Assembly: GCA_035710745.1 (NCBI GenBank)
Contig: DASTCX010000013.1
Span: 62,001-126,000, forward strand
Direction of reading: 5' to 3'
Origin: Candidatus Eremiobacteraceae bacterium
Lineage (GTDB): Bacteria; Vulcanimicrobiota; Vulcanimicrobiia; Eremiobacterales; Eremiobacteraceae
DNA length: 64,000 nt
Both the position numbers and the translations under genes were made by a program. Positions within the stretch are counted from its first letter, which is position 1. Every line of letters starts with the position of its first letter. Below are positions 1 through 64,000 of the stretch, in pieces. The notes under the pieces are model-generated. The model did no database searches, had not been told where the DNA came from, and was given only the letters and a program-made list of their open reading frames with translations.

Positions 1-137
1 CGGATCGGCCCCTTGCGAGGCAGCACGAGAAGCCGCGAGGCGTCGCGACGATCGGCGGGTCGCTGCGCTACGAGCGCTTCGGGAAGTACGTAATCGAAGG
101 CATCCGTGCGGAAATCGGCGGGCGTTTCGTCATCCAT
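1..137 (-). CDS. queA: S-adenosylmethionine:tRNA ribosyltransferase-isomerase QueA, N-terminal fragment
   Basis: Only the first 45 codons lie in the window; the rest continues past base 1. QueA transfers and rearranges the ribosyl part of AdoMet onto 7-aminomethyl-7-deazaguanine in tRNA, the penultimate step of queuosine synthesis. The translation from the ATG at 137 contains FDYVLPEALVAQRPA followed by RRDASRLLVL, which matches the characteristic QueA N terminus (FDY-LPE-LIAQ-P---RD-SRLLVL). The start codon lies inside the last codons of the PilZ gene (overlap 8 bases), suggesting translational coupling. The frame was read by hand because the fragment is short; the motif match makes the identification firm. 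Confidence 0.85.
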   Translation of the reverse strand, partial: MDDETPADFRTDAFDYVLPEALVAQRPADRRDASRLLVLPRKGPI

Positions 138-471
138 CCTCGTCCGCCGCCTGCGATCGCCATAACGCAAGCTTGTCCGCCAAGGCGTCGCGATGCAGCG
201 CGCTGAGCGCTTCGAGCTCGACGCCGACGATCTGGCGGTCGTCGGTCTTCGACGGCGTGCACCACCTGACGACGCCGGTCATCGCGCCGTCCGCGATCTG
301 CGCGATCGCGAACCGCAGCTTCGACCCGAGCGCGAACGGCTCGCCGCACAAGAGGCCGATGCCGCCCTCGCATATGTCGAGCGTCGTCGCATCGATCGGC
401 TTAGGGCCACCTGGGTCGATGATGACGGGGAGCTCTTTGCGGCATCGCTCCCATCGCCGGCGTTGGACCAT
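130..471 (-). CDS. PilZ domain protein (putative cyclic-di-GMP sensor)
   Basis: A 113-residue stand-alone PilZ domain. The two signature segments are visible: an arginine-rich N terminus (RRRWER, residues 4-9, giving the RxxxR pair R5/R9) and DICEGGIGL at 32-40, equivalent to the DxSxxG motif with Cys in place of Ser. PilZ domains bind cyclic di-GMP and change the activity of partner proteins; no partner domain is fused here. It sits between the SpoIID/LytB-like gene upstream and queA downstream, 2 bases after the former and overlapping the latter, so it is part of the ruvB-spoIID-pilZ-queA run. The Ser-to-Cys change does not by itself rule out ligand binding. The output partner cannot be told from sequence. 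Confidence 0.8.
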   Translation of the reverse strand: MVQRRRWERCRKELPVIIDPGGPKPIDATTLDICEGGIGLLCGEPFALGSKLRFAIAQIADGAMTGVVRWCTPSKTDDRQIVGVELEALSALHRDALADKLALWRSQAADEDG

Positions 472-473
472 CG

Positions 474-1622
474 CTACCTCGTCGCGAGCCGGTCCGCGAT
501 GCTCGCGAACTGGACGCCGTGGTAGTAGAACTCGAGGATCTCGTCGGCCGTCTTACCCGCTTCCGCCATGCCGCGAGCGCCCCACTGCGCCATGCCGACG
601 CCGTGGCCGAACCCCTCACCAGAGATACGGATGACACCGCCGCGCAAGGAGATCGAATCGATGCGCGTGCTGCGCACGACGTGGTTCCCGACGAGCGCGC
701 GGAACGTCGTCGCCGGTATCACCCGCGCGTCTTTGGTTCCGTTTATCGACACGCTCAGCGCACGACCCGATTCGTCGCGCGATACGACCGCGATCGAACC
801 GATCGAGCCGATGTCGCCGAAGCTGGCGCGAAGGGCCGACGTGAACGTCTGCGCGTCGACGGAAGCGCTCCATCCGTCGTCGGGCGACGTCGTGCAATAC
901 GGATCCTGATGCGCGACGAGGTAGGGTTCCGGGTCGGCTAGCGCGTCGCCGCTGCTCGTATACCCTCCATCGCAGCTCGAGTAATACGCGTGCACGACAT
1001 CGGCGCCCGCCACGAGGATCTTTCCGCGCGTCGAGCTCACCGCCGATTCGACGGTGGGAGTCTCCGCCGCGACTCCTTTATATGCTTGGTCTTGCTCGCC
1101 GGCACGCAGATCGTAGCCGAGCCACTCGCGTGTGCCCAGATGCGCGACAGCATAGGTCCTCGCGACGATGGCTTGCGCTTGAAGTGCGGCTCGCGGCCAC
1201 GACGGGTCCATCTCGCTCCCGACCACGCCGTCGAGGTAACGCTCGAGGTCGACGACGTTGATGATGTCGATCGAGCCGTCGGAAGTCGCCTGGACGATCG
1301 CTGCGCCGCGATAGACCGTGCCGTCGATCGCGAGCGGATAACGAGGATCGGCTGGAGCGACGACGATGGCGCTGCCGGCTTGGATAGCGCCCGCGAGAAG
1401 CAGGCCATCGGCGTTCGGCCTCACGTCGAGCACCGTCGTGACGTCCGGTTCGACGTACGGGCTTCCGCTCGAGACGTTCGGGGGCCTCACGGTAAGCCCG
1501 CCTTCAGAGGAGAGAACGGTGCGGAACTGATCGCGAAGCAGCGATACGCGGATCGGCGTGTCGTCGGCGAGCGCGGGGGCCGCCCACAAGACGACGAGAA
1601 GCGCCGCGAGCGCGGCTTTCAC
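474..1622 (-). CDS. SpoIID/LytB domain protein, secreted
   Basis: 382 residues from the GTG at 1622, which overlaps the ruvB stop (GTGA). This start gives a clean signal peptide (VKAALAALLVVLWAAPALA). A much longer open frame exists upstream but runs antisense-like through ruvB and is arginine-rich junk. The mature part is a SpoIID/LytB domain: YLDGVVGSEMDPSWP followed by ALQAQAIVARTYA, then YYSSCDGGYTSS, and near the C terminus GEGFGHGVGMAQWGARGMA. In SpoIID these belong to a lytic transglycosylase acting on denuded glycan strands; outside spore formers the family is linked to peptidoglycan remodelling. No sporulation genes are near, so a vegetative wall role is inferred. Confidence 0.85.
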   Translation of the reverse strand: MKAALAALLVVLWAAPALADDTPIRVSLLRDQFRTVLSSEGGLTVRPPNVSSGSPYVEPDVTTVLDVRPNADGLLLAGAIQAGSAIVVAPADPRYPLAIDGTVYRGAAIVQATSDGSIDIINVVDLERYLDGVVGSEMDPSWPRAALQAQAIVARTYAVAHLGTREWLGYDLRAGEQDQAYKGVAAETPTVESAVSSTRGKILVAGADVVHAYYSSCDGGYTSSGDALADPEPYLVAHQDPYCTTSPDDGWSASVDAQTFTSALRASFGDIGSIGSIAVVSRDESGRALSVSINGTKDARVIPATTFRALVGNHVVRSTRIDSISLRGGVIRISGEGFGHGVGMAQWGARGMAEAGKTADEILEFYYHGVQFASIADRLATR

Positions 1623-2686
1623 AGCAGGCGTGGCTGCCCGGTGTCGTCGTGCCCGATGTGCGCTCGGGCTTGGGGTGTCGCGCGCCGGCCGTTCGCCGAC
1701 CGCTGCACGAAACCGATCTGGATGAGATACGGCTCGACGACGTCGATCAGCGTGTTCTCCTCTTCGTTGAGACTTGCAGCGAGCGCACCGATGCCCACGG
1801 GACCGCCGCGATATTGGACGACGAGCGCGTTCAAGAACGCGCGATCGAGGGCGTCTAGGCCGAGAAGGTCGATCCGTTCGAGCTCGAGGGCGGCTTTGGC
1901 GATCTCGCGATCGATGCGACCGTCGGCTTTCACTTCGGCGAAGTCGCGGACGCGACGCAGCAGCCGGTTCGCGATCCGCGGCGTTCCGCGAGCGCGGCCC
2001 GCGATCTCCTCGCATCCGCCGGCGTCGATCGCGACGCCGAGCACGGTCGCCGAATGCGCGACGATCTTCGTCAGATCTGCCGGCGTGTAGTATTCGAGAT
2101 GATGGACGATGCCGAAGCGATCGCGCAGCGGCGCGGTCAGCATGCCTGCGCGCGTCGTCGCGCCGATGAGTGTGAAGCGTTGGAGGTTGATCTTGATCGT
2201 CTTCGCGTACGCGCCTTTGTCGACCATGAAGTCGATCGCGAAGTCCTCCATCGCCGGATAGAGGAACTCTTCCACGACGCGGCTCAGGCGGTGGATCTCG
2301 TCGATGAAGAGCACGTCGCCGCGCTCGAGGTTCGTAAGGATGCCGACGAGATCGCCGGGCCTTTCGAGGGTCGGGCCGGAGACTTGGCGGAACGTCGCGC
2401 CGAGTTCGCGTGCCACGATGTTCGCGAGCGTCGTCTTGCCGAGGCCTGGCGGGCCATGCAACAGGACGTGTTCGAGGGGTTCCCCCCTGCGTTTCGCCGC
2501 CTCGATCGAGACCTTGATGTTCTCGACGATCCCGTGTTGCCCGACGTAGTGCTCGAAGCCGGTCGGCCGGAGCGTAACGGTGATTATCTCGTCTTCGATC
2601 GTCTCGGTCGCGCTGACGACGGCGTGACGGGACGGCTGCGGCTCTTCGCGCTGCTCTTCACCCCGGACGGTCGGTTTACGCGGCAT
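1619..2686 (-). CDS. ruvB: Holliday junction branch migration ATPase RuvB
   Basis: 355 residues from the ATG at 2686 (MPRKPTVRG). RuvB is the hexameric AAA+ motor that, with RuvA, drives branch migration of Holliday junctions. Walker A GPPGLGKTT is at 78-86, Walker B/DEIH (FIDEIHRL) at 127-134, sensor 1 GATTRAGML follows, and the C-terminal winged helix ends in RTPQAR-like RRATPQAR. Usual family length is about 335-350, so the N terminus carries a short charged extension (residues 4-30). An upstream start at 2797 would overlap the divergent gene and add non-family sequence, so it was rejected. The gene is separated from ruvA and ruvC by two plus-strand genes. Downstream it overlaps the SpoIID-like gene by 4 bases. 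Confidence 0.95.
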   Translation of the reverse strand: MPRKPTVRGEEQREEPQPSRHAVVSATETIEDEIITVTLRPTGFEHYVGQHGIVENIKVSIEAAKRRGEPLEHVLLHGPPGLGKTTLANIVARELGATFRQVSGPTLERPGDLVGILTNLERGDVLFIDEIHRLSRVVEEFLYPAMEDFAIDFMVDKGAYAKTIKINLQRFTLIGATTRAGMLTAPLRDRFGIVHHLEYYTPADLTKIVAHSATVLGVAIDAGGCEEIAGRARGTPRIANRLLRRVRDFAEVKADGRIDREIAKAALELERIDLLGLDALDRAFLNALVVQYRGGPVGIGALAASLNEEENTLIDVVEPYLIQIGFVQRSANGRRATPQARAHIGHDDTGQPRLL

Positions 2687-2766
2687 GTCGGGAGACTGGT
2701 TTCCGCTCTCGCGGTGCGCGCCCTTCGCCCAAGGTCTCCGCGGGCGCGGACAGCGAACCACCCGCC

Positions 2767-3222
2767 ATGAACCCGGTGCTGGAGCAGCGATTAGCACGCT
2801 CGGCTAATTGGTTTTATTGGATCGCCGGCCTGTCGGTCGTCAACGTATTCGCGGCCAAGTCGAACTACGAGTTCGTCCTCGGCTCGGGTGCGGTCGAGGC
2901 CGCGCCGGCGTTCGGACCGACGGCAGCGATCGTCATCGACGTTTGCGTCATCGGCGGTTTCGCGATCCTCGGCTTCCTCGCGTCGCGCCGCCACACATGG
3001 GCGTTCATCCTCGGCATGGTGCTCTACGCGCTCGACGGCGTGATCTTCTTAGTCGCGCAGGATTGGATCGCCGCAGCCTTCCACGCGTTCGTGCTCTACG
3101 TGCTGTTCCTCGGAGCGCAGGCCTCCATCGCGATCAACCGCATGCCGGTCGAGAGCCGCACGATGGTCATGCCGCACGCGAATCCCACGGCCGACGGACC
3201 AGCTCCGCCGCCGTCCCCCTGA
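2767..3222 (+). CDS. Small integral membrane protein, unknown function
   Basis: 151 residues with four predicted transmembrane helices (roughly residues 16-32, 56-76, 80-100 and 105-125) and a Pro/Ala-rich cytoplasmic-looking tail ending PAPPPSP. The first segment starts with NWFYWIAGLSVVN. I do not recognise a named family. It is the first gene of a two-gene plus-strand unit that interrupts the minus-strand ruv genes, and diverges from ruvB with about 80 bases between start codons. There is no strong ribosome binding site before ATG 2767; the start is chosen because the reading frame and first helix begin there. Membrane location is clear, function is not. Confidence 0.7.
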   Translation: MNPVLEQRLARSANWFYWIAGLSVVNVFAAKSNYEFVLGSGAVEAAPAFGPTAAIVIDVCVIGGFAILGFLASRRHTWAFILGMVLYALDGVIFLVAQDWIAAAFHAFVLYVLFLGAQASIAINRMPVESRTMVMPHANPTADGPAPPPSP

Positions 3223-3228
3223 CGAGCC

Positions 3229-3783
3229 ATGGCGCTATCGGAACGGTCGAACTGGGCCACGCTCTCGCTATTCGTGCTGGGCGCCTTCGGGTTGGCGTCG
3301 GCTGTCTTCCTTAGCGTCGGATATCGCATGGGTACGTTTCCGACTATGCTTCTCGGCTCGGGAATCGTCACGTATGCCGTCCAGATGGAACTGGTCCGAG
3401 CGAGTGCGATAGCCGCGCCACTGAAGTACGGCGCGGTTGCTGCGTTCTTCGCGTTGTCGTTCGGCGTACACAGGCGCGTGATATGGGCGGCCGTACTCGC
3501 CATCGTCTTTGTGACGGTCGATGCGGCATTTCTCTTCATGCCCAACCCTGATCCGTTCTCGGGCTTGTTCGCCAGCCTCCAGCTCCCATTCCACGCGCTT
3601 GTATGTTGGTGGACGTTCGATGCGATCCGTGCGATACGACAAGGGCGCGCAAATGAGGATATCGTACGCAACCTGGACTTCCAGCATCGTCTCAGGAGAC
3701 GGCTCGAAGAATCCGACGAGCCAGCGCCGCCAGCCGCGACATTCGATACGCGCTTTCGACGGCTCCCGCCAGGGGCGATCTAG
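3229..3783 (+). CDS. Integral membrane protein, unknown function
   Basis: 184 residues with about five hydrophobic segments in the first 130 residues (for example SLFVLGAFGLASAVFLS, and VIWAAVLAIVFVTVDAAFLF) and a soluble, arginine- and proline-rich C-terminal tail. It starts 6 bases after the preceding membrane gene, so the two are almost certainly co-transcribed. Its last codons overlap the end of ruvA on the other strand by 4 bases. No family is recognised; nothing in the sequence suggests an enzyme active site. The two genes together form a small cassette placed between ruvA and ruvB. Confidence 0.65.
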   Translation: MALSERSNWATLSLFVLGAFGLASAVFLSVGYRMGTFPTMLLGSGIVTYAVQMELVRASAIAAPLKYGAVAAFFALSFGVHRRVIWAAVLAIVFVTVDAAFLFMPNPDPFSGLFASLQLPFHALVCWWTFDAIRAIRQGRANEDIVRNLDFQHRLRRRLEESDEPAPPAATFDTRFRRLPPGAI

Positions 3784-4400
3784 GGTTTCTGCTGCCTGCG
3801 GTAGATCTCGGTGAGCAGCTCTTCCGCCGTCGTCACCTTGCCGTTGCTGCCGAGCGCTTCGCGCGCCATCCTTTCCGCCTCTTGCGGCTTGTATTGGAGC
3901 TGCAGAAGCACGTCGATCGCTTCGGCGACGAAATCGGGCGCCGGCTCCTTCTTCTTCTCCGGCTCGCCGCGGATGAGACCGAAGCGCGCGACCTTGCCTT
4001 GCAGCTTGGCGACGATGTCTTTCGCCTTCTGCTCGCCGATGCCGGGCAGACGCCGCAAGCTCGCCGTGTCGCCGGCGTCGATATAGCGCGCGATCTCGGC
4101 CATCGGTTTCGAAAACGCTCGAGCTGCCGTCTTCGGCCCGACGCTCGCGACGGTGAGTAGCGCTTCGAAGAACTCGCGCTCGATCGCGTTGGTGAACCCG
4201 ACGTACATCGCCGAGCCGCGGTTGCCGTCGATCTGCATGTATGAGAACACTTCGAGTTTTATCGGGCCCCCGGGCCGGACATTCGCGACCTTCTCGCGCA
4301 CGCACGCGGGCAGCATGATCTCATAGCTCAGACCGCCGGCGTCGATGAGCGCCGCTTCCTCCGTCAGCTCCGCGAGTTTGCCTTCGATGCGCGAGAACAT
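3780..4400 (-). CDS. ruvA: Holliday junction DNA helicase subunit RuvA
   Basis: 206 residues from ATG 4400 (MFSRIEGKLAEL), overlapping the ruvC stop as TGATG. RuvA tetramers bind the four-way junction and load RuvB. The three domains can be followed: an N-terminal OB fold with the GGLSYEIMLP strand, a middle helix-hairpin-helix part (LLTVASVGPKTA and LRRLPGIGEQKAKDI), and a flexible C-terminal domain (EAIDVLLQLQYKPQEAERM) that contacts RuvB after a short charged linker EPEKKKEPAP. The length is typical for RuvA. A longer frame upstream to 4610 lies inside ruvC and is not real. Convergent overlap of 4 bases with the plus-strand membrane gene. Confidence 0.95.
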   Translation of the reverse strand: MFSRIEGKLAELTEEAALIDAGGLSYEIMLPACVREKVANVRPGGPIKLEVFSYMQIDGNRGSAMYVGFTNAIEREFFEALLTVASVGPKTAARAFSKPMAEIARYIDAGDTASLRRLPGIGEQKAKDIVAKLQGKVARFGLIRGEPEKKKEPAPDFVAEAIDVLLQLQYKPQEAERMAREALGSNGKVTTAEELLTEIYRRQQKP

Positions 4401-4879
4401 CAGCGTCCGTTCGTCCTTCGCAAGTACGCGATCGCCAGCGCGAGCGCGTCCGTGACGTCCGCCGGCGCCGGCGGTTTGCGCAACTTCAGCGCCTGGACGA
4501 CCATCGCCGCAACCTGGTCTTTCGTCGCGCCGCCGCGGCCGACGAGCGCGCGTTTCACCGCGGTCGCGGCGTAATCGTAGACCGGCAGACCAGCGACCGC
4601 TGCGGCGCACACGAGCGCGCCTCGTGCGTGCGCCATAAGGATCGCCGTGCGCGGGTACGCCGTCCGCGCGAAGACCTCTTCGACGATCATGACGTCAGGC
4701 CGGAACGTCGAGATGACGTCTTCGATGCCGCGTTGCAGCTCCGCGAGACGCTCCGACAATCCCGAACTTTTTCCCGGCGTGATCGTGCCGCCTTCGATAA
4801 GCCTCAATCCCGAGCCGTTGCGTTCGACGACGCCGTAGCCGGTGATGTGGAGGCTTGGATCGACGCCGAGGACGCGCAC
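4400..4879 (-). CDS. ruvC: Crossover junction endodeoxyribonuclease RuvC
   Basis: 159 residues from GTG 4879, one base after the stop of the upstream gene. RuvC resolves Holliday junctions as a dimer with two metal ions per site. The four acidic catalytic residues are in place: D7 (LGVDPSLHITGYG), E67/E68 (VMIVEEVF), D141 and D144 (ADVTDALALA), at spacings matching E. coli D7/E66/D138/D141. The length is normal. An earlier in-frame ATG to 5128 would add about 80 residues lying antisense-like across the neighbouring gene and lacks family similarity. The gene is coupled to ruvA by the TGATG overlap. Confidence 0.95.
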   Translation of the reverse strand: MRVLGVDPSLHITGYGVVERNGSGLRLIEGGTITPGKSSGLSERLAELQRGIEDVISTFRPDVMIVEEVFARTAYPRTAILMAHARGALVCAAAVAGLPVYDYAATAVKRALVGRGGATKDQVAAMVVQALKLRKPPAPADVTDALALAIAYLRRTNGR

Positions 4880-4880
4880 G

Positions 4881-5477
4881 TCAGTCGGCTCCGCTCGGAA
4901 TCGGCGGTGCCGGATACCTCGCCTGATACGCGGCGACGCGCTCCATGACGGCCGGCAGGTCGATGGCGATCCCGTTCGCAGCCAGCCAGCGGCCGCAGTC
5001 ATCGTAGAGGAATTCGAGGTTCGCGTACATGCTTCTTCCGGCGATGTCGCGGTGGACGGCCATGACCTCACGCAGCCGCTCGAAGCAGACGACGATCCTG
5101 CCGTAGTACGTCGAGTAGATGATATCACCGTCGACGAGGCCGTACTTCACGTACGCGCCGATGCGATCGAGCGTCCGCATGACGACGAGCTCCTTGTGGA
5201 CCTTCTCGTCGGCCGTACCGACGTTGGCGAGTTCGCGCCTAAACGAGTCGTCCGCCATGTGCTTTTCAAGGTCCAGATACACGAATCGATAGGCCGTCAC
5301 GAACGCTGGATCGACCATGTCGAGCAACACGGTCCGCGCCGCGTCGAACTGCGTGGCTTTGCGCACCTGCTCGAGCTGATCAACCGTTGCGCGCACCTGG
5401 CGCGCGCTCAATAGGACGGTGACGGTTATGACGATCGCGGAACCGATCGTGCCGATCGCGGTGAGCGCTTCCCACAT
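4881..5477 (-). CDS. Membrane-anchored protein of unknown function (DUF4760-like)
   Basis: 198 residues. One N-terminal transmembrane helix (ALTAIGTIGSAIVITVTVLL, residues 4-23) is followed by a helical cytoplasmic domain that starts with a short coiled-coil-like stretch (SARQVRATVDQLEQVRKA). The overall plan, one helix then a soluble all-alpha domain with QFDAARTVLLDM and EYL-type repeats, resembles the DUF4760 family of membrane-anchored proteins, but this is by general appearance only. It is placed 1 base before ruvC and 1 base after the PASTA kinase, so it belongs to the same transcription unit. No catalytic motif is seen. Confidence 0.6.
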   Translation of the reverse strand: MWEALTAIGTIGSAIVITVTVLLSARQVRATVDQLEQVRKATQFDAARTVLLDMVDPAFVTAYRFVYLDLEKHMADDSFRRELANVGTADEKVHKELVVMRTLDRIGAYVKYGLVDGDIIYSTYYGRIVVCFERLREVMAVHRDIAGRSMYANLEFLYDDCGRWLAANGIAIDLPAVMERVAAYQARYPAPPIPSGAD

Positions 5478-5478
5478 G

Positions 5479-7587
5479 TCAGTGCGGCGCCGGACCGAGG
5501 ACGATATCGACCGACGTCGATCCCGGCGGAGTCGTGGCGCCCGGCTCCGGTTCGGTGCTGACGACCTTTGCGTTCGGCGGGCTGCCGGTGAGAACGGTCA
5601 CGTGTCCGACCGTGTAACCGATCTTCGTCAACGCCGCGGTCGCGTCTTCGAGCGTCATGCCGACGAGGTTGGGGATCGGCGGCAGCGCGTTCGCGGTCGG
5701 GGCTGCGCTCGGAGCCGCACTGGGCGCAGCCGGCGACACCGCGACGTACAGGTCGACGGCAGTGCCGGCTCCCGTCTGCGAGCCCGCTTGCGGATTCTGG
5801 CTCACGACCGTTCCGGGAGTCGTCGTCGCATCTTCGACTTGGGCGACGGAACCGACGGTGAGCCCCGCCTGCTGGAGCGTGCCGCGCGCGTCGTCGACCG
5901 AACCGCCGACGACGTTCGGAACCGTGATGGAATTCGGTCCGCCGCTCTCCTCGACGGTGATGACCGATCCCGGCGGCGCTTGGGAACCGCCGCTCGGATC
6001 CTGGTCCATGATCGTCTGCGGCGGGATGTTGACGTTTGGTATCACCTGGCTCACTTTGAGCGTGAGCCCGGCCTTCGTGACGAGCTTGCGCGCGTCGGAG
6101 TCGCTCAAGTTGACGAGGTTCGGCACGGAGACCGCGAACGGGCCGCCGCTTGGGTAGAGCACGACAGTTCCGTGGATGGGCAGCTTCGCACCGGGAGAGG
6201 GGTTCGTCTTCGCGACGAGTCCTTTCGGAACGTTCGCGCTGTGGACGGCCGGACCGAGCTTGACGACGTAGCCTTTTTGCGAAAGGAAGGCGATCGCGCC
6301 TTTGACGTCGCGCCCTATGACGCTCGACAAACCCTGCGTCGGCGGGCCCGCACTCATATAAAGGATAACGGCGGTGCCCGAGGCGACGGCCGAACCCGCC
6401 GCCGGTTCCGTACCGGACACGAGGCCTGCCGCCGTTTGCGCGTCGACCCGCGACTTGACGACGACGTCGTCGAAGCCGGCTGCATGGAGCGCCGCAACGG
6501 CGTCCGCGGTCGTCTTGCCCGTGAGATCGGGCACGCGCGGACCGGCGACGATGTTCTGCCGCATCGCGATCGCTATGACGATGACGATGATGAGCGCCAC
6601 GATCGTGCTCGCGAGCATGATCGCACGACGCGAGTTCCACACCGACGGCGATGATTCGTCGAGGGATGCGAACCAGCGCCGCCGCGCGTCGGCTGCCGCT
6701 TTCTTGCGCCTTATGACGGCCGTATCGGTCTCGCCGTTGCGCGAACCGCCGTGCTGGTCGCCGTCGGGCCCGAACCCGAGGCACGCACGCAGCGCGACGA
6801 GCACCTCGCCGGCCGTCTGATATCGGTCTTTCGGCGATTTCTGGAGCAGCCGCATGATGATCTCGCGCAGCTGCGGGCTGATCGTCGCGCCTGCAGCCAC
6901 CGGGTCGGGCACCGGCGCGTTGACATGCGCCATAGCGACGCCCATCGCCGTCTCCGCGTCGTACGGCCGCTTCCCGGTCATCATCTCGTAGAGCACGACG
7001 CCGACGCTGTAGAGGTCGCTCGCCTCGCAAAGCGCCTGACCCGTCAGGTGCTCCGGCGCGCCGTACGGCACCGAAGCGAGGACGTTCTCCTGGCTCGTCA
7101 CCGTCTGCGCGTTCGCAGCGCGGGCGATACCGAAATCGGCGACGCGGACCGTATCTTCCGGCGTGATGAGCACGTTCGACGGCTTGATATCGCGATGGAG
7201 GAGCTCGCCGCGGTGAGCGGCGCCGAGCGCCGCGCAGATGCCCATCGCATAGCGGATCGCAGCGGATTCGGGCAGCTTCTTCTCGCGCGCGATGAGCGCC
7301 GCGAGCGTCTCGCCGCCGACGAACTCTTGGACGATGTAATGCGAGTCGCCGACTTCGCCGACATCGTACGTGTTGACGATATTCGGATGCGAGAGTTTCG
7401 CGGCCGCCTGCGCTTCTTGGTAGAAGCGCTGGACGAATTCGTCGTCGGCGGCGAATTGCGGACGCAGCACCTTCACGGCGACCTGACGTCGCAGCAGCAG
7501 ATCGTATCCGCGGTAGACGACCGCCATGCCGCCCTCGCCGACCTTCGCGTCGAGGCGATAGCGGTTGTTGTAGATCGTCTCTGGCAC
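5479..7587 (-). CDS. PASTA-domain serine/threonine protein kinase (PknB/PrkC type)
   Basis: 702 residues. Kinase domain at about 10-270: glycine loop VGEGGMAVVYRG (16-27), catalytic Lys39 (VAVKVL), HRDIKPSNV catalytic loop, DFGIAR magnesium loop, and a GAPEHL activation-segment end. A basic juxtamembrane linker precedes one transmembrane helix (IMLASTIVALIIVIVIAIAM, near 322-341). Outside the membrane are five PASTA repeats, each beginning with a VPDL/VPNL/IPNLVG-like turn, the fourth and fifth separated by an Ala/Pro/Ser spacer. Such kinases sense muropeptides or lipid II and phosphorylate cell-wall and division proteins. It is followed 1 base later by the DUF4760-like gene and preceded by a penicillin-binding protein gene, the same pairing as pbpA-pknB in Actinobacteria. 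Confidence 0.95.
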   Translation of the reverse strand: MPETIYNNRYRLDAKVGEGGMAVVYRGYDLLLRRQVAVKVLRPQFAADDEFVQRFYQEAQAAAKLSHPNIVNTYDVGEVGDSHYIVQEFVGGETLAALIAREKKLPESAAIRYAMGICAALGAAHRGELLHRDIKPSNVLITPEDTVRVADFGIARAANAQTVTSQENVLASVPYGAPEHLTGQALCEASDLYSVGVVLYEMMTGKRPYDAETAMGVAMAHVNAPVPDPVAAGATISPQLREIIMRLLQKSPKDRYQTAGEVLVALRACLGFGPDGDQHGGSRNGETDTAVIRRKKAAADARRRWFASLDESSPSVWNSRRAIMLASTIVALIIVIVIAIAMRQNIVAGPRVPDLTGKTTADAVAALHAAGFDDVVVKSRVDAQTAAGLVSGTEPAAGSAVASGTAVILYMSAGPPTQGLSSVIGRDVKGAIAFLSQKGYVVKLGPAVHSANVPKGLVAKTNPSPGAKLPIHGTVVLYPSGGPFAVSVPNLVNLSDSDARKLVTKAGLTLKVSQVIPNVNIPPQTIMDQDPSGGSQAPPGSVITVEESGGPNSITVPNVVGGSVDDARGTLQQAGLTVGSVAQVEDATTTPGTVVSQNPQAGSQTGAGTAVDLYVAVSPAAPSAAPSAAPTANALPPIPNLVGMTLEDATAALTKIGYTVGHVTVLTGSPPNAKVVSTEPEPGATTPPGSTSVDIVLGPAPH

Positions 7588-7602
7588 TGAGTCCTAACCC
7601 CG

Positions 7603-8994
7603 TCAGCGCGGGTAGAGCGGCAGCGCGCCAGCGAGGATGGCGCGTGCGATCGGCGCCGACACGACGCCGCCGTATCCCGCGTTCTCGACGACGACCGCGA
7701 CGACGAGCCGCGGCGCTTCCGCCGGCGCGAAGCATACGAACCACGCGTCCGGCGGCCCACCGAGATGCGTCGCGGTGCCCGTCTTGCCTGCGACCGTGAC
7801 GTTCGGCAGCGCGGCCGCAGTGCCGGTGCCGTAACGCACGGCTGCGATCATCATCGTGCGGACTTCGTCTGCGGTTTCCGCCGATATGACGAGCGCCCCT
7901 GTCGGCGGCGGAATCGTGACCGGCGGCTTGCCCGGAACGCGGATCTGCTTGACGAACTGCGGCGGTTCGAGCACGCCGCCGTTGGCGATCGTCGAACCGA
8001 TCAGCGCCATGCGCAGCGGCGTGACCACGAGGCTCCCTTGACCGAACGACATCTGCGCGAGCTCGGAATCGATGATCGAGTTCTGCGGGGGCACGTTGTC
8101 TTGGACGACGGAGACGGGCGTGTCGAGCGGCTCGCCGACGCCGAAGCGTTTCAGGTATTCGTAGAAGCCCGGCGCGCCGAGCTTGACGCCGATCTGCGCG
8201 AAGTCGACGTTGCTCGAGAGCGCGAACGCGCCGGTCACCGACTGCGTGCCCGTCACCTCATCCTCGTCGTTGCGGATGCGAAAACCGTCGATGAGGAAGT
8301 AGCCGGGGTCGTAGAAATTATCGTCGGGCGTGACGGCGCCCGCGTCGAGCGCCGCGCTCGCGGTGAACATCTTGAACGTCGAGCCGGGCGGGTAGAGACC
8401 GGCGGCGCCGCGGTCGAGCAGCGGCGCGTCGGACCGGTCTCGCAAGCCCTTCCAATCTTTTTCGAGGCGATTCGGGTCGAAGGTCGGCCGGTTGACGATC
8501 GCGAGCACCGCGCCGGTCCTCGGATCCAAGACGACCGCCGCGCCGCGGATGTCTTGGGGCAACGCACGGTCGACGACTGCGGCGATATCGCCTCGAAGCG
8601 TGAGGACGACGTCGCCGCCACGACTCGTGCCGGTCGTCGTCGATGAGTCGAACGGCGCGAGGATCGAGCTCGAACCTGCCGACTTGGATGAGACGATAGA
8701 GTCGAGTCCGGCTTCCAAGCCAGACTCGCCGTAGACGGGCGAGGCATAACCGACGAGTTGCGCGAGCGCGCTGCCGGCGCTATAGACGCGACGGTCCCCG
8801 TGGCTTTTCGCGAGCGGCACGCCGGAGGAATCGAAGAGCGTGCCCCGCTGCGAGATCGACACGCTGTGGCGTGGATCGCCCTCGTGGCTTTCGATGAAGC
8901 TGCGCTGCGCGATCTGCACGCGAGCGTCGGCGATCGCGAGCACGACGAACGCGACGACGAAACCGATCGCGACGTGGATGAGCCGCGAGCGCAA
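7603..8994 (-). CDS. Penicillin-binding protein, transpeptidase (PbpA/FtsI-like)
   Basis: 463 residues: one N-terminal signal-anchor helix (residues 5-24), a reduced dimerisation domain, and a transpeptidase domain with all three active-site motifs: S205-T-F-K208 (YPPGSTFKMF), S260-S-N262 (ALSSNVDFA) and K404-T-G (VAGKTGTATH). It crosslinks peptidoglycan peptides. Compared with full class B PBPs (about 600 residues) the N-terminal non-catalytic region is short, as in the PbpA proteins encoded beside pknB in Actinobacteria. The kinase gene follows 15 bases downstream, so this PBP is a natural candidate partner or substrate; that link is inference. No FtsW/RodA gene lies in the window. Confidence 0.92.
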   Translation of the reverse strand: MRSRLIHVAIGFVVAFVVLAIADARVQIAQRSFIESHEGDPRHSVSISQRGTLFDSSGVPLAKSHGDRRVYSAGSALAQLVGYASPVYGESGLEAGLDSIVSSKSAGSSSILAPFDSSTTTGTSRGGDVVLTLRGDIAAVVDRALPQDIRGAAVVLDPRTGAVLAIVNRPTFDPNRLEKDWKGLRDRSDAPLLDRGAAGLYPPGSTFKMFTASAALDAGAVTPDDNFYDPGYFLIDGFRIRNDEDEVTGTQSVTGAFALSSNVDFAQIGVKLGAPGFYEYLKRFGVGEPLDTPVSVVQDNVPPQNSIIDSELAQMSFGQGSLVVTPLRMALIGSTIANGGVLEPPQFVKQIRVPGKPPVTIPPPTGALVISAETADEVRTMMIAAVRYGTGTAAALPNVTVAGKTGTATHLGGPPDAWFVCFAPAEAPRLVVAVVVENAGYGGVVSAPIARAILAGALPLYPR

Positions 8995-9003
8995 CGCGGT
9001 GCC

Positions 9004-12000
9004 CTAGCGGCTGCGGGCGCCGGCGGGCGTCGCGAGCGCGAGGCGTGGGCGGACGTACTCCTGGAGCGAGCGGACGGTGATCTCGCCGTCGCCGGATCTG
9101 CTCTCGAGCGCGAGGAGCAGCGCCCGGACCGTGTCGAGCGACGTCAGGCACGCGACGCCCGCTTCCGCCGCCGCCCGCCGGATGCGATAGCCGTCCGTCT
9201 GCGACTGCGGGGTCGTCGCCGCGTCGTTGATGACGAGATCGACGCCGCCCGAGCCGATGAGGTCGAGGACGTGCGGCGATCCCTCAGCGATCTTGTTGAC
9301 GCGCGTCGCGTCGATGCCGTGATCGCCGAGCAGCGACCAGGTCCCCGGGGTCGCGTAGAGGCGGAAGTCCATGTCGATGAGCGCGCGAGCGATCGAAAGC
9401 GACGAGAACTTCTCGGCATCGGAGACGGAGAACAGGATGCGGCCGCCGGGCGGCGGCGGATTGATGCCCGCGCCGAGCATGCCGCGCAGCAGCGCGCCCG
9501 CGTACGTCGCGTCGATGCCGAGCGCTTCACCGGTCGACTTCATCTCCGGGCCGAGGATCGTCTCGACGCGCCGCAATTTGGCGAACGAGAAGACGGGTAT
9601 CTTAACCGCGACGAAGTCGGGGCGCGGCAATAGCCCGAGCTCGAGGTCCATGTCGCGGAGCTTCTCGCCGATCGCGACCCGAGTCGCGGCCGCGACGAGC
9701 GGCACGCCGGTGAGCTTCGCGATGATCGGCACGGTGCGGCTCGCTCGCGGGTTCGCCTCGATGACGAACAGCTCGCCGTCGTGCACGATGTACTGGACGT
9801 TGATGAGGCCGTTGATGCCGAGCTCGGCGCAGAGGCGGCGCGTCACGTCTGCGATGCGGGCCTCCATCTCCGGACCGATGGTCTGGGTCGGATAGACCGC
9901 CATCGAATCGCCGGAGTGGATGCCGGCGCGTTCAACGTGCTCGAAGATCCCAGGGATGATGATGTCGTCGCCGTCGAAGACCGCGTCGACCTCGACCTCG
10001 ACGCCGGCGAGGTATTTGTCGACGAGCAGCGGGGCGTGCGGTAGGATCGGCGGCGCGCTCTCCGCATACGCGGCGAGCTGGCCCTCGTTGTAGACGATCT
10101 CCATGCCACGGCCGCCGAGCACGTACGACGGACGGACGAGTACGGGAAAACCGATCTCGCGCGCGATCTCGCGCGCCTTGCGGAACGAGAGCGCCGTCTT
10201 GCCCGGGGGACGCGCGACGCCGAGCGACGAGAGCACTCCGTCGAACTTGCGCCGGTCTTCGGCGAGAGCGAGCGCTTTCTGGCCGCTGCCGAGCGATTTG
10301 ATTCCGCGTTTCTCCAGATCGCGAGCGAGATTGATCGGCGTCTGACCGCCGAAGGACAGGAGGGCGCCTTCCGCGTGCGTCGCGCGAACGGCGTGCTCGA
10401 CCTCGTCGACGCAGGGCGGCTCGAACACGAGGACGTCGGACACGTCGAAGTCGGTGCTCACGGTCTCGGGGTTGTTGTTGAGCACGACGGATGCGACGCC
10501 CGCTTCGTGCAGCGCCCATGCCGCGTGGACGCACGAGTAATCGAACTCGATGCCCTGACCGATGCGGATCGGTCCGCTGCCGACGACGACGACCGTGCGA
10601 CGGCCGGTCTTCCGCAGCTCTTCGGCTTCGCCGACCGTCGCGTAATAGTACGGCGTGCGCGCCGGGAATTCGGCGCCTGCCGTGTCGACGACGCGATACG
10701 TCGTCGCCGCGGTCGCGCCGCCGGCCGCCTTCACCTGACCCAGAGGCCGCTTGGTCATGCGCGCGATCGTCGCCGCGGCGTAGCCCTGTCGCTTCGCGCG
10801 TACGATCGCCTCGTCACTCGCTTCAGCCGACCGCAAGTCGGTCTCCGTTTTGACGAGTTCGGTCAGCTCTTCGAGCCAGAACGGGTCGATGGTCGTAAGC
10901 TCGGAGATGCCTTCGACAGTCCGGCCGCGCCGCAGGCATTCGGCGACGGCGAAGAGCCGTTCGTGCGTCGGCCGGCGCAGCACGTCGTCGAGCTCGTCGT
11001 CGCTCCACTGCTCGATGGCATGGCCGGTGAGCGCGTCGCGGCCGATGTCGCACCCGCGTACGGCCTTGATGAGCGCTTGTCCGAACGTGCGCCCGATCGC
11101 CATGACCTCGCCGGTCGACTTCATCTGGCTGCCGAGGTGCGCGTCGCCGAGCGGGAACTTGTCAAACGGCCAACGAGGGATCTTGACGACGCAGTAGTCG
11201 AGCGTCGGCTCGAAGGCGGCTTTCGTGACCCCCGTGACGGGGTTCGGGATGTCGGGAAGCAGCTGCCCCAGCGCCACTTTCGTCGCGATCTTCGCGATCG
11301 GATAGCCGGTGGCTTTGCTCGCGAGCGCGGACGAACGCGACACGCGCGGATTCACTTCGATGATGCGATATTCGTCGCTGTGCGGATCGAGCGCGAACTG
11401 GATGTTGCAGCCGCCCTGGATCTCGAGGTGGCGGATGATGTTGATCGACGCGGATCGCAGGCGCTGGTAGTCGCGGTCGGAGAGCGTCTGCGACGGCGCG
11501 ACGACGATCGAATCGCCGGTGTGGACGCCGACCGGATCGATGTTCTCCATGTTGCAGACGACGATGCAGTTGCCGGCGCCGTCGCGCAGCACTTCGTACT
11601 CGACTTCCTTCCAACCGAGGAGCGATGTCTCGAGCAGCACCTGACGCGCGATGCTCGCGCGCAGCCCGCTCTCGAGGAATTCGCGCAGTTGCTCGCGGTC
11701 GTAGGCGATGCCGCCGCCGGTACCGCCGAGCGTGTATGCCGGCCGGACGATGAGCGGTAAGCCTTTTTCGTCGGCGAAGGCGAGGCCAGGTTCGACCTCG
11801 TTGACGACGACCGAGTCCGGCACGGGCTCGCCGATCGCGATCATCGCCTTCTTGAAGAGATCGCGGTCTTCGGCGAGGCGAATCGTCCGCAACGGCGTGC
11901 CGAGCAGCTCGACGCCGTAGCGCTCGAGCGTGCCGCGTTCGGCGAGCGCGACCGCAAGGTTGAGGCCGGTCTGACCGCCGAGCGTCGCGAGCATCGCATC

Positions 12001-12246
12001 CGGCCGCTCGCGCGCGATGATCGCCTCGACGTGCGACGGCACGAGCGGCTCGAGATAGACCGCGTCGGCCATCTCCGGATCGGTCATGATCGTCGCTGGA
12101 TTCGAATTGACGAGGACGACCCGGCAGCCTTCTTCACGCAGCGCGCGGCACGCCTGGACGCCGGCGTAGTCGAACTCCGCCGCCTGGCCGATGACGATCG
12201 GCCCCGACCCCACTACGAGCACGCAGCGCCGCGCGTCGGACGTCAT
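9004..12246 (-). CDS. carB: Carbamoyl-phosphate synthase large subunit
   Basis: 1080 residues, the usual length. CarB uses ammonia delivered by CarA, bicarbonate and two ATP to make carbamoyl phosphate for pyrimidines and arginine. Two ATP-grasp halves are visible: the first opens with VLVVGSGPIVIGQAAEFDY and has EVNPRVSRSSALASKATGY; the second opens with VVVVGSGPIRIGQGIEFDY and has IEANPRASRTVPIIAKLTG. The C-terminal methylglyoxal-synthase-like allosteric domain (ILFSVSDAEKFSS onward) is present. The ATG at 12246 overlaps the carA stop as ATGA. The gene ends the pyrR-pyrB-pyrC-carA-carB operon and a short gap precedes the PBP gene. Confidence 0.97.
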   Translation of the reverse strand: MTSDARRCVLVVGSGPIVIGQAAEFDYAGVQACRALREEGCRVVLVNSNPATIMTDPEMADAVYLEPLVPSHVEAIIARERPDAMLATLGGQTGLNLAVALAERGTLERYGVELLGTPLRTIRLAEDRDLFKKAMIAIGEPVPDSVVVNEVEPGLAFADEKGLPLIVRPAYTLGGTGGGIAYDREQLREFLESGLRASIARQVLLETSLLGWKEVEYEVLRDGAGNCIVVCNMENIDPVGVHTGDSIVVAPSQTLSDRDYQRLRSASINIIRHLEIQGGCNIQFALDPHSDEYRIIEVNPRVSRSSALASKATGYPIAKIATKVALGQLLPDIPNPVTGVTKAAFEPTLDYCVVKIPRWPFDKFPLGDAHLGSQMKSTGEVMAIGRTFGQALIKAVRGCDIGRDALTGHAIEQWSDDELDDVLRRPTHERLFAVAECLRRGRTVEGISELTTIDPFWLEELTELVKTETDLRSAEASDEAIVRAKRQGYAAATIARMTKRPLGQVKAAGGATAATTYRVVDTAGAEFPARTPYYYATVGEAEELRKTGRRTVVVVGSGPIRIGQGIEFDYSCVHAAWALHEAGVASVVLNNNPETVSTDFDVSDVLVFEPPCVDEVEHAVRATHAEGALLSFGGQTPINLARDLEKRGIKSLGSGQKALALAEDRRKFDGVLSSLGVARPPGKTALSFRKAREIAREIGFPVLVRPSYVLGGRGMEIVYNEGQLAAYAESAPPILPHAPLLVDKYLAGVEVEVDAVFDGDDIIIPGIFEHVERAGIHSGDSMAVYPTQTIGPEMEARIADVTRRLCAELGINGLINVQYIVHDGELFVIEANPRASRTVPIIAKLTGVPLVAAATRVAIGEKLRDMDLELGLLPRPDFVAVKIPVFSFAKLRRVETILGPEMKSTGEALGIDATYAGALLRGMLGAGINPPPPGGRILFSVSDAEKFSSLSIARALIDMDFRLYATPGTWSLLGDHGIDATRVNKIAEGSPHVLDLIGSGGVDLVINDAATTPQSQTDGYRIRRAAAEAGVACLTSLDTVRALLLALESRSGDGEITVRSLQEYVRPRLALATPAGARSR

Positions 12247-13328
12247 GACGCGATGCTCGCGAGGAACTTGGCGAATAGGCCGTATGCGTCGCCCGGGCCG
12301 GGCGACGCTTCAGGGTGGAACTGCACGGACTCGATCGGCAGCTCCTCGTGCCGCAAGCCTTCGTTGACGCCGTCGTTCAGGTTGACGAGCGTTTGTGCTA
12401 CGCCGCGAGGCAGCGAGGCCGCGTCGACGGCGTAGCCGTGGTTGTGCGCGGTGATGAGCACCTCGCCGGTGTCGCACCGCTGGACCGGCTGGTTGCCACC
12501 ACGGTGACCGTACTTCATCTTATATGTCTTCGCGCCGAGCGCGATCGCGAGGAGCTGGTGACCGAGGCAGATGCCGAATATAGGAAGCTTCTCGTGGTCG
12601 ACGGCGCGTTTGAGCGTGTCGACGACGCGGCCGAGCTCGGAGGGGTCGCCGGGCCCGTTGCTAACGACGAGGCCCGCCGGCCCGGCTGAGAGGATGTCGT
12701 CGAACGACGAATCGTAGGGCAGTTCGATGACTTCCGCGCCTGCTCGTTCCAGTGACCCCGCGATGTTCTCTTTGACGCCGCAATCGAGCAGCGCAACGCG
12801 CAGCCGGCTCCTGCCGATCTGGAGCTTCGACCGGACGCTGACGCCCTCGACGAGCTCAGGCGTTCCCAACGGCTCGCCCACGTATTCGCGCAGAACGTCC
12901 TTCGCCCGTGCGACGGCCTCGTCGCCGACGGCGAGCACCGAGCGCATCGTCCCCGATTCGCGCAAGCGGATGACGAGCGAACGCGTGTCGACGTCTTCGA
13001 TTCCGCGTACCCTTTGTGCATCGAACCACTCCGGCAGCGAACCCGTGCTGCGCCAGTGGCTCGGGTGACGGCTGACGCGTTTGAAGACGCCGCCGGATGC
13101 GCAAATGCGATCGTGCTGCTCGACGGCCGGATCGATCCCGTAGTTGCCGATGAGCGGGTACGTGAAGACGAGCAGCTGTCCGGCGTACGACGGATCGGTG
13201 AGCGCTTCTTCGTAGCCGGTCATACCGGTGTAGAACACCGCCTCGCCGGTCGACGCGCCGTCGGGACCGATGCCGGTCCCTTCGAACGCGCTACCGTCCG
13301 CCAGCAGCAGCACCGCGCGGCGGTTCAT
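12243..13328 (-). CDS. carA: Carbamoyl-phosphate synthase small (glutaminase) subunit
   Basis: 361 residues from ATG 13328 (MNRRAVLLLADGSAFEG), overlapping the pyrC stop as ATGA. A longer frame to 13646 runs through pyrC and is not real. N-terminal CPSase small-chain domain (ADGSAFEGTGIG, EAVFYTGMTGYEE, DPSYAGQLLVFTYPLIGNYG) then a class I glutamine amidotransferase domain with the nucleophile in GICLGHQLL and the His-Glu pair in FHPEASPGP. It hydrolyses glutamine and channels ammonia to CarB. Length and motifs are standard. Confidence 0.97.
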   Translation of the reverse strand: MNRRAVLLLADGSAFEGTGIGPDGASTGEAVFYTGMTGYEEALTDPSYAGQLLVFTYPLIGNYGIDPAVEQHDRICASGGVFKRVSRHPSHWRSTGSLPEWFDAQRVRGIEDVDTRSLVIRLRESGTMRSVLAVGDEAVARAKDVLREYVGEPLGTPELVEGVSVRSKLQIGRSRLRVALLDCGVKENIAGSLERAGAEVIELPYDSSFDDILSAGPAGLVVSNGPGDPSELGRVVDTLKRAVDHEKLPIFGICLGHQLLAIALGAKTYKMKYGHRGGNQPVQRCDTGEVLITAHNHGYAVDAASLPRGVAQTLVNLNDGVNEGLRHEELPIESVQFHPEASPGPGDAYGLFAKFLASIAS

Positions 13329-14629
13329 GCTTTCACCGCTTTTCGCGAAGCGAACACGATGGAGCCGCCGACGACGCTCATCGCAGGTTTGACGTCGAAG
13401 GTCTGGCCGGCAAACGGAGTCGCCCGGCCTTTCGACACGAACAGCGTGGGGTCGACCGTCCACGGTCGGTCGAGATGCAGCCCAGTGATATCCGCCGGCG
13501 AGCCGGGAGCGAGCGTGCCGCCGTCGACGCCGAGCAGCCGTGCGACGTTGGTCGAGAAGTTGGCGACGAGCGTCGCGATCGGCACGTCGCGGAACGTGTC
13601 GAACATCGCCGCGACCGCCGTCTCGAGTCCGGAAAAACCGACGCACGCATGCGAGAGCGGCGGTTCTTTCTCATCGGGCGCGTGCGGCGCGTGATCGCTC
13701 GCGAAAATGTCGATCGTGCCGTCGACGACCGCTGCCTTGAGCGCCTTGACGTCGGCCGCCGACCGTAGCGGCGGATTGACGCGCATCGCGGCATCGAAAC
13801 CGAGCAGCTGCTCGTCGGTGCACCGGACGTGGTGCGGCGTCGCTTCGCCGGATGCGTCGACGCCCGTCGAGCGCGACCAGCGGAGGACGTCGATCGTCTC
13901 GCGCGCGCTGACGTGACACAGGTGCCAGCGCTTGCCTGTGACGCGCGCGACGAGCAGGTCGCGCGCAGCGATCGCGGCTTCCGCAAGGTTCGGCGTGCCG
14001 GTGACGCCGAGCAGATCGCTGATCACGCCTTCGTTCATGAGGGCGCCGTCGAATGCCGGGTCGTCGCAATGCGATAGGAACGGCTGCGGCAGGTCGGCGA
14101 TGAGCCTTGCCGCGTGGTACAAAGCCTTGAGCGACGCGGTCGTCGAGCCGTCGTCGGAAAACGCGACCGCTCCCGCTTTCGCCATACCGCGGAGCGCCGC
14201 TATCGATTCTCCCGCGCGCGCGATCGTGACGCTCCCGATCGGATAGCATCGCACTCCGCCGATCGCGTCCGCGGCGCGGATGAGCTGCGACACTGACGAG
14301 GCACGGTCGATGGGCGGTCTCGTGTTCGGCATCGCGGCGACGGCGGTGAATCCGCCGGCGGCGGCGGCGGCAAGGCCGGTCTCCAGGGTCTCTTTTTGCG
14401 GATCGCCGGGATGGCGCAGGTGGACGTGCGGATCGATGAAGCCGGGGCAGAGCACCATCCCCGCGCAGTCGACGCGCTCCGCGTCGAGATCCGGTTCTGC
14501 CGGCGCTCCGTCGATGATCGCGGCGATCACGCCGTTGCGGACGGCGATCGTGCGGATCGCATCCAGGCCGAGCGTCGGATCGACGACGCGTGCCCCGACG
14601 AAATCGCGATTCGGCACGCGGCTTTTCAA
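13325..14629 (-). CDS. pyrC: Dihydroorotase
   Basis: 434 residues from a TTG start at 14629 that overlaps the pyrB stop (TTGA). Dihydroorotase cyclises carbamoyl aspartate to dihydroorotate, the third pyrimidine step. The metal-binding motif is in GFIDPHVHLRHPGDP; other metal and substrate segments are SHCDDPAFDG, WHLCHVSARETI and the catalytic aspartate in FASDHAPHAPDEK. This is the type I (Bacillus PyrC/allantoinase-like) form, longer than E. coli PyrC. The weak TTG start fits tight coupling to pyrB translation. Both zinc-site histidine pairs are kept, so it looks active rather than a regulatory pseudo-enzyme. Confidence 0.95.
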   Translation of the reverse strand: MKSRVPNRDFVGARVVDPTLGLDAIRTIAVRNGVIAAIIDGAPAEPDLDAERVDCAGMVLCPGFIDPHVHLRHPGDPQKETLETGLAAAAAGGFTAVAAMPNTRPPIDRASSVSQLIRAADAIGGVRCYPIGSVTIARAGESIAALRGMAKAGAVAFSDDGSTTASLKALYHAARLIADLPQPFLSHCDDPAFDGALMNEGVISDLLGVTGTPNLAEAAIAARDLLVARVTGKRWHLCHVSARETIDVLRWSRSTGVDASGEATPHHVRCTDEQLLGFDAAMRVNPPLRSAADVKALKAAVVDGTIDIFASDHAPHAPDEKEPPLSHACVGFSGLETAVAAMFDTFRDVPIATLVANFSTNVARLLGVDGGTLAPGSPADITGLHLDRPWTVDPTLFVSKGRATPFAGQTFDVKPAMSVVGGSIVFASRKAVKA

Positions 14630-15585
14630 CGGACGGTCCCCGCCGAGTCGGCCGGATGGAGCGGACGAGCGCTCGCGGCGGCGCGCAGGCAGCGTTCGAG
14701 CGCCGCCATCCTGACGTAGACGCCGTTCTCCACCTGGCGTTCGATCCGGCTCCGCGGATCATCCATGAGCGCACCGGAGATCTCGACGCCGCGATTGACC
14801 GGCCCCGGATGCATGATGATCGCGTGAGGCGCCATCCGACCGACGCGTGCATCATCGATGCCGTAGCCTTCGATCAGATCTTCCGCGGGCGGAAGCTCGG
14901 CGCCGTCGGCGCGCTCCTTTTGGATGCGCAGCAGCATGACCGCGTCGGCGCGCGGGAGACAGGCGTCGAGGTCGGTCGACAGCTCGGCGAAGCCCCAGCC
15001 CGGCGAGGTCGGCGGGAGCAAGAGCGGAGGCGCGCAGAGCGTCACGTGCGCTCCGAGGAGATGTGCGGCGCGCGCGCTCGAACGCGCGACTCGGCTGTGG
15101 CGGATGTCGCCGCTTATGACGAGACGGCGGCCGTCGAGCGCGCCGAACTCTTCGACGAGCGTCATCGCGTCGAGCAAGCCTTGGGTCGGGTGCGCGTGCC
15201 AGCCGTCGCCCGCGTTGAGGATCGCGGCGCTGAAATGTCGCGCGAGCGCGTGTGGAAAGCCGCTCTCCGAGTGCCTGACGACGAGCGCGTCCGCGCCGAT
15301 CGCTTGGATCGTGCGCATCGTATCCTCGAGCGTCTCGCCTTTGCCGAGCGACGACGTCTCGGGGTGGAAATCGTGCCACGTCCCGCCGAGCTTGTGCGTC
15401 GCTTGGGCGAACGACGTCGCGGTGCGCGTGCTCGCTTCGAAGAACATGCCGACGACGATCTTGCCCTTGAGGCGAAGCGACGCATCGGCGACGCCGCGCT
15501 TGAACTCGAGCGCACGCTTTATCAACGCCTCGATGAGCGGCCGTTGCGCGTCATCGAGGTCGAGGAGCAAGCGATCCGCCGTCAT
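14626..15585 (-). CDS. pyrB: Aspartate carbamoyltransferase catalytic subunit
   Basis: 319 residues from ATG 15585 (MTADRLLLDLDDAQ), overlapping the pyrR stop as ATGA. A longer frame to 16266 runs through pyrR and is an artefact. PyrB condenses carbamoyl phosphate and aspartate. The carbamoyl-phosphate loop is FFEASTRTATSFAQA, the HAHPTQGLLDAMT segment and the GDIRHSRVARS strand follow, and the C-terminal domain ends in HPGPVNRGVEI. No pyrI regulatory subunit is nearby, as in Bacillus-type operons, where control lies at pyrR instead. Length and motifs are normal. Confidence 0.96.
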   Translation of the reverse strand: MTADRLLLDLDDAQRPLIEALIKRALEFKRGVADASLRLKGKIVVGMFFEASTRTATSFAQATHKLGGTWHDFHPETSSLGKGETLEDTMRTIQAIGADALVVRHSESGFPHALARHFSAAILNAGDGWHAHPTQGLLDAMTLVEEFGALDGRRLVISGDIRHSRVARSSARAAHLLGAHVTLCAPPLLLPPTSPGWGFAELSTDLDACLPRADAVMLLRIQKERADGAELPPAEDLIEGYGIDDARVGRMAPHAIIMHPGPVNRGVEISGALMDDPRSRIERQVENGVYVRMAALERCLRAAASARPLHPADSAGTVR

Positions 15586-16136
15586 GCCGCTTCGCAGATG
15601 ACGACGCGATCTGCGTCGTCCGGCTCCGGACGAAGTTCGACGACCACCCTTTCGTCCGACGCCGTCGGCACGAATTTGCCGACGTAGTCGGCTTGGATGG
15701 GCAGCTCGCGTAAGCCGCGGTCGATGAGGACGCACAGCCGGACGGCACGCGGCCGCCCGAGGTCGGTGATCGCGTCGAGGGCCGAGCGCACCGTGCGGCC
15801 GGTGAAGAGCACGTCGTCGATGATGACGACGTCCTTGCCGGTCACGTCGCTCGTTATATCGCTCTCGGGCATCTCGCGCGGCGCGTCGTCGTCGCGATAG
15901 AGGGTGATGTTGAGGAAGCCGGTCTGCACGGTGACGCCGGTCCGGCGTTTGATCTCGGCTTGGATGCGGCGCGCGAGGTTCTCGCCGCCCTTGCGGATAC
16001 CGATGAGGACGAGGTCGCGCGTCGCGCCGGTCGGCTCGATGATCTGATGCGTGAGCCGCTCGACGGTGCGCTGAAGCTCGGCAGACGAAAACACGACGAG
16101 CTTTTCCCGCAGCGTGGGCGCTTTCGTCGTGGCCAT
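15582..16136 (-). CDS. pyrR: Bifunctional pyr operon regulator / uracil phosphoribosyltransferase PyrR
   Basis: 184 residues from ATG 16136 (MATTKAPTLREK); an in-frame GTG at 16160 would add eight residues and cannot be excluded. PyrR binds pyr mRNA when UMP is high and attenuates or blocks expression, and has weak uracil phosphoribosyltransferase activity. The PRPP-binding loop VVIIDDVLFTGRTVRSA is intact, and LVLIGIRKGGENLARRI and the VELRPEPDDADRVV C-terminal part are typical. It is the first gene of the pyr operon, which follows from the 16137-16327 leader holding three perfect palindromes. I see no standard PyrR-binding loop consensus in that leader, so the RNA target here is open. Confidence 0.92.
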   Translation of the reverse strand: MATTKAPTLREKLVVFSSAELQRTVERLTHQIIEPTGATRDLVLIGIRKGGENLARRIQAEIKRRTGVTVQTGFLNITLYRDDDAPREMPESDITSDVTGKDVVIIDDVLFTGRTVRSALDAITDLGRPRAVRLCVLIDRGLRELPIQADYVGKFVPTASDERVVVELRPEPDDADRVVICEAA

Positions 16137-16189
16137 GAGCGGTGTTCTTCGTCGCCCCACCGGCGCGGCCCTGTGAGGAACACATGTAG

Positions 16190-16211
16190 CGGTCGAGCTT
16201 TAGCTCGACCG
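16190..16211. repeat. 22-bp palindromic repeat, copy 1 of the GGTCGA family
   Basis: Perfect palindrome with 9-bp arms CGGTCGAGC / GCTCGACCG and a TTTA centre, followed by GCGGCC. It is one of three copies in the 190-base gap between valS and pyrR. Confidence 0.85.
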
Positions 16212-16239
16212 CCGCGGCCTTGCGGTAAGCAGCTTGGAG

Positions 16240-16262
16240 CGGTCGACCTTTACGGTCGACCG
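16240..16262. repeat. Palindromic repeat, copy 2 of the GGTCGA family
   Basis: Arms CGGTCGACC / GGTCGACCG around TTTAC-like centre (23 bases), followed by an ACGGCC tail. The arm differs from copy 1 at compensating positions, so pairing is kept while sequence changes. Confidence 0.85.
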
Positions 16263-16289
16263 TCACGGCCTCACTTGGAAGCGTGTCTG

Positions 16290-16311
16290 CGGTCGAGCTG
16301 AAGCTCGACCG
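16290..16311. repeat. Palindromic repeat, copy 3 of the GGTCGA family
   Basis: Arms CGGTCGAGC / GCTCGACCG with a TGAA centre, ending 16 bases before the valS stop codon. In the minus-strand transcript it is the first hairpin after valS. Confidence 0.85.
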
Positions 16312-16327
16312 CTACAAAGCCATTCCG

Positions 16328-18961
16328 CTAGAGCGTCACGCGGCGTTCGCGAGCGAGTTCGAACGTGCGCCTCAACTCTTCCAGCCGCCGGCGTTCGCCC
16401 TCGACGACCTCGGCCGGCGCCTTACGCACGAAACCTTCGGATGCAAGCTTCCGCTCGATGACGTCGATCTCGCGCTCGGTCTTCTCTATCTCCTTGTCGA
16501 GCGACGTGCGCTCGCGCTCGATGACCCCCGCGTCGACCGGCAGGAACACTTGCGCCGCGCCGAGGCGCCTCGACAGCGCGCTCTCCGGCTTCGGGAACTC
16601 GCCGTCGCCGATCGAGCGGACAGCGCTCGCGCGGCCGAGGCGTTCGACGATCTCGGACTCGCGTTGCAGCAAGCCGACGAGTTCGGGCGAGGCGCCATCG
16701 ACGAAGACGTCTCGGAGTTCGCGATACGGAAGTTTTGGAACGCCGCGCAGCGCGAGCACCGCGTCGACGAAGCCGAGCACCTGCGCCATGTCGGAGCGAG
16801 AGCCTATGTCGATCCAGGCAGCAGCGCCGTCCGGCCAGGCGGACTTGCCGATGCGCGGCACCTCGTGCGGCAGCCGCTGCCAGAGCTCTTCGGTGATGAA
16901 CGGCATGATCGGATGCAGCAGCTGGAGCGCGCCGGTCAGCACGCGGCCGAGGATGCACGCACGCGTCGGTACGCGGTCTTTCGCGATCTCGATGTAGACG
17001 TCGCACACCTCGTTCCAGACGAAGCTGCGGATCGCGTCCGACGCTTCGGAGAAGTCGAAGTCGCGGTATGCGGCGTCGACGCGCTGGACGGTTTGTGCGA
17101 GCGCGTCGAGGATGTAGCGGTCGGCGAGCGTCAGTTGGACGTCGGGGCACGAGAGCGGTTCGCGCGCTTCGCCGAGCTCCGGGAAGGTCGTCAGCGCGAA
17201 GCGGACCGCTTGCCACAACTTGTTGCAGAACTTTCGCGCGTCTTCGCAGCGCCCGACGGAAAAACGCACGTCTTGACCTGCGTGCATCTGGTTGACGATG
17301 CCAAAACGCGTCGCGTCAGCGCCGTAGTCGCGCACGAGATCGAGCGGGTCGAGGTTATTCCCCCGTGACTTGCTCATGCGCTGGCCGTTCTCGTCGAGGA
17401 TGACCGGCGTGATGAGGACGGTCGAGAACGGCTCGCGGCCCAAGAAATGGATGCCGAGCATGACCATGCGCGCGACCCAGAGGAAGATGATCTCGCGCGC
17501 GGTGACGAGGACCTGCGTCGGATACCAGACCTCGAGCTCTTTCGTCTTCTCGGGCCAGCCGAGGATCGAGAACGGCCAGAGGCCTGAGGAGAACCACGTG
17601 TCGAGGGTGTCTTCATCGCGACGGAGATCGGTACGGGCGCACGTGGCGCACTTCTCCGGTTCGGACAGCGCGACCGTCGCGTGGTCGAGGCCGCAATACC
17701 AGACCGGCAACCGGTGGCCCCACCAGATCTGGCGCGAGATGTTCCAATCACGGATCCGCTCGAGCCAATCTTCGTACGTCTTCTGGTACCGCTCGGGGAC
17801 GAACTTCACGCGGCCTTCTCTAGATGCCGAAAGCGCCGGCTCTGCGAGCGGCTTCATCTTGACGAACCACTGCAGCGACAAGAGCGGCTCGATCGGCGTG
17901 TCGCAGCGATAGCAGATACCGATCGACGTCGCGTGCGCTTCTTCGCGGACGAGCAGACCGCGTTCGCGCAATCGGCGGACGGCGAGCTCGCGCGCGTCGA
18001 ACCGATCGAGCCCGGCGAATTCAGGCTCGACATCGCCGGTGAGCTTCGCGTCGAAGCCGATGACGGACGGTTGCGGCAAGCCGTGGCGTTCGCCGATCTC
18101 GTTGTCGGTGAAATCGTGGGCCGGCGTGATCTTGAGCGCGCCGGTTCCGAATTCGCGCTCGACCGACGCGTCGGCGATGACGGGGATCGGCGCCGGCATC
18201 AGCGGACGCATGACATGCTTGCCGATGAGCGCCCGGTAACGATCGTCGTCGGGATGGACCGCGACCGCGACGTCGGCGAATATCGTCTCGGGGCGCGTCG
18301 TCGCGATGACGGCGTCGGGAGCTCCATCGACGCCGGCGTAGCGGACGAAATAGAGCGTGCCTTGACGCTCCTCCCGTTCGACTTCGCTGTCCGATAGGGT
18401 CGACGCGCAGCGCGGGCACCAGTTTATGAGGCGCGTACCGCGGTAGATCAGCCCCTCGGCGTACAGGTCGACGAAGACCTTGAGCACGGCGCGGCTCATG
18501 CCTTCGTCCATCGTGAAGCGGTCTCGATCCCAATCGGGCCCGAAGCCGAGCGCGCGGAACTGTTCGTAAAGGACGTCGCCGTATTCGCGCCGCCACTCCC
18601 ACACGCGTGCGATGAACGCGTCGCGGCCGAGGTCGAACCGCGTCTTGCCTTCCTTGGCGAGCTCTTTCTCGACGACGTTCTGCGTCGCGATCGCGGCGTG
18701 ATCTTGACCCGGCAGCCAGACGGCGTTCCTGCCGCGCATGCGGTTCCAGCGGACGAGGATGTCTTGCGGCGTGTACGTCGAGCCGTGGCCCATGTGGGCA
18801 CGTCCGGTGATGTTCGGCGGCGGCATCGCGATGACGAACGGCTTGAGCTCGGGATCCGGCTCGGCGTGGAACGCCTTCTCCGCTTCCCAAGTCTGGTACC
18901 ATCGCCGTTCGATCGCGGCCGGGTCGTACTTGTCGAGCATCGGCTCGCGCAGCTCGGTCAT
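16328..18961 (-). CDS. valS: Valyl-tRNA synthetase
   Basis: 877 residues, normal for bacterial ValRS. It charges tRNA-Val and edits mis-activated threonine. The class I signatures are PPPNITGRAHMGHG (HIGH equivalent HMGH) and RMSKSRGNNLDP (KMSKS). The family-specific WWGHRLPVWYC and TRPETIFADVAVAVHP editing-domain segments are present, and the C terminus is the expected coiled-coil tRNA-binding arm (ERTSLDKEIEKTEREIDVIE onward). The ATG at 18961 is followed seven residues later by another ATG (MLDKYDP); either could be used. The gene ends just before the palindrome-rich leader of pyrR. Confidence 0.96.
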   Translation of the reverse strand: MTELREPMLDKYDPAAIERRWYQTWEAEKAFHAEPDPELKPFVIAMPPPNITGRAHMGHGSTYTPQDILVRWNRMRGRNAVWLPGQDHAAIATQNVVEKELAKEGKTRFDLGRDAFIARVWEWRREYGDVLYEQFRALGFGPDWDRDRFTMDEGMSRAVLKVFVDLYAEGLIYRGTRLINWCPRCASTLSDSEVEREERQGTLYFVRYAGVDGAPDAVIATTRPETIFADVAVAVHPDDDRYRALIGKHVMRPLMPAPIPVIADASVEREFGTGALKITPAHDFTDNEIGERHGLPQPSVIGFDAKLTGDVEPEFAGLDRFDARELAVRRLRERGLLVREEAHATSIGICYRCDTPIEPLLSLQWFVKMKPLAEPALSASREGRVKFVPERYQKTYEDWLERIRDWNISRQIWWGHRLPVWYCGLDHATVALSEPEKCATCARTDLRRDEDTLDTWFSSGLWPFSILGWPEKTKELEVWYPTQVLVTAREIIFLWVARMVMLGIHFLGREPFSTVLITPVILDENGQRMSKSRGNNLDPLDLVRDYGADATRFGIVNQMHAGQDVRFSVGRCEDARKFCNKLWQAVRFALTTFPELGEAREPLSCPDVQLTLADRYILDALAQTVQRVDAAYRDFDFSEASDAIRSFVWNEVCDVYIEIAKDRVPTRACILGRVLTGALQLLHPIMPFITEELWQRLPHEVPRIGKSAWPDGAAAWIDIGSRSDMAQVLGFVDAVLALRGVPKLPYRELRDVFVDGASPELVGLLQRESEIVERLGRASAVRSIGDGEFPKPESALSRRLGAAQVFLPVDAGVIERERTSLDKEIEKTEREIDVIERKLASEGFVRKAPAEVVEGERRRLEELRRTFELARERRVTL

Positions 18962-19028
18962 GGCCTCGAAGTTCGGGCGAGATTGCGCGCACCCTGCGGC
19001 GCACAGGTGCGGAGGCGCCGGCTACGTC

Positions 19029-19991
19029 TTACGACGCCGCGATGAGCTTCGCGAACGTGTCGGCGTCGACGTTGCCGCCGCTGATGATGATGCCCACACG
19101 GGCGCCGAAGTCTCCGGCTTTGCCGGCGAGCGCCGCGGCGACCGGCACCGCGCCTGCGGGTTCGACGACGATCTTCGTGCGCCCGAAGAGCAGGCGCATC
19201 GCGTTGCGGATCTCGTCATCGTTGACGGTGACGAAATCGTCGACGAGCTTGTCGGCGATCGGCCACGTGATGTCGCCGGGCGACGTCGTGCGTAAGCCTT
19301 CGGCGATCGTGTCCGGCTCGGGGATCGCGACCGGCTTGCGCGCGCGGCGCGATCTCGACCAGTCGTCGCCCGCTTCGGGCTCGACGCCGACGATCTTCAA
19401 GCCTGGGCGCAATGTTTTCGCGACGATCGCGCTGCCCGAGATGAGGCCACCGCCGCCGACCGGCGTCACGAGCACTTCGAGGTCCCGGACATCTTCCAGC
19501 AGTTCCAGCGCTGCCGTGCCTTGACCGGCGATGATGTCCGGATGATCGAAAGGCGGCACGATCGTGCCCCCACGCTCGCCCTTGATCCGTTCGGCGATCG
19601 CCTCCCGGCTTTCGCCACGCTTGTAGGTGACGACATCGGCGCCGTAGCCGCGCGTCGCCTCGAGTTTGATCTGCGATGCATACTCGGGCATGACGATCGT
19701 CGCCCGGATGCCGAGCAGCTTCGCCGCTAGCGCGACGCCTTGCGCGTGGTTGCCGGACGAAAAGGCGACGACGCCGCGGGCGCGCTCATCGTCGGAAAGA
19801 CGGCTCAGCGCGTTGTACGCGCCGCGGAACTTGAACGCGCCGACGCGCTGGAAATTCTCGCACTTGAGGAAGAGGTGCCGACCGGCGATCGCGTCGAGTG
19901 CCGCCGACGTGACGACAGGCGTCCGGTGCGCGACGCCTTCGATGCGTTGCGCAGCCGCCCGTACGTCGTCTATGGACATCATGGTCAGCAT
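19029..19991 (-). CDS. PLP-dependent threonine/serine dehydratase (or serine/threonine racemase)
   Basis: 320 residues of the tryptophan synthase beta-like PLP family. The PLP lysine lies in FKFRGAYNAL, with the asparagine loop SSGNHAQGVALAAKLLG and the glycine-rich phosphate loop TPVGGGGLISGSA. Length and lack of a C-terminal ACT domain match catabolic threonine dehydratase (TdcB type) or the closely related serine racemase, rather than the biosynthetic IlvA with regulatory domain. The reaction is most likely deamination of threonine or serine to the 2-oxo acid and ammonia; racemisation cannot be excluded from sequence. MSIDDVRAAAQRI could be the true start (ATG at 19979). No amino-acid pathway partner is adjacent. 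Confidence 0.85.
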   Translation of the reverse strand: MLTMMSIDDVRAAAQRIEGVAHRTPVVTSAALDAIAGRHLFLKCENFQRVGAFKFRGAYNALSRLSDDERARGVVAFSSGNHAQGVALAAKLLGIRATIVMPEYASQIKLEATRGYGADVVTYKRGESREAIAERIKGERGGTIVPPFDHPDIIAGQGTAALELLEDVRDLEVLVTPVGGGGLISGSAIVAKTLRPGLKIVGVEPEAGDDWSRSRRARKPVAIPEPDTIAEGLRTTSPGDITWPIADKLVDDFVTVNDDEIRNAMRLLFGRTKIVVEPAGAVPVAAALAGKAGDFGARVGIIISGGNVDADTFAKLIAAS

Positions 19992-20084
19992 TATCGCTTC
20001 ATTCCGGAACGCATACCGACTACCCCTCGAGGAGCGGGCTATGGAACTCCCGTCGCTTCGCCCTCACCGAGTTTAAAACCGCGG

Positions 20085-20107
20085 CGGTCGACCGAAAAGG
20101 TCGACCG
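20085..20107. repeat. Palindromic repeat, copy 4 of the GGTCGA family
   Basis: Arms CGGTCGACC / GGTCGACCG around GAAAA, in the gap between clpX and the threonine dehydratase-like gene. In the minus-strand mRNA it lies just after the clpX stop. Confidence 0.85.
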
Positions 20108-20135
20108 CTCCAGCATCGTCGGGGCAGCTGGAACG

Positions 20136-21404
<1,269 letters not shown>

Positions 21405-21428
21405 GCGGTCTCTTCCTCTTCGCGCTGC

Positions 21429-22049
21429 TTAGGTGGTCGGTTTGGTCGGTGCGGTCTCGCGCGTCTGCCGATTCATGACCACGTCGCAGATCCCGTAGTC
21501 CACGGCTTCCTGCGCCGTCATGTGGTAGTCACGCTCCATGTCGCGCTCGATCTTCTCGAGTGGTTGCCCCGTCGTCTCGACATATATGTTCGCGAGTTGC
21601 CGGCGCGTGTTGATGAGATCCTTCGCGTAGATTTCGAGGTCGGTCGCCTGACCGCCCACCTGCTGTACCCACGGTTGGTGAATGAGTATCTTCGAGTAGG
21701 GCAGCGCAAAACGCTTGCCCTTGGCACCGCCGGTGAGCAGGATTGATGCTGCGCTGGCAGCCAGTCCCGCGCAGAGGGTCGCGACGTCGGGCCGCACGAG
21801 CGACATAGTGTCGTAGATAGCAAGCCCGGCGGTCACGCTCCCGCCGGGACTATTGATGTACATCTCGATGTCTTTATCGGCATCTTCCTTTTCCAGAAAC
21901 AGGAGTTGGGCGATGACGAGGTTGGCCAGATTGTCGTCGATCGGGCCTGTGACGAAGACGATACGCTCCTTCAGCAGCCGCGAGAATATGTCGAAGGCGC
22001 GCTCTCCGCGAGCGGTCTGCTCGACCACCATCGGTACGAGATGTCCCAT
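21429..22049 (-). CDS. clpP: ATP-dependent Clp protease proteolytic subunit ClpP
   Basis: 206 residues, typical for ClpP, which forms a double heptamer. The serine nucleophile is in [19 protein letters not shown], the histidine in ILIHQPWVQ, and the aspartate in the [11 protein letters not shown] region. The N-terminal [19 protein letters not shown] and [15 protein letters not shown] strands are characteristic. There is no long propeptide. The gene sits between tig and clpX in one operon. All catalytic residues are present, so it should be active with ClpX. Confidence 0.97.
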
Positions 22050-22089
22050 TTAGTGTGAACCTTTCCGGCGCTTGTGAGCCTGGTGGACC

Positions 22090-23409
22090 TTACGACTGTC
22101 CCGCCAGGCTACCCTGCGCGGTTCGGATATCCGCCTGCGTGAGCAAGAACTCAATCGTCTTCTGCTTGCGAACGGAATCGATGAGCGGGCCGAAACCTGT
22201 GTTGCGCCGCACGACGTCGATCATGGCGTCGCGGCTGCGTCCATATGAGCGGGCGAGATGGTCGAGCTCGCTTTCGAGATCTTTCGTCGTCACATCGATG
22301 CCTTCGGCGCGCGCGATCTCTTCGAGCACGAGTGCGGTCTTCACGCGGCGCTCCGCTTCCGTTCGGTATTCGGCGGTAAGGCCTTGTTCGTCGACACCCT
22401 TTGCCGCGAGATACTCGCCCCACGAGCGCCCGATGCTCTGCATGTAGTTCTTCGCATCGGCGAGCAGACTCTCGACCTCGCGGTCGACGAGCACGGCCGG
22501 CAGCGGGAAATCGTGACGCGCGAGCAGTTCGGTGATGAGTTGCTTCTGCACCGCTTCGCGTGCTTGGGCGTCGCCGACCGCTTCGAGCCGTTTGCGGATG
22601 TCGGCGCGCAGCGCGTCGACGGATTCGTGCTCGGATACTTTCTTGACGAAGGCCTCGTCGAGATTCGGCAACACCGGTTGACGCACATCGTGAATCGTCA
22701 CGTCGAAAGTCGCTTCTTTGCCGGCGAGCGTCTCGACGTGGTAGTGCGGCGGGAAGGTGACTTTGAGCGTCCGCTTGTCGCCGGGCTTCGCGCCGTAGAG
22801 CTGCTCGGCGAATCCGGGGACGAACTTCTCGCTGTTGACCTCGGTCGTGTGATCGGTCGCGCTGCCGCCTTCGAACGGTTCGCCGTCGATCGTGCCGACG
22901 TAGTCCATCGTGACGACGTCGCCCGCTTCGATGCCGCGCTCCCCGACGGGTTCGAGCTCGGCGGCGCGTTTGCGTAAGGCCTGGAGGCTGCGTTCGACTT
23001 CTTCTTCCGTCACGCTGACGGGGTGGCTTTCGAGAGCGAGGCCCCGATAATCGGCGAGCGTGATGTCGGGACGGACGCTTACTTTTGCCTTGATTCTCAG
23101 CGATTTGCCGTCGTCGAGGCGCTCGAGGTCGATGTGCGGACGGTCGACCGGATCGAGGTTGTGCTCTTTGAGGGCGCGAGAGTATGCGTCGGGCACGACG
23201 TCCTCGACCGCTTGATGATCGATCGCTTCGGTGCCGACGTGGCGCTCGAAGATCGGACGCGGAACGTGGCCCTGACGAAAACCCGGAAGTCGATATTGTT
23301 TGACGAGCTTGCGAAACGCGCGCTCGCGGGCGGCTTCGAAGTCGGGCGCCGAGACCTCGATGTCGAGTTCGACTTCGGTCGGCGCGAGTTTACGGACCGT
23401 GGCTGTCAC
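22090..23409 (-). CDS. tig: Trigger factor (ribosome-associated chaperone and peptidyl-prolyl isomerase)
   Basis: 439 residues from GTG 23409. Trigger factor docks at the ribosomal exit tunnel and holds nascent chains. The ribosome-binding signature is in the tail domain (KLVKQYRLPGFRQGHVPRPIFERHVG; GFR-GH-P core). The FKBP-like domain follows (DVVTMDYVGTIDGEPFEGG, PGDKRTLKVTFPPHYH) and the C-terminal helical arms make up residues from about 255. It heads the tig-clpP-clpX operon, 41 bases from tRNA-Gly upstream. The usual length is about 430. Confidence 0.96.
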   Translation of the reverse strand: MTATVRKLAPTEVELDIEVSAPDFEAARERAFRKLVKQYRLPGFRQGHVPRPIFERHVGTEAIDHQAVEDVVPDAYSRALKEHNLDPVDRPHIDLERLDDGKSLRIKAKVSVRPDITLADYRGLALESHPVSVTEEEVERSLQALRKRAAELEPVGERGIEAGDVVTMDYVGTIDGEPFEGGSATDHTTEVNSEKFVPGFAEQLYGAKPGDKRTLKVTFPPHYHVETLAGKEATFDVTIHDVRQPVLPNLDEAFVKKVSEHESVDALRADIRKRLEAVGDAQAREAVQKQLITELLARHDFPLPAVLVDREVESLLADAKNYMQSIGRSWGEYLAAKGVDEQGLTAEYRTEAERRVKTALVLEEIARAEGIDVTTKDLESELDHLARSYGRSRDAMIDVVRRNTGFGPLIDSVRKQKTIEFLLTQADIRTAQGSLAGQS

Positions 23410-23449
23410 TGCGCTTCGAAGCGAACCTCCGAGGGATTTAGGAACGGGC

Positions 23450-23524
23450 TGGAGCGGAAGACGAGATTCGAACTCGCGACCCTCGCCTTGGCAAGGCGAT
23501 GCTCTACCGCTGAGCTACTTCCGC
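23450..23524 (-). tRNA. tRNA-Gly(GCC)
   Basis: Acceptor GCGGAAG pairs with CTTCCGC; anticodon stem TCGCC/GGCGA encloses TTGCCAA, anticodon GCC; T loop TTCGAAT. The CCA end is encoded (TGG at 23450-23452 on the plus strand). Confidence 0.97.
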
Positions 23525-23538
23525 GCTGCATGCGCGAG

Positions 23539-23556
23539 CGTCGGCTTGCGCCGACG
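23539..23556. other. Small perfect hairpin upstream of tRNA-Gly
   Basis: 7-bp stem CGTCGGC/GCCGACG with loop TTGC, just 5' of tRNA-Gly on the minus strand. There is no T run, so I cannot call it a terminator; it may be part of the tRNA leader. Confidence 0.4.
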
Positions 23557-23643
23557 TCAGTCTCATGTTATGCGGGTGGACCTGTTTTCCTTGCGGGGAA
23601 ACGCCGTGTCGCGGCGAACGCCGCACACATGACGGGCGGGGCG

Positions 23644-23763
23644 ATGTTAGGCACGGTCTTGGTGATCGGCGGCGCCTTATATGTCGCAGTGTTCGCTTGG
23701 ATCACACAAGCGCGTGTGCGCGCGCTCGGCCCGGACAAATACCCCGAGGATCACGGCCACTGA
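23644..23763 (+). CDS. Tiny single-pass membrane protein, unknown
   Basis: A 39-residue plus-strand frame from ATG 23644, MLGTVLVIGGALYVAVFAW then a basic turn (ITQARVRALG) and an acidic, histidine-ended tail. It has one strong transmembrane helix with positive-inside topology (cytoplasmic C terminus). GGCGGGG ends 2 bases before the ATG; the upstream ATG at 23629 would add MTGGA. It lies between tRNA-Leu and tRNA-Gly, both on the other strand. It could be a chance open frame; the helix-plus-charged-tail pattern argues for a real small protein. Confidence 0.4.
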   Translation: MLGTVLVIGGALYVAVFAWITQARVRALGPDKYPEDHGH

Positions 23764-23788
23764 GTTCGGCCGTTTCGTTTGGTCGGTG

Positions 23789-23870
23789 TGGGCAAGAAAG
23801 GACTCGAACCTTCACGGGTCGCCCCACTGGAACCTAAATCCAGCGCGTCTGCCAGTTCCGCCACTTGCCC
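23789..23870 (-). tRNA. tRNA-Leu(TAG)
   Basis: Acceptor GGGCAAG/CTTGCCC; anticodon stem CTGGA/TCCAG around TTTAGGT, anticodon TAG; long variable arm typical of Leu. CCA is not encoded (discriminator A is followed by CAC). Confidence 0.95.
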
Positions 23871-23902
23871 ATCGCACTTTTACAACTCGACCGAACTTAC
23901 AG

Positions 23903-23924
23903 CGGTCGAGCTTTTGCTCGACCG
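23903..23924. repeat. Palindromic repeat, copy 5 of the GGTCGA family
   Basis: Arms CGGTCGAGC / GCTCGACCG around TTTT, followed by GAGACGGCC. It lies between the BON-domain gene and tRNA-Leu. Confidence 0.85.
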
Positions 23925-23940
23925 GAGACGGCCTCCCCAA

Positions 23941-24330
23941 TCACACGCCAGTGGAGTGCGGACGTACTTGAAGCAGATTGCGCACCGAACCGTCGGGTGA
24001 TGCCGCTCGCGCGAGCTTGTCGGCGAAGCGCCACTCCGCGTCGTTCTCCACGACGCCGTGTAATAGGATGGTCGCGCCGTGCGCGTCGACCCAGATGCGC
24101 CGCTTGCCGAGGTTCGGATCGCCGCCGATCGCGGTCTTGAGGTTGTCGGTCGCGAGCACCGCGTCGACGCGCGACTCGTTCACCCAGCGTTGATAGCGTC
24201 CGAGTAGCGAGCCGATGTTCGCTACGGTGCGGCGCTTGAGCGCGACGCGTGCTTGCCGCGGCGCTGCCGCGACGCCGGTCGCCGATCCGAGGAGCGCTGC
24301 GGCGAGAATGCCCCAAGCGAGTTTCTGCAT
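23941..24330 (-). CDS. Secreted BON-domain protein
   Basis: 129 residues from ATG 24330 (MQKLAWGILAAALLGSATG), chosen over the GTG nine bases upstream because it places the signal peptide at the very start. After cleavage near AAAPRQ, a single BON-like domain follows: VDAVLATDNLKTAIGG, RRIWVDAHGATILLHGVVEN and a helix ending GSVRNLLQV. BON domains occur in periplasmic and outer-membrane stability proteins such as OsmY, and bind phospholipid or attach to the envelope. The gene follows the 287-residue unknown gene closely and may be co-transcribed. The domain call is by eye. Confidence 0.65.
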   Translation of the reverse strand: MQKLAWGILAAALLGSATGVAAAPRQARVALKRRTVANIGSLLGRYQRWVNESRVDAVLATDNLKTAIGGDPNLGKRRIWVDAHGATILLHGVVENDAEWRFADKLARAASPDGSVRNLLQVRPHSTGV

Positions 24331-24388
24331 GGTCGCCACGGTGTTTCGGGGCGAGTCGGGGTTCTCCCGCGTTTGGCGGGTCGCTTGC

Positions 24389-25252
24389 TTAGGCGAGCGG
24401 GAGGTCGATCTCGGCTTTGGTCTGTGTGTCGTGGAACTCGATCAATTCTTGGAATCCGGGCACGGGTTCGCCGTTGCCTATCGCTTTGATGAAACGGCAG
24501 GACGCGAAGCGCGCGCTCGCCGTGGTGTAGCCCGCGTTCCAGCGGTCGAAGCGCTGCTGCTCTTGCGGCGTCTGGAACGGATAGGTGACCGGCGGTTCCC
24601 ACATCTTCATGCGCCAGGGTTTTGGCGTGAGGCGCGCGCGAAACGATTCCTGTTGTTTACATAGGTGCACGTAGATCGGATCGGATCCGAACTCGCGCAG
24701 CAGGGCGATGGATGTCTCGTCCGTAGCGCTTTGTGCAAGGTTCGTGACGATTGAGCGATAGCCGCCAGCGGTTTTGTAGAGGCGGAGCGAGAGACCCTTC
24801 GTCTCAGCGATTTGCGCTATCGAGTCCTCGATCGGCGTGCTCGCTTGCTGAACCACCGGTTGCTGCTTCTTGCCGAACAGCGACATCAAGCCCGAAGCTA
24901 TCGTCGTGACGGGCTTCGGCGGCGCGTCGTCGGAGTCGACATCGATGAACATCAGATCATTCGTGTTGAGGACAAGCGCGCCGTACACGTTCCGCGTCAC
25001 GATCGCCGTCGACGCACCACCCAATTGCTGGATGATAGGCTCGGGGATCGGCCGGTCGCCGTATTGATATCGCTGCAGTTTGGTACGACCGTCTGCGATG
25101 ATGGCGACAACGCGCTGCGCGGTTTGCAGCGCCATCGCGGCCGCGCCCTCAATGCTCTCGTTCGACCAGCCGCGCGCTGCCGCGCGGATTCGCCGACCCC
25201 GCCGGTCGGTCGCGTCCGCGGACTGCCTGGCCCAAAAACGAGCGAGCTTCAT
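24389..25252 (-). CDS. Conserved-looking cytoplasmic protein of unknown function
   Basis: 287 residues from ATG 25252 (MKLARFWARQSADAT). I do not recognise the family. No signal peptide or membrane helix. Visible features: a very basic N terminus (DRRGRRIRAAARGW), a cluster of acids in NDLMFIDVDSDD (99-109), a short hinge containing LFGKKQQPVVQQ, and a well-patterned C-terminal half with LRLYKTAGGYRSIVT (157-170), YVHLCKQQESFRARLTP (194-210) then KPWR, and FDRWNAGYTTASARFASC. The acid cluster followed by an R-Y-T-GG-R strand and a late FRARL-PKPWR block suggests a nucleotide- or nucleic-acid-binding enzyme fold, but that is only a guess. Upstream is tRNA-Lys; downstream is the BON gene. Confidence 0.6.
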   Translation of the reverse strand: MKLARFWARQSADATDRRGRRIRAAARGWSNESIEGAAAMALQTAQRVVAIIADGRTKLQRYQYGDRPIPEPIIQQLGGASTAIVTRNVYGALVLNTNDLMFIDVDSDDAPPKPVTTIASGLMSLFGKKQQPVVQQASTPIEDSIAQIAETKGLSLRLYKTAGGYRSIVTNLAQSATDETSIALLREFGSDPIYVHLCKQQESFRARLTPKPWRMKMWEPPVTYPFQTPQEQQRFDRWNAGYTTASARFASCRFIKAIGNGEPVPGFQELIEFHDTQTKAEIDLPLA

Positions 25253-25323
25253 CGCGTCGTTTGCTCCGCGATCCTGATATGGAAGACGTGGACCGGCGAC
25301 TTGCCGATCCACGTTTTATGCTC

Positions 25324-25399
25324 TGGTGCGTCGTGAGGGAATCGAACCCCCAACCAACAGATTAAGAGTCTGCTGCTCTACCAGTTGAGCTAACGACGC
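25324..25399 (-). tRNA. tRNA-Lys(CTT)
   Basis: Acceptor GCGTCGT/ACGACGC; anticodon loop CTCTTAA, anticodon CTT; CCA encoded. First on the coordinate scale of five minus-strand tRNAs in a row. Confidence 0.96.
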
Positions 25400-25472
25400 A
25401 TGCGGCGCACTGCATTCGACCGCTCCGCGCGGCGATTCCTATCCGCGCTTCGCGTTGTCCGTCGTGTGAAAA

Positions 25473-25543
25473 TGCCCCGTCCGAGAATCGAACTCGAATC
25501 AACCGGTTAAAAGCCGGATGCTCTACCACTGAGCTAACGGGGC
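25473..25543 (-). tRNA. tRNA-Lys(TTT)
   Basis: Acceptor GCCCCGT/ACGGGGC; anticodon loop CTTTTAA, anticodon TTT. The outermost anticodon-stem pair is T-T, a mismatch. No encoded CCA. Confidence 0.95.
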
Positions 25544-25549
25544 ACGCTG

Positions 25550-25623
25550 CGCGCCTGGACGGGCTCGAACCGCCAACCCTCAACTTCGAAGGCTGATGCT
25601 CTATCCAGTTGAGCTACAGGCGC
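25550..25623 (-). tRNA. tRNA-Arg(TCG)
   Basis: Acceptor GCGCCTG/CAGGCGC; anticodon stem TCAGC/GTTGA around CTTCGAA, anticodon TCG. Discriminator G, no encoded CCA. Confidence 0.95.
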
Positions 25624-25639
25624 ACGGGCGACGGACGCG

Positions 25640-25716
25640 TGGGGTGAATGACGGGGGTCGAACCCGCGACCTTCGGTGCCACAGACCGACGCTCTAACCA
25701 GCTGAGCTACATTCAC
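25640..25716 (-). tRNA. tRNA-His(GTG)
   Basis: Acceptor GTGAATG/CATTCAC with discriminator C73; the base before the 5' end (25717) reads G, giving the G-1 expected of tRNA-His. Anticodon stem TCGGT/ACCGA around CTGTGGC, anticodon GTG. CCA encoded. Confidence 0.96.
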
Positions 25717-25776
25717 CAGACGAGCCAAGCGAGGGATTTCGTTGCGGCGCGAATTGCGCCCTGGTCGAGGGTGACT

Positions 25777-25852
25777 CGCGCCCGGGGAGACTCGAACTCC
25801 CGACAAAACCCGCTTAGAAGGCGGGTGCTCTATCCAACTGAGCTACGGGCGC
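25777..25852 (-). tRNA. tRNA-Arg(TCT)
   Basis: Acceptor GCGCCCG/CGGGCGC; anticodon stem CCCGC/GCGGG around CTTCTAA, anticodon TCT. No encoded CCA. Begins 4 bases after the stop of the upstream secreted protein gene. Confidence 0.96.
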
Positions 25853-25856
25853 CCAA

Positions 25857-26762
25857 CTACGAATTCTTACACGTGACCGAGAATCTCGCCTTGTTCGACG
25901 TCAGCGCGTTCGGTTGAGCGATCTCGATCTCGACCCACCCCGGATAAACGTGCGACGGCGCGTAGTAGTTGCCGACACGCCACTCCGTCTGTACGGCGTA
26001 ACTGCCAGAGTCGTGAAACTTGAATGGTGGCAGCGCAACGCGCGAGCCGTCACTATGCCTGAAGGAGAACAGTGCGGTCACAGGTCCGTTGACTGTAACG
26101 GTTCCATAGAAATGGATCGTCGTCGGACAGTGGCCGACGTACTCGATCGGATCCGCTTCGAGGTACGCTTTCGTCACCCTGACCGATGTCGGCGTGCCGG
26201 GCGCAAGCGCCTCGACGGCCGCCGAGTCGACATAGAAATCCGCGCCCGGGCTCTGCCCGTAGATTATGAACATGTTTGCCGGCGATACACCGTTGCGCGC
26301 TTTCAACTCGATCCACTTGCCGGTGACGGAACTGCGCGCGTCGATGCCGGTGTTGCCGCCGTTACCCGTGCCGATGAAGACCGTTCCGGTCTTGACGAAG
26401 ACCCAGGCACTCGAAGTCACGTGCCCCGGCCCGGTTCCAATCGGGAGAAATGCTTGAACTAGTCCGCTACCGCTATTCGGTTTGTCGTCGGTTGTCACGA
26501 CATGGATCATCGACTTGCCACCGCCGCGCGTCGAAGGCATGAGCTCGGTCGTCGTGCTCCCGTTTCCGGTGTTGTATACGGTCCAGTGGGCAGCCGCTGA
26601 ATCACCGGTCGCTCCGGCGCCGTTCAAGACTGTCTGCTCGCCAGACGTGCTGACCTGGGCGAAGTCCGGGTTGGCGAGCATATTCGTCGTCGCCGCGGAG
26701 GCGGCACCGGCCATGGTCGCTAGCGCGAGAGTTGCGTAAATGCCGAAATGCCTGAACGTCAT
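25857..26762 (-). CDS. Secreted protein with two beta-sandwich-like domains, unknown
   Basis: 301 residues. Signal peptide FGIYATLALATMAGAASAA (about 6-24). The N-terminal part (MLANPDFAQVSTSGEQ, HWTVYNTGNGST, GSGLVQAFLPIG, SSAWVFVKTGTVFIGTG) has the jelly-roll look of a carbohydrate-binding module, as found in surface proteins. The C-terminal part (PIEYVGHCPTTIHFYGTV, GPVTALFSFRHSDGS, WVEIEIAQPNALTSNKARF) resembles an Ig-like domain with a Cys pair (GHCP and VTCKNS). No catalytic motif is seen. It lies between tRNA-Pro and tRNA-Arg(TCT) and reads in the same direction; the stop is 4 bases from the tRNA. Function unknown, likely envelope or extracellular binding. Confidence 0.7.
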   Translation of the reverse strand: MTFRHFGIYATLALATMAGAASAATTNMLANPDFAQVSTSGEQTVLNGAGATGDSAAAHWTVYNTGNGSTTTELMPSTRGGGKSMIHVVTTDDKPNSGSGLVQAFLPIGTGPGHVTSSAWVFVKTGTVFIGTGNGGNTGIDARSSVTGKWIELKARNGVSPANMFIIYGQSPGADFYVDSAAVEALAPGTPTSVRVTKAYLEADPIEYVGHCPTTIHFYGTVTVNGPVTALFSFRHSDGSRVALPPFKFHDSGSYAVQTEWRVGNYYAPSHVYPGWVEIEIAQPNALTSNKARFSVTCKNS

Positions 26763-26803
26763 GCGAGTATCAGTTTACCCGTTTTGTCTCTGACATATTG
26801 CCA

Positions 26804-26877
26804 TCGGGCGGACACGACTTGAACGTGCGGCCTCTCGCGCCCAAGGCGAGCGCTCTACCAGGCTGAGCTACCGCCCG
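26804..26877 (-). tRNA. tRNA-Pro(TGG)
   Basis: Acceptor CGGGCGG/CCGCCCG; anticodon stem CTCGC/GCGAG around CTTGGGC, anticodon TGG. Discriminator A, no CCA encoded. Its first ten bases overlap the end of the HNH frame. Confidence 0.95.
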
Positions 26878-27353
26878 ACATTTCCTCGTATTCGCAATTG
26901 CCAATTCCGTTGCCTTGCGGTTCTTCGCCGATGACAGTTCGCGCAGCGAACGTCGCATTTTGCCACCTCCATCTCGACCTGCGAAATCGAGACGCGGTTG
27001 TTGATCATGCGGCTGATGTCGCCTTGCTTGACGCCTCGGACGTGATCAAATTCCAAGACGATCAAGTCTCGTTCGCCACAGTCGACGCAAGGATGTTGAG
27101 ACAGGTAGTCGACTATGAACTCTCTTATCGATCGACGTGAAGCCTTATTTCGCGCGTATCGTCGAGAGTTGTGGAGCTCTTTGTTTCGTGCATAATGCGC
27201 TCTCGAGTAGCTGCGCTGACAGGGGATGCAATAGGAGCAGGGCTGCGGGTTAGCTATGGTACGGCTGGAATAAGCCGACAAAGGCTTATCTTTCAAGCAC
27301 TTCGGGCACCGCTTTACCCGCGCGACCACCGAAAGCAAGACCATCTGTTTCAT
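26868..27353 (-). CDS. HNH endonuclease-like zinc protein
   Basis: 161 residues. Two zinc-knuckle regions: CPKCLKDKPLSAYSS with CSYCIPCQRSYSR, then the HNH core CVDCGERDLIVLEFDHV ... CDVRCANCHRRRTA, with the first His of the motif in EFDHV and the last in NCHRRR. This arrangement is common in phage and mobile HNH nucleases, which cut or nick DNA. Its stop TAG is formed by tRNA-Pro bases, so the gene abuts and overlaps the tRNA by 10 bases. Base composition is somewhat less GC-rich than its neighbours (for example CGTATTCGCAATTGCCAATT near the 3' end), suggesting acquisition. No partner methylase or integrase is seen. Confidence 0.75.
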   Translation of the reverse strand: MKQMVLLSVVARVKRCPKCLKDKPLSAYSSRTIANPQPCSYCIPCQRSYSRAHYARNKELHNSRRYARNKASRRSIREFIVDYLSQHPCVDCGERDLIVLEFDHVRGVKQGDISRMINNRVSISQVEMEVAKCDVRCANCHRRRTARQRNWQLRIRGNVGR

Positions 27354-27417
27354 GCTTGCACATCACGCGCACATGTTCGATTGTCTAGCCCGATACTAAG
27401 AGGGATACGGAAATTTC

Positions 27418-28029
27418 TCAGCGGTCCGATCGGGGCACCAACGCCGCGCGCAAGGCACGTAGTGCACGGCCGCGGTGAGAGACCGCATGCTTCATCGCCG
27501 ACGTGACTTCGCCAAAGGTATTACCGTCATAGGACGGATACACGAAGATGGGATCGTAGCCGAATCCATTTGAGCCGCGAGGCGCATCGGCAATCAAGCC
27601 CTCGACCTGGCCGCGTGCGACAACGGGCTCAAAGCCGGGGATGGCCAGAACGCACACGCACACGTAGCGAGCTCGTCGCGACTCATAAGCATCTGCCGCT
27701 TTGATCAAATACCTGTTGCGCTCTGCCCATGTCGATTCAGGCGACGGCGTACGCGCGGACAACACGCCCGGCCCCCAGTCCAACGCCTCGACCTCGATCC
27801 CCGAATCATCAGCCAACGCCGGTCCGCCGCACAGATCCGCAAGCGCACGCGCCTTCAAGAGCGCGTTGCCCTCATAGGTACCGGCTGTTTCTGGAACATC
27901 GGGATACGCCGGCGGCGGCAATGCGAGGCGCGGCGGCACCGGACCCCACAACTCGATGAGCTCGCGCGCCTTATCTTCGTTGCGCGAGGCGATCAGAATG
28001 GCAATAGCAGGATCGAGAAAACCAGGCAC
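27418..28029 (-). CDS. rdgB: XTP/dITP pyrophosphatase (RdgB/HAM1)
   Basis: 203 residues from GTG 28029, overlapping the lepA stop by one base (TAGTG). It hydrolyses non-canonical purine triphosphates (XTP, dITP) to monophosphates, keeping them out of DNA and RNA. Motifs: LIASRNEDKARELIEL at the N terminus (the SRN-x-x-K substrate loop), ETAGTYEGNALLKARA, ADDSGIEVEALDWGPGVLSAR with the catalytic aspartates, GSNGFGYDPIFVYP, and SHRGRALRAL near the end. The length is normal. In the same operon as lepA. Confidence 0.93.
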   Translation of the reverse strand: MPGFLDPAIAILIASRNEDKARELIELWGPVPPRLALPPPAYPDVPETAGTYEGNALLKARALADLCGGPALADDSGIEVEALDWGPGVLSARTPSPESTWAERNRYLIKAADAYESRRARYVCVCVLAIPGFEPVVARGQVEGLIADAPRGSNGFGYDPIFVYPSYDGNTFGEVTSAMKHAVSHRGRALRALRAALVPRSDR

Positions 28030-29852
28030 TAGTCGCGGTCGAGGCGCAAGACCGCCATGAACGCTTCCTGCGGCAGCTCGACGTTGCCGACTTGTTTCAT
28101 GCGCTTCTTGCCTTCTTTTTGCTTCTCAAGCAGCTTGCGCTTCCGCGAGATGTCGCCGCCGTAGCATTTCGCCAGGACGTTCTTGCGCATCGCTTTGACG
28201 GTCTCTCGCGCCATGATCTTGTTCCCGATCGCCGCCTGGATCGGCACGTCGAACATCTGGCGTGGGATCACTTCCTTCAGTCGCTCGGCAAGCCGCTGGC
28301 CCCACGTAGACGCCTTATCGCGGTGGATGATCAACGACAAAGCGTCGACCGATTCGCCGTTCAACAGGATGTCGAGACGCACGAGGTCGCCCTCTCGATA
28401 GCCGATGAGCTCGTAGTCCAAGCTCGCGTAGCCCTTCGTCCGCGATTTCAGCTGGTCGAAAAAATCGATGATGATCTCCGCGAGCGGAAGGTCATACGTG
28501 AAGATGACGCGCGCCGGCGAGATATAGTCCATCGCGATCATCGTGCCGCGACGCGTCTGGCACAAGTCCATGATCGGCCCGATGTAATCGGCCGGCGTGA
28601 TGATCGAGCACTTGACGTACGGCTCTTCGATGCGCCGGATGTTCGGCACCGGCGGCAGCTTCGCGGGATTGTCGATCCACAATTCTTCGCCGGCCGTCGT
28701 GAAGACATGATAGACGACCGACGGCGACGTCGCTATGAGCGACAGCGTATACTCGCGCTCGAGCCGCTCCTGGACGATCTCCATGTGGAGCAGCCCTAGA
28801 AAACCGCAGCGGAAACCGAACCCCAACGCGATCGACGACTCTGGCTCGAAGGACAACGCCGCATCGTTGAGCTTGAGCTTTTCGAGCGCCTCGCGCAAGT
28901 CGGTGTAGTCGACGCCCTCGTTCGGATACAGCCCGCAGTACACCATCGGCGTCACTTTACGATAACCGGGCAGCGGCACGTGGGCCGGCGAATCCGCGCC
29001 CGTCACCGTATCGCCGACGGCGACCTCAGACACGCTCTTGATATTCGCGATGACGTAGCCGACCTCGCCGACGTCAAGCCGCGGAACCGGCCGCATATCC
29101 GGCCGGAACGTGCCGACCTCCAACACCTCGAATACGCGATCTTGCGCCATCGAGCGGATCCGCGAACCGGCTTGGAGCATCCCGTCGACGACTCGCACGT
29201 AGCAGATGACGCCGCGATACGCGTCGTAATGCGAATCGAAGACGAGCGCTCGCAGATGGTCCTCGCGTCCGATCGGCGCCGGGATGTGCGCCACGATCGC
29301 CTCGAGGATCTCGCGGATGCCGATGCCTTCCTTCGCCGACGCCTTGATGCAACGCTCGCGCTCGATGAGCAGCGTGTCCTCGACGTCGCGGATGACGCCG
29401 TCGGGATCGGCGGACGGCAGATCGATCTTGTTGATGACCGGGATGATCGCGAGCTTCGCTTCGGTTGCCAGATGATAGTTCGCGAGCGTCTGCGCCTCGA
29501 TGCCTTGCGCCGCATCGATGACCAGGAGCGCTCCCTCACACGCCGAGAGCGAGCGCGATACCTCGTACGTGAAATCGACGTGCCCCGGCGTATCGATGAG
29601 GTTGAGCTCGTATATCTCGCCGTCGAGCGCCCGGTATTGGAGCGTCACCGGGTGCGCCTTGATCGTGATGCCGCGCTCGCGCTCGAGATCCATCGAGTCG
29701 AGCGTCTGTTCTTGCATCTCACGCGCGGCGAGCGCGCCGGTCAGCTCGAGCAGCCGGTCAGACAGCGTCGTCTTGCCGTGATCGATATGGGCGATGATGC
29801 AGAAATTGCGCACGTTTGCGTTCGTGCGCTGCGACGCCGCGCGGGTTGACAT
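28029..29852 (-). CDS. lepA: Elongation factor 4 (LepA) GTPase
   Basis: 607 residues. LepA is a ribosome-bound GTPase that helps translation under stress and in 30S assembly. GTP-binding motifs: [14 protein letters not shown] (G1), [10 protein letters not shown] (G2), [16 protein letters not shown] (G3) and [10 protein letters not shown] (G4). The EF4-specific C-terminal domain is present (KTMRK-like [15 protein letters not shown], then [17 protein letters not shown]). The position of the gene after the M23 gene and before rdgB suggests an operon. Length and motifs are standard. Confidence 0.97.
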
Positions 29853-29906
29853 GTTCGACGGATTCGTTGGGCGGGGCGCTCGACCTTTGCGCGATGAGCG
29901 CGGGCG

Positions 29907-30959
29907 CTAGCGCGTCGCGAGTTGTGCGGGGATGCCGTTCAGGAACGGAGTCGGGTCGATCGGTTTGCCCCAAAGCACGATCTCGTAGTGGCAATGCGGC
30001 CCCGTGGCAAAACCGGACGTGCCGATCTCCGCTATCTGCTCGCCTTTGCGTACGGACTGACCAGGACTCACGAGCATCCGCGAATTGTGCGCGTACCAGG
30101 TCTCGTAGCCGTTGCCGTGATCGATGACGATCTTGTATCCGTAGCCGTAATCCCAACCCGCTTCTTCGACGACTCCCGCAGCGGTCGCATAGACCGGCGA
30201 TCCGTAGTCGTTGACGATGTCAAGCCCCGGATGGAATTCCGTATCCGGGTAGTTGCGATAACCAAAACCCGACGAGACGTATCCGTCCGTCGGCCACATC
30301 GATGGTATCGCATCCAAGAAGCGCTGACGTGCGAGATCGGCAGCGACCTTCGCTTGCGCAGCCTCAGTCGCTCTGGCCTCAAGGTCGCGCGATTCCGCGA
30401 GTGCGCTCTCGAGCTTCACGTTGAGCGATGCGAGCGCGGTCGACTCGTTCGCGAACGTCACCGCATCGGCGCTTCGGCTTGCCAACCACGAACGCACTCC
30501 GGCCCAAAACGAAACCGGCCCCGAGGCTGACGGCCTTCCCGCCAGCGGCGCCGCAGCGTGTATGACGGGCGCCGTCGCAGCTTTCGCTGGTTTGCTCGTC
30601 GACGCGTTCGATGTGCTCGAGGATTTCCCACCGGATGCGATCACAGCGAGCTTGCGGATCTCACGTTCGTTGCGCTGCAACACGCTCAGACGGTTCATCA
30701 TATCGTGCGTTTGCTTCGTGAACGCTGCGAGCTGGCGATGCTGCTGCGCATCCGCGGCTTGGAGCTTACGCACTTGCGCGTTCGCGGCGCTCACCGCACC
30801 CAACTGGAAGGTCGTCATCGCCGCGAGGAAAACGACAAGCCCGGCTGCGATCACCGCCAGGTGGCGGTGCGACAGCTCGAGCTTATAGATCGATTCCGAG
30901 CTGTGCGGGATGATCTTGATGACGATCCGCTTCGTCGACGAGAACAGCTCCTTAAGCAC
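29907..30959 (-). CDS. Membrane-anchored M23 (LytM) metallopeptidase
   Basis: 350 residues from GTG 30959, with a GGGGGAGAG ribosome binding site just upstream. A short cytoplasmic N terminus precedes one transmembrane helix (AVIAAGLVVFLAAMTTFQL, about 35-53), then a periplasmic coiled coil (AQVRKLQAADAQQHRQ, MNRLSVLQRNEREIRKL), a Ser/Ala/Pro linker and a second helical stretch. The C-terminal M23 domain keeps the zinc ligands and active site: FHPGLDIVNDYGSPVYA (HxxxD) and GPHCHYEIVLWG (HxH). It should be an active peptidoglycan endopeptidase, or an amidase activator like EnvC if the site is used otherwise. Co-oriented with lepA. Confidence 0.92.
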   Translation of the reverse strand: MLKELFSSTKRIVIKIIPHSSESIYKLELSHRHLAVIAAGLVVFLAAMTTFQLGAVSAANAQVRKLQAADAQQHRQLAAFTKQTHDMMNRLSVLQRNEREIRKLAVIASGGKSSSTSNASTSKPAKAATAPVIHAAAPLAGRPSASGPVSFWAGVRSWLASRSADAVTFANESTALASLNVKLESALAESRDLEARATEAAQAKVAADLARQRFLDAIPSMWPTDGYVSSGFGYRNYPDTEFHPGLDIVNDYGSPVYATAAGVVEEAGWDYGYGYKIVIDHGNGYETWYAHNSRMLVSPGQSVRKGEQIAEIGTSGFATGPHCHYEIVLWGKPIDPTPFLNGIPAQLATR

Positions 30960-31022
30960 TTCTCTCCCCCGCTGGACGTGCGCCCGATTCGGCGCTCCCG
31001 AGTTCCGCGGGCTTCCATGCCC

Positions 31023-31508
31023 TCAGCCGCGCTGGCGCGGCCGACCGGACCTCTCCTTGGCGATGCCGAGCGCTTTGCGCTCTTCCTCGCTCGTCTCTTT
31101 GTCGGTCTCGTATCCGCTCACGGCCTTCGCATACGTGCGAACCTCTTCGCGCGAGTAGATGCTCGAGACCACGAATCCGTCGCCCTTGCCGTCGACGACC
31201 GCTAACGCGTACGACAGCTCCGACCCGACGTCGGGGAACGCATTGAACCGGACGAACCCGACGTTTTGCAATGAGCCGTCGGTGGCCGCTTCGAGCGCGG
31301 CGAGCCGTCGGCGTACATCCGACAAATCCGGCGGCGTCGCGACGGGTAGCGTGCCCTGGCGCGAAGACGCCCCACCGGATCGGGACCGCGCGGTCGTCAC
31401 GTGATAGACGACGAGCGCGGCGATTGTGAAGATGGCGCTCAGTACAAAGGTCGCTGACGTTGCGGCGGGCGCCAAACCGCTCACGAACGCCTGCCAACCG
31501 TCAGTCAT
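31023..31508 (-). CDS. DUF4446 family membrane protein
   Basis: 161 residues from ATG 31508 (MTDGWQAFVSG); an upstream frame to 31589 is possible but adds residues before the transmembrane helix that the family lacks. One N-terminal helix (TFVLSAIFTIAALVVYHV), a helical linker with DLSDVRRRLAALEAA, then the DUF4446 core: VGFVRFNAFPDVGSELSYAL, VVDGKGDGFVVSSIYSRE and VRTYAKAVSGYETDKETS, ending in a basic tail. The function of the family is not known; it is common in Gram-positive bacteria. It lies between the SRP RNA and the M23 gene, all on the same strand. Confidence 0.8.
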   Translation of the reverse strand: MTDGWQAFVSGLAPAATSATFVLSAIFTIAALVVYHVTTARSRSGGASSRQGTLPVATPPDLSDVRRRLAALEAATDGSLQNVGFVRFNAFPDVGSELSYALAVVDGKGDGFVVSSIYSREEVRTYAKAVSGYETDKETSEEERKALGIAKERSGRPRQRG

Positions 31509-31610
31509 GACGATGGTGTGCCCGAGGTTCGCACCGAAGTACACCTGTCCTTTTGTCCCGCTCACATGGTGCGACACGTCGAGCGACACACGTCATAAGG
31601 GGAGGCTCGA

Positions 31611-31706
31611 GTCAGGACGAGCCGCGGCACCCGAAAGGTCCCACACGCCGCTGCTACCTTCCGGTCCTGACGGGATTAGCGGGTTTTCGTCGCGCGGGTC
31701 CTGACC
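31611..31706 (-). ncRNA. ffs: Small signal recognition particle RNA (4.5S type)
   Basis: About 96 nt. The ends pair (GTCAGGAC with GTCCTGAC) and the apical region carries the universally conserved SRP core, CAGGACCGGAAGGTAGCAGC, the domain IV symmetric loop and tetraloop region bound by Ffh. Exact ends are estimated from pairing. It lies just 3' of tRNA-Ser(GGA) on the same strand, an arrangement known in Gram-positive bacteria. Ffh itself is not in the window. Confidence 0.9.
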
Positions 31707-31726
31707 GTCATCGCCTCCCATGCGAA

Positions 31727-31814
31727 CGGAGAGGGAGGGATTCGAACCCTCGAGACGGTTTTAGCGCCTACACGCTTTCCAGGCGTGCCTGATCGACCAC
31801 TCCAGCACCTCTCC
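31727..31814 (-). tRNA. tRNA-Ser(GGA)
   Basis: Acceptor GGAGAGG/CCTCTCC; anticodon loop CTGGAAA, anticodon GGA; long Ser-type variable arm. No CCA encoded. Confidence 0.96.
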
Positions 31815-31866
31815 AGAGTTTCGCAAGGTGCAATTTCAGGTCGATGCGCCCGTCATTCCTGTAGCG

Positions 31867-32424
31867 TTAGTGGTAGACGGTGGAACTCATCCACCGCAAC
31901 GAAGCCACGACCTCTTCGAGCGCTGCCATCTCGTCCGGTATCGCTCGACGTTTTATTGGCTGCATCGAAACGATGAAGTATAGCTTTACTGCGGGCCCGG
32001 GATCGACGTAGACAGCATAGCTCGGGTCTTCGCCTGGGATGAGATACAACTTGGCGAACGTCTTGTATTCAGGATTCGAAGCCGCGAAGTCTTCAAACGA
32101 GATATTCGGGTACTTCGTCTTCCATTTTCCCATGTCTGCGGTCAGGTCGCCGGCAACATCGGGCCCGTCATAATCCATAACCTGAACCCAGATGATCGTC
32201 GTCGCGTTCCTCGCGGTTTCGCCAGACTTGTAGAACGATGCGTTTCCGACACCGACGTCGGATGGTGCGTGCCCTACCCATCCATCCGGCTCACGCACCC
32301 AGAACGCAAACCCCTCCCCGTAGACCATCATGTTCTTAAGGTCGGGTGGGGGCGACGATGCGCTTTGAGCCGCAGGAGTTGGAGCGATCACGAAAGCGGC
32401 GAGACACGCGATCAAGAATTGCAT
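31867..32424 (-). CDS. Secreted protein of unknown function
   Basis: 185 residues with a signal peptide (MQFLIACLAAFVIAPTPAA). The mature part reads as a compact alpha/beta domain: MVYGEGFAFWVREPDGWVG, ATTIIWVQVMDYDG, YKTFAKLYLIPGEDPSYAVY, VKLYFIVSMQPIKRRA, and a C-terminal helix EMAALEEVVASLRWM. The EPDGW strand and final helix resemble small secreted stress proteins that measure a fatty or lipid ligand, but I cannot name a family. It lies alone between two tRNA-Ser genes. Weak start context; ATG 32424 is chosen for the signal peptide. Confidence 0.65.
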   Translation of the reverse strand: MQFLIACLAAFVIAPTPAAQSASSPPPDLKNMMVYGEGFAFWVREPDGWVGHAPSDVGVGNASFYKSGETARNATTIIWVQVMDYDGPDVAGDLTADMGKWKTKYPNISFEDFAASNPEYKTFAKLYLIPGEDPSYAVYVDPGPAVKLYFIVSMQPIKRRAIPDEMAALEEVVASLRWMSSTVYH

Positions 32425-32439
32425 TATTTTGAGCCGATC

Positions 32440-32528
32440 CGGAGAGGGTGGGATTCGAACCCACGAACGGGTATAAGCCGTTACTCGCTTTCGAGGCGAG
32501 CGCGATCAACCAACTCTGCCACCTCTCC
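32440..32528 (-). tRNA. tRNA-Ser(CGA)
   Basis: Acceptor GGAGAGG/CCTCTCC; anticodon stem CTCGC/GCGAG around CTCGAAA, anticodon CGA; long variable arm. No CCA encoded. Starts 18 bases after the tadA stop. Confidence 0.96.
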
Positions 32529-32545
32529 ACACCGCGTCGTGCATC

Positions 32546-33007
32546 TCACGACAATTCTTCCGCTCGTCGCTCTTTGAAGAACGCACGCAGCATCTGCGCG
32601 GCTTCTTCTTCGAGCACTCCTCCTTCTACCGTCACCCGATGGTTCAACTTTTCGTGGCTTGCGAGGTTCACGACCGATCCCGCGCCGCCGCCCTTCGGAT
32701 CAGGACATCCATACACGATCCGGTCGATCCTCGCTGCCACGCACGCCGCCGCGCACATGACACACGGCTCCTTCGTCACGTACAGCGTCGAGCCGCTCAG
32801 GCGCCAGCCGCCCGATCGCGCAGCCGCCTGGCGGATCGCGACGATTTCCGCGTGCGCCGTCGGATCGTGCGCGGCTTCCTTTTGATTGAAGCCGACAGCG
32901 GCGATCTCGCCGTCGCGCACGAGCAACGCGCCAACCGGCACGTCCCCACGCGACTTTGCGACCGCAGCGAGTTCGAGCGCCCGGCGCATGTAGGATTCGT
33001 CATCCAT
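32546..33007 (-). CDS. tadA: tRNA-specific adenosine deaminase TadA
   Basis: 153 residues. TadA deaminates the wobble adenosine of tRNA-Arg(ACG) to inosine; that tRNA is encoded at 39704-39777. Zinc and catalytic residues: H52-A-E54 (DPTAHAEIVAIRQ) and C82-x-x-C85 (KEPCVMCAAAC); the usual PCxMCAGA has AAA here. The ATG at 33007 shares its A with the 3' end of the encoded CCA of tRNA-Arg(CCG), so no room exists for a classic ribosome binding site outside the tRNA. MRRALELA (ATG at codon 7) is an alternative start that matches the family N terminus. Function is clear; the start is uncertain. Confidence 0.93.
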   Translation of the reverse strand: MDDESYMRRALELAAVAKSRGDVPVGALLVRDGEIAAVGFNQKEAAHDPTAHAEIVAIRQAAARSGGWRLSGSTLYVTKEPCVMCAAACVAARIDRIVYGCPDPKGGGAGSVVNLASHEKLNHRVTVEGGVLEEEAAQMLRAFFKERRAEELS

Positions 33008-33083
33008 GGCGCGCCCGAGTGGGCTCGAACCACCAACCTTCGGCTTCGGAGGCCGACACTCTATCCAATTGAGCTACGGGCGC
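33007..33083 (-). tRNA. tRNA-Arg(CCG)
   Basis: Acceptor GCGCCCG/CGGGCGC; anticodon stem TCGGC/GCCGA around CTCCGAA, anticodon CCG. CCA is encoded at 33009-33007; the final A is also the first base of the tadA ATG. Confidence 0.95.
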
Positions 33084-33106
33084 AGGCACGGAAATCTGCG
33101 ATTCGC

Positions 33107-33892
33107 TCAGGCCCCGGTCGTCACCTCGGCGTGCCTAGCGCGCAACCGCTCATAGTACCGCAACATCGCGACGAAGAAGGCGACAATCCCATACCATCTC
33201 GCGGGTAATGCAATTGTGGCCGCAAGGCGGATGTGTGACTGATCGGTAGCCTCTGTCCAAGGGCTGCCGAAAATACGGAACGTCAAGATAGCGATACCGA
33301 ACGCGATCAAATCGGGCAATGCCGTCGCGACCACTGTGACGAGAACGACCGCTAGGTTTCTCCAGTACAAACCCCGCGTGAGCACGAGCGCTCGACGGAA
33401 GGCCGCGCGCACGCCCAGCCCTTCGACGAAGCCCGCAAATTGAGCGAGGAGCAAACGGCTCAACAACGCCGTTGTCGCGAGTACGGCCACAAACGCTAGC
33501 ACTGCACCAAAGACGGTTGCCGGCAAGGACGTGAAATCGGCCTGTCCTGCCGCACCGTGCGAAAGGGCCGCAAGAATAACACCGCCCGCAAAGACCACAA
33601 AAAACATGATCAACGAAGCGAAGAACATTACAGACCACGCGAGATACGACCAAAGGAACCGGATGACACTCCCAGCGGCGGCGGGCGCTCGATTACCTAT
33701 CGCCCTCCCGGCCACCACGACAGCTGGTGCCGCGGATAGGAGCGCGACGCCGAGTGATGCGAGGTGATACCTCGTGGAGTCGTCGAGTAGCCTCACCGAA
33801 GCAACTACTAGGCACGCGATAATGCCGATTTTCCAGTTCTCGATCGTTGCGGTAACCGCGCGGTCGAACGCGTCTGCGAGAAACGGCCCCAA
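33107..33892 (-). CDS. Multi-pass membrane protein, unknown
   Basis: 261 residues if it starts at TTG 33892 (LGPFLADAFDRAVTA). Earlier in-frame codons up to the GTG at 33976 fall inside tRNA-Met and encode tRNA sequence, so they are rejected. Five to six hydrophobic segments: WKIGIIACLVVASVRLL, LASLGVALLSAAPAVVVAG, FLWSYLAWSVMFFASLIMF, VFGAVLAFVAVLATTALLS, NLAVVLVTVVATALPDLIAF and IVAFFVAMLRYYERLRA. The arrangement resembles the DUF975/YciC-like membrane families, without a clear match. It begins just 24 bases after the tRNA-Met 3' end, so may be read from the tRNA transcript. Start uncertain; function unknown. Confidence 0.65.
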   Translation of the reverse strand: MGPFLADAFDRAVTATIENWKIGIIACLVVASVRLLDDSTRYHLASLGVALLSAAPAVVVAGRAIGNRAPAAAGSVIRFLWSYLAWSVMFFASLIMFFVVFAGGVILAALSHGAAGQADFTSLPATVFGAVLAFVAVLATTALLSRLLLAQFAGFVEGLGVRAAFRRALVLTRGLYWRNLAVVLVTVVATALPDLIAFGIAILTFRIFGSPWTEATDQSHIRLAATIALPARWYGIVAFFVAMLRYYERLRARHAEVTTGA

Positions 33893-33915
33893 CGCACCAT
33901 CGACCTGCGAAGAAA

Positions 33916-33990
33916 TGGTGCCTCGGGCAAGATTTGAACTTGCGGCCAAGGGCTTATGAGTCCCCTGCTCTACCACTGAGCTACCGAGGC
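33916..33990 (-). tRNA. tRNA with anticodon CAT (Met elongator or Ile)
   Basis: Acceptor GCCTCGG/CCGAGGC; anticodon stem GGGGA/GCCCT around CTCATAA, anticodon CAT; first acceptor pair normal, so not the initiator. Met or lysidine-modified Ile cannot be told apart securely. CCA encoded. Confidence 0.93.
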
Positions 33991-34064
33991 ATGACGACGA
34001 GAGGAACGGAGGCGCCGGAAGCGCTCGTTTCGCGCCCCGCCTCGAAAATCCTTACCATAAACAT

Positions 34065-34092
34065 GACCGGCGGACCATGAGGTCAGCCGGTC
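34065..34092 (-). terminator. Hairpin after the small charged protein gene
   Basis: 28-base stem-loop with 7-bp outer arms GACCGGC/GCCGGTC and an inner GACC/GGTC, followed in the minus-strand RNA by ATGTTTATGG. The T run is weak, so termination is likely but not certain. Confidence 0.45.
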
Positions 34093-34120
34093 GAGTTGCA
34101 TTTACGGGTGCGACAAACGA

Positions 34121-34336
34121 CTATATCTTGTCGCGGACTTCCCTCTTCGCTTTGTCGACGTCGGCCTTCGTCCGCTCGACATCCTCATGCACGACCGACT
34201 TCACTTTCTCGCCTGTCGTCATGTCGTCGCCGGCGATGTCGCGTTTCGCCTTTTCGATCTCTGCCTCCGAGCGGTGCTTGATCTCGCTCGCGGCGTCTTT
34301 CGCGTCGTCGACAGTTTTTTTGACGTCATCTCCCAT
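34121..34336 (-). CDS. Small charged helical stress-type protein
   Basis: 71 residues, almost all charged and helix-forming: MGDDVKKTVDDAKDAASEIK, EAEIEKAKRDIAG, DDMTTGEKVKSVVHED, ADVDKAKREVRDKI. No hydrophobic core or membrane helix. It resembles LEA/CsbD/YtxH-type small stress proteins in composition; no family is certain. A strong AGGAGGGG ribosome binding site precedes ATG 34336 by about 9 bases, stronger than any other in the neighbourhood, suggesting high expression. It is a free-standing gene followed by a stem-loop at 34065-34092. Confidence 0.75.
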   Translation of the reverse strand: MGDDVKKTVDDAKDAASEIKHRSEAEIEKAKRDIAGDDMTTGEKVKSVVHEDVERTKADVDKAKREVRDKI

Positions 34337-34415
34337 GCAAGTCCCCTCCTATCGGTCGGTGGTGATGGCCGATAGTATACCCGCGTTGCGCTGAAACAAC
34401 GCGTCTAGGCCGTCC

Positions 34416-37400
34416 TTAGTGGAACGTCAGCTTCACCAAAAGCGACGTCTGCGGTAGCGCGTAGGTGCCGAGGATCCCCGGCGTCGTTTGCGACTGCGTC
34501 AACTCCACCTGAAGCGCACGCCGCACCTGATACGCTATGCCGAGCGCCTGCGCCGGCGGCACGGAGAACGTGGTCCGATACAGCGTGTAGGCGCGTGGCG
34601 ACACCTGCTTGCGCACCTCAAGCGTCGGCCGGCCGAACGGGTCGAGCCCGAAGTCGACCTCTTCGAGGTTGAACACTTGCTCGAGTCCGATGTTGAGCGC
34701 GCTGAGGATCTGCCCCGCGATCGCCCCCGATACGAGATTACCCGGGGAAACGCCGAGCGCGTACTGCTCTTCACCGTGCGACGATGCGAGCGCCGAGTTG
34801 ATCTGCGGCACGTGGAGCAATGTCGCGACTATCGCGCCGCGATCCATCGGCGGGTCTGACGTCATGTCGGTATGGAGATTGTCGACGCGGCCGTACGTCG
34901 AGATCGTGATGTCGGCATCTTCCGTGTGCGTGATCGCATCCGCTGAGACATCGGGCAGCAGCCCACGCCGCTTGTTGAACATAACGCGCCCGTCCACGAG
35001 CTCGAAGTTCGTGTTGAGAAAACCCGCTTGACCGCGCACGGCGGTGAGAACGCCGTCGAGCGTCGGCGCCGACGTCGTGCCGCCGACATCGACCTCGCCC
35101 TTGCCGGTGACGTTCAAAATGCCGCTGACGCCGACGTCTTGACCGGCGATGACGCGGACGTTCAAACCGACGCTCGACGGCACAACCGCGATAGCCGACG
35201 GAGTCGCCGGCGGCGGAGTCGGCCGTTCGACGTGATCGAGATCGTCGCCGAAGACCGATCCGCCGTACACGACGATGTGGTGCGGCCGCACAGGCGGCAG
35301 TCCGGGCACCTCCGCCGAATTCCCTGAAGCAGCCGTGTGATTCGACGCGAGCGCCACGATCGTCGTGAACGGAATCGTCGTGTGCGAGAACTGCATGCCG
35401 CCATACAGGTACGGCACCGGGCCAGACTTCGTGATGCCGAGCTGCGCATCGACGGTCCCCGTCAGCACGTCAGGCACATCTACCTGCGCGCCATGCAACT
35501 GCGTGCCGAAAGCGTATTGGAGCGAAGCGTAGCGCCGGATCGCGGTCGCCGGCACGATGTGCGCGCTTCCGCGCGCGTCGACCGTGCCCGATCCGACGGC
35601 GGCGTGAAGCGCTTTGAGAACGATGCTGTCATTCGAGAAGTCTACGTCCGCGCCGAGCCCTGTGAGCGGTACGCGGTCGAACTTGGAAGACACGCTGACG
35701 TTGCGAAGCTGGAGCGATCCCGCAACCGTCGGTTTGCCTGCGGTGCCTCGGACCCTCAAATCTCCGTCGGCACGTCCGCCTGCCGCGACCGAGCCCGCGA
35801 ACAGCGAGTCGAGGGCGCCGATGCCGATACGGTCGAGTCGCGCATCGAAAGCGATCGTCTTGTCGTTCGGCCCGATCCGGAACGGCTTCGTTTGGATAGG
35901 CACCGAGCCGCCGAATGACACGGTCCCGCGACCCTTCGACAACTGTACCGATCCGCTGGTCGTCAACATGCCGCGCTCGAACATAGCGACCGCCCCGACC
36001 GAGTCGAATCGAACGTGGCGCACTTGTCCCCGCGAGGCGCTCATGCGAACACGAAGGTCCGGTTGATAGAGCCCGCCGTTCGCGTCGATCGACGCGGTCG
36101 CGGATCCGCTCACGGGCATCGGGTGCGGCGCGAATGCCGCTAGTTTGCTCAAGTCCGTCACCGCCACATCGGCATGCGCTCGTATCGCCCGATGCTGGTC
36201 GACCGATCCGTTGACGGTCGCGCTCGCGCCGTCGATTGCGACGCGCAGGTCGTGCACCGCCACCGCTCGATGGGCGACTGCAACACCGCCCGATGCTTCT
36301 TGGATCGCGACGCCGCGTACGGACGCGTCCGACACGCCGAACGTCAGCCCGCCGCGGACGTCGCCCGACGAAGCCGAACCGGAGAACGCGCCGTGCGCGA
36401 TGCCGCGCAATCGGTCGTCCTCGAGGCCGACGAAGGGTGCGAGCGCTCCGATATCGAGTCGTTGCACATCGCCCCGCACCGCGACGACAGGTAACCGGCC
36501 CGATTGCGGCGGCAGCAGCACCGCAAGCTTGCTCGTGGAAACGGCGCTGTTCTGGGTCATCGCGATAGCGAGATCTCCGCCGGCGCGACTGACGCGGCCT
36601 TCGACGACGCCGAGTGGCACGCCGGACACGCGCGCGTCGGCGAGCGAGAACGAGCCAGACGCGTCATTGTCGCCGATAACGTTCGAGATCGCGACGTCGA
36701 GCGCACCATGGCCCTCGAGCACATCCTTTCCGTTGAAGAAATCGTTGAAGTCGTTCAGGTCGACGTGTGCGCTCGACGCGTGCAGCGCCGTTCCGGAGCC
36801 GCTAAAGCTTCCCGACAGCGCGATCCGTGACGAACCGAAGGTCACGGCTCCGTCATTCACAGCCACAGAGCCTCGGGTCGCATCTATGCCCGCATGCAAG
36901 TCCGTGAAGCCGACGCCGCGTACCGCTCCCGCACCGACGTCGAAATCGCCGATGACGGTCGGATCGCTGAGCGCGCCGCTCGCCCGGAATCGCCCGGTGC
37001 CGATGCCGCCGAGCGACGACGACGGCGCGAATGCACCGGTCAAGACCCCAAGATCCGCAGCGGGCAGGGACGCTTCCATCGAGACCTGCGGTGCGCGGGA
37101 GTTCAACCCGTTGATGCGGCCGTTCATCTCCGCGACGCTTCCGGCACCGACCACCCGCGCCGCGCGTACGTCGAGCGAGCCGCTGCTATACGTCAAACCG
37201 GTATCGGCGTCGAGCGGCATGCCGGCGTAGTCGCTGTTCGCAACCGCCGCGTCACCTGACGCGACCGGAGCATTCGCGGTTCCGCCGACGACCCCGATCG
37301 CGACGACCGCGCCGGAAGCGATCGGCAGCGCGATCGCGTGCTGGTGCGCAAGATCGATGCCGCGGACGGCGACGGTAAGCGACCCGCGCTCACGACCCGG

Positions 37401-39614
37401 CACCGTGCCCTGCACGTCCACGTGTCCGTCCGCGACATCGGCGCCGGCCCCATAGACGACGAACCGATCGCCTTCACCGCCGAACAGGGCGCGGACGCTT
37501 TCGGCCGGCACGCCCATCACCTCGACGGAACGATCCGGTGACGTCGCCGTCACGTCGGCTATCCACGTCGAGCCGTGAGCGATCGCACTGAACGCTCCGT
37601 CGACGCTGCCGTGCGCGGCGTTGTTCCCGCCGATGCGACCGAGATCGCCATGAGCACGACCCTGAAGGGCGGCCGCGACGCCTATGCCGTTCGCCTTCTC
37701 AGGTGCCAAGCGTACGACGCCCGCCGATGCGGCATGGATCCCCGGACCGTCGATCGCGAGGCGATCGATCCGCAGCGCGCCGCTCTGCCCGTACGCATCA
37801 ACGGCGACGCGTCCGAGCGAGGTGCCCGCGATTTTAAGTGAGTCGGCCGACATCCGAACGGCGGCGCCGGGCATAGACTCGGCGCCTCGCATAACCGCGT
37901 ATCCGTTCACGGTCGCGGCCGCGTTCGGCAAACCGATCGGATGCGTCGTGAAGCCTACGGGTGCGACCGCATGGCCGTTCAGCCGGGCGTGGTAGCGCGT
38001 TGCGTAGATGTCGATCGCCGCCGGCGAAGCGACATCATGGCCGAGCTCGCCGAGCGCGACGAGCTCACCGCCCGCGCGATCCTCGAGCCGTGACGAAAAC
38101 GCGAGCCCATCCGGCCCAGCGGCGACTTGAGCGCGCATACGCTGCTCGCCGCCGGTCGTCGCGGCGAAACCGCTTCCGGACAACCGCAAGAGAGGACCAT
38201 CGAACGCGACGAGTGCGCTCGTCGTGCCTCGCGTGTCGATGTCCGCGACAAACGGAATCTCGCGCGACGGGGCGCGAGCGACAACGACGAATTGGCCCGT
38301 GACCGGAGCGGCGGTGAGATCGATGTCGCCGTCGCCGCCTATGGTCGACCCGTCATAACGCGCCGTCATGCTCTGCAGCGCGACGTGTCCGTCGTGATAG
38401 TATGCGCTCAAGCCGAGACCGTCGATCGGGACCCCGCCGTACCTTACCCGTCTCAGTCCTTTGAGCTCGATGTTGGCGTGCGGATTCGCCGGTGGGCCAT
38501 CGATCGCGACGCCGATCGCGACCTTACCCGCCAGCGGCAGCTTCGACGAGAATGGGAGCAACTGCCGGACGCCCTCCAACGGACCATCCGCACGCGCCCT
38601 CAACCCCAGCAGGAGATCGGGGAACAATTCTACCGAGCCGGCCGCGGCAAGCGGCACGCCACCCGTCGAACCGCGCAGGCCTTCGAACTCGAGCGTGCCG
38701 TCGAACACTGAGAACCGGCCTGCGACGCCGGTTATCGGCTTCGCAAGCGGCAGGGTGCGTAGCGCTCCGTCGTGCACGCTGCCTGCGCTTATGAATCGCC
38801 ACTGCGGCCCCGTCGACGGATCCCAACCGACCGCGTACGCATCGAGTTTCATATCTGCGACGCCACGCTCGACGACGAACGCGCTGCTCGACACCGGAAC
38901 GTCGACAAGCGGCCCGAGCGGCGCTCCGTGGACGACTAAGTGCGCGCGCGCGATGCGGGCGATATCGTTTTGCTCGAACACAGCCGTCACGCCCGAGGGC
39001 GAGGTCGAACCGCCGAACGAGAGGCTTGCCTTGCCGCTTGAACGCCCACCCTGGTCGACGTTCGCCGCGAAAGCGACATCGCGTAATTCGACGACACGGG
39101 CGGTCGGCGCCGCATCGCTCACCACGTAGACCGAACCGGCGACGAGGTCGACCTTCGCTCGAAACGGCGAGCCCCGCGATGTGCTGTTCGAGGTGCCGCC
39201 CCCGCCCGCAAGCCGCGCGACATCGTAGGAGCCGTCGGCAGCGCGGTGGATGAATACGCGAGGCTGCACGACCCTGATGCTCGATATGCCGAGCGCGCGT
39301 CCGTACTCGCCGTACGTGATCCGCAGCTCGGCGGTGTCGAAGAACGGGCGCGACCCGTCGGTCACCACGATGTCGCGCGCGTCGAAGACGCCGTCGTTCA
39401 TCGTGACGTCTGCGTGCTCGAGATGGAAGCCCTTGAGCGACAGATACGTCGAAGCGATCGCGCGCACCACTAGCGCGCGTGTGCTCGGCAGCGCAAATGC
39501 TAGAGCGAGAGCTGCGCAAACGCCGACGATCGCGATCGCGACGCCGGCCACAAACGCGAGGACGCGTCTGCGCGCCGCATGTTCGGACTCTCGGCCCTTG
39601 GGGAAATGCTCCAC
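34416..39614 (-). CDS. Giant TamB/DUF490-type translocation-assembly protein
   Basis: 1732 residues. A signal anchor (FVAGVAIAIVGVCAALALAF, about 26-45) is followed by a very long repetitive beta-rich body: recurrent DGxL, VDxxG and GSVDxx segments such as AHIVPATAIRRYA, NASGSFSLADARVSG, and FSGSASSGDVRGG, as in AsmA/TamB long beta-groove proteins. The C-terminal DUF490 domain is recognisable from LDGVLTAVRGQAGFLNT, DADITISTYGRVDNLHTDMT, DRGAIVATLLHVPQ, DVDFGLDPFGRPTLEVRK and a final aromatic strand LVKLTFH. TamB-like bridges carry lipid or assist outer-membrane assembly, so this is a diderm marker. No TamA/BamA lies beside it. The start GTG 39614 is 15 residues before the first Arg cluster. 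Confidence 0.9.
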   Translation of the reverse strand: MEHFPKGRESEHAARRRVLAFVAGVAIAIVGVCAALALAFALPSTRALVVRAIASTYLSLKGFHLEHADVTMNDGVFDARDIVVTDGSRPFFDTAELRITYGEYGRALGISSIRVVQPRVFIHRAADGSYDVARLAGGGGTSNSTSRGSPFRAKVDLVAGSVYVVSDAAPTARVVELRDVAFAANVDQGGRSSGKASLSFGGSTSPSGVTAVFEQNDIARIARAHLVVHGAPLGPLVDVPVSSSAFVVERGVADMKLDAYAVGWDPSTGPQWRFISAGSVHDGALRTLPLAKPITGVAGRFSVFDGTLEFEGLRGSTGGVPLAAAGSVELFPDLLLGLRARADGPLEGVRQLLPFSSKLPLAGKVAIGVAIDGPPANPHANIELKGLRRVRYGGVPIDGLGLSAYYHDGHVALQSMTARYDGSTIGGDGDIDLTAAPVTGQFVVVARAPSREIPFVADIDTRGTTSALVAFDGPLLRLSGSGFAATTGGEQRMRAQVAAGPDGLAFSSRLEDRAGGELVALGELGHDVASPAAIDIYATRYHARLNGHAVAPVGFTTHPIGLPNAAATVNGYAVMRGAESMPGAAVRMSADSLKIAGTSLGRVAVDAYGQSGALRIDRLAIDGPGIHAASAGVVRLAPEKANGIGVAAALQGRAHGDLGRIGGNNAAHGSVDGAFSAIAHGSTWIADVTATSPDRSVEVMGVPAESVRALFGGEGDRFVVYGAGADVADGHVDVQGTVPGRERGSLTVAVRGIDLAHQHAIALPIASGAVVAIGVVGGTANAPVASGDAAVANSDYAGMPLDADTGLTYSSGSLDVRAARVVGAGSVAEMNGRINGLNSRAPQVSMEASLPAADLGVLTGAFAPSSSLGGIGTGRFRASGALSDPTVIGDFDVGAGAVRGVGFTDLHAGIDATRGSVAVNDGAVTFGSSRIALSGSFSGSGTALHASSAHVDLNDFNDFFNGKDVLEGHGALDVAISNVIGDNDASGSFSLADARVSGVPLGVVEGRVSRAGGDLAIAMTQNSAVSTSKLAVLLPPQSGRLPVVAVRGDVQRLDIGALAPFVGLEDDRLRGIAHGAFSGSASSGDVRGGLTFGVSDASVRGVAIQEASGGVAVAHRAVAVHDLRVAIDGASATVNGSVDQHRAIRAHADVAVTDLSKLAAFAPHPMPVSGSATASIDANGGLYQPDLRVRMSASRGQVRHVRFDSVGAVAMFERGMLTTSGSVQLSKGRGTVSFGGSVPIQTKPFRIGPNDKTIAFDARLDRIGIGALDSLFAGSVAAGGRADGDLRVRGTAGKPTVAGSLQLRNVSVSSKFDRVPLTGLGADVDFSNDSIVLKALHAAVGSGTVDARGSAHIVPATAIRRYASLQYAFGTQLHGAQVDVPDVLTGTVDAQLGITKSGPVPYLYGGMQFSHTTIPFTTIVALASNHTAASGNSAEVPGLPPVRPHHIVVYGGSVFGDDLDHVERPTPPPATPSAIAVVPSSVGLNVRVIAGQDVGVSGILNVTGKGEVDVGGTTSAPTLDGVLTAVRGQAGFLNTNFELVDGRVMFNKRRGLLPDVSADAITHTEDADITISTYGRVDNLHTDMTSDPPMDRGAIVATLLHVPQINSALASSHGEEQYALGVSPGNLVSGAIAGQILSALNIGLEQVFNLEEVDFGLDPFGRPTLEVRKQVSPRAYTLYRTTFSVPPAQALGIAYQVRRALQVELTQSQTTPGILGTYALPQTSLLVKLTFH

Positions 39615-39669
39615 GCTGGAGGTTTCCCATTTAGCCGGCGGACAAATCTTAGGCTCGGCTGTAAAACGA

Positions 39670-39699
39670 GCAGCCGCCTTTGGGACGGCGGCTGCTTTT
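39670..39699 (-). terminator. Intrinsic terminator 3' of tRNA-Arg(ACG)
   Basis: 9-bp perfect stem GCAGCCGCC/GGCGGCTGC with an 8-base loop. In the minus-strand RNA the stem is followed by TCGTTTTAC. A TTTT run also follows on the plus strand, so it could act in both directions. It separates the tRNA pair from tamB. Confidence 0.8.
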
Positions 39700-39703
39700 C
39701 ACT

Positions 39704-39777
39704 CGCGCTCGGAGGGATTCGAACCCCCGACCTCCAGATTCGTAGTCTGGCATTCTATCCAACTGAACTACGAGCGC
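39704..39777 (-). tRNA. tRNA-Arg(ACG)
   Basis: Acceptor GCGCTCG/CGAGCGC; anticodon stem CCAGA/TCTGG around CTACGAA, anticodon ACG, the substrate of TadA for wobble inosine. No CCA encoded. Confidence 0.96.
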
Positions 39778-39794
39778 GCGCTATTTTGGATCGG

Positions 39795-39890
39795 TGGCGG
39801 AGAGAGAGGGATTCGAACCCTCGATAGCGCCTTTATAGCACTATAACGGTTTAGCAAACCGCCGCCTTCAGCCAGCTCGGCCATCTCTCC
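39795..39890 (-). tRNA. tRNA-Ser(GCT)
   Basis: Acceptor GGAGAGA/TCTCTCC; anticodon loop contains GCT in TTGCTAA; very long variable arm typical of Ser. CCA encoded at 39797-39795. Confidence 0.95.
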
Positions 39891-39939
39891 ACAAGACTTA
39901 GCTAGTGTACCACAGCGGGTGAAATCCCGCCTGCCGGGA

Positions 39940-41103
39940 TCATTCGACGACGAGGTTCTCCAACATCGTCGCGACCGCACCGGCTGCGTGCGGGAGCGCC
40001 ATTCGCCGAGCGTTTTGCGCCATCCGCTGCATTCGGATCGGCTCCGCCAAGAGACGATCGAGTACGTCTATGAGATCGCGCGACGTCTGCGCGCGAACGC
40101 CGATGCCGCTCTCCTGCAGATATCGCGCGTTGCGCTCTTCTTGGCCGGGCAGCGGACGAAGCATGACCATCGGCAGACCCGCGGCGAGCGCTTCCGAACT
40201 CGTCAGCCCGCCGGGCTTGCTCACGAGCACGTCCGCGGCGCGCATGTAATCGTAGACGTTCGGTACGAATCCCGCGACCGTCACATCTTTTCGCATACGC
40301 CGCGCCGCATCGGCGAGCCGCTGCTCGAGCCGCGAGTTCTTGCCGACGACGACGACCGTCTGCACGTCGTGCCGCAGCGAATCGATGCGCGCCAGAGCCT
40401 TCTCGAGCGGCCCGATGCCGAGGCCGCCGCCCATGAGCAACAGCGTCGTCTTATGCGGGTCGACGCCGATCGCGCGCCGCGCTTCGGCCTTCGTCTGATG
40501 CCCGCCGAAACGGCCGTCGATCGGGATGCCCGTGACCTCGACCCGATCCGGCGTGACGCCGTGGGTGATGAGCGCCTGCCGCATCTCCGCCGTCGCGACG
40601 GCGTAGCCGTCGATGTTCCGATGGATCCAAAACGGGTGGACGACGAAATCGGTGACGATGCCGACGACCGGAGGCGCGTCGGCGAACTCGCGCTTGTATT
40701 CCGACATGACGCCGCACGGGAACGCGTGCGTGCACACGACGACATCCGGAGCGAGCGCAGAGACGTACTGGCGCAAGTTGAGCGCCGTATAGTGGTGGAG
40801 CCACGACTTGAACGCGGACACCTTCGTCGCGCGCTCGGCTTGGTCGTAGATATATTTGTACAGCTGCGGCAGCAGCTTCACCATGCCGATGTAGCCGTTG
40901 CTCGCGACGCGGTGGAAGACGTGCGATGCATACCGGTACGAGTCGACGACCTCGCTCCTCGCGTTCGGGAGTTTGTCCGCCAACGCACTGCGGACGGCGC
41001 ACGCCGCCGCGGTGTGGCCCTCTCCGACGCTTGCAGACAGGAAGAGGATGTTGCGCGTCGCCTTCGCTCTTGCGGAGCGCGCCTCGTCGACCTGGATGAC
41101 TAT
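39940..41103 (-). CDS. UgtP/MGDG-synthase-like glycosyltransferase with apparent ATA start
   Basis: 387 residues if initiated at ATA 41103. The family is GT28-type diacylglycerol glycosyltransferase, making membrane glycolipids from UDP-sugar. The conserved first block NILFLSASVGEGHTAAA (about residues 20-36) lies upstream of the only canonical start (TTG 40983), and no ATG, GTG or TTG occurs between the in-frame stop near 41235 and that TTG. ATA overlaps the DUF1292 stop TAG (ATAG) and a GGAGG sits 10 bases before it, as in ordinary coupled starts here. Later motifs: VVVCTHAFPCGVMSEY, VVGIVTDFVVHPFW, LLLMGGGLGIGPLEK, ADVLVSKPGGLTSSEALAAG. Starting at TTG would delete the N-domain Gly-rich loop. 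Confidence 0.85.
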   Translation of the reverse strand: MVIQVDEARSARAKATRNILFLSASVGEGHTAAACAVRSALADKLPNARSEVVDSYRYASHVFHRVASNGYIGMVKLLPQLYKYIYDQAERATKVSAFKSWLHHYTALNLRQYVSALAPDVVVCTHAFPCGVMSEYKREFADAPPVVGIVTDFVVHPFWIHRNIDGYAVATAEMRQALITHGVTPDRVEVTGIPIDGRFGGHQTKAEARRAIGVDPHKTTLLLMGGGLGIGPLEKALARIDSLRHDVQTVVVVGKNSRLEQRLADAARRMRKDVTVAGFVPNVYDYMRAADVLVSKPGGLTSSEALAAGLPMVMLRPLPGQEERNARYLQESGIGVRAQTSRDLIDVLDRLLAEPIRMQRMAQNARRMALPHAAGAVATMLENLVVE

Positions 41104-41447
41104 GAGCCGTCGTCCTCCGTGTCCGTCGCTTGGTCGAGGAAATCGCCGAGTATCTCTTGCGCGAGCTGGTCGTCCTCGAGCAGCTCGCCGTTCTCGCTCG
41201 TCACGATGAACTCGTCGGCTCGTTCACTATAGCACACCGCGTACTGCGTCGCGGATTGCGCGTCTTCGACGATGCCGACGACTTCGAATTCGTAATGCTC
41301 CGCGGGCGCCCCGGCGGGTGCCGTCTGCGGGCGCGTCTCGAGCACGATCCGATCTTGCAGCTCGATGCGCGTCGCCCGACTTTCGTTACCGCTCTCGATG
41401 CTCAAACCGGCGCGCTCTCCTCTGGGGCACTTCCCGGGACCGCTCAT
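41100..41447 (-). CDS. DUF1292 family protein (YrzB-like)
   Basis: 115 residues. After an Arg/Gly/Ser-rich N-terminal 30 residues comes the DUF1292 core: HYEFEVVGIVEDAQSATQYA, VCYSERADEFIVTSENGE, LLEDDQLAQEILGDFLDQ. The C terminus is acidic (DTEDDGS). DUF1292 proteins (B. subtilis YrzB) are encoded between yqgF and mltG or near alaS in Firmicutes; role unknown. Here it follows mltG by 48 bases and its stop is fused with the ATA start of the glycosyltransferase. A TTG at codon 15 with an AGAGGAG before it is a possible later start that would remove the poor N terminus. Confidence 0.75.
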   Translation of the reverse strand: MSGPGKCPRGERAGLSIESGNESRATRIELQDRIVLETRPQTAPAGAPAEHYEFEVVGIVEDAQSATQYAVCYSERADEFIVTSENGELLEDDQLAQEILGDFLDQATDTEDDGS

Positions 41448-41495
41448 TCGGCGCGGACGCTTCCTCGCCCTGGGACGCCGCGCCGCCCGCCGCGC

Positions 41496-42494
41496 TCAGC
41501 GCAAATACCGCCGTTCGTTCTCTTGTTGCCCTTGCAGCGTCGTCGAAAACGCGTGGTGCCCTTCGCCCTTGTACACATAATAGAGAAACGGCGTCGAGGC
41601 CGGATGGAACGCCGCGTAGAGCGACGCCTTCCCCGGGTTGCTGATCGGGGTGGGCGGCAATCCGGTGTGCTTGTACGTGTTGTACGGGCTGTCGATCGCG
41701 AGATCGGCGTAAGAGAGCGCCGTCTTATGCTGCGGCAGCGCGTACTCGATCGTCGCATCGATCTCGAGCGGCATCCCGATCCGCAAACGGTTGTAGATGA
41801 CGCTGGCGATGAGCGGCCGCTCGGAGTCGACCTTCGCCTCGCGTTCGATCATCGAGGCGATCGTCACGATCTCCGGCACCGTCCGTCGGAGCTTGCGAGC
41901 CGATGCGAGATAGCCTGGCGGCAGCTCCGCTTCGAACTGCTTCGTCATCATGTCGATGACTTCGTCGGCGTCTGCACCTCGCGGCACCTGATAGGTGTCG
42001 GGAAAGAGATAGCCTTCAAGCCCGTTCGTCGTCGTACCGCCGAGTTCGAGTGTACGCGTCTGCGCTTCACGCACGAAGAGCACAGGCGGCACGAGCCCGG
42101 CGGCTCCGAGCTTTTGCGCGATCTGCGTCGCGGTGAAACCTTCCGGAATCGTGATCCATACGGTGGGCGACCGGCCGCCCGTCTCGAGCCGATCGGCGAT
42201 TTGGGCAAGCGTTTGATGTGCGGGAAACTGGTACTCCGCCGCTTCGATACGGTCGCCGCCGCCGTGGATGCGGAAGTACCAGTCGAGGAGCGTCGAGCTG
42301 CCGATGACGCCTTGCGATTGAAGCTGCGCCGAGATCTGCGCGACATCGCTTCCGCTGCCGATGAGGACGTCTGCCGGAGCCGCCGGCCGCTGCGTATCGC
42401 CGTAGACGAGCCAACCGATCCCCGCGCCGAACGCCGCGACGACGAGGACGATGACGCCGACGATCGCGGCGACCGTCTGCCAGACGTTCTTCAC
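41496..42494 (-). CDS. mltG: Endolytic murein transglycosylase MltG (YceG)
   Basis: 332 residues. N-terminal transmembrane helix (VAAIVGVIVLVVAAFGAGIGW), LysM-like small domain (TVWITIPEGFTATQIAQKLG) and the YceG catalytic domain. The catalytic glutamate lies in IVTIASMIEREAKVDSERP, followed by IASVIYNRLRIGMPLEIDAT, and the C-terminal SPYNTYKHTGLPPTPISNPG and FLYYVYKGEGHHAFST segments are diagnostic. MltG cuts nascent peptidoglycan strands and sets their length. It overlaps yqgF by 4 bases at its start. Standard length. Confidence 0.95.
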   Translation of the reverse strand: MKNVWQTVAAIVGVIVLVVAAFGAGIGWLVYGDTQRPAAPADVLIGSGSDVAQISAQLQSQGVIGSSTLLDWYFRIHGGGDRIEAAEYQFPAHQTLAQIADRLETGGRSPTVWITIPEGFTATQIAQKLGAAGLVPPVLFVREAQTRTLELGGTTTNGLEGYLFPDTYQVPRGADADEVIDMMTKQFEAELPPGYLASARKLRRTVPEIVTIASMIEREAKVDSERPLIASVIYNRLRIGMPLEIDATIEYALPQHKTALSYADLAIDSPYNTYKHTGLPPTPISNPGKASLYAAFHPASTPFLYYVYKGEGHHAFSTTLQGQQENERRYLR

Positions 42495-42910
42495 GCGCGT
42501 CGCCTCGCAAGATAGGATTCGAGTATCTCGACCGCCGCGAGGCGATCGACGACGCGCCGCTGCCTCGACCCCTTGACGCCGCTCTCGGACAAACGCTTCG
42601 TCGCCGCCGCGGTCGTCAGACGTTCGTCGACGAGCACGACCTCGCCCGCGAAGCGGGCACGCAACGCGTCGACGAAACGATCGACTCGCTCGGCTGCCGG
42701 CCCGCGAGTCCCGTCGAGTCTGAGCGGATATCCCACGACGAGCGTCGTCGCGTCGCGCTCGAGCGCGAGCGCCGTGATAGCGCCGATGTCGGCCTCGCGA
42801 TTTGTATGCGCGATCGTCGCCAGCGGCAGCGCCGGCAAGTCGAAACGCTCGGCCACTGCGACCCCGATGCGAGCGGCGCCCAGATCCAGCGCCATGATCG
42901 CATCGCTCAT
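42491..42910 (-). CDS. yqgF: Holliday junction resolvase-like RNase YqgF (RuvX)
   Basis: 139 residues with the RNase H-like YqgF fold: MALDLGAARIGVAVAERF at the N terminus (catalytic Asp), TTLVVGYPLRLDGTRGPAAE in the middle and VVLVDERLTTAAATKRL with the conserved ERLT, then VVDRLAAVEILESYL with the last Asp. In E. coli the protein takes part in 16S rRNA 5' end processing. It overlaps recO at the start and mltG at the end, both by 4 bases. Confidence 0.92.
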   Translation of the reverse strand: MSDAIMALDLGAARIGVAVAERFDLPALPLATIAHTNREADIGAITALALERDATTLVVGYPLRLDGTRGPAAERVDRFVDALRARFAGEVVLVDERLTTAAATKRLSESGVKGSRQRRVVDRLAAVEILESYLARRRA

Positions 42911-43707
42911 CTCCGTCCGCCGGCCGCGGCGAGCGCTTTCGACGCTCGGCCGAGATGATGTTGGACGAACGCCTGCGTCGCGCGCTCGGGCGCGGCGAAC
43001 GCCGGCGTCACAAGCGCTTCCTCGAGCGACGCATCACGCGCCGCGCGAAGCGCCTCGAACTGCGCGCTCGTCAGCTTGACGATGAGGAACGATCGCCGCG
43101 TGTCGCCCTCTTCGCTCGATCCGAGGTCGAGACAACGCCGGCACACGAGTCCGCCCGCCTCCGGTGAAAGCGCCGCCTTACCGCCGGCGAAAGGCCGGCT
43201 CCCGAGCGGCGTGCCGCAGCGCGCGCACGCGTCGAGTTCCGGCGCGAATCCGAGCGCGCTCAATATCCTCAGTTCCATGACGACGCGCAGCGCGTCGAGC
43301 GAGCGCGTCGACGACGCGTCCTCTCCGGCCGGCTGTGCGGTCGCGCTTTGGAACTCGATGAGCAAATCGAAAAGTTCGGGTACCGCGAGGTCGGGTTCGC
43401 AAAGCCCGTCGATCACCTCGGCGATGTACGACGCGAGCGAGTACAACTCAGGCTCGACGACACGCTCCCACGCCGTGCTGATCAGGCGGGCGCTCGTGAT
43501 GACGTGGAGGCTGCGACCGGCATGGAGCGTCAAGGCCGAGCGCGCCATGAACTCGAGACGCGCGCCGAACTTGCTCTGCGTCTTGCGGACGCCCTTGGCG
43601 ACCGCCGTCAGCTTGCCGTGCTCGGCCGAGAAAAGCGTCAAGATGCGATCCGCCTCGCCGAGCGGGCGCATACGGAGGACGAAGGCGTCGACGGAATAGG
43701 TTCTCAT
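42907..43707 (-). CDS. recO: DNA repair protein RecO
   Basis: 266 residues. RecO binds single-stranded DNA and RecR to help load RecA. N-terminal OB domain: TYSVDAFVLRMRPLGEADRI, LFSAEHGKLTAVAKGVRK and FGARLEFMARSALTLHAGR. The helical C-terminal part has a four-cysteine zinc site, CARCGTPLG and GGLVCRRCLD, as in the Deinococcus and Bacillus type. Start ATG 43707 follows cdd by 39 bases. Length is usual (about 240-260). Confidence 0.93.
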   Translation of the reverse strand: MRTYSVDAFVLRMRPLGEADRILTLFSAEHGKLTAVAKGVRKTQSKFGARLEFMARSALTLHAGRSLHVITSARLISTAWERVVEPELYSLASYIAEVIDGLCEPDLAVPELFDLLIEFQSATAQPAGEDASSTRSLDALRVVMELRILSALGFAPELDACARCGTPLGSRPFAGGKAALSPEAGGLVCRRCLDLGSSEEGDTRRSFLIVKLTSAQFEALRAARDASLEEALVTPAFAAPERATQAFVQHHLGRASKALAAAGGRR

Positions 43708-43746
43708 GACGGGAGACGACGAGCGGCATCGCGTGCCGCCTGCGGA

Positions 43747-44169
43747 TCAGATGCCTGCGAGTTCGACCACCCCACCGGTGAACGGTGATGGATCCAGCGC
43801 TGATAGGCTCGTCACTTCGTGCGTGCCGTCGGGCCGGCAACGCAGCACGACCGCACCGCGCGAGAATTCGAGCAATGCCTGACGGCAAGCGCCGCACGGC
43901 AGAATGCCTGTCGGGCCTTCGCCGGCGACCGCGACCGCAACGATCGAGCGCACGCCCGCAGATATCGCGGCGCCGAGCGCCACGCGCTCCGCGCACATCG
44001 TGAGACCGAGCGATGCGTTTTCGACATTCGCGCCGGTGAACGTGCGACCGTCGGCCGACAACACGGCAGCGCCGACGTGGAACTGCGAATACGGGGCGTA
44101 CGCGTTCATCCGCGCCTCCCACGCATGCATCGCCAGCGTTTCGAGTTGCGGATCGTCAAGTCTAGGCAC
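43747..44169 (-). CDS. cdd: Cytidine deaminase
   Basis: 140 residues from GTG 44169. It deaminates cytidine and deoxycytidine in pyrimidine salvage, as a zinc tetramer. Motifs: MNAYAPYSQFHVGAAVLSADG, ENASLGLTMCAERVALGAAI with C59 and proton donor E61, and ILPCGACRQALLEF with C92 and C95. Overlaps the end of the CNNM gene by 8 bases, so translation is likely coupled. Standard length. Confidence 0.95.
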   Translation of the reverse strand: MPRLDDPQLETLAMHAWEARMNAYAPYSQFHVGAAVLSADGRTFTGANVENASLGLTMCAERVALGAAISAGVRSIVAVAVAGEGPTGILPCGACRQALLEFSRGAVVLRCRPDGTHEVTSLSALDPSPFTGGVVELAGI

Positions 44170-45472
44170 GCGTTTCCTCCCGACCGTGTTGACCGCCGGC
44201 GGCGTCGACGCTCGGCTTCTTGATTCGAACGGACAAAAGCCTCCTGCCGGATGTCTTTTCCACGACGAGCGTAAGACCGCCGTCTATCGAGAGATGTTCG
44301 CCCGGCATCGGGACACGCCCGAAGAGACCGAACGTGTATCCGCCGATGCTTTCGAAGTCCTCGGTCGGAAGATTGAGTCCAAGCTTCTCGTTCACATCAT
44401 CGATGTTCATACGCGCGTCGACTATGACGTCGCCGTTCGAGGCTTCCTTGATCTCCGGCGGGAGGTCTTGCTGTTCCGCGTCGTATTCGTCCATGATCTC
44501 GCCGACGATCTCTTCGAGCAGGTCTTCCATCGTCACGAGTCCCGCAGTCCCGCCGTACTCGTCGACGACGATCGCGACCGAGACTTTCTCCGCCTGCATC
44601 TCGCGCATGAGTTCATCCACAGGCTTGTTCTCGGGAATCGCTTTGACGGGACGCATAATCGAACGCAAGAGCGTATGCTCCTCGTCGCGCGAGACGGCGA
44701 GCAACAGTTCGCGATCGTGGACGACTCCCACGATGTGGTCGATGTTCTCTTCGTAGACCGGGAGCTTCGAATAGCCTTCCCGGATGACGAGCTCGACACC
44801 GCGGCTCACCGGGTCTTCGACATCGGCGCAGATCATGTCCGTCCTCGGCGTCATGACCTCGCGGACGACCGTATCGCCGAACTCGAAGATGGAGTGGATC
44901 ATCTCCTTTTCTTCTTCTTCGAGCGCGCCGTGCGTCTCCCCGACGCTTACGAGCGCCTTGATGTCCTCTTCCGTGACGTAGGGTCCCGGCGCGTTCGGGT
45001 CGCCCCCGAACAGACGTATGAGGAAATTCGTAAAGCCGACGAGTGCCCACGTGATGGGCCTGAGCAGCCGCGCCATGATGTTGAGGAATGGCGCCAAGCG
45101 CCGCGCCCAATGCGTCGGGTCTTGGACGACGATCATCTTCGGCAGCACTTCGGCGAAGACGAGCATGACGGCGGTCATGGCGGCGGTTGCCACGAGCACC
45201 GGTTTCCAGATGCCGTATTGGATCGCGGCCCAAGTCGCGAGCGAATCGGACGCGAGCAAGATGATCGTGTTGCCGACGAGGATCGTCGTCAGAAAGTCGT
45301 TGCGGTGGGTGACGAGTCGCTCGAGGTTTTTCGCGTCCTCGCCCTGCCGGTGCTGCAGCAGTCGAAGTCTGGAAAGCGCGAGCAACGCGCCTTCGGATGC
45401 CGCGAAGCACGCTGCGAGCAGGACCAGGATGGCGACGACGACCAGCGCGGTCGTACGAGGGTCCGAGATCAT
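44162..45472 (-). CDS. CNNM/CorC-type transporter (hemolysin C-like) with CBS domains
   Basis: 436 residues from ATG 45472 (MISDPRTTALVVV); a TTG two codons upstream is an alternative. DUF21 membrane domain with three to four helices (residues about 8-160: ALVVVAILVLLAACFAASEG, ILVGNTIILLASDSLA, PVLVATAAMTAVMLVFAEVL), then two CBS domains (VMTPRTDMICADVEDPV; LLRSIMRPVKAIPENKPVDE, EKVSVAIVVDEYGGTAGLV) and a C-terminal CorC/HlyC domain (DVNEKLGLNLPTEDFESIGG). CNNM proteins transport magnesium or sodium/magnesium. No SD is seen; a hairpin plus T run ends right before the start codon. Confidence 0.92.
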   Translation of the reverse strand: MISDPRTTALVVVAILVLLAACFAASEGALLALSRLRLLQHRQGEDAKNLERLVTHRNDFLTTILVGNTIILLASDSLATWAAIQYGIWKPVLVATAAMTAVMLVFAEVLPKMIVVQDPTHWARRLAPFLNIMARLLRPITWALVGFTNFLIRLFGGDPNAPGPYVTEEDIKALVSVGETHGALEEEEKEMIHSIFEFGDTVVREVMTPRTDMICADVEDPVSRGVELVIREGYSKLPVYEENIDHIVGVVHDRELLLAVSRDEEHTLLRSIMRPVKAIPENKPVDELMREMQAEKVSVAIVVDEYGGTAGLVTMEDLLEEIVGEIMDEYDAEQQDLPPEIKEASNGDVIVDARMNIDDVNEKLGLNLPTEDFESIGGYTFGLFGRVPMPGEHLSIDGGLTLVVEKTSGRRLLSVRIKKPSVDAAGGQHGREETRA

Positions 45473-45474
45473 CG

Positions 45475-45502
45475 TCAAAAATCGACCGGCGTTTCGCCGG
45501 TC
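45475..45502 (-). terminator. Hairpin and T run between dgkA and the CNNM gene
   Basis: 8-bp stem GACCGGCG/CGCCGGTC with loop AAA, then GATTTTTGAC in the minus-strand RNA, the form of an intrinsic terminator for the dgkA transcript. The T run ends just before the CNNM start codon, so it could also work as an attenuator. Confidence 0.65.
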
Positions 45503-45575
45503 TGACTACTGCCCGACGAATCGCTCAACGTACGTGCCCGAGGGTCATATGCACAACCGTTTCGACAGCTGGCGC

Positions 45576-45947
45576 TCACCGCCCCGCCAGTCTCAAGAGC
45601 ACGGCGCCGCCGTACAGATAGATTCCCGCGGCGACCGCCATCAAACTCGCGATGAGCACCGCGCCGGCGCCCGCGTGTTTCGCCGCACGGGCCAGCGGAT
45701 GATCGTCCGGCTGGACGAGATCGACGATATGCTCGAGGCTCGTGTTGAACAATTCCGCGGCGAGCACGAGACCTATCGCGGCGCAGAGCACGAGCCAGTG
45801 GATCGCGTCGAAACGGAGCAGCGCAGCGAGCCCGATCGCCACGACGGCGAGCCCGAGCTGCCTTCGAAAATTCGGCTGGTCGACAAACGCTTGCCGGATC
45901 CCGTCGATCGCATCGGCGAACGCGTTCGCGAAGCTCCGTTTAGCGAT
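45576..45947 (-). CDS. dgkA: Diacylglycerol/undecaprenol kinase DgkA with apparent ATC start
   Basis: 123 residues if initiated at ATC 45947. Three-helix kinase that phosphorylates diacylglycerol or undecaprenol. The only canonical start is GTG 45842, which would delete the first 35 residues, including the amphipathic start SFANAFADAIDGIRQAF and the NFRRQL turn that open this family. No ATG, GTG or TTG lies between an upstream in-frame TAA and that GTG. GGAGG lies 6 bases before the second of two ATC codons, inside the end of ybeY. Active-site spacing E65-x2-N68-x3-E72-x3-D76 (AAELFNTSLEHIVDLV) matches E. coli E69/N72/E76/D80. The residue aligned with E. coli E28 appears to be Gln24 (DQPNFR). 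Confidence 0.85.
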   Translation of the reverse strand: MAKRSFANAFADAIDGIRQAFVDQPNFRRQLGLAVVAIGLAALLRFDAIHWLVLCAAIGLVLAAELFNTSLEHIVDLVQPDDHPLARAAKHAGAGAVLIASLMAVAAGIYLYGGAVLLRLAGR

Positions 45948-46521
45948 GATCGTCCTCCGCTGTGAGATCTCGCATTAGCCGGCGCGTCAGACCGTGCATG
46001 CGCGCCGCCTCGCGGCGCTCGTGATGGTCGTATCCGCACAGATGGAGCGTGCCGTGCACGATCAGACGCTGCATCTCTTCGATGAGCGGCGCGCCGTACG
46101 CGCGCGCTTGACGCCGCGCGGTCTCCACCGACACGACGACGTCGCCAAAAGGCTCGCCCGCGCTGAGTCCGTCGTCGACGTCGAACGACAACACATCGGT
46201 CGCGCTATCTTTGGCGCGATATCGCTTGTTCAAGCGCCGGATCTCTTTGTCACCGGTCAATATGACGGCGACCTCTCCGACGATATGCGGTGCCGCCTTC
46301 CTCAGCGTCGCGATCACCGCGGCCTTGAGCGGCTTGACGTCGATCCGCCATCTTGCCGCACCGCGCACCGCAGCAGTTGGCGTCGTCTTCGCCTTGGCGC
46401 GAGGGGAGTCGCCTTCGCGGGCACGCGGCGATTCGGGAAATACTTGCCTTCCGCCGCTGTCTTCGGCCGCTTTCGCGGCCTCAGAACGCCCGCTTAAGGC
46501 GACCCCCTCGCGCCACGGCAT
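45940..46521 (-). CDS. ybeY: Endoribonuclease YbeY, with unusual N-terminal extension
   Basis: 193 residues from ATG 46521 just after the phoH stop; 142 residues if started at GTG 46368 (VRGAARWRIDVKPLKAAV), which fits normal YbeY better. YbeY is a zinc endoribonuclease for 16S rRNA maturation and ribosome quality control. The core is complete: VAVILTGDKEIRRLNKRYRA, KDSATDVLSFDVDDG, GDVVVSVETARRQA, and the zinc motif HGTLHLCGYDHHERREAARM. The extra N-terminal 50 residues (SGRSEAAKAAEDSGG etc.) overlap an inverted repeat at 46396-46514 and have no family match. Upstream phoH, downstream dgkA with coupled translation. Confidence 0.9.
   Translation of the reverse strand: MPWREGVALSGRSEAAKAAEDSGGRQVFPESPRAREGDSPRAKAKTTPTAAVRGAARWRIDVKPLKAAVIATLRKAAPHIVGEVAVILTGDKEIRRLNKRYRAKDSATDVLSFDVDDGLSAGEPFGDVVVSVETARRQARAYGAPLIEEMQRLIVHGTLHLCGYDHHERREAARMHGLTRRLMRDLTAEDDHR
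46396..46514. repeat. 119-bp inverted repeat element in the ybeY 5' region
   Basis: Arms of about 26 bases (46396-46421 and 46489-46514) with near-perfect complementarity around GGCGCGAGGGG and GTCGCCTT, differing at three positions. The centre holds a second palindrome GGCCGC/GCGGCC near 46465-46480. Translated in the N-terminal extension of YbeY. No target duplication identified. Confidence 0.6.
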
Positions 46522-46522
46522 T

Positions 46523-47497
46523 TCAGCGATCCGCAAGCGAGTATGCCGCGATGATCGCGCGGATGAGCGGATGGCGTACGACATCTGCCTCGGTCAGTTC
46601 GACGATCGCGATGTCCTTGACGTCTAAGAATAGTTTCGCCGCGTGGACGAGACCGGAATCGTTTCGACGCACTAAGTCTATCTGCGTCACGTCACCGCAG
46701 ACGACCATGCGCGAGTTGGCGCCGATGCGAGTGAGGAACATCTTCATCTGGTCGCGCGACGCGTTCTGGGCTTCGTCCAGGACGACGAAAGCATCGGCGA
46801 GCGTGCGGCCGCGCATATACGCGAGTGGGGCGACTTCGATCTGGCCACGCTCCACCGCCCTTTCGATCGCATTCGGCTCCATGATCTCGCCCAGCGCATC
46901 GAACAGCGGACGCAAGTAGGGATCGACTTTGGCTTGGAAATCGCCCGGCAGAAAGCCGAGGTTCTCGCCCGCCTCGACGGCCGGACGCGACAGCACGATT
47001 CGCTGGACTTCGCCGGCACGCAGGGCGGCAAGCGCCATGATCACGGCGAGAAACGTCTTGCCCGTGCCAGCGGGACCGACGGCAAACGTCAGCGTGTGCG
47101 AAGTGACGGCATCGACGAATGCGCGCTGGCCGTTTGTACGCGGTCGGACCGCGCGACCGCGCCGCGTCGTCGCGAGCACGCTTCCGGTCGAGATAAATCT
47201 CGACCGCTCCCCATCTTTATCGCGCGGATCGTCGGGCGTTTGAGCGTCGTTTGTCGACATTGTTGTGACGTCGTCAGCGGTCAAGAATTCGCCCGCGTCG
47301 GCCGCGTCGATCAAACGACGCAAGATGCTCGATGCTTTGTCCGTCGCATCGCGCGCGCCCGCGATCACCAGCTCATCGCCCTCGACGTGGATCGCCGCGT
47401 TGGTCGCTCGCTCGACGGCGTGAAGCACGCCGTCGAATTCGCCGAACAGCCGTATCCGATCGTCAAGGTCGGCGATGCTGACCCGTGTCTGCGTCAC
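46523..47497 (-). CDS. phoH: PhoH-like ATPase
   Basis: 324 residues. PhoH family P-loop ATPase, thought to act with YbeY in RNA metabolism; the two genes are adjacent in many bacteria. N-terminal KH-like part (EFDGVLHAVERATNAAIHV), then a linker, then the ATPase: GPAGTGKTFLAVIMALAAL (Walker A), AFVVLDEAQNASRDQMKMFL (Walker B), and GDVTQIDLVRRNDSGLV (sensor). The linker encodes ERSRFISTGS through a GGTCGA-family palindrome (47185-47206). Stop is one base before the ybeY ATG; the start overlaps the preceding gene by 4. Confidence 0.94.
   Translation of the reverse strand: MTQTRVSIADLDDRIRLFGEFDGVLHAVERATNAAIHVEGDELVIAGARDATDKASSILRRLIDAADAGEFLTADDVTTMSTNDAQTPDDPRDKDGERSRFISTGSVLATTRRGRAVRPRTNGQRAFVDAVTSHTLTFAVGPAGTGKTFLAVIMALAALRAGEVQRIVLSRPAVEAGENLGFLPGDFQAKVDPYLRPLFDALGEIMEPNAIERAVERGQIEVAPLAYMRGRTLADAFVVLDEAQNASRDQMKMFLTRIGANSRMVVCGDVTQIDLVRRNDSGLVHAAKLFLDVKDIAIVELTEADVVRHPLIRAIIAAYSLADR
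47185..47206. repeat. Palindromic repeat, copy 6, inside the phoH reading frame
   Basis: Arms CGGTCGAGA / TCTCGACCG around TAAA; encodes part of ERSRFISTGS in the linker between the KH-like and ATPase parts of PhoH. Confidence 0.8.
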
Positions 47498-48015
47498 CAG
47501 TCTTCAGGAGTGTGACCGCCGCCGCGGTGCGCCGCGCACGGACCGATGACGGCGCTTGCGACGATCGCTTGCGCCGCCGGCGGCAAGCTCGCGAGCAGCG
47601 TCGACAAGTTCACGTGCGTCGGCGCGAACAGCAACGACAAGTCGGGCGGGGATTGCATCTGCGAGGCGTCGCCGCCGGAGCCGAGATTGGCCAACGTCGA
47701 TGATGCCGAAATCGAAACGATCGGCGCCGGCCGCGCGACGGGCTGCGCGCTCTGAGCCGCTTGTACGGCCGTCGCCTGTGCGCGGGCCGCGGCGGCTGCC
47801 GTCAGTCGGCGCTGGAGCGCCAGGCGTACGTCCGCCGCCGTCATCTGCAACGCAGTCGACGTGTCGCTCGAGCTCGCCGCCTGCTGCGATTGCGCCGCTT
47901 GCCTGATCGCCTTCGACACCGACGTGAAAATCGCGTAGATGACGTAGAGGATGAACAGGAACGGGATAAAGTTCCCGAAGTCTGCTAAGTGCATCGCGGC
48001 GGCGACAGCGAGCAT
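47494..48015 (-). CDS. Membrane-anchored protein of unknown function, Ala/Gln-rich
   Basis: 173 residues. One N-terminal hydrophobic segment (FIPFLFILYVIYAIFTSV, about 16-33) followed by an Ala/Gln/Ser-rich, low-complexity helix (AIRQAAQSQQAASSS, ARAQATAVQAAQSAQPV) and a conserved-looking C-terminal stretch (LSTLLASLPPAAQAIVASAV). No domain recognised. It is placed between floA and phoH, with 6-base and overlap spacing, so it is in the floA operon. The composition suggests a flexible tether; orthologues in related genomes would help decide if it matters to FloA. Confidence 0.6.
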   Translation of the reverse strand: MLAVAAAMHLADFGNFIPFLFILYVIYAIFTSVSKAIRQAAQSQQAASSSDTSTALQMTAADVRLALQRRLTAAAAARAQATAVQAAQSAQPVARPAPIVSISASSTLANLGSGGDASQMQSPPDLSLLFAPTHVNLSTLLASLPPAAQAIVASAVIGPCAAHRGGGHTPEDW

Positions 48016-48021
48016 CGCGCG

Positions 48022-49047
48022 TTACGTTCCCTGCGGCGGCGCAGGTCCGGACGGCGGCGGCGTGGTCGGCGCTTGACCGCCGCCCGACGCCTGCGATATG
48101 GAATTGCGCATGTCGGTGTCCGCGAGGACATTGCGCATGCGGTAGTAGTCCATGACACCAAGATTGCCGCTGCGGAACGCGTCGGCGATTGCGGTCGGCA
48201 CGAGCGCTTCGGCCTCGGTCACCTTCGCGCGCATCGCTTGCGTCTGCGCCTTCATCTCCTGCTCTTGCGCTTGCGCCGCGTATTGACGTTCGGCGGCCTT
48301 CGCTTGCGCGACGCGCCGGTCGGCTTCCGCCTGGGCCGTCTGCAGCTCGGCGCCGATATTGCGTCCGACGTCGACGTCCGCGATGTCGATCGATACGATC
48401 TCGAACGCCGTGCCGGCGTCGAGCCCTTTCGAAAGCACCGTCTTGCTGATGTGATCGGGGTTCTCGAGGACTTCCTTGTAGTCGGCGCTGCCGCCGACCG
48501 CCGCGACGACGCCTTCGCCGACGCGTGCGATGATCGTCGGCTCGCCCGCGCCGCCGACGTACCGGTCGACGCTCGCGCGCACGGTGATCCGCGCTTTGAC
48601 GTTGAGCTGGATGCCGTCTTTCGCGACGCCTTGGAATGTCGGCGTCTCGATGACTTTCGGATTGACCGACGTCTGCAGCGCCTCGAGCGGGTTACGTCCG
48701 GCGAGGTCGATCGCGGTCGCGCGCTGCCACTCCATCGGGATCTGAGCGCGCTGGGCTGCGATGAGCGCGAGCACGACGTTGTCGATGTGCCCGCCTGCGA
48801 GGTAGTGCGCCTGCAACTGGTCGACGTTGATGTGCAGGCCGGCCTTGTTCGCAGTGACGAGGGCGTCGACGATCACCGATGGCGGAATCCTTATGAGCCG
48901 CATCCGTACCAAGCTGAAGATGCCGAGCGGCACGCCTGCGGCCCTCGCCCTGATCCAAAGCCCGAACGGGAAGTAGTAGATGAACACGAAGAACGCGATG
49001 ATCGCGACAAAAGCGATGACTATTACGAAGGGTCCGACGAGATCCAT
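48022..49047 (-). CDS. floA: Flotillin-like protein FloA
   Basis: 341 residues. FloA organises membrane microdomains. N-terminal membrane hairpin ([20 protein letters not shown]), then the YqfA/FloA family segments [59 protein letters not shown] and the SPFH-type middle, and a coiled coil ([20 protein letters not shown]). The C terminus is Pro/Gly-rich. The nfeD-floA pairing is standard for bacterial flotillins: nfeD is directly upstream. Confidence 0.93.
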
Positions 49048-49062
49048 GCCCTCTCCCTTGCC

Positions 49063-50436
49063 TTAAGTGCGTTTGACGAAGATCTTGGAACCGGCTACAC
49101 GGTCCACACGAACAGTGGTCTGCGCCGGGATGAAGTCGCCTTCGGTCTGCACTTCGTAGCGCTGGCCGTCGATCGTGGCGAAACCGGCAGGCCGCAACTG
49201 CGAGATCGATACGCCCTCACGCCCCATGAGGTGTGAAAGGGTCGGCGCGGCGACGTATCCTTCCGAAGTCGACTGCGCGCTGGCGAATGCGAGCCTTTTG
49301 AGAAGTTCGCTCTCCGGCAGCCAGCGCAGCAAGATGACGAAGATGACGATGGATACGACGAGCGCCGCGGCCATGACGCCTACGCCGAGCAGCCAATACG
49401 CCGCCCCGAACGCGAGCACGATGCTCGCCATGATGAGAAGCGAGCCGACGATTCCTCCGACGCCGTGGCCGGGCAAGACGTGGAGCTCGAATAGCACCCC
49501 GATGACGCCGAGGACGAAAAGGCCGACGATCACTATCGTCGATGCACCGGCGATGATGTGCGCACCGAAGAACAGGCCGAATGCGAGCACGGCGATGAGC
49601 CCGGCGATGAAGTAGCGCGTCTGGAGCTCGATCCACAAACCGAGGAAGCCGATCGAGAGGAGCAGGCCGGAGATGAGCGGGTCCGATGCCCACTGAGCGA
49701 TCTGCTCGCCAAGCGTCGGCGCGTATGCGACGACCGGCGCGTCCTTGATGCCCGCGATGGCGAGAGCGCCTTCGTCGGTCGACGAAACGCCGTCGATGAA
49801 GTGATGCGCCATAGCCTCGGCCGGCGTGAGCGATAGGATATCGCCCTTCTTCTTCAGCCCGGGAATGACGACGTTCGGATCGACCATGCCGGCCGCTATC
49901 TGCGGATCGCGATGGTGTTGCTCGGCGAGCGATTCCATCTCGCTGCGGATCGCGGCGATCATCTTCGCGTCGACCGGTGTCTCGCCGCTCGGACCGAGCT
50001 CGATCGGCAGCGTCGCCCCCATGCTAGATCCGGGCGCCATGATGATCTTATCGCACACGAGCGCGATGAGCGCGCCGGCCGACCACGCGCGATCGGGTAC
50101 GAACGCGATCGTCTTGATGCCGGCTCCCTCGAGCGCGTCTTTGATCGCGTTCGCGTCGTCGACCGATCCGCCGTTGGTGGCGATGCGAAGGAGCACCGCC
50201 TGTGCACCGCTGGACTTCGCCTGGTCTATCGCGCCTTCGATACGATGCGCCATGCCGGCGTCGATCGTACCGTCGACGTCGACGGAGACGACGGACGCCT
50301 GCGAGTCGGCTGCAGAGGCGCGTTGGCCGTGGATGGCCGACACGAACAGACCCGCCGAACCGAATACGATACACGCAGCAAAGAACGCAGCCCGCATCTT
50401 GGCGCCTCGCTCGCGCCTGCGCGCGCGCTTCATCAC
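49063..50436 (-). CDS. NfeD-like membrane serine protease (NfeD1b)
   Basis: 457 residues. N-terminal signal peptide, then a ClpP-class serine protease domain with the nucleophile in AWSAGALIALVCDKI and the lysine in the later MAPGSSMGATLPI region, three to four transmembrane helices (SGLLLSIGFLGLWIELQ; GLIAVLAFGLFFGAHIIAG; TIVIVGLFVLGVIGVLFEL; AAYWLLGVGVMAAALVVSIV), and a C-terminal OB-fold NfeD domain (ISQLRPAGFATIDGQRYEVQ). Full-length NfeD cleaves stomatin/flotillin-type partners. The first ATG may be at codon 14 (MRAAFFAACIVFG). Overlaps yqeY by 4 bases. Confidence 0.93.
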   Translation of the reverse strand: MMKRARRRERGAKMRAAFFAACIVFGSAGLFVSAIHGQRASAADSQASVVSVDVDGTIDAGMAHRIEGAIDQAKSSGAQAVLLRIATNGGSVDDANAIKDALEGAGIKTIAFVPDRAWSAGALIALVCDKIIMAPGSSMGATLPIELGPSGETPVDAKMIAAIRSEMESLAEQHHRDPQIAAGMVDPNVVIPGLKKKGDILSLTPAEAMAHHFIDGVSSTDEGALAIAGIKDAPVVAYAPTLGEQIAQWASDPLISGLLLSIGFLGLWIELQTRYFIAGLIAVLAFGLFFGAHIIAGASTIVIVGLFVLGVIGVLFELHVLPGHGVGGIVGSLLIMASIVLAFGAAYWLLGVGVMAAALVVSIVIFVILLRWLPESELLKRLAFASAQSTSEGYVAAPTLSHLMGREGVSISQLRPAGFATIDGQRYEVQTEGDFIPAQTTVRVDRVAGSKIFVKRT

Positions 50437-50939
50437 GCCGCGCCCCTCGCGCTCATCTCTGCTTTGACCGCTTCCTGGATGGCCTTGCCGTCGGCCTGGT
50501 CCTTCAGCGCGGCCATTGCGGCCTTCATCGCGTCGCCGAATTTCGCATCGGCGGCGAGCCCGGCCAATGCCGACTTGACGGCCGCTTGCAGCGCCTCGCC
50601 CGACATGCGCGCAGGCAGATACTCTTCGAGAATCGTGCGTTCGCGCTGTTCTTTGTCGGCAAGATCGAGGCGCCCGGCCTTCGTGAACTCCTCGATCGAG
50701 TCGTTGCGCTGCTTGACTTGCTTGCGCAACACGTCGAGCTGCTCCTCATCGGAAAGCTGTGTGTTGCGTTCGATGGTTCGATACTTCATGGCGGAAATAG
50801 CCATGCGAAGCGTGCCGGTGCGCTCTGCGTCGCGCGCCTTCATCGCGTCTTTGAGATCGGCGTTCAACCGGTCGATGGTCGACGTTGCAGCATTCCCCCG
50901 GTGCGCCCACTTCCGCGCTCGCCCGCCCTCGTCCCGCAC
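50433..50939 (-). CDS. yqeY: YqeY family protein (GatB-related amidotransferase-like)
   Basis: 168 residues from GTG 50939, which has a GGAGG six bases upstream; that SD decides the start and gives a 15-residue extension before the family start (IDRLNADLKDAMKARD). YqeY is homologous to the C-terminal helical domain of GatB, the tRNA-dependent amidotransferase subunit, and may bind tRNA. Motifs: TLRMAISAMKYRTIERN, DEEQLDVLRKQVKQRNDSIE, EYLPARMSGEALQAAV, FGDAMKAAMAALKDQADGKA. It is divergent from rpsU and in the nfeD operon. An adjacent unrelated ATG frame in the leader is not used. Confidence 0.88.
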   Translation of the reverse strand: MRDEGGRARKWAHRGNAATSTIDRLNADLKDAMKARDAERTGTLRMAISAMKYRTIERNTQLSDEEQLDVLRKQVKQRNDSIEEFTKAGRLDLADKEQRERTILEEYLPARMSGEALQAAVKSALAGLAADAKFGDAMKAAMAALKDQADGKAIQEAVKAEMSARGAA

Positions 50940-51166
50940 AATCGACCTCCGGCATTTTGTCCCGTTGCGAGGCTGCCGCTACCACCGTCGCAACCGCCTG
51001 CCGATGCCCAAGATAGGTGGGATACCGGTCTCGGCGAAAACCCTCGTCAGGGTTGAAAATCGCGGCCGACGGCGCCGCCGGAAGAGTCTACGAGGCGACT
51101 AGGTGCGGGCACGATGCGGCCCGCATCTCGCGTCCGAGACCGAGTGCAAAGGGGGTGACCTCAACC
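50940..51166. promoter_or_regulatory. Divergent control region between yqeY and rpsU
   Basis: 227 bases without a gene. Contains the GGAGG site of yqeY, a small hairpin AACCCT/AGGGTT with loop CGTC in a less GC-rich patch (about 51048-51060), and the GGGGGTG ribosome binding site of rpsU nine bases before its ATG. No confident promoter boxes found. The hairpin lies in the 5' leader of rpsU if transcription begins upstream of it. Confidence 0.45.
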
Positions 51167-51337
51167 ATGGAAACGAGAGTCGGACCGAACGAATCGATCG
51201 AAAGCGCGCTCAAGCGCTTCAAGAAGATGTGCCAGAAGTCCGGAGTGCTCGCTGAGGCTCGCCGCCACGAGCACTACGAGAAGCCGAGCGTGCGCCGCAA
51301 GAAGAAATCGGCGGCGGCGCGCAAGCGGCGCTCCTAG
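51167..51337 (+). CDS. rpsU: 30S ribosomal protein S21
   Basis: 56 residues from ATG 51167. S21 sits at the 30S platform and aids initiation. [20 protein letters not shown] is the typical S21 N-terminal helix ([11 protein letters not shown]), then [18 protein letters not shown] and a strongly basic tail. The in-frame upstream extension to 51017 has no family match; the SD (GGGGGTGACC) is in front of ATG 51167. The gene is the only plus-strand housekeeping gene in this half of the window, divergent from yqeY, and followed by two stem-loops. Confidence 0.95.
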
Positions 51338-51355
51338 TCAAACTGGATGTAGTAG

Positions 51356-51372
51356 GCCGAGCGAAGCTCGGC
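51356..51372. repeat. Small palindrome related to the GGTCGA family, 3' of rpsU
   Basis: Arms GCCGAGC/GCTCGGC around GAA, preceded by GTAG. Shares length and the GAGC-GCTC arm style with the main palindrome family. May be part of the rpsU 3' end. Confidence 0.6.
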
Positions 51373-51376
51373 TCTC

Positions 51377-51414
51377 AAAGCCGATCGGCGGACGTCAGTC
51401 CGCCGATCGGCTTT
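51377..51414. terminator. Strong bidirectional hairpin between rpsU and the DUF488 gene
   Basis: 17-bp perfect stem (51377-51393 with 51398-51414) around loop GTCA. After the stem on the plus strand comes only TTTCC, on the minus strand AAAG turns into CTTTGAG. It overlaps the last codons and stop of the DUF488 gene, so it can end both transcripts. Confidence 0.75.
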
Positions 51415-51922
51415 CCACGTCGTAGATCAGTTCGTCTTCGTTTTTTCGCACGCCAGGCGTTGGCCGGTGCGCGACGACCTTCCCATCGGGCATGATATGC
51501 GCGACCGGCCGTTCTCGTAGCAAGACCACCGCATCCGCGATGAGCCGGCGATGACAGCGCCACCAGACGCTCTCTGAGCACATGACGGCTGTGTGCGCGC
51601 CGTCGTCCTCGCGCATGGCGTCGTCCAGCGCGAGTCGAAACTCTGCTGTGAGCATATAGTCTGCGTAAGCCCGAAATGCAGGATGCCGCAAAGCCACGTT
51701 CGGTGACGGGCCGGTGGACGTCCGGCGCCCGCCGAGGGCCTGCGCCCAGCGGTAGGCGATGCCGGTCGCTTCGAGCGATTTGGCGACGGTTGCGCGGTCG
51801 AATTGCGGATTGTGACGACTGCGTGGGAAGGCTCGGACGTCCACCAACACGCGCATCCCGTTGCGTTGGAGCAGTTCGATCAACGCATCGCTTGAATGCG
51901 TGCCGTGTCCTATGGTCATCAT
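51395..51922 (-). CDS. DUF488 family protein
   Basis: 175 residues. DUF488 signatures: MTIGHGTHSSDALIELLQRN at the start (the TIGHS-like motif), VLVDVRAFPRSRHNPQFD, and later AVMCSESVWWRCHRRLIAD with a conserved Cys-x-E-x-x-x-x-CHR block. The function is not established; it may be an N-glycosidase-like or nucleic-acid-related enzyme, a guess. It overlaps the preceding membrane gene by 4 bases at its start and ends inside the strong hairpin. The Cys and His residues suggest metal binding or thiol chemistry. Confidence 0.85.
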   Translation of the reverse strand: MMTIGHGTHSSDALIELLQRNGMRVLVDVRAFPRSRHNPQFDRATVAKSLEATGIAYRWAQALGGRRTSTGPSPNVALRHPAFRAYADYMLTAEFRLALDDAMREDDGAHTAVMCSESVWWRCHRRLIADAVVLLRERPVAHIMPDGKVVAHRPTPGVRKNEDELIYDVESRSAD

Positions 51923-52296
51923 CTGCGGGGGCGCATCGATGAGGCGACAGCCACCGCGGCGCCGAGGACGATGATCGCGATGATAAGCGCCTTTGACTCA
52001 AGGCCGTTGCGGTACGGCTCGCTCGCGAACAACTCCGATCCGTGGACGGCGATCGCACCGATACACCACACGAGCCCGCCTGCTGCCAAGAGCCAAAACC
52101 CCACGCTCATCCCGCGCCAGGCGAACACGATACCGCTGAGCTGCAGCGCATAGACGATGATGAGCGCGCCGGCCGCGACCGACGTCGGCACGCCGAATCG
52201 CGCGAACTCGCCGTAGCGGAAATCCTCGGCCGTGTGCGGGATCGTCGCTGCCACGAGCAGCAGCGTCAAAGCGATGGGTACCGTCGCTCGCTTCAT
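51919..52296 (-). CDS. Small four-helix membrane protein, unknown
   Basis: 125 residues with four transmembrane segments (IALTLLLVAATIPHTAE; SVAAGALIIVYALQLSG; VGFWLLAAGGLVWCIGA; ALIIAIIVLGAAVAVASS). Short periplasmic and cytoplasmic loops, a basic end (MRPRR). No family recognised; the topology resembles DoxX/YphA-like small membrane proteins. It follows the solute-binding protein gene by 10 bases and overlaps DUF488 by 4, hence in one operon. Confidence 0.65.
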   Translation of the reverse strand: MKRATVPIALTLLLVAATIPHTAEDFRYGEFARFGVPTSVAAGALIIVYALQLSGIVFAWRGMSVGFWLLAAGGLVWCIGAIAVHGSELFASEPYRNGLESKALIIAIIVLGAAVAVASSMRPRR

Positions 52297-52306
52297 GCGC
52301 CGGACG

Positions 52307-53944
52307 CTAGATCTCCCATTCCCACGTGTTCCAGAACGGCGTCGAGGCGTGCGCGGGCTTGAAGTTCTTGAAGTCGGTGTTGATGACGTGTTGATCGCGC
52401 TCGAACCACAAGACGAGGATCGGCACCCGGCTCGTCAGGATCTCCTGCACTTTCGCGTAGTCCGCTTTCCGCCGGTTCTGATCGTATTGCACGAGGGCAT
52501 CGTCTTCGGCAGCGTCGAGCGCATGATCGCAAAATGCGTAGATGTTCCAGCCGTTCGGCGGCGCAAGATCGCACTTGAAGAGGATCGATTCGTCCGGGTC
52601 GATGCCGTTGGCCCATTGCTCCACGGCGACGTCGAACTTCTCGTTCTGTTCGATGCCGCCGGACGCTTTCGATTCGTAGAGCACGTCCGACGGGTAGTTC
52701 TTGATCGCGACGTCGATGCCGAGCTGCTTCCACTGCGCTTGGACGAGGGTCTCGACGCCGGTCATGACCGCAGAACCGGTGAAGCCGACGAGCGTCAACT
52801 GCATCGGCACACCGGCCTTCGCACGCATCCCGTTCGGCCCGCGTCGCCAGCCCGCAGCGTCGAGCAGCGCATCCGCCTTGGCCGTGTCGTACGGATATTT
52901 CGTCACGTCCGGATCGTGCGCCCATAAGTATGGCGGCTGGTCGCTATCGGCGGGCATCATGACACCCTCCGTCACCTTCGCGATGAGCTCGTCCCGATTC
53001 GTGCCGTACGCGAGCGCTCGTCGGACGCGGACGTCCGAAAGCGCGGGCACGTCTGCATTGAAGCCAAGATCGGCGAAGCGCGTGAACGGCGACAGGACGA
53101 TTCGCGTGCCGGGGATGCCCTTGAGACTCGGCGCGAGCGACTGTGCGGCGCGATAATAGAAGTCGACGTCGTGCGACTTTATCGCCGCGAGCGCGGTGTT
53201 GTCGTTGCCGATGAAGCGGAAGTCGATCTCCTTGAGCTTCGGCGGGCCGCGCCAGTAATGCGGGTTGGCGACGAACTTGATGAGCGTGCCTTTCTCGTAG
53301 TCCGCGACGATGAACGGGCCGGTGCCGATCGGCTTATTCGCATAATCCGTGCGATTGAGGTCGTGGAGACCGCCGAGGAGATGCTTCGGGATGATGCCGT
53401 ACGTCGTGTTCGACATCGTGAAGAACGTCGCGACGAAAGGTGCGAAGCGCTTTTTCAAGTGGATGATGATGGTGTGATCGTCCGGGGCATCGATGCGCGA
53501 GATATCGTCGTAACCGAGGCGGCTCGGCACGGCGTTGTTGGGATTCATCACCTGCTGCCACGAGAAAATGACGTCCGCAGCGGTAAATGGGGCGCCGTCT
53601 TGCCACATGACGCCGCGGCGCAGGTGATACGTGATCGTCAGGCCGTCTTTGCTGATGCCGCCGTTGCTGAGCGTCGGCGCGGCAGTCGCCAGCTCGGGGA
53701 CGAACTCGTTGTCGTCGCTCCAATTGAGCAGATGCCCGTCCCAGAACATCGAAAGATCGGTGTCGACGACTTGCGTGCCGATGATCGGCATGAGCGTGTC
53801 CGGCTCTTGTCGCGCTGCGATGCGCAGCACACCGGGGATCGTCCACGCATTCGGGCCGGACGACGACGCCGTCTGCTCGGACACTTTCGAGCACCCGACG
53901 CAAAGCAATACGAGAAGCAAAGCGAGCCGCTTCATGCGGCTCAC
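52307..53944 (-). CDS. Oligopeptide-type ABC solute-binding lipoprotein
   Basis: 545 residues of the SBP family 5 (DppA/OppA type). The lipobox LLVLLCVGCSKVSEQ places it on the membrane surface. The two-lobed fold shows LRIAARQEPDTLMPIIGTQV, ADVIFSWQQVMNPNNAVP, YANKPIGTGPFIVADYEKG, DVRVRRALAYGTNRDELI and FDVAVEQWANGIDPDESILF. These proteins capture peptides, nickel or sugars; the ligand is not predictable. No permease or ATPase genes are in the window. A second protein of the family is at 58487-60100. Start ATG at 53944 or MKRLALLLVLL (codon 4). Confidence 0.92.
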   Translation of the reverse strand: MSRMKRLALLLVLLCVGCSKVSEQTASSSGPNAWTIPGVLRIAARQEPDTLMPIIGTQVVDTDLSMFWDGHLLNWSDDNEFVPELATAAPTLSNGGISKDGLTITYHLRRGVMWQDGAPFTAADVIFSWQQVMNPNNAVPSRLGYDDISRIDAPDDHTIIIHLKKRFAPFVATFFTMSNTTYGIIPKHLLGGLHDLNRTDYANKPIGTGPFIVADYEKGTLIKFVANPHYWRGPPKLKEIDFRFIGNDNTALAAIKSHDVDFYYRAAQSLAPSLKGIPGTRIVLSPFTRFADLGFNADVPALSDVRVRRALAYGTNRDELIAKVTEGVMMPADSDQPPYLWAHDPDVTKYPYDTAKADALLDAAGWRRGPNGMRAKAGVPMQLTLVGFTGSAVMTGVETLVQAQWKQLGIDVAIKNYPSDVLYESKASGGIEQNEKFDVAVEQWANGIDPDESILFKCDLAPPNGWNIYAFCDHALDAAEDDALVQYDQNRRKADYAKVQEILTSRVPILVLWFERDQHVINTDFKNFKPAHASTPFWNTWEWEI

Positions 53945-53976
53945 GTTGCGCCTCTCCGTCGTAGGGCCCTCTTCGA

Positions 53977-55794
53977 CTACTGCTGGAATCGCGGCCGAAG
54001 AGCTCCGCTAAGGCCGAAGACCGCCACCGAGTTTCCGGTCGGCACGAAGACCTCTCCGTTGATGATCGTCGGCGTTATGTCGGGGTTTCCCTGAGGGTTG
54101 AACCACGGGCCGGCCGCGACGTCGACCAACTGATCGCTCAAATCATTCGCATTGTACGCTTCGAGCCGGAGCGGCTGAGTCAGCGGGTCGTCGGGTCGCT
54201 TGATCGCCCAGACGATCCCCGTTCCGTCGCGACTCCCGTGCGATGACACGAACGGGATGGAGCCGCCCTCGCCCGTGTAGATATCCGACGACATGTCGAC
54301 GAGCTGGAGCGACGTCGGCGACGTGTTCAGGCGGAATGCCCGCATGTGGTCCTGGTGTCCGGCGTAGAACACGAACGGACCGTTCGCGTTGGCGTAGAAC
54401 GCAGGGCCGCCGTGGGTGCCGATGTACGGCGCGCCGATCGCGTGTGGGATCTCTTGGACGATGGCGTCAAGGCCGCCGGGGTGATAACCGCCTAGGCCAT
54501 CGCGGTTCATCAGATACATCGTGCGATTCTTGCCGATCAGTACGGCGAGATGCGCCACACCCGCGGACTGATCGGGCAAGAGCATGACGCCGCCGCTGCC
54601 GATCTCCTTGTCTTGAAGAATGGCGGCGTCGTGCGGACAGAAGAAATCCTGAACGGCGAGCAGCGGCGATAGCTTGACGACGCACTCCCCGAAATTGTTG
54701 CCGCCTTGATCGACATCGACCGGCCCATTGCCCACCGAGAAATAGACCGATCCGTTCTTGTCGCCGGAAAGGCCGAAACCAGCCATCCAGATGCCTGCGA
54801 TGTATGAATCGGACGGATCGCGGGTCGTCGTGAACGCGTTGAGCTGACGCATCGTCGCTTCGTTGTATGCGAGCACCCAGCCGTGCGAACCGGCGTGATT
54901 GTTATCGCAGTGAGTGCCGAATCCGATATACACCTTGCCGTTGCTCGAGAGCAGCCCGGGCCGCTGCAACGCCCAGTGCGGATCGAACGTGAGCGGCGTG
55001 CCGTCGCTCATCGTCACGCCCCCCTGGATGGTCGCCGGGCTGCCGGGAAGGTCCATGCCGGTCGACAGCGAGATCTTGCGCAGCTCTTGATACGCGAACG
55101 CTCCGCTCGGCGACGACTGCATGAGCTTGTCGACGAGGAAGATCGCGTCGAGCGAACGCTCGACGACGGGCGTTCCGGTGATCCCGACGGTCGGCCAGAC
55201 GTTGTGGCAGCTGACGAACGATGACGGCATCGCGGTGAGACCCGCCGACGGATTCGCGAAGTTCCTGAACCAGAGCAGCGCGCCCGATTCCGCATCGAAA
55301 GCGTACACCGAGTCGTTCTCGGTCGCGACGAGCAGCACGTCGTGTGCGACGCCGTTGATCATCTCGTTGCGTAAGAACAACGGCTCTGCGTAGACGTCGC
55401 CGTCGACCGGCAGGTTCATGAGCTGCGTGAACCGTGAGGATCCGACGTTCGCCTGCGTCAACGCATACTCGTACCGGTTCCATCCCGTGCGCAGATCGTC
55501 GACGTGATATGTCGATACGTCGGCGAATACTTTACCGGCCGCCGAGCGCCGGGTCACGAGCCGCGACCGCTCGACCGCCATCGTCACGGAGTCCGGTTCG
55601 ATCGTCGACTTGAGCGGAACGATCGTCTGGCCGCGGCTCGCGATGGCGCTTCCCACATCGCGTCCGTTCGCATAGATGTCGACGCGGGCACCGGGTCGAG
55701 CGTTCGAGACGACGGCGTACGTCGAGTTCTGGTCGAGCGGCGACAGGAGCAAGCCACCGGCCAGCGACGCGACGGCGAATAGGGCAGCTAACAT
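53977..55794 (-). CDS. Secreted PQQ-like beta-propeller protein
   Basis: 605 residues. Signal peptide (LAALFAVASLAGGLLL), then an Ig-like first domain (TYAVVSNARPGARVDIYANG), followed by a beta-propeller with blades such as DVLLVATENDSVYAFDAESG and ALLWFRNFANPS, HGWVLAYNEATMRQLNAFTT, NRTMYLMNRDGLGGYHPGGL, and GNSVAVFGLSGALRP. The Y-A-F-D-x-x-SG-x-x-W pattern is the PQQ-repeat motif also seen in dehydrogenases, but the active-site Asp and Ca ligands cannot be placed securely. Could be a binding scaffold. Several Cys (SFVSCHNVW, THCDNNHAG) occur. Function unknown. Confidence 0.75.
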   Translation of the reverse strand: MLAALFAVASLAGGLLLSPLDQNSTYAVVSNARPGARVDIYANGRDVGSAIASRGQTIVPLKSTIEPDSVTMAVERSRLVTRRSAAGKVFADVSTYHVDDLRTGWNRYEYALTQANVGSSRFTQLMNLPVDGDVYAEPLFLRNEMINGVAHDVLLVATENDSVYAFDAESGALLWFRNFANPSAGLTAMPSSFVSCHNVWPTVGITGTPVVERSLDAIFLVDKLMQSSPSGAFAYQELRKISLSTGMDLPGSPATIQGGVTMSDGTPLTFDPHWALQRPGLLSSNGKVYIGFGTHCDNNHAGSHGWVLAYNEATMRQLNAFTTTRDPSDSYIAGIWMAGFGLSGDKNGSVYFSVGNGPVDVDQGGNNFGECVVKLSPLLAVQDFFCPHDAAILQDKEIGSGGVMLLPDQSAGVAHLAVLIGKNRTMYLMNRDGLGGYHPGGLDAIVQEIPHAIGAPYIGTHGGPAFYANANGPFVFYAGHQDHMRAFRLNTSPTSLQLVDMSSDIYTGEGGSIPFVSSHGSRDGTGIVWAIKRPDDPLTQPLRLEAYNANDLSDQLVDVAAGPWFNPQGNPDITPTIINGEVFVPTGNSVAVFGLSGALRPRFQQ

Positions 55795-55909
55795 GGGTGA
55801 AGACCTCCGGGTTCACGCAGCGTTCACGGGAATTTTTGCGCTGGGCCGCTGCTCGAACCCCTGGTCCAAGGTCCTCTTTTGCCAGCCTTGGAGGCCAACG
55901 GTCTTGAGG

Positions 55910-56665
55910 CTAGTGGTGGATGATGAAATATGAAGTAAGAACGATGCCGACGATGACGACGGCGAGCCGGACGCGTTGCGGATCGATCTTACGCGCTATC
56001 TTCGCGCTCGCGTAGCCGCTGAGGATCGAGGCGACGATCATCGGCACCGCATACTGCCAGACGACGAGGTGCGCGACGATGAACGTGACGACTGCTGCGC
56101 TGTTGATGACGGCGCCGAGGACCGCCTTGAGCCCGTTCATCGAGTGGATATCGCCGACATCCATGAGTGAGAAAGTCGCGAGCATCATGATGCCGATGCC
56201 GCCGCCGAAATAGCCGCCGTACACGGCGACCGCGAACTGGATGAGCCCGACCAGCGTCAGCGCACCGGCGGCGCGATCCGAGCGGGAGCGGATGACTACT
56301 CCGATGCGATCGCTGACCGCGAAGAGCAGCGTCGCAGACCCGAGCAGGTAAGGGATGAGGCGTCTGAACTGCTGCTCGGGCGTCGCGAGAAGCAGGAGCG
56401 CGCCCACGAGCCCGCCGGCTATGCTCACGCACGCGAGCACGATAACGGTGCGACGGTCGGCTGCGAAGTCGCGACGATAACCCCATGCCGACGCGAGAGC
56501 GCCGGGCCAAAGGGCGATGGTGCTCGTCGCGTTCGCCTCGATAGGAGCGACGCCCGCGGCGAGAAGCATAGGAAAGGTTATGAAGCTTCCGCCGCCCGCG
56601 ACCGCGTTGAGCGCTTGGCCCACGACGGCGGCCAAGAAGAGCAGGACGACGTCGGCATGCGGCAC
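55910..56665 (-). CDS. TSUP (TauE/SafE) family membrane transporter
   Basis: 251 residues, eight predicted helices with the family repeats: FLAAVVGQALNAVAGGGSFI and LLAAGVAPIEANATSTIALW near the N terminus, and AVAVYGGYFGGGIGIMMLAT in the middle (the second GGG-GGG repeat). TSUP proteins export sulfite, taurine-derived sulfonates or organic acids; the substrate here is unknown. Alone between the propeller gene and the S53 gene. No sulfur-oxidising genes are near. Confidence 0.88.
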   Translation of the reverse strand: MPHADVVLLFLAAVVGQALNAVAGGGSFITFPMLLAAGVAPIEANATSTIALWPGALASAWGYRRDFAADRRTVIVLACVSIAGGLVGALLLLATPEQQFRRLIPYLLGSATLLFAVSDRIGVVIRSRSDRAAGALTLVGLIQFAVAVYGGYFGGGIGIMMLATFSLMDVGDIHSMNGLKAVLGAVINSAAVVTFIVAHLVVWQYAVPMIVASILSGYASAKIARKIDPQRVRLAVVIVGIVLTSYFIIHH

Positions 56666-56719
56666 GGGCGTCGCGTTTCAGCGCGACGCCCGTTTGATAC
56701 TGCTAGTCCGGCTCGCGCG

Positions 56720-58066
56720 TCAAAACGCGCCCGTACCGACCGGTGATCCTAGGCCGGTCGGACCGTCGTAGCCCGCTTGCGCCGTGCACAAGAACGTGCC
56801 GCCGCACGAACCGTTGTTACCGGTCGTCACGTCCGTGAGGGAAGCTGTATTCGCATACGCATTCGACGCGAACGTCAACGTCGCTGCGTTGCCCGCGATG
56901 GCGTAAACGCCCGCGATTATCGGCGCGGAGGCGCTCGTACCGCCGGCGATGCACCAACCGGACGGCTTGCACGTATTGCTGAACGTGTCGTAGATCGCGA
57001 CCGGAGTGTTGGGATCCGCCACAGCCGAAACGTCGTTACCCATGCGCTTCGAGCAGACGGTCGTGTACGCGGACCCGAGGTTCGTTTGCCACGACGGCTG
57101 CGCTATGAACTGGCTGCATCCGCTCCCGGCGCCGGACCAGGCCGATTCTTGCCAGCCGCTCGGATGCGTCAGGTGCGTGCCGCCGACGGCCGTCACGTGC
57201 GCGGACGCGGCCGGAAAGCTCACCCCGGCGGCGTATCCGTTGTCGCCCGATGACGCCGTTATCATGATACCGGGATGGGTGAAATGCGAATCGTCGGTCG
57301 TCTCTTGCGAGTACTCCGATGTCCCCCAGCTGTTCGAGATCACCGTCGCCGCACAGGTCGTCGCCGCGACGTCCTCGGCGGCGTAGAAGTTCGTCGAGTT
57401 CGGACTGGTCGTCTCCATGACGGTGATCTTGCAGTTCGGGCAGATCGCCGAAGCCATGTCGAGGTCCAAAGACTCTTCGGCCTCCCAGCCTCCGGTCGGG
57501 TCCGTGCCCGGCAGCGGCGCGGTCTTGCCGTTCTGGTTCACCTTGAGGAAGCAACCGTTCGCGGTCGTGCAGGTGGACAGTCCGAAGGTCGCCCGGTACG
57601 TGCCAAGGTCGCCTTCGGCGTTCGGATCATCGTAGGCGTCAACTATAACCAGCGTCTGACCGATGCCACCGGTGGTCGACGCGGCCGTCAAGCCGTAAGC
57701 GCTTTGCAGGTCTGACGGACCGTAGCCGCTCGGCAAGATGTCATGCTTGACGTCGGTCCGCAGCCACGCGAAGCAACGCATCATCCCGGGTCCGGCAGTC
57801 GGGCACAAACGGATCGCCGTGCCGGGGCCGACGCTTTTCGGTGTCACGGCGTGGCTGAAATCTTCGGCCACTTCCGTACCGAACGGCCGCACGCCGTTCT
57901 GGACCTTCGCCTGACACGTGACGGCCGTCGGGCTGGGATGCGGCTGCACGATCGCGGGCGCAGCACTGCCCCCTCCGCCTCCGCACGCGGTCGCCCCGAG
58001 CGCCGTGAGAGCGCAGATGATAAGACCGATCCCCGATTTCGAAATACGCATGCTACTCCCGCTCAT
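56720..58066 (-). CDS. S53 (sedolisin) serine-carboxyl peptidase, lipoprotein
   Basis: 448 residues. Lipobox in LTALGATACGGGGG, so lipid-anchored outside. The ATG at codon 6 (MRISKSGIG) is a likely start. Sedolisin active site: Glu and Asp in GWEAEESLDLDMASAICP, the oxyanion Asp in TASSGDNGYAAGV, and the nucleophile Ser in IAGGTSASAPIIAGVYA. The C-terminal calcium-binding Asp is in LTDVTTGNNG, then GYDGPTGLGSPVG. S53 enzymes work at acid pH. The propeptide (residues about 45-130) is short. Preceded by a divergence from nothing; monocistronic. Confidence 0.85.
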   Translation of the reverse strand: MSGSSMRISKSGIGLIICALTALGATACGGGGGSAAPAIVQPHPSPTAVTCQAKVQNGVRPFGTEVAEDFSHAVTPKSVGPGTAIRLCPTAGPGMMRCFAWLRTDVKHDILPSGYGPSDLQSAYGLTAASTTGGIGQTLVIVDAYDDPNAEGDLGTYRATFGLSTCTTANGCFLKVNQNGKTAPLPGTDPTGGWEAEESLDLDMASAICPNCKITVMETTSPNSTNFYAAEDVAATTCAATVISNSWGTSEYSQETTDDSHFTHPGIMITASSGDNGYAAGVSFPAASAHVTAVGGTHLTHPSGWQESAWSGAGSGCSQFIAQPSWQTNLGSAYTTVCSKRMGNDVSAVADPNTPVAIYDTFSNTCKPSGWCIAGGTSASAPIIAGVYAIAGNAATLTFASNAYANTASLTDVTTGNNGSCGGTFLCTAQAGYDGPTGLGSPVGTGAF

Positions 58067-58155
58067 GTAGATACTACGTACTACACATATCGGCAGTTGC
58101 GGGTGTGCGGCAGCCGATGCTCGGCCGGCTTGCTACGTCGGGAGTGTGTCGCCCG

Positions 58156-58500
58156 TCACCCTGGCGGCCAACCGAAGTGGCGACCCGACAGCACGTGCAA
58201 GTGGAGGTGGTAGACGGTTTGACCTGCCTCCGCCCCGTTGTTCACGACGACTCTGAAGTCTCGATCCTTGACGACCTTTGCGGCGACGGACATCAGCCGT
58301 CCGAGAAGCTTCTCTTCTTCCGCTGCCGCCCGAAGCCGCGGATGGTGCTCGCGGGGCACGACGAGGATGTGCGTCGGCGCCATCGGCTTCACGTCGGCGA
58401 ACGCGACGCACACGTCATCTTCGTAGAGGAACTTGGTCCCGAACTTGCCCGCGATGATGTCGCAGAAGATGCACGGCTCGGCCACGTCAGCGTCCACCAC
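58156..58500 (-). CDS. HIT-family nucleotide hydrolase
   Basis: 114 residues from GTG 58500, inside the end of the second solute-binding protein gene (overlap 14 bases). Histidine triad HLHLH (H98-L-H100-L-H102, YHLHLHVLSGRHFGWPPG) with the N-terminal CIFCDIIAGKFGTKFLYEDD and THILVVPREHHPRL segments of HINT-type proteins. HINT enzymes hydrolyse purine phosphoramidates such as AMP-lysine. Cys10 and Cys13 (CIFC) are a zinc-ligand pair. Length is standard (about 110). Confidence 0.9.
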   Translation of the reverse strand: MVDADVAEPCIFCDIIAGKFGTKFLYEDDVCVAFADVKPMAPTHILVVPREHHPRLRAAAEEEKLLGRLMSVAAKVVKDRDFRVVVNNGAEAGQTVYHLHLHVLSGRHFGWPPG

Positions 58501-60100
58501 CGACCGAGACCGCGTTGAAGTCCTGAAAGTCGTCCGGTCGCGGCGTGAAGCCTTCGATCGACTTCTTGAAGACCGTCGGCGGCGCCGTGTGCACGATCGC
58601 GACGAGCGGCGCCTGGTCGCGCAATATCCCGAGCGCCTTCTTATATATCTCGGCTCGGCGAGCCTGATCGATCGTCGTCTGCGCTCTCAGCATGAGATCG
58701 TGGAACTGCGCATTCTTCCAAAAGCAGACGTTTTGGGCGCCCGGCGGCACCGCCGTGTTCTCGTCGAGCAGCGTGTCGAGGAAGTTGTCGGGATCGCCGT
58801 TGTCGCCGGTCCAACCGTAGAGCGCGAGGTTGTGCTCGCCGTCTTGGACTTTGTACAGATAGTTGCTCCACTCGAATCCCTCGAGTTTCGCATCGATGCC
58901 GATCGCCTTGAGATCCGCTTGGATGGCCTCGGCGACTCGTTCGGGCTCGGGCAGATACGGCCGAGGCGTTGTCATGAACCAAAGCGTCGTCGAAAAACCG
59001 TTCGGGTACCCGGCCTGCGCGAGCAGGCGGCGCGCGCCGGCGGGATCGTACGGATACGACGTCTTGACGCCGCTCGGCCATACGACCGGCGGTAGGAACT
59101 CCGTCGCAGCGAACGCGCCCGGATCGTAGAAATGCTGGACGATCGCGGTGGCGTCGATCGACTCGCTGATCGCCCGTCTCACGAGCACGTCGTCGAACGG
59201 CTGCTTGAGCTCGTTCATCGCGAGGAACATCGTGTTGTTCGCCGGCTCGCGATAGACGCGCAAATCCGGATCCTTTTCGATCTGCGGCAGGCTTTCGGGC
59301 GTCGGATATTCCCAGCCGTCGATCTCGCCCTTTTGCAGCGAGAGCAAGCTCGAATCCGCCGTCGGGATGTCTTTGAGCACGACGGTCGCGACCTTCGGCT
59401 TGCCGCCCCAGTAATCGCCGTATGCGCGCAGGGTTATGTGATCGTCGTGCACCCACTCGGCGACTTCGAACGGCCCCGTCCCGACCGGATGCTGCGAGTA
59501 GTCCTCGCCCTCGTTCTGGATCGCTCGCGGCGACGAGATAGAGAACGACGGCATCGCGAGGTTGGCGAGCAGCGGCGCGGACGGCTTCGTCAGATCGATC
59601 TCGACGACGCTCGGTGAGACCGCTTTGACGTCGCGGATGATGCCGGGGAAACCGCCGAACTGGCTCTCGTAGTACGTGAAGTCGCCGCCTTTGTGGTAGG
59701 GGTCGCTCTTGAGACGCCAGCGATCGAAGTTGAACTTGACCGCGGCCGCGTCTAACGGCGAGCCATCTTGGAATTTGACGCCCTGTCGTAAATGGAAGGT
59801 CCACACGGTGCCGCTGCCGTCATGCGTCCACGATACCGCGAGCGCCGGCTCGACCGCGAACGATCCGGGCTTGTAGCGGGTGAGACCTTCGAGCACGTTG
59901 TGCACGACGCTGAGCGACATCCCGTCGGGAGCGAAAGCTGGATCGAGGTTGACGGCGTCCTTATTCCTTCCATATACGAGGGTGTCGGAGCCGGCGCCGT
60001 TGCCGCCGCCCGAACAAGACGAGCTCAGCAATGCGCAAAGCACGGCGATGACGAGCGCGCGCGACCGCATCCGAGAACCTGACCTTTCGGCGGTCGTCAT
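58487..60100 (-). CDS. Second oligopeptide-type ABC solute-binding lipoprotein
   Basis: 537 residues from ATG 60100 (MTTAERSGSRMRSRALV), overlapping the stop of the preceding gene as ATGA; MRSRALVIAVLC may be the true signal-peptide start. Lipobox LLSSSCSGGGNG. Family 5 features: DAVNLDPAFAPDGMSLSVVH, SGTVWTFHLRQGVKFQDGSP, SQHPVGTGPFEVAEWVHDD, DVLVRRAISESIDATAIVQH, and LALYGWTGDNGDPDNFLDTL. Similar to DppA-type proteins. Like the first one it lacks adjacent ABC permeases. Downstream HIT gene overlaps its end. Confidence 0.92.
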   Translation of the reverse strand: MTTAERSGSRMRSRALVIAVLCALLSSSCSGGGNGAGSDTLVYGRNKDAVNLDPAFAPDGMSLSVVHNVLEGLTRYKPGSFAVEPALAVSWTHDGSGTVWTFHLRQGVKFQDGSPLDAAAVKFNFDRWRLKSDPYHKGGDFTYYESQFGGFPGIIRDVKAVSPSVVEIDLTKPSAPLLANLAMPSFSISSPRAIQNEGEDYSQHPVGTGPFEVAEWVHDDHITLRAYGDYWGGKPKVATVVLKDIPTADSSLLSLQKGEIDGWEYPTPESLPQIEKDPDLRVYREPANNTMFLAMNELKQPFDDVLVRRAISESIDATAIVQHFYDPGAFAATEFLPPVVWPSGVKTSYPYDPAGARRLLAQAGYPNGFSTTLWFMTTPRPYLPEPERVAEAIQADLKAIGIDAKLEGFEWSNYLYKVQDGEHNLALYGWTGDNGDPDNFLDTLLDENTAVPPGAQNVCFWKNAQFHDLMLRAQTTIDQARRAEIYKKALGILRDQAPLVAIVHTAPPTVFKKSIEGFTPRPDDFQDFNAVSVGGGR

Positions 60101-61656
60101 CGGCCGATCACCGGACCGATGCTGAACGACCACTTGAAATCGAGCGGGTTGCCGGCGGTATCGGTGCCCGTCACCTCGACGGCGATGGTTCCCCCGTTCA
60201 GCGCCGATGCCGGCAGGTACGAGATGAAAGCGGCCGTCCGCGTCGCCTGCGCGCTCACATCCTTGCCGTCGACGAGTATCTTCAGCGACTGCGCGTCCAT
60301 GCCACGGTCGCCGAAGGTCGAGAACGTCGCGTAGATGTTCGGCTTCGCGTTGTTCACTTGCGATCCGGCTTCTGGTTTGACGTCTTCCACGGCCGGCGGC
60401 GAGGTGATGATCGCGAGCGGATCCGGACCTTCCGCTTGAGCGGTGACGCCGTTCTTCTGAAGACGGACGATGATCGGCGCGTCGACGAGATTCGTGCCGA
60501 CGTCGACGATGTACGTCCCTTCGTAGTGACCCGGACGCGTCTCGGTCATGCGATTCGCGACGACGACGTTGCTGAGGTCGAAGAAGGCGGAGCCGCCGGG
60601 TGTGCCGTCCATCGTCACGTGCAGCGTCTGGCCGGCTCGAAACGCGTGGTCGGCGTCATCCGTCACGCCGGCGATCTCGATGCCGCCGCTCGACCCGCTC
60701 GTGCCGGACGGCGTTCCCGCAGATGGTGAGGACGTCGCCGACGCACGCATGCCGCCGGGCGTCAGCGCGACGACATCGCGGACCTTGCCCGTCCGCGGAT
60801 CGGCTCGGACCGTGACAAGATCTCCTGCTTGCAGATCGGCGAAGGTCGCAGACCTGCCGTCGAGCATGACCGTCGTCTGCGACGGATCCGCTTCGACGAC
60901 ACGCCCGTTCGTCAACACCATGTTCTCAGCCGACGCGCTCGCGATCTTGCCGCCGAACCCGGTGTAGATGTCGGCGATCGCGATGAGGTGTCCGCCGGAG
61001 TCGACGGTCGCGATGAGCGTATCGCCCGGTCGCACGGCCGAGAGCGGCCCGGATCCGGTCGACCCGCCGTGCGTGTCGCGGAACTGGATCTTCGTCCCTT
61101 CGGGAACGGTGATCGTGTAGGTGAGATGATCGACGTCGACTGCGACCGCGGGCGGCACCATGCTCGTCTGCACGTCTGTGACGGTGCCTTCGAGCGTATT
61201 CGCGCTCGGCAGCGCGCTTCTCGCGGAGCCAGCTCCGGGCGCGGTGTTCACGCCGCGTGTCGAGACGACGACCGAATGCGATGGTTGGTCGTAGCCGATC
61301 GACGCGCCCATCGCGAGCGCGGTCGCGCGGAGCGGCATCATGACACGCCCGCCGATCAATAGCGGCGGCGCGTCGAGCGCGCGACGCTCTCCGTTGACGA
61401 GCGCCACAGATTTGCCGATGACGAGCACCGCTTCGCGGAATTCCGTCGTGCACGTCGCTCGCTCATGTATCTTATCGTACGCGACTTGCGCGCCGAGCGC
61501 ATCGCCGAGCGAACGCAAAGAGACGTATTCCTTGCCCTTGATCGTCGCAAGCGCGCTCGGCGCGAGCGCCTTCCCATCGACGACGACGGGCGTCGGCGGA
61601 ACCGCCGCGCCAAGCGAAAGCGCGGCGAGGATGACTGCGATCGCGAGGTTACGCAC
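60097..61656 (-). CDS. Secreted copper-amine-oxidase-N-domain protein
   Basis: 519 residues from GTG 61656, which overlaps the GT4 gene stop region; longer frames to 61803 lie in the GT gene. Signal peptide RNLAIAVILAALSLGAAV. A Cu amine oxidase N-terminal-like domain (VVVDGKALAPSALATIKGKE, YVSLRSLGDALGAQVAYD, RVMMPLRATALAMGASIGYD), then a middle beta domain (LEGTVTDVQTSMVPP, IQFRDTHGGST, GDTLIATVDSGGHLIAI) and a C-terminal Ig-like part (VDGKDVSAQATRTAAFISYL, NPLDFKWSFSIG). The domain occurs in Firmicutes surface and wall proteins and binds the wall. No amine oxidase active site. Confidence 0.78.
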   Translation of the reverse strand: MRNLAIAVILAALSLGAAVPPTPVVVDGKALAPSALATIKGKEYVSLRSLGDALGAQVAYDKIHERATCTTEFREAVLVIGKSVALVNGERRALDAPPLLIGGRVMMPLRATALAMGASIGYDQPSHSVVVSTRGVNTAPGAGSARSALPSANTLEGTVTDVQTSMVPPAVAVDVDHLTYTITVPEGTKIQFRDTHGGSTGSGPLSAVRPGDTLIATVDSGGHLIAIADIYTGFGGKIASASAENMVLTNGRVVEADPSQTTVMLDGRSATFADLQAGDLVTVRADPRTGKVRDVVALTPGGMRASATSSPSAGTPSGTSGSSGGIEIAGVTDDADHAFRAGQTLHVTMDGTPGGSAFFDLSNVVVANRMTETRPGHYEGTYIVDVGTNLVDAPIIVRLQKNGVTAQAEGPDPLAIITSPPAVEDVKPEAGSQVNNAKPNIYATFSTFGDRGMDAQSLKILVDGKDVSAQATRTAAFISYLPASALNGGTIAVEVTGTDTAGNPLDFKWSFSIGPVIGR

Positions 61657-62752
61657 CGCCGATCGCCTCGCGATACACAGCCGCCGTATTGCGCGCGGTC
61701 GTATCCCATGAGAACGTCGACGCACGTCCGCGACCCGCCGCGCGGAGCCTAGCGGACTCGGCAGGATCCCGAAGCAGCGTCGTGAGCGCGTGCACGAGCG
61801 CATCGACGTCGAGCGGCGAGAACGTGAGCGCCGCCCCGCCCGCTGTTTCGACCAGGGCGGGCGTGTCCGCGACGACGCACGGTGCGCCGGCGGCCATCGC
61901 CTCGATGACGGTCAATCCGAATCCCTCGTAGAGCGACGGCTGGACGACGCCCGCGCTCGCCGCATATAACGCGATGAGGTCGCGTTCGCCTACATGACCA
62001 AGCCGCACGATTCTGCCGCCACGCTTTTCGTACCTATCGATGGCGAAGTCGAACGGATCGTCCTCCGTGATGGCAAGATCGCTCGGGTCGTCGACTTTCG
62101 CCCACGCGGCGACGAGCGTCTCGATGTTCTTGTGTTTGCGGTGGTTACCCGCATATAAGAAGTACGTACGCGCGAGGCCGAAGCGTTCCGCGATGGTGCG
62201 ACGCTCCGAACGATCGGCGACCGCGCCGGCCACGAACGACTCCGAGACGCCCATCGCGACGGGTCGCACGCGCTCCGGCGCGACGCCGAGGAACTCGTGC
62301 GCGTCCGCCACGGTCGCCTTCGTCGGCACGATGACCGCCGCTGCGCTCCGAGCGACCGGCCCGACGAGCAGCGCGTAGTAAGGCGGGATCTTCCACGAGT
62401 GGTACGCCGGGAAGCGGCGATGGATTAGGTCGTGGATCGTATAGACGTATGGAAACGGAGACCAGCGGGGCGCGTACGGCGTCGGGTAGTGACCCAAAAG
62501 CGGGCGGACGGCGTTGATTCGCTTCGCGAGACCGAACAACTCGCCGAACGAACCGTTGCCCGCGGCGCGCTTGTCGATGCGCAGCGCGCCCATGTCGGTA
62601 TGGAGTTCGACGTCTTCGTCGGTCAGCGCGACGAAGCGCATATCCGGCGCGACCTTCGGCAAGCGTTTGACGAGCTCTCGCACGTACGTCTTCATCCCGA
62701 CGGACATCTGCCGCGTCATCCGGGCGTCGATCGCGACAAGCGGCGAGCTCAC
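61649..62752 (-). CDS. Glycosyltransferase family 4
   Basis: 367 residues from GTG 62752 (VSSPLVAIDARMTRQMSVGM), overlapping the stop of the GT2 gene as GTGA. GT-B fold: N domain with SVGMKTYVRELVKRLP and HYPTPYAPRWSPFPYVYTIH, C domain with YFLYAGNHRKHKNIETLVAAW, VRLGHVGERDLIALYAASAG and the retaining-enzyme motif QPSLYEGFGLTVIEAMAAGA (EGFGL-x7-E). Probably builds surface polysaccharide or glycolipid. The N-terminal 130 residues of a longer frame are shadow sequence in the GT2 gene. Confidence 0.92.
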   Translation of the reverse strand: MSSPLVAIDARMTRQMSVGMKTYVRELVKRLPKVAPDMRFVALTDEDVELHTDMGALRIDKRAAGNGSFGELFGLAKRINAVRPLLGHYPTPYAPRWSPFPYVYTIHDLIHRRFPAYHSWKIPPYYALLVGPVARSAAAVIVPTKATVADAHEFLGVAPERVRPVAMGVSESFVAGAVADRSERRTIAERFGLARTYFLYAGNHRKHKNIETLVAAWAKVDDPSDLAITEDDPFDFAIDRYEKRGGRIVRLGHVGERDLIALYAASAGVVQPSLYEGFGLTVIEAMAAGAPCVVADTPALVETAGGAALTFSPLDVDALVHALTTLLRDPAESARLRAAGRGRASTFSWDTTARNTAAVYREAIGGA

Positions 62753-63507
62753 TTCGGCGTGCGAAGCGCCTTCGTCGCGACGACCGCCGGATACAAGGCG
62801 CTCGCGACGCTCACGTAGATGCCGGCTGGACCGTCGAGCACGCCTCGACGCCACGTCAACAGCCATGCGGCGCGTATGGGCATGACGAGCCACGCAGCTG
62901 CGAACTCGCCGAAGGTCGCCCGATGCGCACCGGCTTCGGCATCCGTGTAGCGTTTGAACTTGCGCCGGTAGTCGTCGACGGACGCGTATGAGTGATGGAT
63001 GACGTGACCGCGCAGCTCCGCGGTCCGCCCAGGCGCCTCGTAATAGACGTGGCCTGCGGCGTTTCGCCGCGCGTTGTCCGACTTCTGCGATGCACGGCCT
63101 TTGCGATAGATCCGGACTTGGCGGTCGGGCCACCATGACGCACCGCGGATCCACTGATCGCCGAAATAGTTCGCGCGGGGGATCGAGTACGCATCGATTG
63201 TCGCCGGCGGGTCCAACGCCGCGATCTCAGCCGCGAGCGGCGATGTCACTCGCTCATCCGCGTCGAGCGTGAACACCCACTCGGTCTGAACGAGCTGCTC
63301 GGCGGCCGCTCGCGCAGGCCCGACGCCGCGCCACGGCGCGACCGCGACGCGGGCGCCCATGTCGGCTGCGATGCTTCTCGTGCGATCGGTCGATTCAGAG
63401 TCGAGGACGAGCACCTGCGATCCCAAAGGGAGCGACTTCAGGCACTCCGCGATGTTGCGTTCCTCGTCTCGAGTGAGAACGACGAACGTGATGCTAGCGG
63501 CATCCAT
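62749..63507 (-). CDS. Glycosyltransferase family 2 (WaaE/KdtX-like)
   Basis: 252 residues from ATG 63507 (MDAASITFVVLTRDEE). GT-A fold: ITFVVLTRDEERNIAECLKS, VLVLDSESTDRTRSIAADMG, and the DxD-type segment TEWVFTLDADERVTSPLAAE, then WWPDRQVRIYRKGRA and HHSYASVDDYRRKFKRYTD, which are typical for the WaaE/lipopolysaccharide core beta-1,4-glucosyltransferase group. It forms an operon with the GT4 gene. A longer frame to 63810 includes the palindrome and a second-gene shadow. Confidence 0.92.
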   Translation of the reverse strand: MDAASITFVVLTRDEERNIAECLKSLPLGSQVLVLDSESTDRTRSIAADMGARVAVAPWRGVGPARAAAEQLVQTEWVFTLDADERVTSPLAAEIAALDPPATIDAYSIPRANYFGDQWIRGASWWPDRQVRIYRKGRASQKSDNARRNAAGHVYYEAPGRTAELRGHVIHHSYASVDDYRRKFKRYTDAEAGAHRATFGEFAAAWLVMPIRAAWLLTWRRGVLDGPAGIYVSVASALYPAVVATKALRTPK

Positions 63508-63535
63508 ATATCGATCGTAGCGGTCGAGCCAGTAG

Positions 63536-63557
63536 CGGTCGAGCTTTAGCTCGACCG
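63536..63557. repeat. Palindromic repeat, copy 7 of the GGTCGA family, with adjacent half copy
   Basis: Arms CGGTCGAGC / GCTCGACCG around TTTA, the same as copy 1, followed by GACCGGCGCGGCC. A left-arm half copy, GTAGCGGTCGAGCC, lies 15 bases upstream (63517-63530). Between the VOC gene and the GT2 gene. Confidence 0.85.
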
Positions 63558-63569
63558 GACCGGCGCGGC

Positions 63570-63950
63570 CTAACCGGCTGTGCCGTCCTTGCGGTGATGC
63601 AGGATAAACCCGAGGCCCTCGGGGTCTGTGCCGAACGCCATGTGGCACGACGGGATGTCCTCGATCGTATCGGCGAAGGTGACGCCGCGCGCCTTGAGAT
63701 CCTCGACCACGGCTTTGACGTCGTCGACGGCGAACATCACGCCGGACCCTGCGCTTTGACCCGAGTCCGATTTGTATAGTCCGAACGAACCGCCGCCCGG
63801 GAACGTCCACTCTGCGAAGAAGTCCGCCATGACGACTCCCGGAGCTGAGCCGAGGACGCCGGTGTAGAACTCTACTTGGCGGGCGAGATCTTTAACGGTG
63901 TAGTACGAGGCATCCACTGCGCGCACTTTGTGCGAGGTCGTCGTTGCCAT
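63570..63950 (-). CDS. VOC (glyoxalase/bleomycin-resistance) family protein
   Basis: 126 residues from ATG 63950 (MATTTSHKVRAVDASYY). Two beta-alpha-beta-beta-beta modules: DASYYTVKDLARQVEFYTGV, SFGLYKSDSGQSAGSGVMFA, DDVKAVVEDLKARGVTFADT, and HMAFGTDPEGLGFILHHRKD with the C-terminal DPEG motif of metal-dependent VOC enzymes. Could be a lyase, dioxygenase or antibiotic-binding protein; not resolvable. Follows the repeat element and is the last gene on this strand in the window; an upstream extension to 63989 has no SD. Confidence 0.85.
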   Translation of the reverse strand: MATTTSHKVRAVDASYYTVKDLARQVEFYTGVLGSAPGVVMADFFAEWTFPGGGSFGLYKSDSGQSAGSGVMFAVDDVKAVVEDLKARGVTFADTIEDIPSCHMAFGTDPEGLGFILHHRKDGTAG

Positions 63951-64000
63951 GGCCGAATCCACTCCTGAAGCGTCACGAAATTCCGGCAAAACGCCGGACG

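Follow-up and report, generated by a model that had tools for sequence, protein, structure and literature searches.

The window analysed here is a 64,000-nucleotide stretch of a contig from a Candidatus Eremiobacteraceae bacterium. On its minus strand, the ORF P0001 at positions 24389–25252 encodes, according to the ORF list and its translation, a protein of 287 residues plus a stop codon, in exact agreement with the first-pass annotation. The three patterned segments that the annotation had singled out are all present as quoted: FIDVDSDD at residues 102–109, LRLYKTAGGYRS at residues 156–167 and FRARLTPKPWR at residues 204–214. An alternative GTG start at 25312 would give a product of 307 residues, but the ATG at 25252 is favoured because it agrees with the M1 of the family, which is present in all 79 alignment rows reaching the start. 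Comparison of the gene with a same-genus copy yields a dN/dS of about 0.18 over 246 codons, with 38, 14 and 77 differences at the first, second and third codon positions. The ORF is real and under purifying selection, and this selection, together with full-length homologues in other phyla, indicates a working gene rather than a chance reading frame. Sequence searches against Pfam, NCBIfam, PADLOC and the PDB returned no match for the protein, whose sole PHROG match lies at E 0.29; its earlier description as a member of no recognised family therefore holds.

The gene is situated between tRNA genes, with tRNA-Lys(CTT) (25324–25399) and tRNA-Lys(TTT) (25472–25544) directly upstream and tRNA-Leu (23788–23870) on the other side. 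The minus strand of the window carries 14 tRNA genes between 23450 and 39890, and eight of these fall within 23450–26878. A small SRP RNA lies at 31607–31706, and a 161-residue ORF with paired cysteines (26868–27353), which we take to be HNH-like in appearance, has its 3' end 11 bases inside tRNA-Pro (26803–26878). From the tRNA neighbourhood, the first-pass annotation had considered an RNA-related role possible. This was not borne out, as tRNA genes of any kind are found in only 7 of 80 related loci (L009, L014, L023, L026, L031, L047 and L057), at a distance of at least about 0.9 kb from the gene except in the same-genus L009. In a set of eight loci, tRNA genes occur in two, that of the window and the same-genus one, and four of the other six span only about 1.5 kb from the gene; neither of the two viral loci contains any. 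A conserved tRNA context was thus not seen in homologues, no RNA-repair neighbour recurs among those scanned, and a tRNA or RNA-repair context was rejected because tRNAs stand near the gene in its own genus only.

Around the related loci, where genes were called by a simple longest-ORF rule, no recurrent partner was found: 124 of the 162 adjacent ORFs were compared with Pfam, and the commonest family appeared 3 times. The same holds for second neighbours (116 chosen by length, with seven close-relative loci dropped; 112 scanned), among which the commonest family also appeared 3 times. BLAST clustering of neighbours, performed without 17 loci that the adjacent-ORF set includes, gave clusters common to 6–7 loci that are close Pirellulaceae relatives, and two clusters of 5 loci each at mixed positions. 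A Mg_chelatase (ComM-like) gene lies upstream of the family gene in two genomes of one genus of the window's own family, adjacent to it in L012 and separated from it by one ORF in L003, and the competence-protein family PF03772 is matched in 2 of 124 neighbours; with so few cases, a competence link was set aside. PADLOC indicates a defence setting neither for the family nor for its neighbours: two models gave one weak match each (E 0.003–0.004) among the 81 members, and mad2 was the commonest model among the neighbours (3 of 124), the other 24 listed of 64 models appearing once each and being mostly methyltransferases. Ku and the family occur together in 4 of 149 planctomycete genomes (15 and 17 positives; Fisher p 0.07, uncorrected for kinship), a co-occurrence that is not significant, and a link with NHEJ was not retained. 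The window's own genome carries separate LigD-Pol genes.

The protein belongs to a family that is large, widespread, patchy and without a name. When 84,980 species genomes were scanned with a sequence pattern, 490 stretches matched and 462 of these encode relatives; the best 80 of the 462 were fetched and aligned with the window protein (81 rows). A separate alignment comprises 8 rows found without the pattern. Five of 41 close genomes, a count that includes the window's own, yielded relatives by sequence search, as did a plasmid of the cyanobacterium Fischerella and L008 (MT835675.1), a record from human faeces labelled Bacteriophage sp., in which the ORFs flanking the match look chromosomal to us (permeases, presumably a lipid kinase-like and a xanthine dehydrogenase-like protein). 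By record titles, family members are present in Chthoniobacter flavus Ellin428, Alkalicoccobacillus gibsonii and A. murimartini. Divergent copies with 28–29% identity to the window protein occur on two viral contigs, 137 and 197 kb long (L131, 7593–8516; L132, 7638–8564), near what we assume to be an ATPase-like ORF of 772–791 residues and a lysozyme-like ORF. The plasmid and viral copies are rare, and their N-terminus differs from that of the window protein. Counting the central genome in each case, the gene is found in 5 of 148 genomes of the window's own phylum, 15 of 149 of the phylum of L059 (Planctomycetota by title) and 1 of 150 of the Alkalicoccobacillus order. Each of seven genomes tested holds one copy, and one genome of the window's own family holds two. 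In a tree of 85 rows, 79 carry a phylum label taken from record titles, and the 12 labels need 26 changes where 11 would be the minimum possible; the tree was built by a quick method with 28 of 82 inner branches open, and in it the window copy clusters with Acidobacteriota copies (support 94, not starred). This patchy occurrence suggests horizontal transfer. Five planctomycete copies (G155, G163, G250, G279 and G288) are matched in two separate parts, interrupted between model positions 113 and 139, which suggests that the loop following the DxD strand carries inserts. No description of the family was found in the literature searched, which comprised one library, mostly titles and the starts of abstracts, and its motif letters were unmatched there.

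Sixteen residues are invariant in all 81 rows: E71, N96, D104, D106, Y159, T161, G164, R166, D191, R205, R207, K211, R214, H274, D275 and L286. All of them except E71 are kept in a 9-row set with plasmid and viral copies, in which D104, D106, T161, G164, R166 and D191 are retained in 9 of 9 rows, including the plasmid, actinobacterial-like and viral-contig copies. The invariance of R205–K211 arises partly by construction, since these residues lie inside the search pattern, which sits within the basic block and by which 80 of the 81 rows were selected; yet RARL.PKPWR is also invariant in all 8 pattern-free rows, and the acids, R166 and H274–D275 lay outside the selection by pattern. Towards the C-terminus, C252 (24497–24499) is found in 80 of 81 rows, followed by H274–D275 (24428–24433) and the terminal L286–A287 (24392–24397; L in 81 of 81 and A in 80 of 80 rows). 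The terminal LA, which we had likened to an ssrA tag, was dropped as a proteolysis signal, given that the model has this end well ordered and that the viral and plasmid copies terminate in LV or LG.

PMC5862659 gives the AEP motifs as hhhDhD/E (I), sxH (II), hD/E (III) and Rh on a flange strand (IV), and the order of elements in our models (DxD strand, helix, TxxGxR hairpin, helix, D, helix, basic strand) fits this scheme, the assignments of II, III and IV following from order and topology. The proposed motif I (FIDVD, residues 102–106; 24935–24949) forms a strand in the model, is preceded by a hairpin seen in alignment and model (residues 83–97; 24962–25006), and reads LMFIDVD in the hhhDhD/E form, its acid pair, to which the first-pass annotation had drawn attention, being conserved as D104 and D106 in 81 of 81 rows. 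The proposed motif II hairpin (residues 156–169; 24746–24787) has invariant T161 and G164-x-R166, with Arg where His is usual. In some AEP families, this His is replaced by Gln or Tyr, and, in the DR0530-like proteins only, by Arg or Lys (PMC5862659). D191 (24680–24682), which stands after a one-residue bridge in the model, is the candidate motif III acid; the residue before it is S, A, T or C in 80 of 81 rows, not a bulky hydrophobic one. In the basic block FRARLTPKPWR (residues 204–214; 24611–24643), R205 and K211 are six apart and would be the counterparts of motif IV and of the residue six further on. The same source names H166, K318 and H324 of human PriS, and its named pairs K318/H324 of human PriS and R231/N237 of PolpTN2 are each likewise six apart.

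AlphaFold2 models were obtained for the window protein (pLDDT 91.9, pTM 0.87) and for L087 (pLDDT 92.4, pTM 0.87), the row of lowest mean identity in the 81-row alignment; the two draw on a largely common alignment and are not fully independent. Both models agree in an N-terminal beta-beta-alpha segment, hairpins, the DxD strand, a helix, the TxxGxR hairpin, a helix, D191, a helix and the RAR strand, and end in a C-terminal helix-strand-helix. Foldseek gave no match at E ≤ 0.001 for either model, its first row for the window protein being CAPP (E 0.18), with kinase chains alongside, and that for L087 HMG-CoA reductase. BFVD likewise held no match at E ≤ 0.001, the best (0.0037) being to uncharacterised proteins of Sulfolobales viruses. 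By VIA-align, which re-ranks Foldseek's own list only, AEP entries, counted by title, account for 25 of 50 rows and 16 of the top 17 for the window model (best Z 5.1, 122 aligned, rmsd 3.6), and for 44 of 50, including rows 1–22, for L087 (best Z 5.8, 130 aligned, rmsd 4.0). These entries span PriS/Pri1, LigD-Pol, CAPP, AsfvPrimPol, RepB', poxvirus and herpesvirus helicase-primases and PrimPolC; the MPXV E5, D5 and herpesvirus chains were counted as primases on our own assumption. The six remaining rows for L087 are HP0184, YpbH twice, an HSV polymerase, 6sga_FR and a dsRBD-type chain. For VIA-align, a Z below 8 may reflect no more than a shared arrangement of elements, and models lacking a clear match typically reached a best Z of 7 to 8. 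Since Z stays below 8 and Foldseek alone finds nothing, the argument for the fold rests on consistency across AEP clades, not on score, and an AEP-like fold is supported but not proven. The first-pass annotation had seen a vague likeness to primase-polymerase or nucleotidyl folds and had proposed structure prediction as a check. The primase-polymerase part is supported, with AEPs leading VIA-align for two models. Neither of the outcomes that the annotation had named as refuting came about, as no confident match to an unrelated known fold was obtained and the acid pair is invariant; the support is moderate (Z < 8, marginal profile comparison). In the rankings for both models, the primases are accompanied by PDB 2atz (HP0184 of Helicobacter pylori; Z 4.3 and 5.1), perhaps another AEP-like fold.

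The sequence by itself does not place the family. No curated AEP model matches P0001 up to E 10, nor L003, L007 or L008, and no AEP model appears among the 25 listed of 28 Pfam families at E ≤ 1 for the 81 members; a match to PF02641 (DUF190) in 1 of 81 members (E 1.2e-4) was taken as chance. Because the motif II His is missing and AEP models give no match, the family is not filed under any named AEP family. Profiles were compared by hhalign with residues 70–287 as the core query, against LigD-Pol (12 rows), Prim-Pol (7), AEP-TOTE (13 of 20 loci), GGDEF (12 of 20) and dsRBD (16 of 20). The core scores above 150 of 150 column shuffles with Prim-Pol, aligning the DxD strand and the preceding hairpin, and is equalled by 5 of 150 shuffles with LigD-Pol; D104-x-D106 is placed on motif I of both, although these alignments are short and cover motif I alone. 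With AEP-TOTE, 48 of 150 shuffles score equally and the register is wrong, and with the whole 81-row alignment as query LigD-Pol is aligned elsewhere. The second half places K160-T161-A-G-G and R166 on the K-T/S-x-G-G and H of LigD-Pol, but 58 of 100 shuffles score equally, so that the hhalign register at motif II is not above chance. GGDEF, a non-AEP control, is equalled by 8 of 150 shuffles, does nearly as well as LigD-Pol and aligns on the same hhDhD strand. This control, the low Z scores and the presence of other chains (YpbH/MecA C-terminal domain, HP0184) at Z 2.3–5.1 are consistent with another palm or ferredoxin-like metal enzyme, such as a nuclease, cyclase or phosphotransferase, that would have only the beta-alpha-beta arrangement in common with AEPs. 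We regard this explanation as doubtful, as the highest-ranked rows are AEPs for two models and counterparts of the basic hairpin and flange residues exist in AEPs.

Our comparison with named AEP systems reveals partial likeness to several of them. PriS/Pri1 entries are at the top of the VIA rows and have the same motif order (DxD, hairpin, D, helix, basic flange residues six apart), whereas the family has Arg at the motif II His and no PF01896 match, with 8–14% identity to PriS/Pri1 over 121–137 aligned residues. LigD-Pol and bacterial Prim-PolC (TIGR02778, PF21686), which have a repair role, are bacterial AEPs of similar size, in part stand-alone, and LigD-Pol has a K-T-x-G-G hairpin like that of the family; by comparison, LigD-Pol keeps the motif II His, and its profile comparison is equalled by shuffles as given above. 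Prim-Pol proper (PF09250) gave the best profile score of the families tried, but the family has no PF09250 match. The one DR0530-like primase tested, phage AH2 gp78, contains PF09250, PriCT_2 and DUF5906, the last presumably a helicase-like module; all three are absent from the family among the matches listed. An Arg or Lys in motif II, as proposed here, is reported for DR0530-like proteins (PMC5862659). CAPP, the CRISPR-associated Prim-Pol, whose active-site pair is given as D177/D179 in PMC8211822, heads the Foldseek rows for the window protein, with no E under 0.001.

The N-terminal beta-beta-alpha segment (residues 1–58; 25079–25252), delimited by the model and VIA rows, is aligned on its own by five VIA rows, four of them, by title, from dsRNA-binding or Dicer-type proteins (entries of TRBP, DCL3, Loqs and DRB7.2:DRB4). 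These rows, and the nucleotidyl/terminal transferase activity of the AEP PolpTN2 (PMC5862659), would suit an AEP-like but untemplated enzyme, namely a terminal or RNA/tRNA nucleotidyltransferase or an RNA-repair enzyme, perhaps aided by a dsRBD-like N-terminus. Such an enzyme is unlikely: the RNase III dsRBD profile does not match the N-terminus significantly (8 of 150 column shuffles as good, 14 columns aligned), the lysines of the dsRBD GxSKK loop are absent from the N-terminus of the window protein, and, among the loci scanned, neither tRNA genes nor RNA-repair genes recur beside the gene. A non-catalytic relative that only binds nucleic acid or nucleotides, to which the replaced motif II His could point, is very improbable, as the three candidate catalytic acids never vary across the 81 rows, which carry 12 phylum labels.

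On balance, the protein is probably a stand-alone metal-dependent nucleotidyltransferase with an AEP-like palm that carries out templated or priming synthesis, most likely in gap filling or repriming; the residue roles, activity, template and cellular role are those that we infer from the models and alignments. D104, D106 and D191 would hold two catalytic metal ions, and the triphosphate of the incoming nucleotide would be held by R166 of the motif II hairpin together with R205, R207 and K211 on the flange strand and just beyond it, an R-R-K set where PriS has H-R-H or H-K-H. The enzyme would then extend a chain, or begin one, on a nucleic-acid template, and its most likely task would be gap filling or repriming on damaged chromosomal DNA. 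We prefer this task over mobile-element replication because the gene stands alone, usually in single copy and with no fixed partner. More tentatively, the family may constitute a new stand-alone group of bacterial primase-polymerases that has reached, by horizontal transfer, at least 12 phyla as well as a plasmid and large viral contigs. In these enzymes the invariant Arg would stand in for the nucleotide-binding His to form an R-R-K clamp, and they would reprime or fill gaps without the aid of helicase, PriL or zinc modules.

In bacteria, replication is primed by DnaG, and the bacterial AEPs that belong to the PrimPol-PV1 supergroup are in almost every case located within integrated mobile elements (PMC5862659). 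The family described here is real, widespread and unnamed, and appears AEP-like in its predicted fold and motif order; it is not assigned to any named AEP family. If this holds true, an unnoticed single-domain, AEP-like polymerase or nucleotidyltransferase would be present, without a curated family, in hundreds of bacterial species.

Follow-up and report, generated by a model that had tools for sequence, protein, structure and literature searches.

A putative weak start codon on the stop of the preceding gene is kept in a UgtP-like glycosyltransferase of Eremiobacteria

Introduction

Where does translation of a gene start if its reading frame holds no canonical start codon ahead of a conserved part of the protein? 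This question is raised by a glycosyltransferase gene on the minus strand of a 64,000-nucleotide stretch of DNA from a Candidatus Eremiobacteraceae genome (hereafter the window). The first-pass annotation had proposed that the gene starts at AUA, on the stop codon of the gene that precedes it. To our knowledge, weak AUN starts have otherwise been described in no more than a handful of bacterial genes, among them that of initiation factor 3 (IF3). A literature search on start codons of Eremiobacterota or of UgtP found nothing relevant.

Results

The enzyme and its conserved N-terminal block

Read from AUA, the gene occupies positions 39940–41103 (minus strand), with 387 codons and a TGA stop at 39942–39940. 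From the ATA onward, the open frame matches the Pfam model MGDG_synth (PF06925) with 118.5 bits against a cut-off of 25. It also matches the NCBIfam model PRK13609 (diglucosyl diacylglycerol synthase) with an E-value of 6e-73 and 245.9 bits, which is under the equivalog cut-off of 500, and we describe the predicted enzyme as UgtP-like, its identity as UgtP lying below that threshold. The nearest solved structures by sequence are the UgtP-type 9wde, a processive diacylglycerol beta-glucosyltransferase, and Arabidopsis MGD1 (4wyi). Both B. subtilis UgtP (9wde) and MGD1 belong to the same sequence family as the window enzyme, the N-terminal GxGH block included. A homologue was matched in 100 of 101 relatives, some of the matches being only distant, as in all eight genomes listed for genus g22. 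Directly after the enzyme gene lie tRNA-Arg (acg) and tRNA-Ser (gct) (39703–39890, minus strand).

The conserved block of the enzyme stands upstream of TTG 40983 (NILFLSASVGEGHTAAA). At 41005–41052 (minus strand) it reads NILFLSASVGEGHTAA and holds a histidine that aligns with H155 of MGD1. No variation was seen among 13 relatives at residues L20, F21, L22, S23, A24, V26, G27, G29, H30, A33, A34, A36 and V37. Aligned with 9wde, whose N terminus lies at the same block, NILFLSASVGEGHTAAAC starts a few residues past the N terminus of the structure (MNTNKRVLILTANYGNGH in that family; aligned part). The block histidine aligns with the GGGH histidine of MGD1. We equate the latter with H155, described as the catalytic base, because T151 and R156 are named as its neighbours (PMC7419546).

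The start codon in the window

In the frame of the glycosyltransferase, the nearest upstream stop is TGA 41226–41224 (minus strand); the first-pass annotation was right that such a stop exists, but had placed it near 41235. Its statement that no ATG, GTG or TTG occurs between this stop and the TTG at 40981–40983 was confirmed by direct reading of the frame. Upstream of 41040, the frame holds the near-cognate codons ATA 41103, ATC 41097 and ATC 41049, the last of which lies within the conserved block. The ATA (41103–41101) and the TAG stop of the preceding gene (41102–41100) together form ATAG, and a GGAGG Shine-Dalgarno motif (41114–41118, minus strand) lies 10 nt 5' of the ATA, both as first reported. 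The motif is carried by the 3' end of the preceding gene (41100–41447, minus strand), which encodes a small acidic protein and runs from ATG 41447 to the TAG.

Since the conserved block with its putative catalytic histidine lies before TTG 40983, we reject this codon as the start and regard it as internal to the protein. It is the first ATG, GTG or TTG of the open frame, and hence the choice of gene callers limited to these codons. A real truncated protein starting there would, however, lack the block, including the histidine that aligns with the catalytic base of MGD1. An error in the assembly, a draft of 41 contigs, would be another way to explain the missing start codon, but ten further genomes of the family carry the same ATA. 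Truncation or assembly error is therefore hardly credible as an explanation of the locus.

Conservation within the family of the window genome

Comparison of the junction in relatives, as the first-pass annotation had suggested, placed ATA at the same position in these ten genomes. They comprise the sister genome in the same genus (CRAIB_MAG119) and nine more species of the family, which excludes chance and sequencing error. Within this family (f1), the distance from ATA to the block is exactly 18 codons in L001, L005–L008, L010, L012–L015 and L084. Locus L011 has ATC at this position, and L009 has GTG there, with an ATA four codons further up that overlaps its own upstream stop. The codons following the start read x-[LIV]-[QED]-[LIVA]. 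In the first five of them, codon positions 1, 2 and 3 had diverged by 0.50, 0.21 and 0.59, respectively, which is the pattern expected of a coding sequence. The remaining linker showed no codon-position bias, and its length is kept. Several members of the family have GTG at the first codon of the block, without a Shine-Dalgarno motif of its own by eye.

On sequence grounds, initiation at AUA on the upstream stop is strongly supported by the conserved position, by the Shine-Dalgarno spacing and by the loss of the catalytic block that would otherwise follow.

Start codons across the class

Among the 91 distinct orthologues of the class, 62 lack a canonical start in the stretch from the upstream stop to the conserved block. 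The candidates in this interval were AUN only in 47 orthologues, CUG only in 8, neither of these nor a canonical codon in 7, AUN together with a canonical codon in 11, and a canonical codon only in 18, a tally that leaves out canonical codons at the first codon of the block itself. Judged from this comparison, the window gene is one case of a class-wide pattern in Eremiobacteria, which are uncultured bacteria of soil. The weak start is not indispensable, because 18 species are canonical and 11 carry both types. At least nine changes between canonical and non-canonical starts are required on a tree of the 91 proteins.

In the large family f2, the common junction is cTAATTcgc or cTGATTcgc, in which ATT or ATC shares one base with the upstream stop. 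Read from AUN, the protein would begin M-R-V-L-F-L-S-A-[NS]-V-G-V-G-H. Across the class, the AUN codon is found at Shine-Dalgarno spacing and is kept between species. At five loci (L010, L011, L022, L030 and L033), an in-frame stop lies immediately 5' of the AUN codon, so that the start cannot be further upstream. Junctions without canonical, AUN or CUG codons include L031, L046, L055, L076, L083 and L123, which have GTT or GCC at the usual place or GTA overlapping the stop.

In other families of the phylum, most homologues start with ATG, GTG or TTG and are not preceded by such an upstream gene; L276 is ambiguous. As a separate observation, L275, from another class of the phylum, has a possible ATA start (GCG ATA GCT AAG CGG GTG) behind an unrelated upstream gene.

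Shine-Dalgarno pairing and codon choice

We scored the best pairing with the 16S tail within 3–11 nt upstream of each codon. The median was -8.7 kcal/mol at AUN candidates, compared with -3.05 kcal/mol at canonical starts and -2.5 kcal/mol at random positions of the same loci, using the assumed usual tail CACCUCCUUU, which may differ in these genomes. A pairing of -7 kcal/mol was reached by 83% of the AUN candidates, 0% of the canonical starts and 4% of the random positions. The mean pairing energy peaked 6–9 nt upstream of AUN; another 12 nt upstream, still within the same coding region, it was close to background. Hence, the signal is not merely a product of the acidic tail of the upstream protein.

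At the junctions of family f2, the ratio ATT:ATC:ATA was 26:13:1, against 273:921:50 for internal isoleucine codons of the same genes, with shared ancestry left in. This comparison bears on the idea that the upstream protein and the enzyme are fused by frameshift or stop readthrough, the AUN codon being an internal isoleucine. The enzyme is in the -1 frame relative to the upstream gene in most species, and ATT and ATC replace each other as isoleucine codons would. However, ATT exceeds ATC at the junction, which is the opposite of internal isoleucine codons. Moreover, the frame relation varies and is 0 at the five loci with an in-frame stop before AUN, the codon before the stop varies without a slippery run (by inspection), the Shine-Dalgarno spacing fits initiation, and the junction of some relatives carries ATG, GTG or TTG. 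We consider such a fusion highly improbable. Frameshift or readthrough fusion, a start at TTG 40983 and sequencing error were thus rejected on frame variation, block loss and the conserved ATA, respectively.

The upstream gene and the overlap of stop and start

The small acidic protein precedes the enzyme in nearly all members of the class and has a conserved core EFEVVG...DEFIVTD...LAQEIL. Its initial label as a DUF1292 protein was not borne out, as a search of the window genome with the DUF1292 model PF06949 was empty at E≤10. Three family members scanned to E≤5 likewise gave no DUF1292 match, and the protein has no match in Pfam or NCBIfam.

Overlap or abutment with the upstream stop was found in 46 of the 47 AUN-only candidates versus 6 of the 18 canonical starts. 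For all non-canonical versus canonical starts, the association was strong in a Fisher test with shared ancestry left in (p 1e-6), and stood at about 3 to 0, which is not significant, in phylogenetically independent pairs. The overlap pattern fits termination-reinitiation that would feed ribosomes to a weak start, short of proof.

The non-canonical codons could also arise without any selection for weakness, if reinitiation were tolerant of the start codon, so that a terminated ribosome would restart on any codon overlapping the stop and the codon would be left to drift. The association of non-canonical starts with overlap agrees with this, as do the seven species without canonical, AUN or CUG codons, of which three have GTT and one has GCC at the usual position. 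Yet the codons are not random: AUN occupies 40 of the 51 junctions in f2 and ATG only three, although it is one base change away (shared ancestry left in), and infC uses the same codons without sharing the junction. We regard tolerant reinitiation with drift as possible but doubtful. It seems quite improbable that a strong Shine-Dalgarno motif would serve any stop-overlapping codon (AUU, AUC, AUA, CUG, even GUU or GCC), with the class fixing the ratio of enzyme to upstream protein by tolerant coupling.

Weak starts in infC, dgkA and other genes

The first-pass annotation had pointed to infC, and inspection showed that its start is indeed non-canonical: AUU in the window genome (L282), and AUA, AUU or AUC in those genomes of the class that were read (L167–L196, L283–L301). 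IF3 itself looks complete. Because infC starts with AUU, AUA or AUC, autoregulation of IF3 via a weak infC start looks conserved in Eremiobacteria. For the same reason, the earlier hint at IF3 is consistent for the glycosyltransferase, and IF3 control of this enzyme appears plausible, if speculative.

A second lipid gene, dgkA (45576–45950, minus strand), had been paired with the glycosyltransferase in a proposed rule of weak starts in lipid metabolism. It has no canonical start before GTG 45842, and ATC 45950 or 45947 lies closely after CGGAGG. Only in the window genome and its sister (L197, L198) does dgkA lack a canonical start ahead of its conserved N terminus. ATG or GTG occupies this place in all 11 remaining members of the family that we read, and dgkA was dropped as a second case. 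The rule does not hold, as the AUC of dgkA is limited to the genus and weak starts also occur in the unrelated genes prfA, pyrC and priA of a different Eremiobacteria genus.

Around the window, only the glycosyltransferase and dgkA stood out among 51 genes, which were surveyed by homology only, since a third-position filter kept 22 genes in genomes that are too diverged. In a genus of f2 (G028/G019), for which 300–400 kb of two species were compared, about 5 of 237 conserved genes had no canonical start in both species: the glycosyltransferase, prfA, pyrC, priA and one unnamed gene. Candidate starts in some genera of f2 were CUG directly after an in-frame stop in prfA (L302, L307, L314, L318), AUU in pyrC (L362–L364), and AUU or AUC in priA (L332–L335, L340, L344, L348, L355). 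These three genes were dropped as a class-wide set of weak starts, since their starts in most genera are canonical.

If start selection were generally lenient in the class, with the enzyme gene as one case, this would be in line with these 5 or so genes in the f2 genus. None of 82 genes lacked a canonical start in a genus from a different class of the phylum, although the difference is not significant. Against it, prfA, pyrC and priA have canonical starts in most genera while the weak starts of the enzyme and infC persist class-wide, and IF3 looks complete. We consider general leniency unlikely.

Discussion

It is likely that the glycosyltransferase is held at a low level by a maintained weak AUN start that is coupled to termination at the upstream stop. 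Comparison between genomes establishes the predicted start site, its conservation, the Shine-Dalgarno spacing and the overlap. Translation of the window gene would start at AUA 41103, which the strong Shine-Dalgarno motif at the end of the preceding gene would turn into an initiation site. As the AUA lies on the preceding stop, ribosomes finishing the upstream gene may supply initiation, a form of translational coupling that we infer from the arrangement. By keeping the start weak (AUU, AUC, AUA, sometimes CUG), the class would hold enzyme output low and tied to translation of the upstream gene. Selection for weakness is suggested by the fact that one base change gives TAATG or TGATG, yet these are rarely seen. 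The weak start probably also makes the enzyme sensitive to IF3, as with infC, and one may speculate on an IF3 feedback on membrane glycolipid synthesis.

AUU starts have precedents in infC and pcnB of E. coli (PMC9410913). Like the enzyme of Eremiobacteria, these genes have an AUN start, which there limits translation, whereas the present case concerns a glycolipid-type glycosyltransferase whose start codon lies on the preceding stop and is known by sequence comparison. In S. aureus, AUA and AUU starts of ccpN, cvfC1 and citZ gave about 10% of the output of AUG in poor medium, and such starts are conserved and accompanied by a strong Shine-Dalgarno motif (PMC13009471). The likeness extends to ccpN (AUA), cvfC1 (AUU) and infC (AUA), which combine conserved non-canonical starts with strong Shine-Dalgarno pairing. 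The S. aureus starts were measured by ribosome profiling and reporters, whereas the start in Eremiobacteria is predicted by comparison, belongs to another gene and overlaps the upstream stop. The geometry is that of the ATGA, TAATG and TGATG overlaps of coupled bacterial genes, with AUA, AUU or AUC in place of AUG. The abundance of B. subtilis UgtP is controlled by nutrients through Clp proteolysis (PMC5889556).

Starts at AUN are very rare, and evolution disfavours them: one reconstruction found a single switch to AUU among 61,358 ancestral AUG starts (PMC5622118). In most of the roughly 90 species of the class, this enzyme appears to keep such a start, on the preceding stop. Gene calling restricted to ATG, GTG and TTG would remove the catalytic N terminus of the enzyme class-wide. 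The natural series of AUU, AUC, AUA, CUG, AUG and GUG starts, with and without overlap, may suit the study of the interplay between termination-reinitiation and discrimination by IF3.

Follow-up and report, generated by a model that had tools for sequence, protein, structure and literature searches.

Predicted initiation of dgkA at an AUC codon in a genus of Eremiobacteraceae, and apparent AUA, AUU or AUC starts in a nearby glycosyltransferase gene

The dgkA gene of a Candidatus Eremiobacteraceae bacterium, which encodes a prokaryotic diacylglycerol/undecaprenol kinase, and its counterpart in a second species of the same genus are probably translated from an AUC codon, a reading to which we assign a probability of about 0.8. 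The gene is located on the minus strand of the window analysed here, a stretch of 64,000 nucleotides (contig DASTCX010000013.1, positions 62,001 to 126,000) from a host genome of 2.97 Mb in 41 contigs. The proposed start is the second of two tandem ATC codons, at 45947-45945, and comparison with relatives supports the earlier proposal of AUC initiation at this codon.

The dgkA start region

The gene order on the minus strand is phoH, ybeY, dgkA, a CorC-like gene, cdd and recO, followed further down by genes for a small acidic protein and a glycosyltransferase, where the names phoH, CorC, cdd and recO were taken from reading the translations only. The endoribonuclease gene ybeY (Pfam YbeY, NCBIfam TIGR00043) occupies positions 45940..46584, the 5' limit being putative, and dgkA extends over 45576..45947, corresponding to 123 codons plus the stop when read from the AUC; its frame closes with a TGA at 45578-45576. 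Around the start, the minus-strand frame reads TAA(45977-45975) TGC GAG ATC TCA CAG CGG AGG ACG ATC ATC GCT AAA CGG AGC TTC.

The preliminary description of this region proved accurate base for base. An in-frame TAA is present close upstream, at 45977-45975, the two ATC codons are at 45950-45948 and 45947-45945, and a GGAGG motif at 45958-45954, within the 3' end of ybeY, lies six bases (ACGATC) ahead of the second ATC and three ahead of the first. The first ATG, GTG or TTG in the dgkA frame is the GTG at 45842-45840, 35 codons past the second ATC. The interval that had been given for the start corresponds to the region from the stop to this GTG, the start itself being at 45947-45945. The dgkA start overlaps the last 8 bases of ybeY, which ends with the stop TAA at 45942-45940, and the junction reads AUCGCUAA.

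Ordinary start triplets represent about 4% of the codons in a comparable gene, and a run of about 44 codons without one is not rare taken alone. It is the protein-level conservation of this stretch, together with the match to the anti-Shine-Dalgarno (anti-SD) sequence, that argues against a chance pattern. Local mRNA folding at the dgkA start (-21.1, vs a mean of -26.5 with a standard deviation of 4.8 in the surroundings) was found to be somewhat weaker but not distinctive.

Start codons and Shine-Dalgarno sequences in other genera

All eleven other genomes of the family with dgkA have an ordinary start within the same few codons. In 7 of the 11 it is located exactly on the column of the second ATC, as ATG (G004, G005, G007) or GTG (G006, G008, G011, G013), and five of these genomes, G004, G006, G007, G011 and G013, share the window's 8-base overlap of start and stop, as ATCGCTAA. 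Three further relatives (G003, G010, G012) possess an ATG or GTG one codon earlier, at the first-ATC column, and the candidates in G009 are a TTG in that column and, three codons earlier, a GTG. Since other genera place an ATG or GTG at this site, the position of the dgkA start is fixed, and the ancestral codon was probably ATG or GTG. As a separate observation, dgkA in another genus, g10 (L015, L016 and L029, in G042, G020 and G014, respectively), likewise shows no obvious ordinary start codon close to where the family N terminus begins.

The dgkA SD sequence forms a predicted duplex of -9.5 kcal/mol with ACCUCCUUA. This is the second strongest value in the family, with ten relatives between 0.4 and -7.7 kcal/mol and G013 at -11.4; the anti-SD sequence behind all these energies is an assumed one, as opposed to one read from the host 16S rRNA. 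A search of the host assembly for 16S rRNA gave no match, in a setting where the control search was positive in just 9 of 14 genomes. An anti-SD match as good as that of dgkA is present at 5.7% of the first starts sampled in the host genome and at 0.8% of mid-gene positions. An SD of this strength would fit a role in making up for a weak start codon, and the same argument has been made for the AUU and AUA starts of S. aureus (PMC13009471).

The 6-base spacing and the alignment with the starts of the relatives make the second ATC most likely the preferred codon of the two. Initiation at a neighbouring codon, namely, the first ATC (45950-45948) or the ACG at 45953, would draw on the use of the first-ATC column in three relatives and on the known ability of ACG to act as a weak start codon. 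However, the GGAGG would then be at a spacing of 3 or 0 bases, respectively, too short for good initiation, and most relatives begin at the second-ATC column, so that we consider a shifted start improbable.

Comparison with a congeneric genome

The sample for the genus consists of two genomes, those of the host and of G001, a different species; both are fragmented and probably metagenomic assemblies, and few substitutions separate them. G001 contains the 19 bases GGAGGACGATCATCGCTAA, identical to the window, which means that conservation cannot separate the two adjacent ATC codons. In its dgkA frame, the first ordinary start after the upstream TGA is a GTG that follows the second ATC by 52 codons. 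Three of the nine codons preceding the ATC are changed between the two genomes, and all three changes are non-synonymous in the dgkA frame. The 35 codons from the ATC to GTG 45842 contain seven differences, six at third positions, one at a first position and none at second positions (binomial p 0.007 for the third-position share, vs an expectation of 1/3), and the six third-position differences are silent. Across the whole gene, 19 of the 24 base differences are at third positions (p about 5e-6 vs an even spread), and the two proteins are 95% identical.

Ahead of the ATC, the dgkA frame is thus not conserved as protein, which argues against a synthesis of DgkA as a YbeY-DgkA fusion through a +1 frameshift at the 3' end of ybeY. 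The dgkA frame is indeed +1 relative to that of ybeY, and the two frames overlap by 35 bases, but no recognisable slippery site is present at CGC UAA, and the ybeY and dgkA genes of the relatives are separate, with ordinary starts at the same place. Frameshifting would also leave the SD unexplained, and we regard it as very unlikely. Long open frames had raised the possibility of YbeY-DgkA fusions in the class, but this was rejected because the two genes have separate starts in the sequences.

A shortened DgkA that begins at GTG 45842, the earliest ordinary start in the window's dgkA frame, is hardly more credible. This codon is GTC in G001, in which the next ordinary start would drop 52 residues, and a protein begun at GTG 45842 would lack both the N-terminal helix and a portion of the first membrane helix. 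DgkA matches Pfam DAGK_prokar (PF01219) with 105 bits over positions 3-101 of the 102 of the profile, of which the GTG start would cost 24 positions and 25 bits. The earlier claim that the approximately 35 residues lost in this way match the family N terminus was borne out: this stretch, including SFANAFADAIDGIR and QAFVDQPNFR, is conserved in the family, and its coding-type substitutions relative to G001 point to purifying selection.

An ATG at the same position in orthologues had been named in the preliminary description as a sign of a sequencing error. Other genera do have ATG or GTG there, and the host genome is a fragmented assembly, but the only congeneric genome keeps the ATC. The identical ATC in the separate G001 assembly, from a different species that differs at 24 sites in dgkA, argues for a real lineage-specific change and makes a sequencing or assembly error that turned ATG or GTG into ATC extremely unlikely.

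DgkA is related to the E. coli DgkA structures, and among the residues that are catalytic in the E. coli enzyme, the equivalents of Glu69, Asn72, Glu76 and Lys94 are retained in the alignment. The position of E. coli Glu28 is occupied by Gln in most of this genome family (Glu in G007) and that of Asp95 by His throughout the family. Both residues are important in E. coli DgkA, and the activity or substrate of DgkA in this family may differ from those in E. coli. These two replacements and the missing ordinary start would fit a gene decaying after the loss of its start, but the third-position bias, the intact frame in both species, the retained strong SD and the same replacements in relatives with ordinary starts leave decay with next to no likelihood.

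A model for initiation at AUC

We infer initiation at the AUC, its coupling to ybeY and a sensitivity to initiation factor IF3 from the arrangement of the sequence. Ribosomes finishing ybeY at the UAA at 45942-45940, or fresh 30S subunits, would be held by the GGAGG at 45958-45954. With ybeY ending only a few bases away, and with a strong SD, the 30S subunit would have time to accept the AUC, and the initiator tRNA would then initiate on this codon, resulting in a DgkA of 123 residues whose N terminus is the one usual in the family. A point against this model is that E. coli initiates poorly at AUC. The change from ATG or GTG to ATC may have been tolerated, or selected, because the SD is strong and the site would be coupled to ybeY; we lean slightly towards drift buffered by coupling over selection for low DgkA. 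A low yield of DgkA per message would be expected, one that may fall as IF3 rises, because IF3 discriminates against such start codons (PMC5472188) and excess IF3 reduces re-initiation (PMC2268962). An autoregulation of the infC type, brought up in the preliminary description, does not follow for dgkA.

infC, the initiator tRNA and other genes

The infC gene, which encodes IF3, starts at AUU in E. coli. Judged by N-terminal alignment, the infC start codon is ATT in the host (L044, G000:C4:16210-16710) and in all family members read (loci L036-L049), and ATA in G014 and G015, two members of a neighbouring family.

The initiator tRNA is present in the genus and is split by a group I intron. It keeps the anticodon CAU, and there is hence no indication of altered decoding. 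An initiator tRNA with an altered anticodon (GAU) reading AUC was considered and rejected, the two GAU-like hits (L062 and L121) not being tRNAs. The interruption is in the anticodon region and was found at L278 (G000:C3:181267-181610, minus strand), G001:C33:18731-19457 and G010:C75:2438-2802. The group I intron corresponds to a match to Rfam RF00028 in G000, the genome on which this search was run. The insert in G001 is longer and contains a possible ORF, and the initiator tRNA of most other relatives is uninterrupted. Another observation on tRNA genes is a dense array of about 16 low-scoring ones at L101 (G000:C3:20700-23100) that resembles the tRNA arrays of phages or mobile elements.

A scan for other genes with missing starts covered a sample of about 460 kb, in which most high scorers look antisense and were discarded by eye. 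A response regulator/HD-domain gene at position 1506 of L129 (minus strand; G000:C13 about 147506) has no ordinary start before residue 34, which may be explained by an ATA 6 nt past GAGGTGA or by a nearby GTG put out of frame by a one-base error. The N termini of a GT4 glycosyltransferase (L140, position 1138, plus strand) and a membrane protein (L134, position 5646, minus strand) seemingly originate from the CTG in a CTGA stop/start overlap.

A glycosyltransferase with apparent AUA, AUU or AUC starts

Scanning for genes without ordinary starts also led to a glycosyltransferase gene at 39940..41103 (minus strand), 4.8 kb downstream of dgkA and in the same gene cluster. Its product belongs to the MGDG synthase family (Pfam MGDG_synth), and the nearest NCBIfam model is that of diglucosyl diacylglycerol synthase (PRK13609-like), with a score far below the cut-off. 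In the window, the start ATA at 41103-41101 overlaps the upstream stop TAG at 41102-41100. The start column contains ATA in 11 of the 13 genomes of the family and ATC in a twelfth. The ATA either shares bases with the upstream stop, as ATA(G), or is located directly after an in-frame stop, and a GGAGG or a shorter SD is present upstream. The start is followed by conserved A-L-Q residues, whose codons differ silently among several genera.

Elsewhere in the class, one fixed column, located three codons ahead of a conserved LFLSA motif, contains ATT in 23 and ATC in 12 copies, together 35 of 62, and ATG or GTG in four. No ordinary start is present within 25 codons, or back to an in-frame stop, in 44 of the 62, and an in-frame stop immediately precedes the ATT or ATC in at least three copies (G078, G056, G033). 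These adjacent in-frame stops argue against frameshifting, as does the fact that the upstream stop is not in a constant position with respect to the start frame. The five readable copies from other classes of the phylum possess an ATG or GTG nearby. A GTG is present downstream in several family members (column -1 and others), which may use another start or make a second, shorter product.

As far as sequences can tell, the case for functional AUH starts (AUU, AUC or AUA) is made more strongly by this conservation across the class than by dgkA alone, and we lean slightly towards selection as the reason for those of the glycosyltransferase. The AUU-type start of infC and the apparent AUA, AUU and AUC starts of the glycosyltransferase in this lineage support the proposed AUC start of dgkA.

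Significance and comparison with known systems

Gene finders that assume ATG, GTG or TTG would trim 35 residues off DgkA and misplace the start of the glycosyltransferase in dozens of genomes. A literature search, for which most subscription journals were outside reach, gave no report of an AUH start for Eremiobacterota, for dgkA or for such a glycosyltransferase. Initiation at AUU, AUC or AUA is an established, rare kind that includes the infC genes of many bacteria, and its occurrence in dgkA and in the Eremiobacterota lineage appears to be new. Documented bacterial AUC, AUU and AUA starts outside infC are few, and here two genes in one cluster are concerned, one of them class-wide.

It is conceivable, if rather doubtful, that dgkA (AUC in this genus) and the glycosyltransferase (AUA, AUU or AUC across the class) form a small IF3-sensitive regulon in Eremiobacteria that is tuned together with infC (AUU or AUA) by initiation fidelity. 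If so, it would comprise two membrane-lipid genes in one cluster, both acting on diacylglycerol-type lipids. These genes represent a natural data set for asking if selection maintains weak start codons and if the dosage of membrane-lipid enzymes is set by the IF3 level.

Clear parallels exist with characterized systems. Starts of infC are AUC in Streptomyces (PMC5472188) and AUA in S. aureus (PMC13009471), and infC and the proposed dgkA start share the AUH codon class against which IF3 discriminates; infC regulates itself via its own product, whereas the dgkA product is not a translation factor. Another example is Streptomyces sigR, of which the GTC start is repressed by IF3 and coupled to a neighbour (PMC5472188). 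Like the one proposed for dgkA, this start is non-standard, lies in an ordinary operon gene and is translationally coupled, but the sigR case was shown experimentally and involves the downstream rsrA, whereas for the dgkA AUC the coupling is predicted and involves the upstream ybeY. In S. aureus, cvfC1 starts at AUU and ccpN at AUA (PMC13009471); these genes resemble the case proposed for dgkA in having a conserved AUH start and a strong or extended SD outside infC. Their starts, with no AUC among them, were shown by retapamulin ribosome profiling and reporters, whereas that of dgkA is predicted from its sequence. Finally, re-initiation at an overlapping stop/start within polycistronic mRNAs (PMC2268962) places a start near an upstream stop, as in dgkA, and is cut by excess IF3; that case is a reporter, whereas the proposed start codon of dgkA is non-standard.
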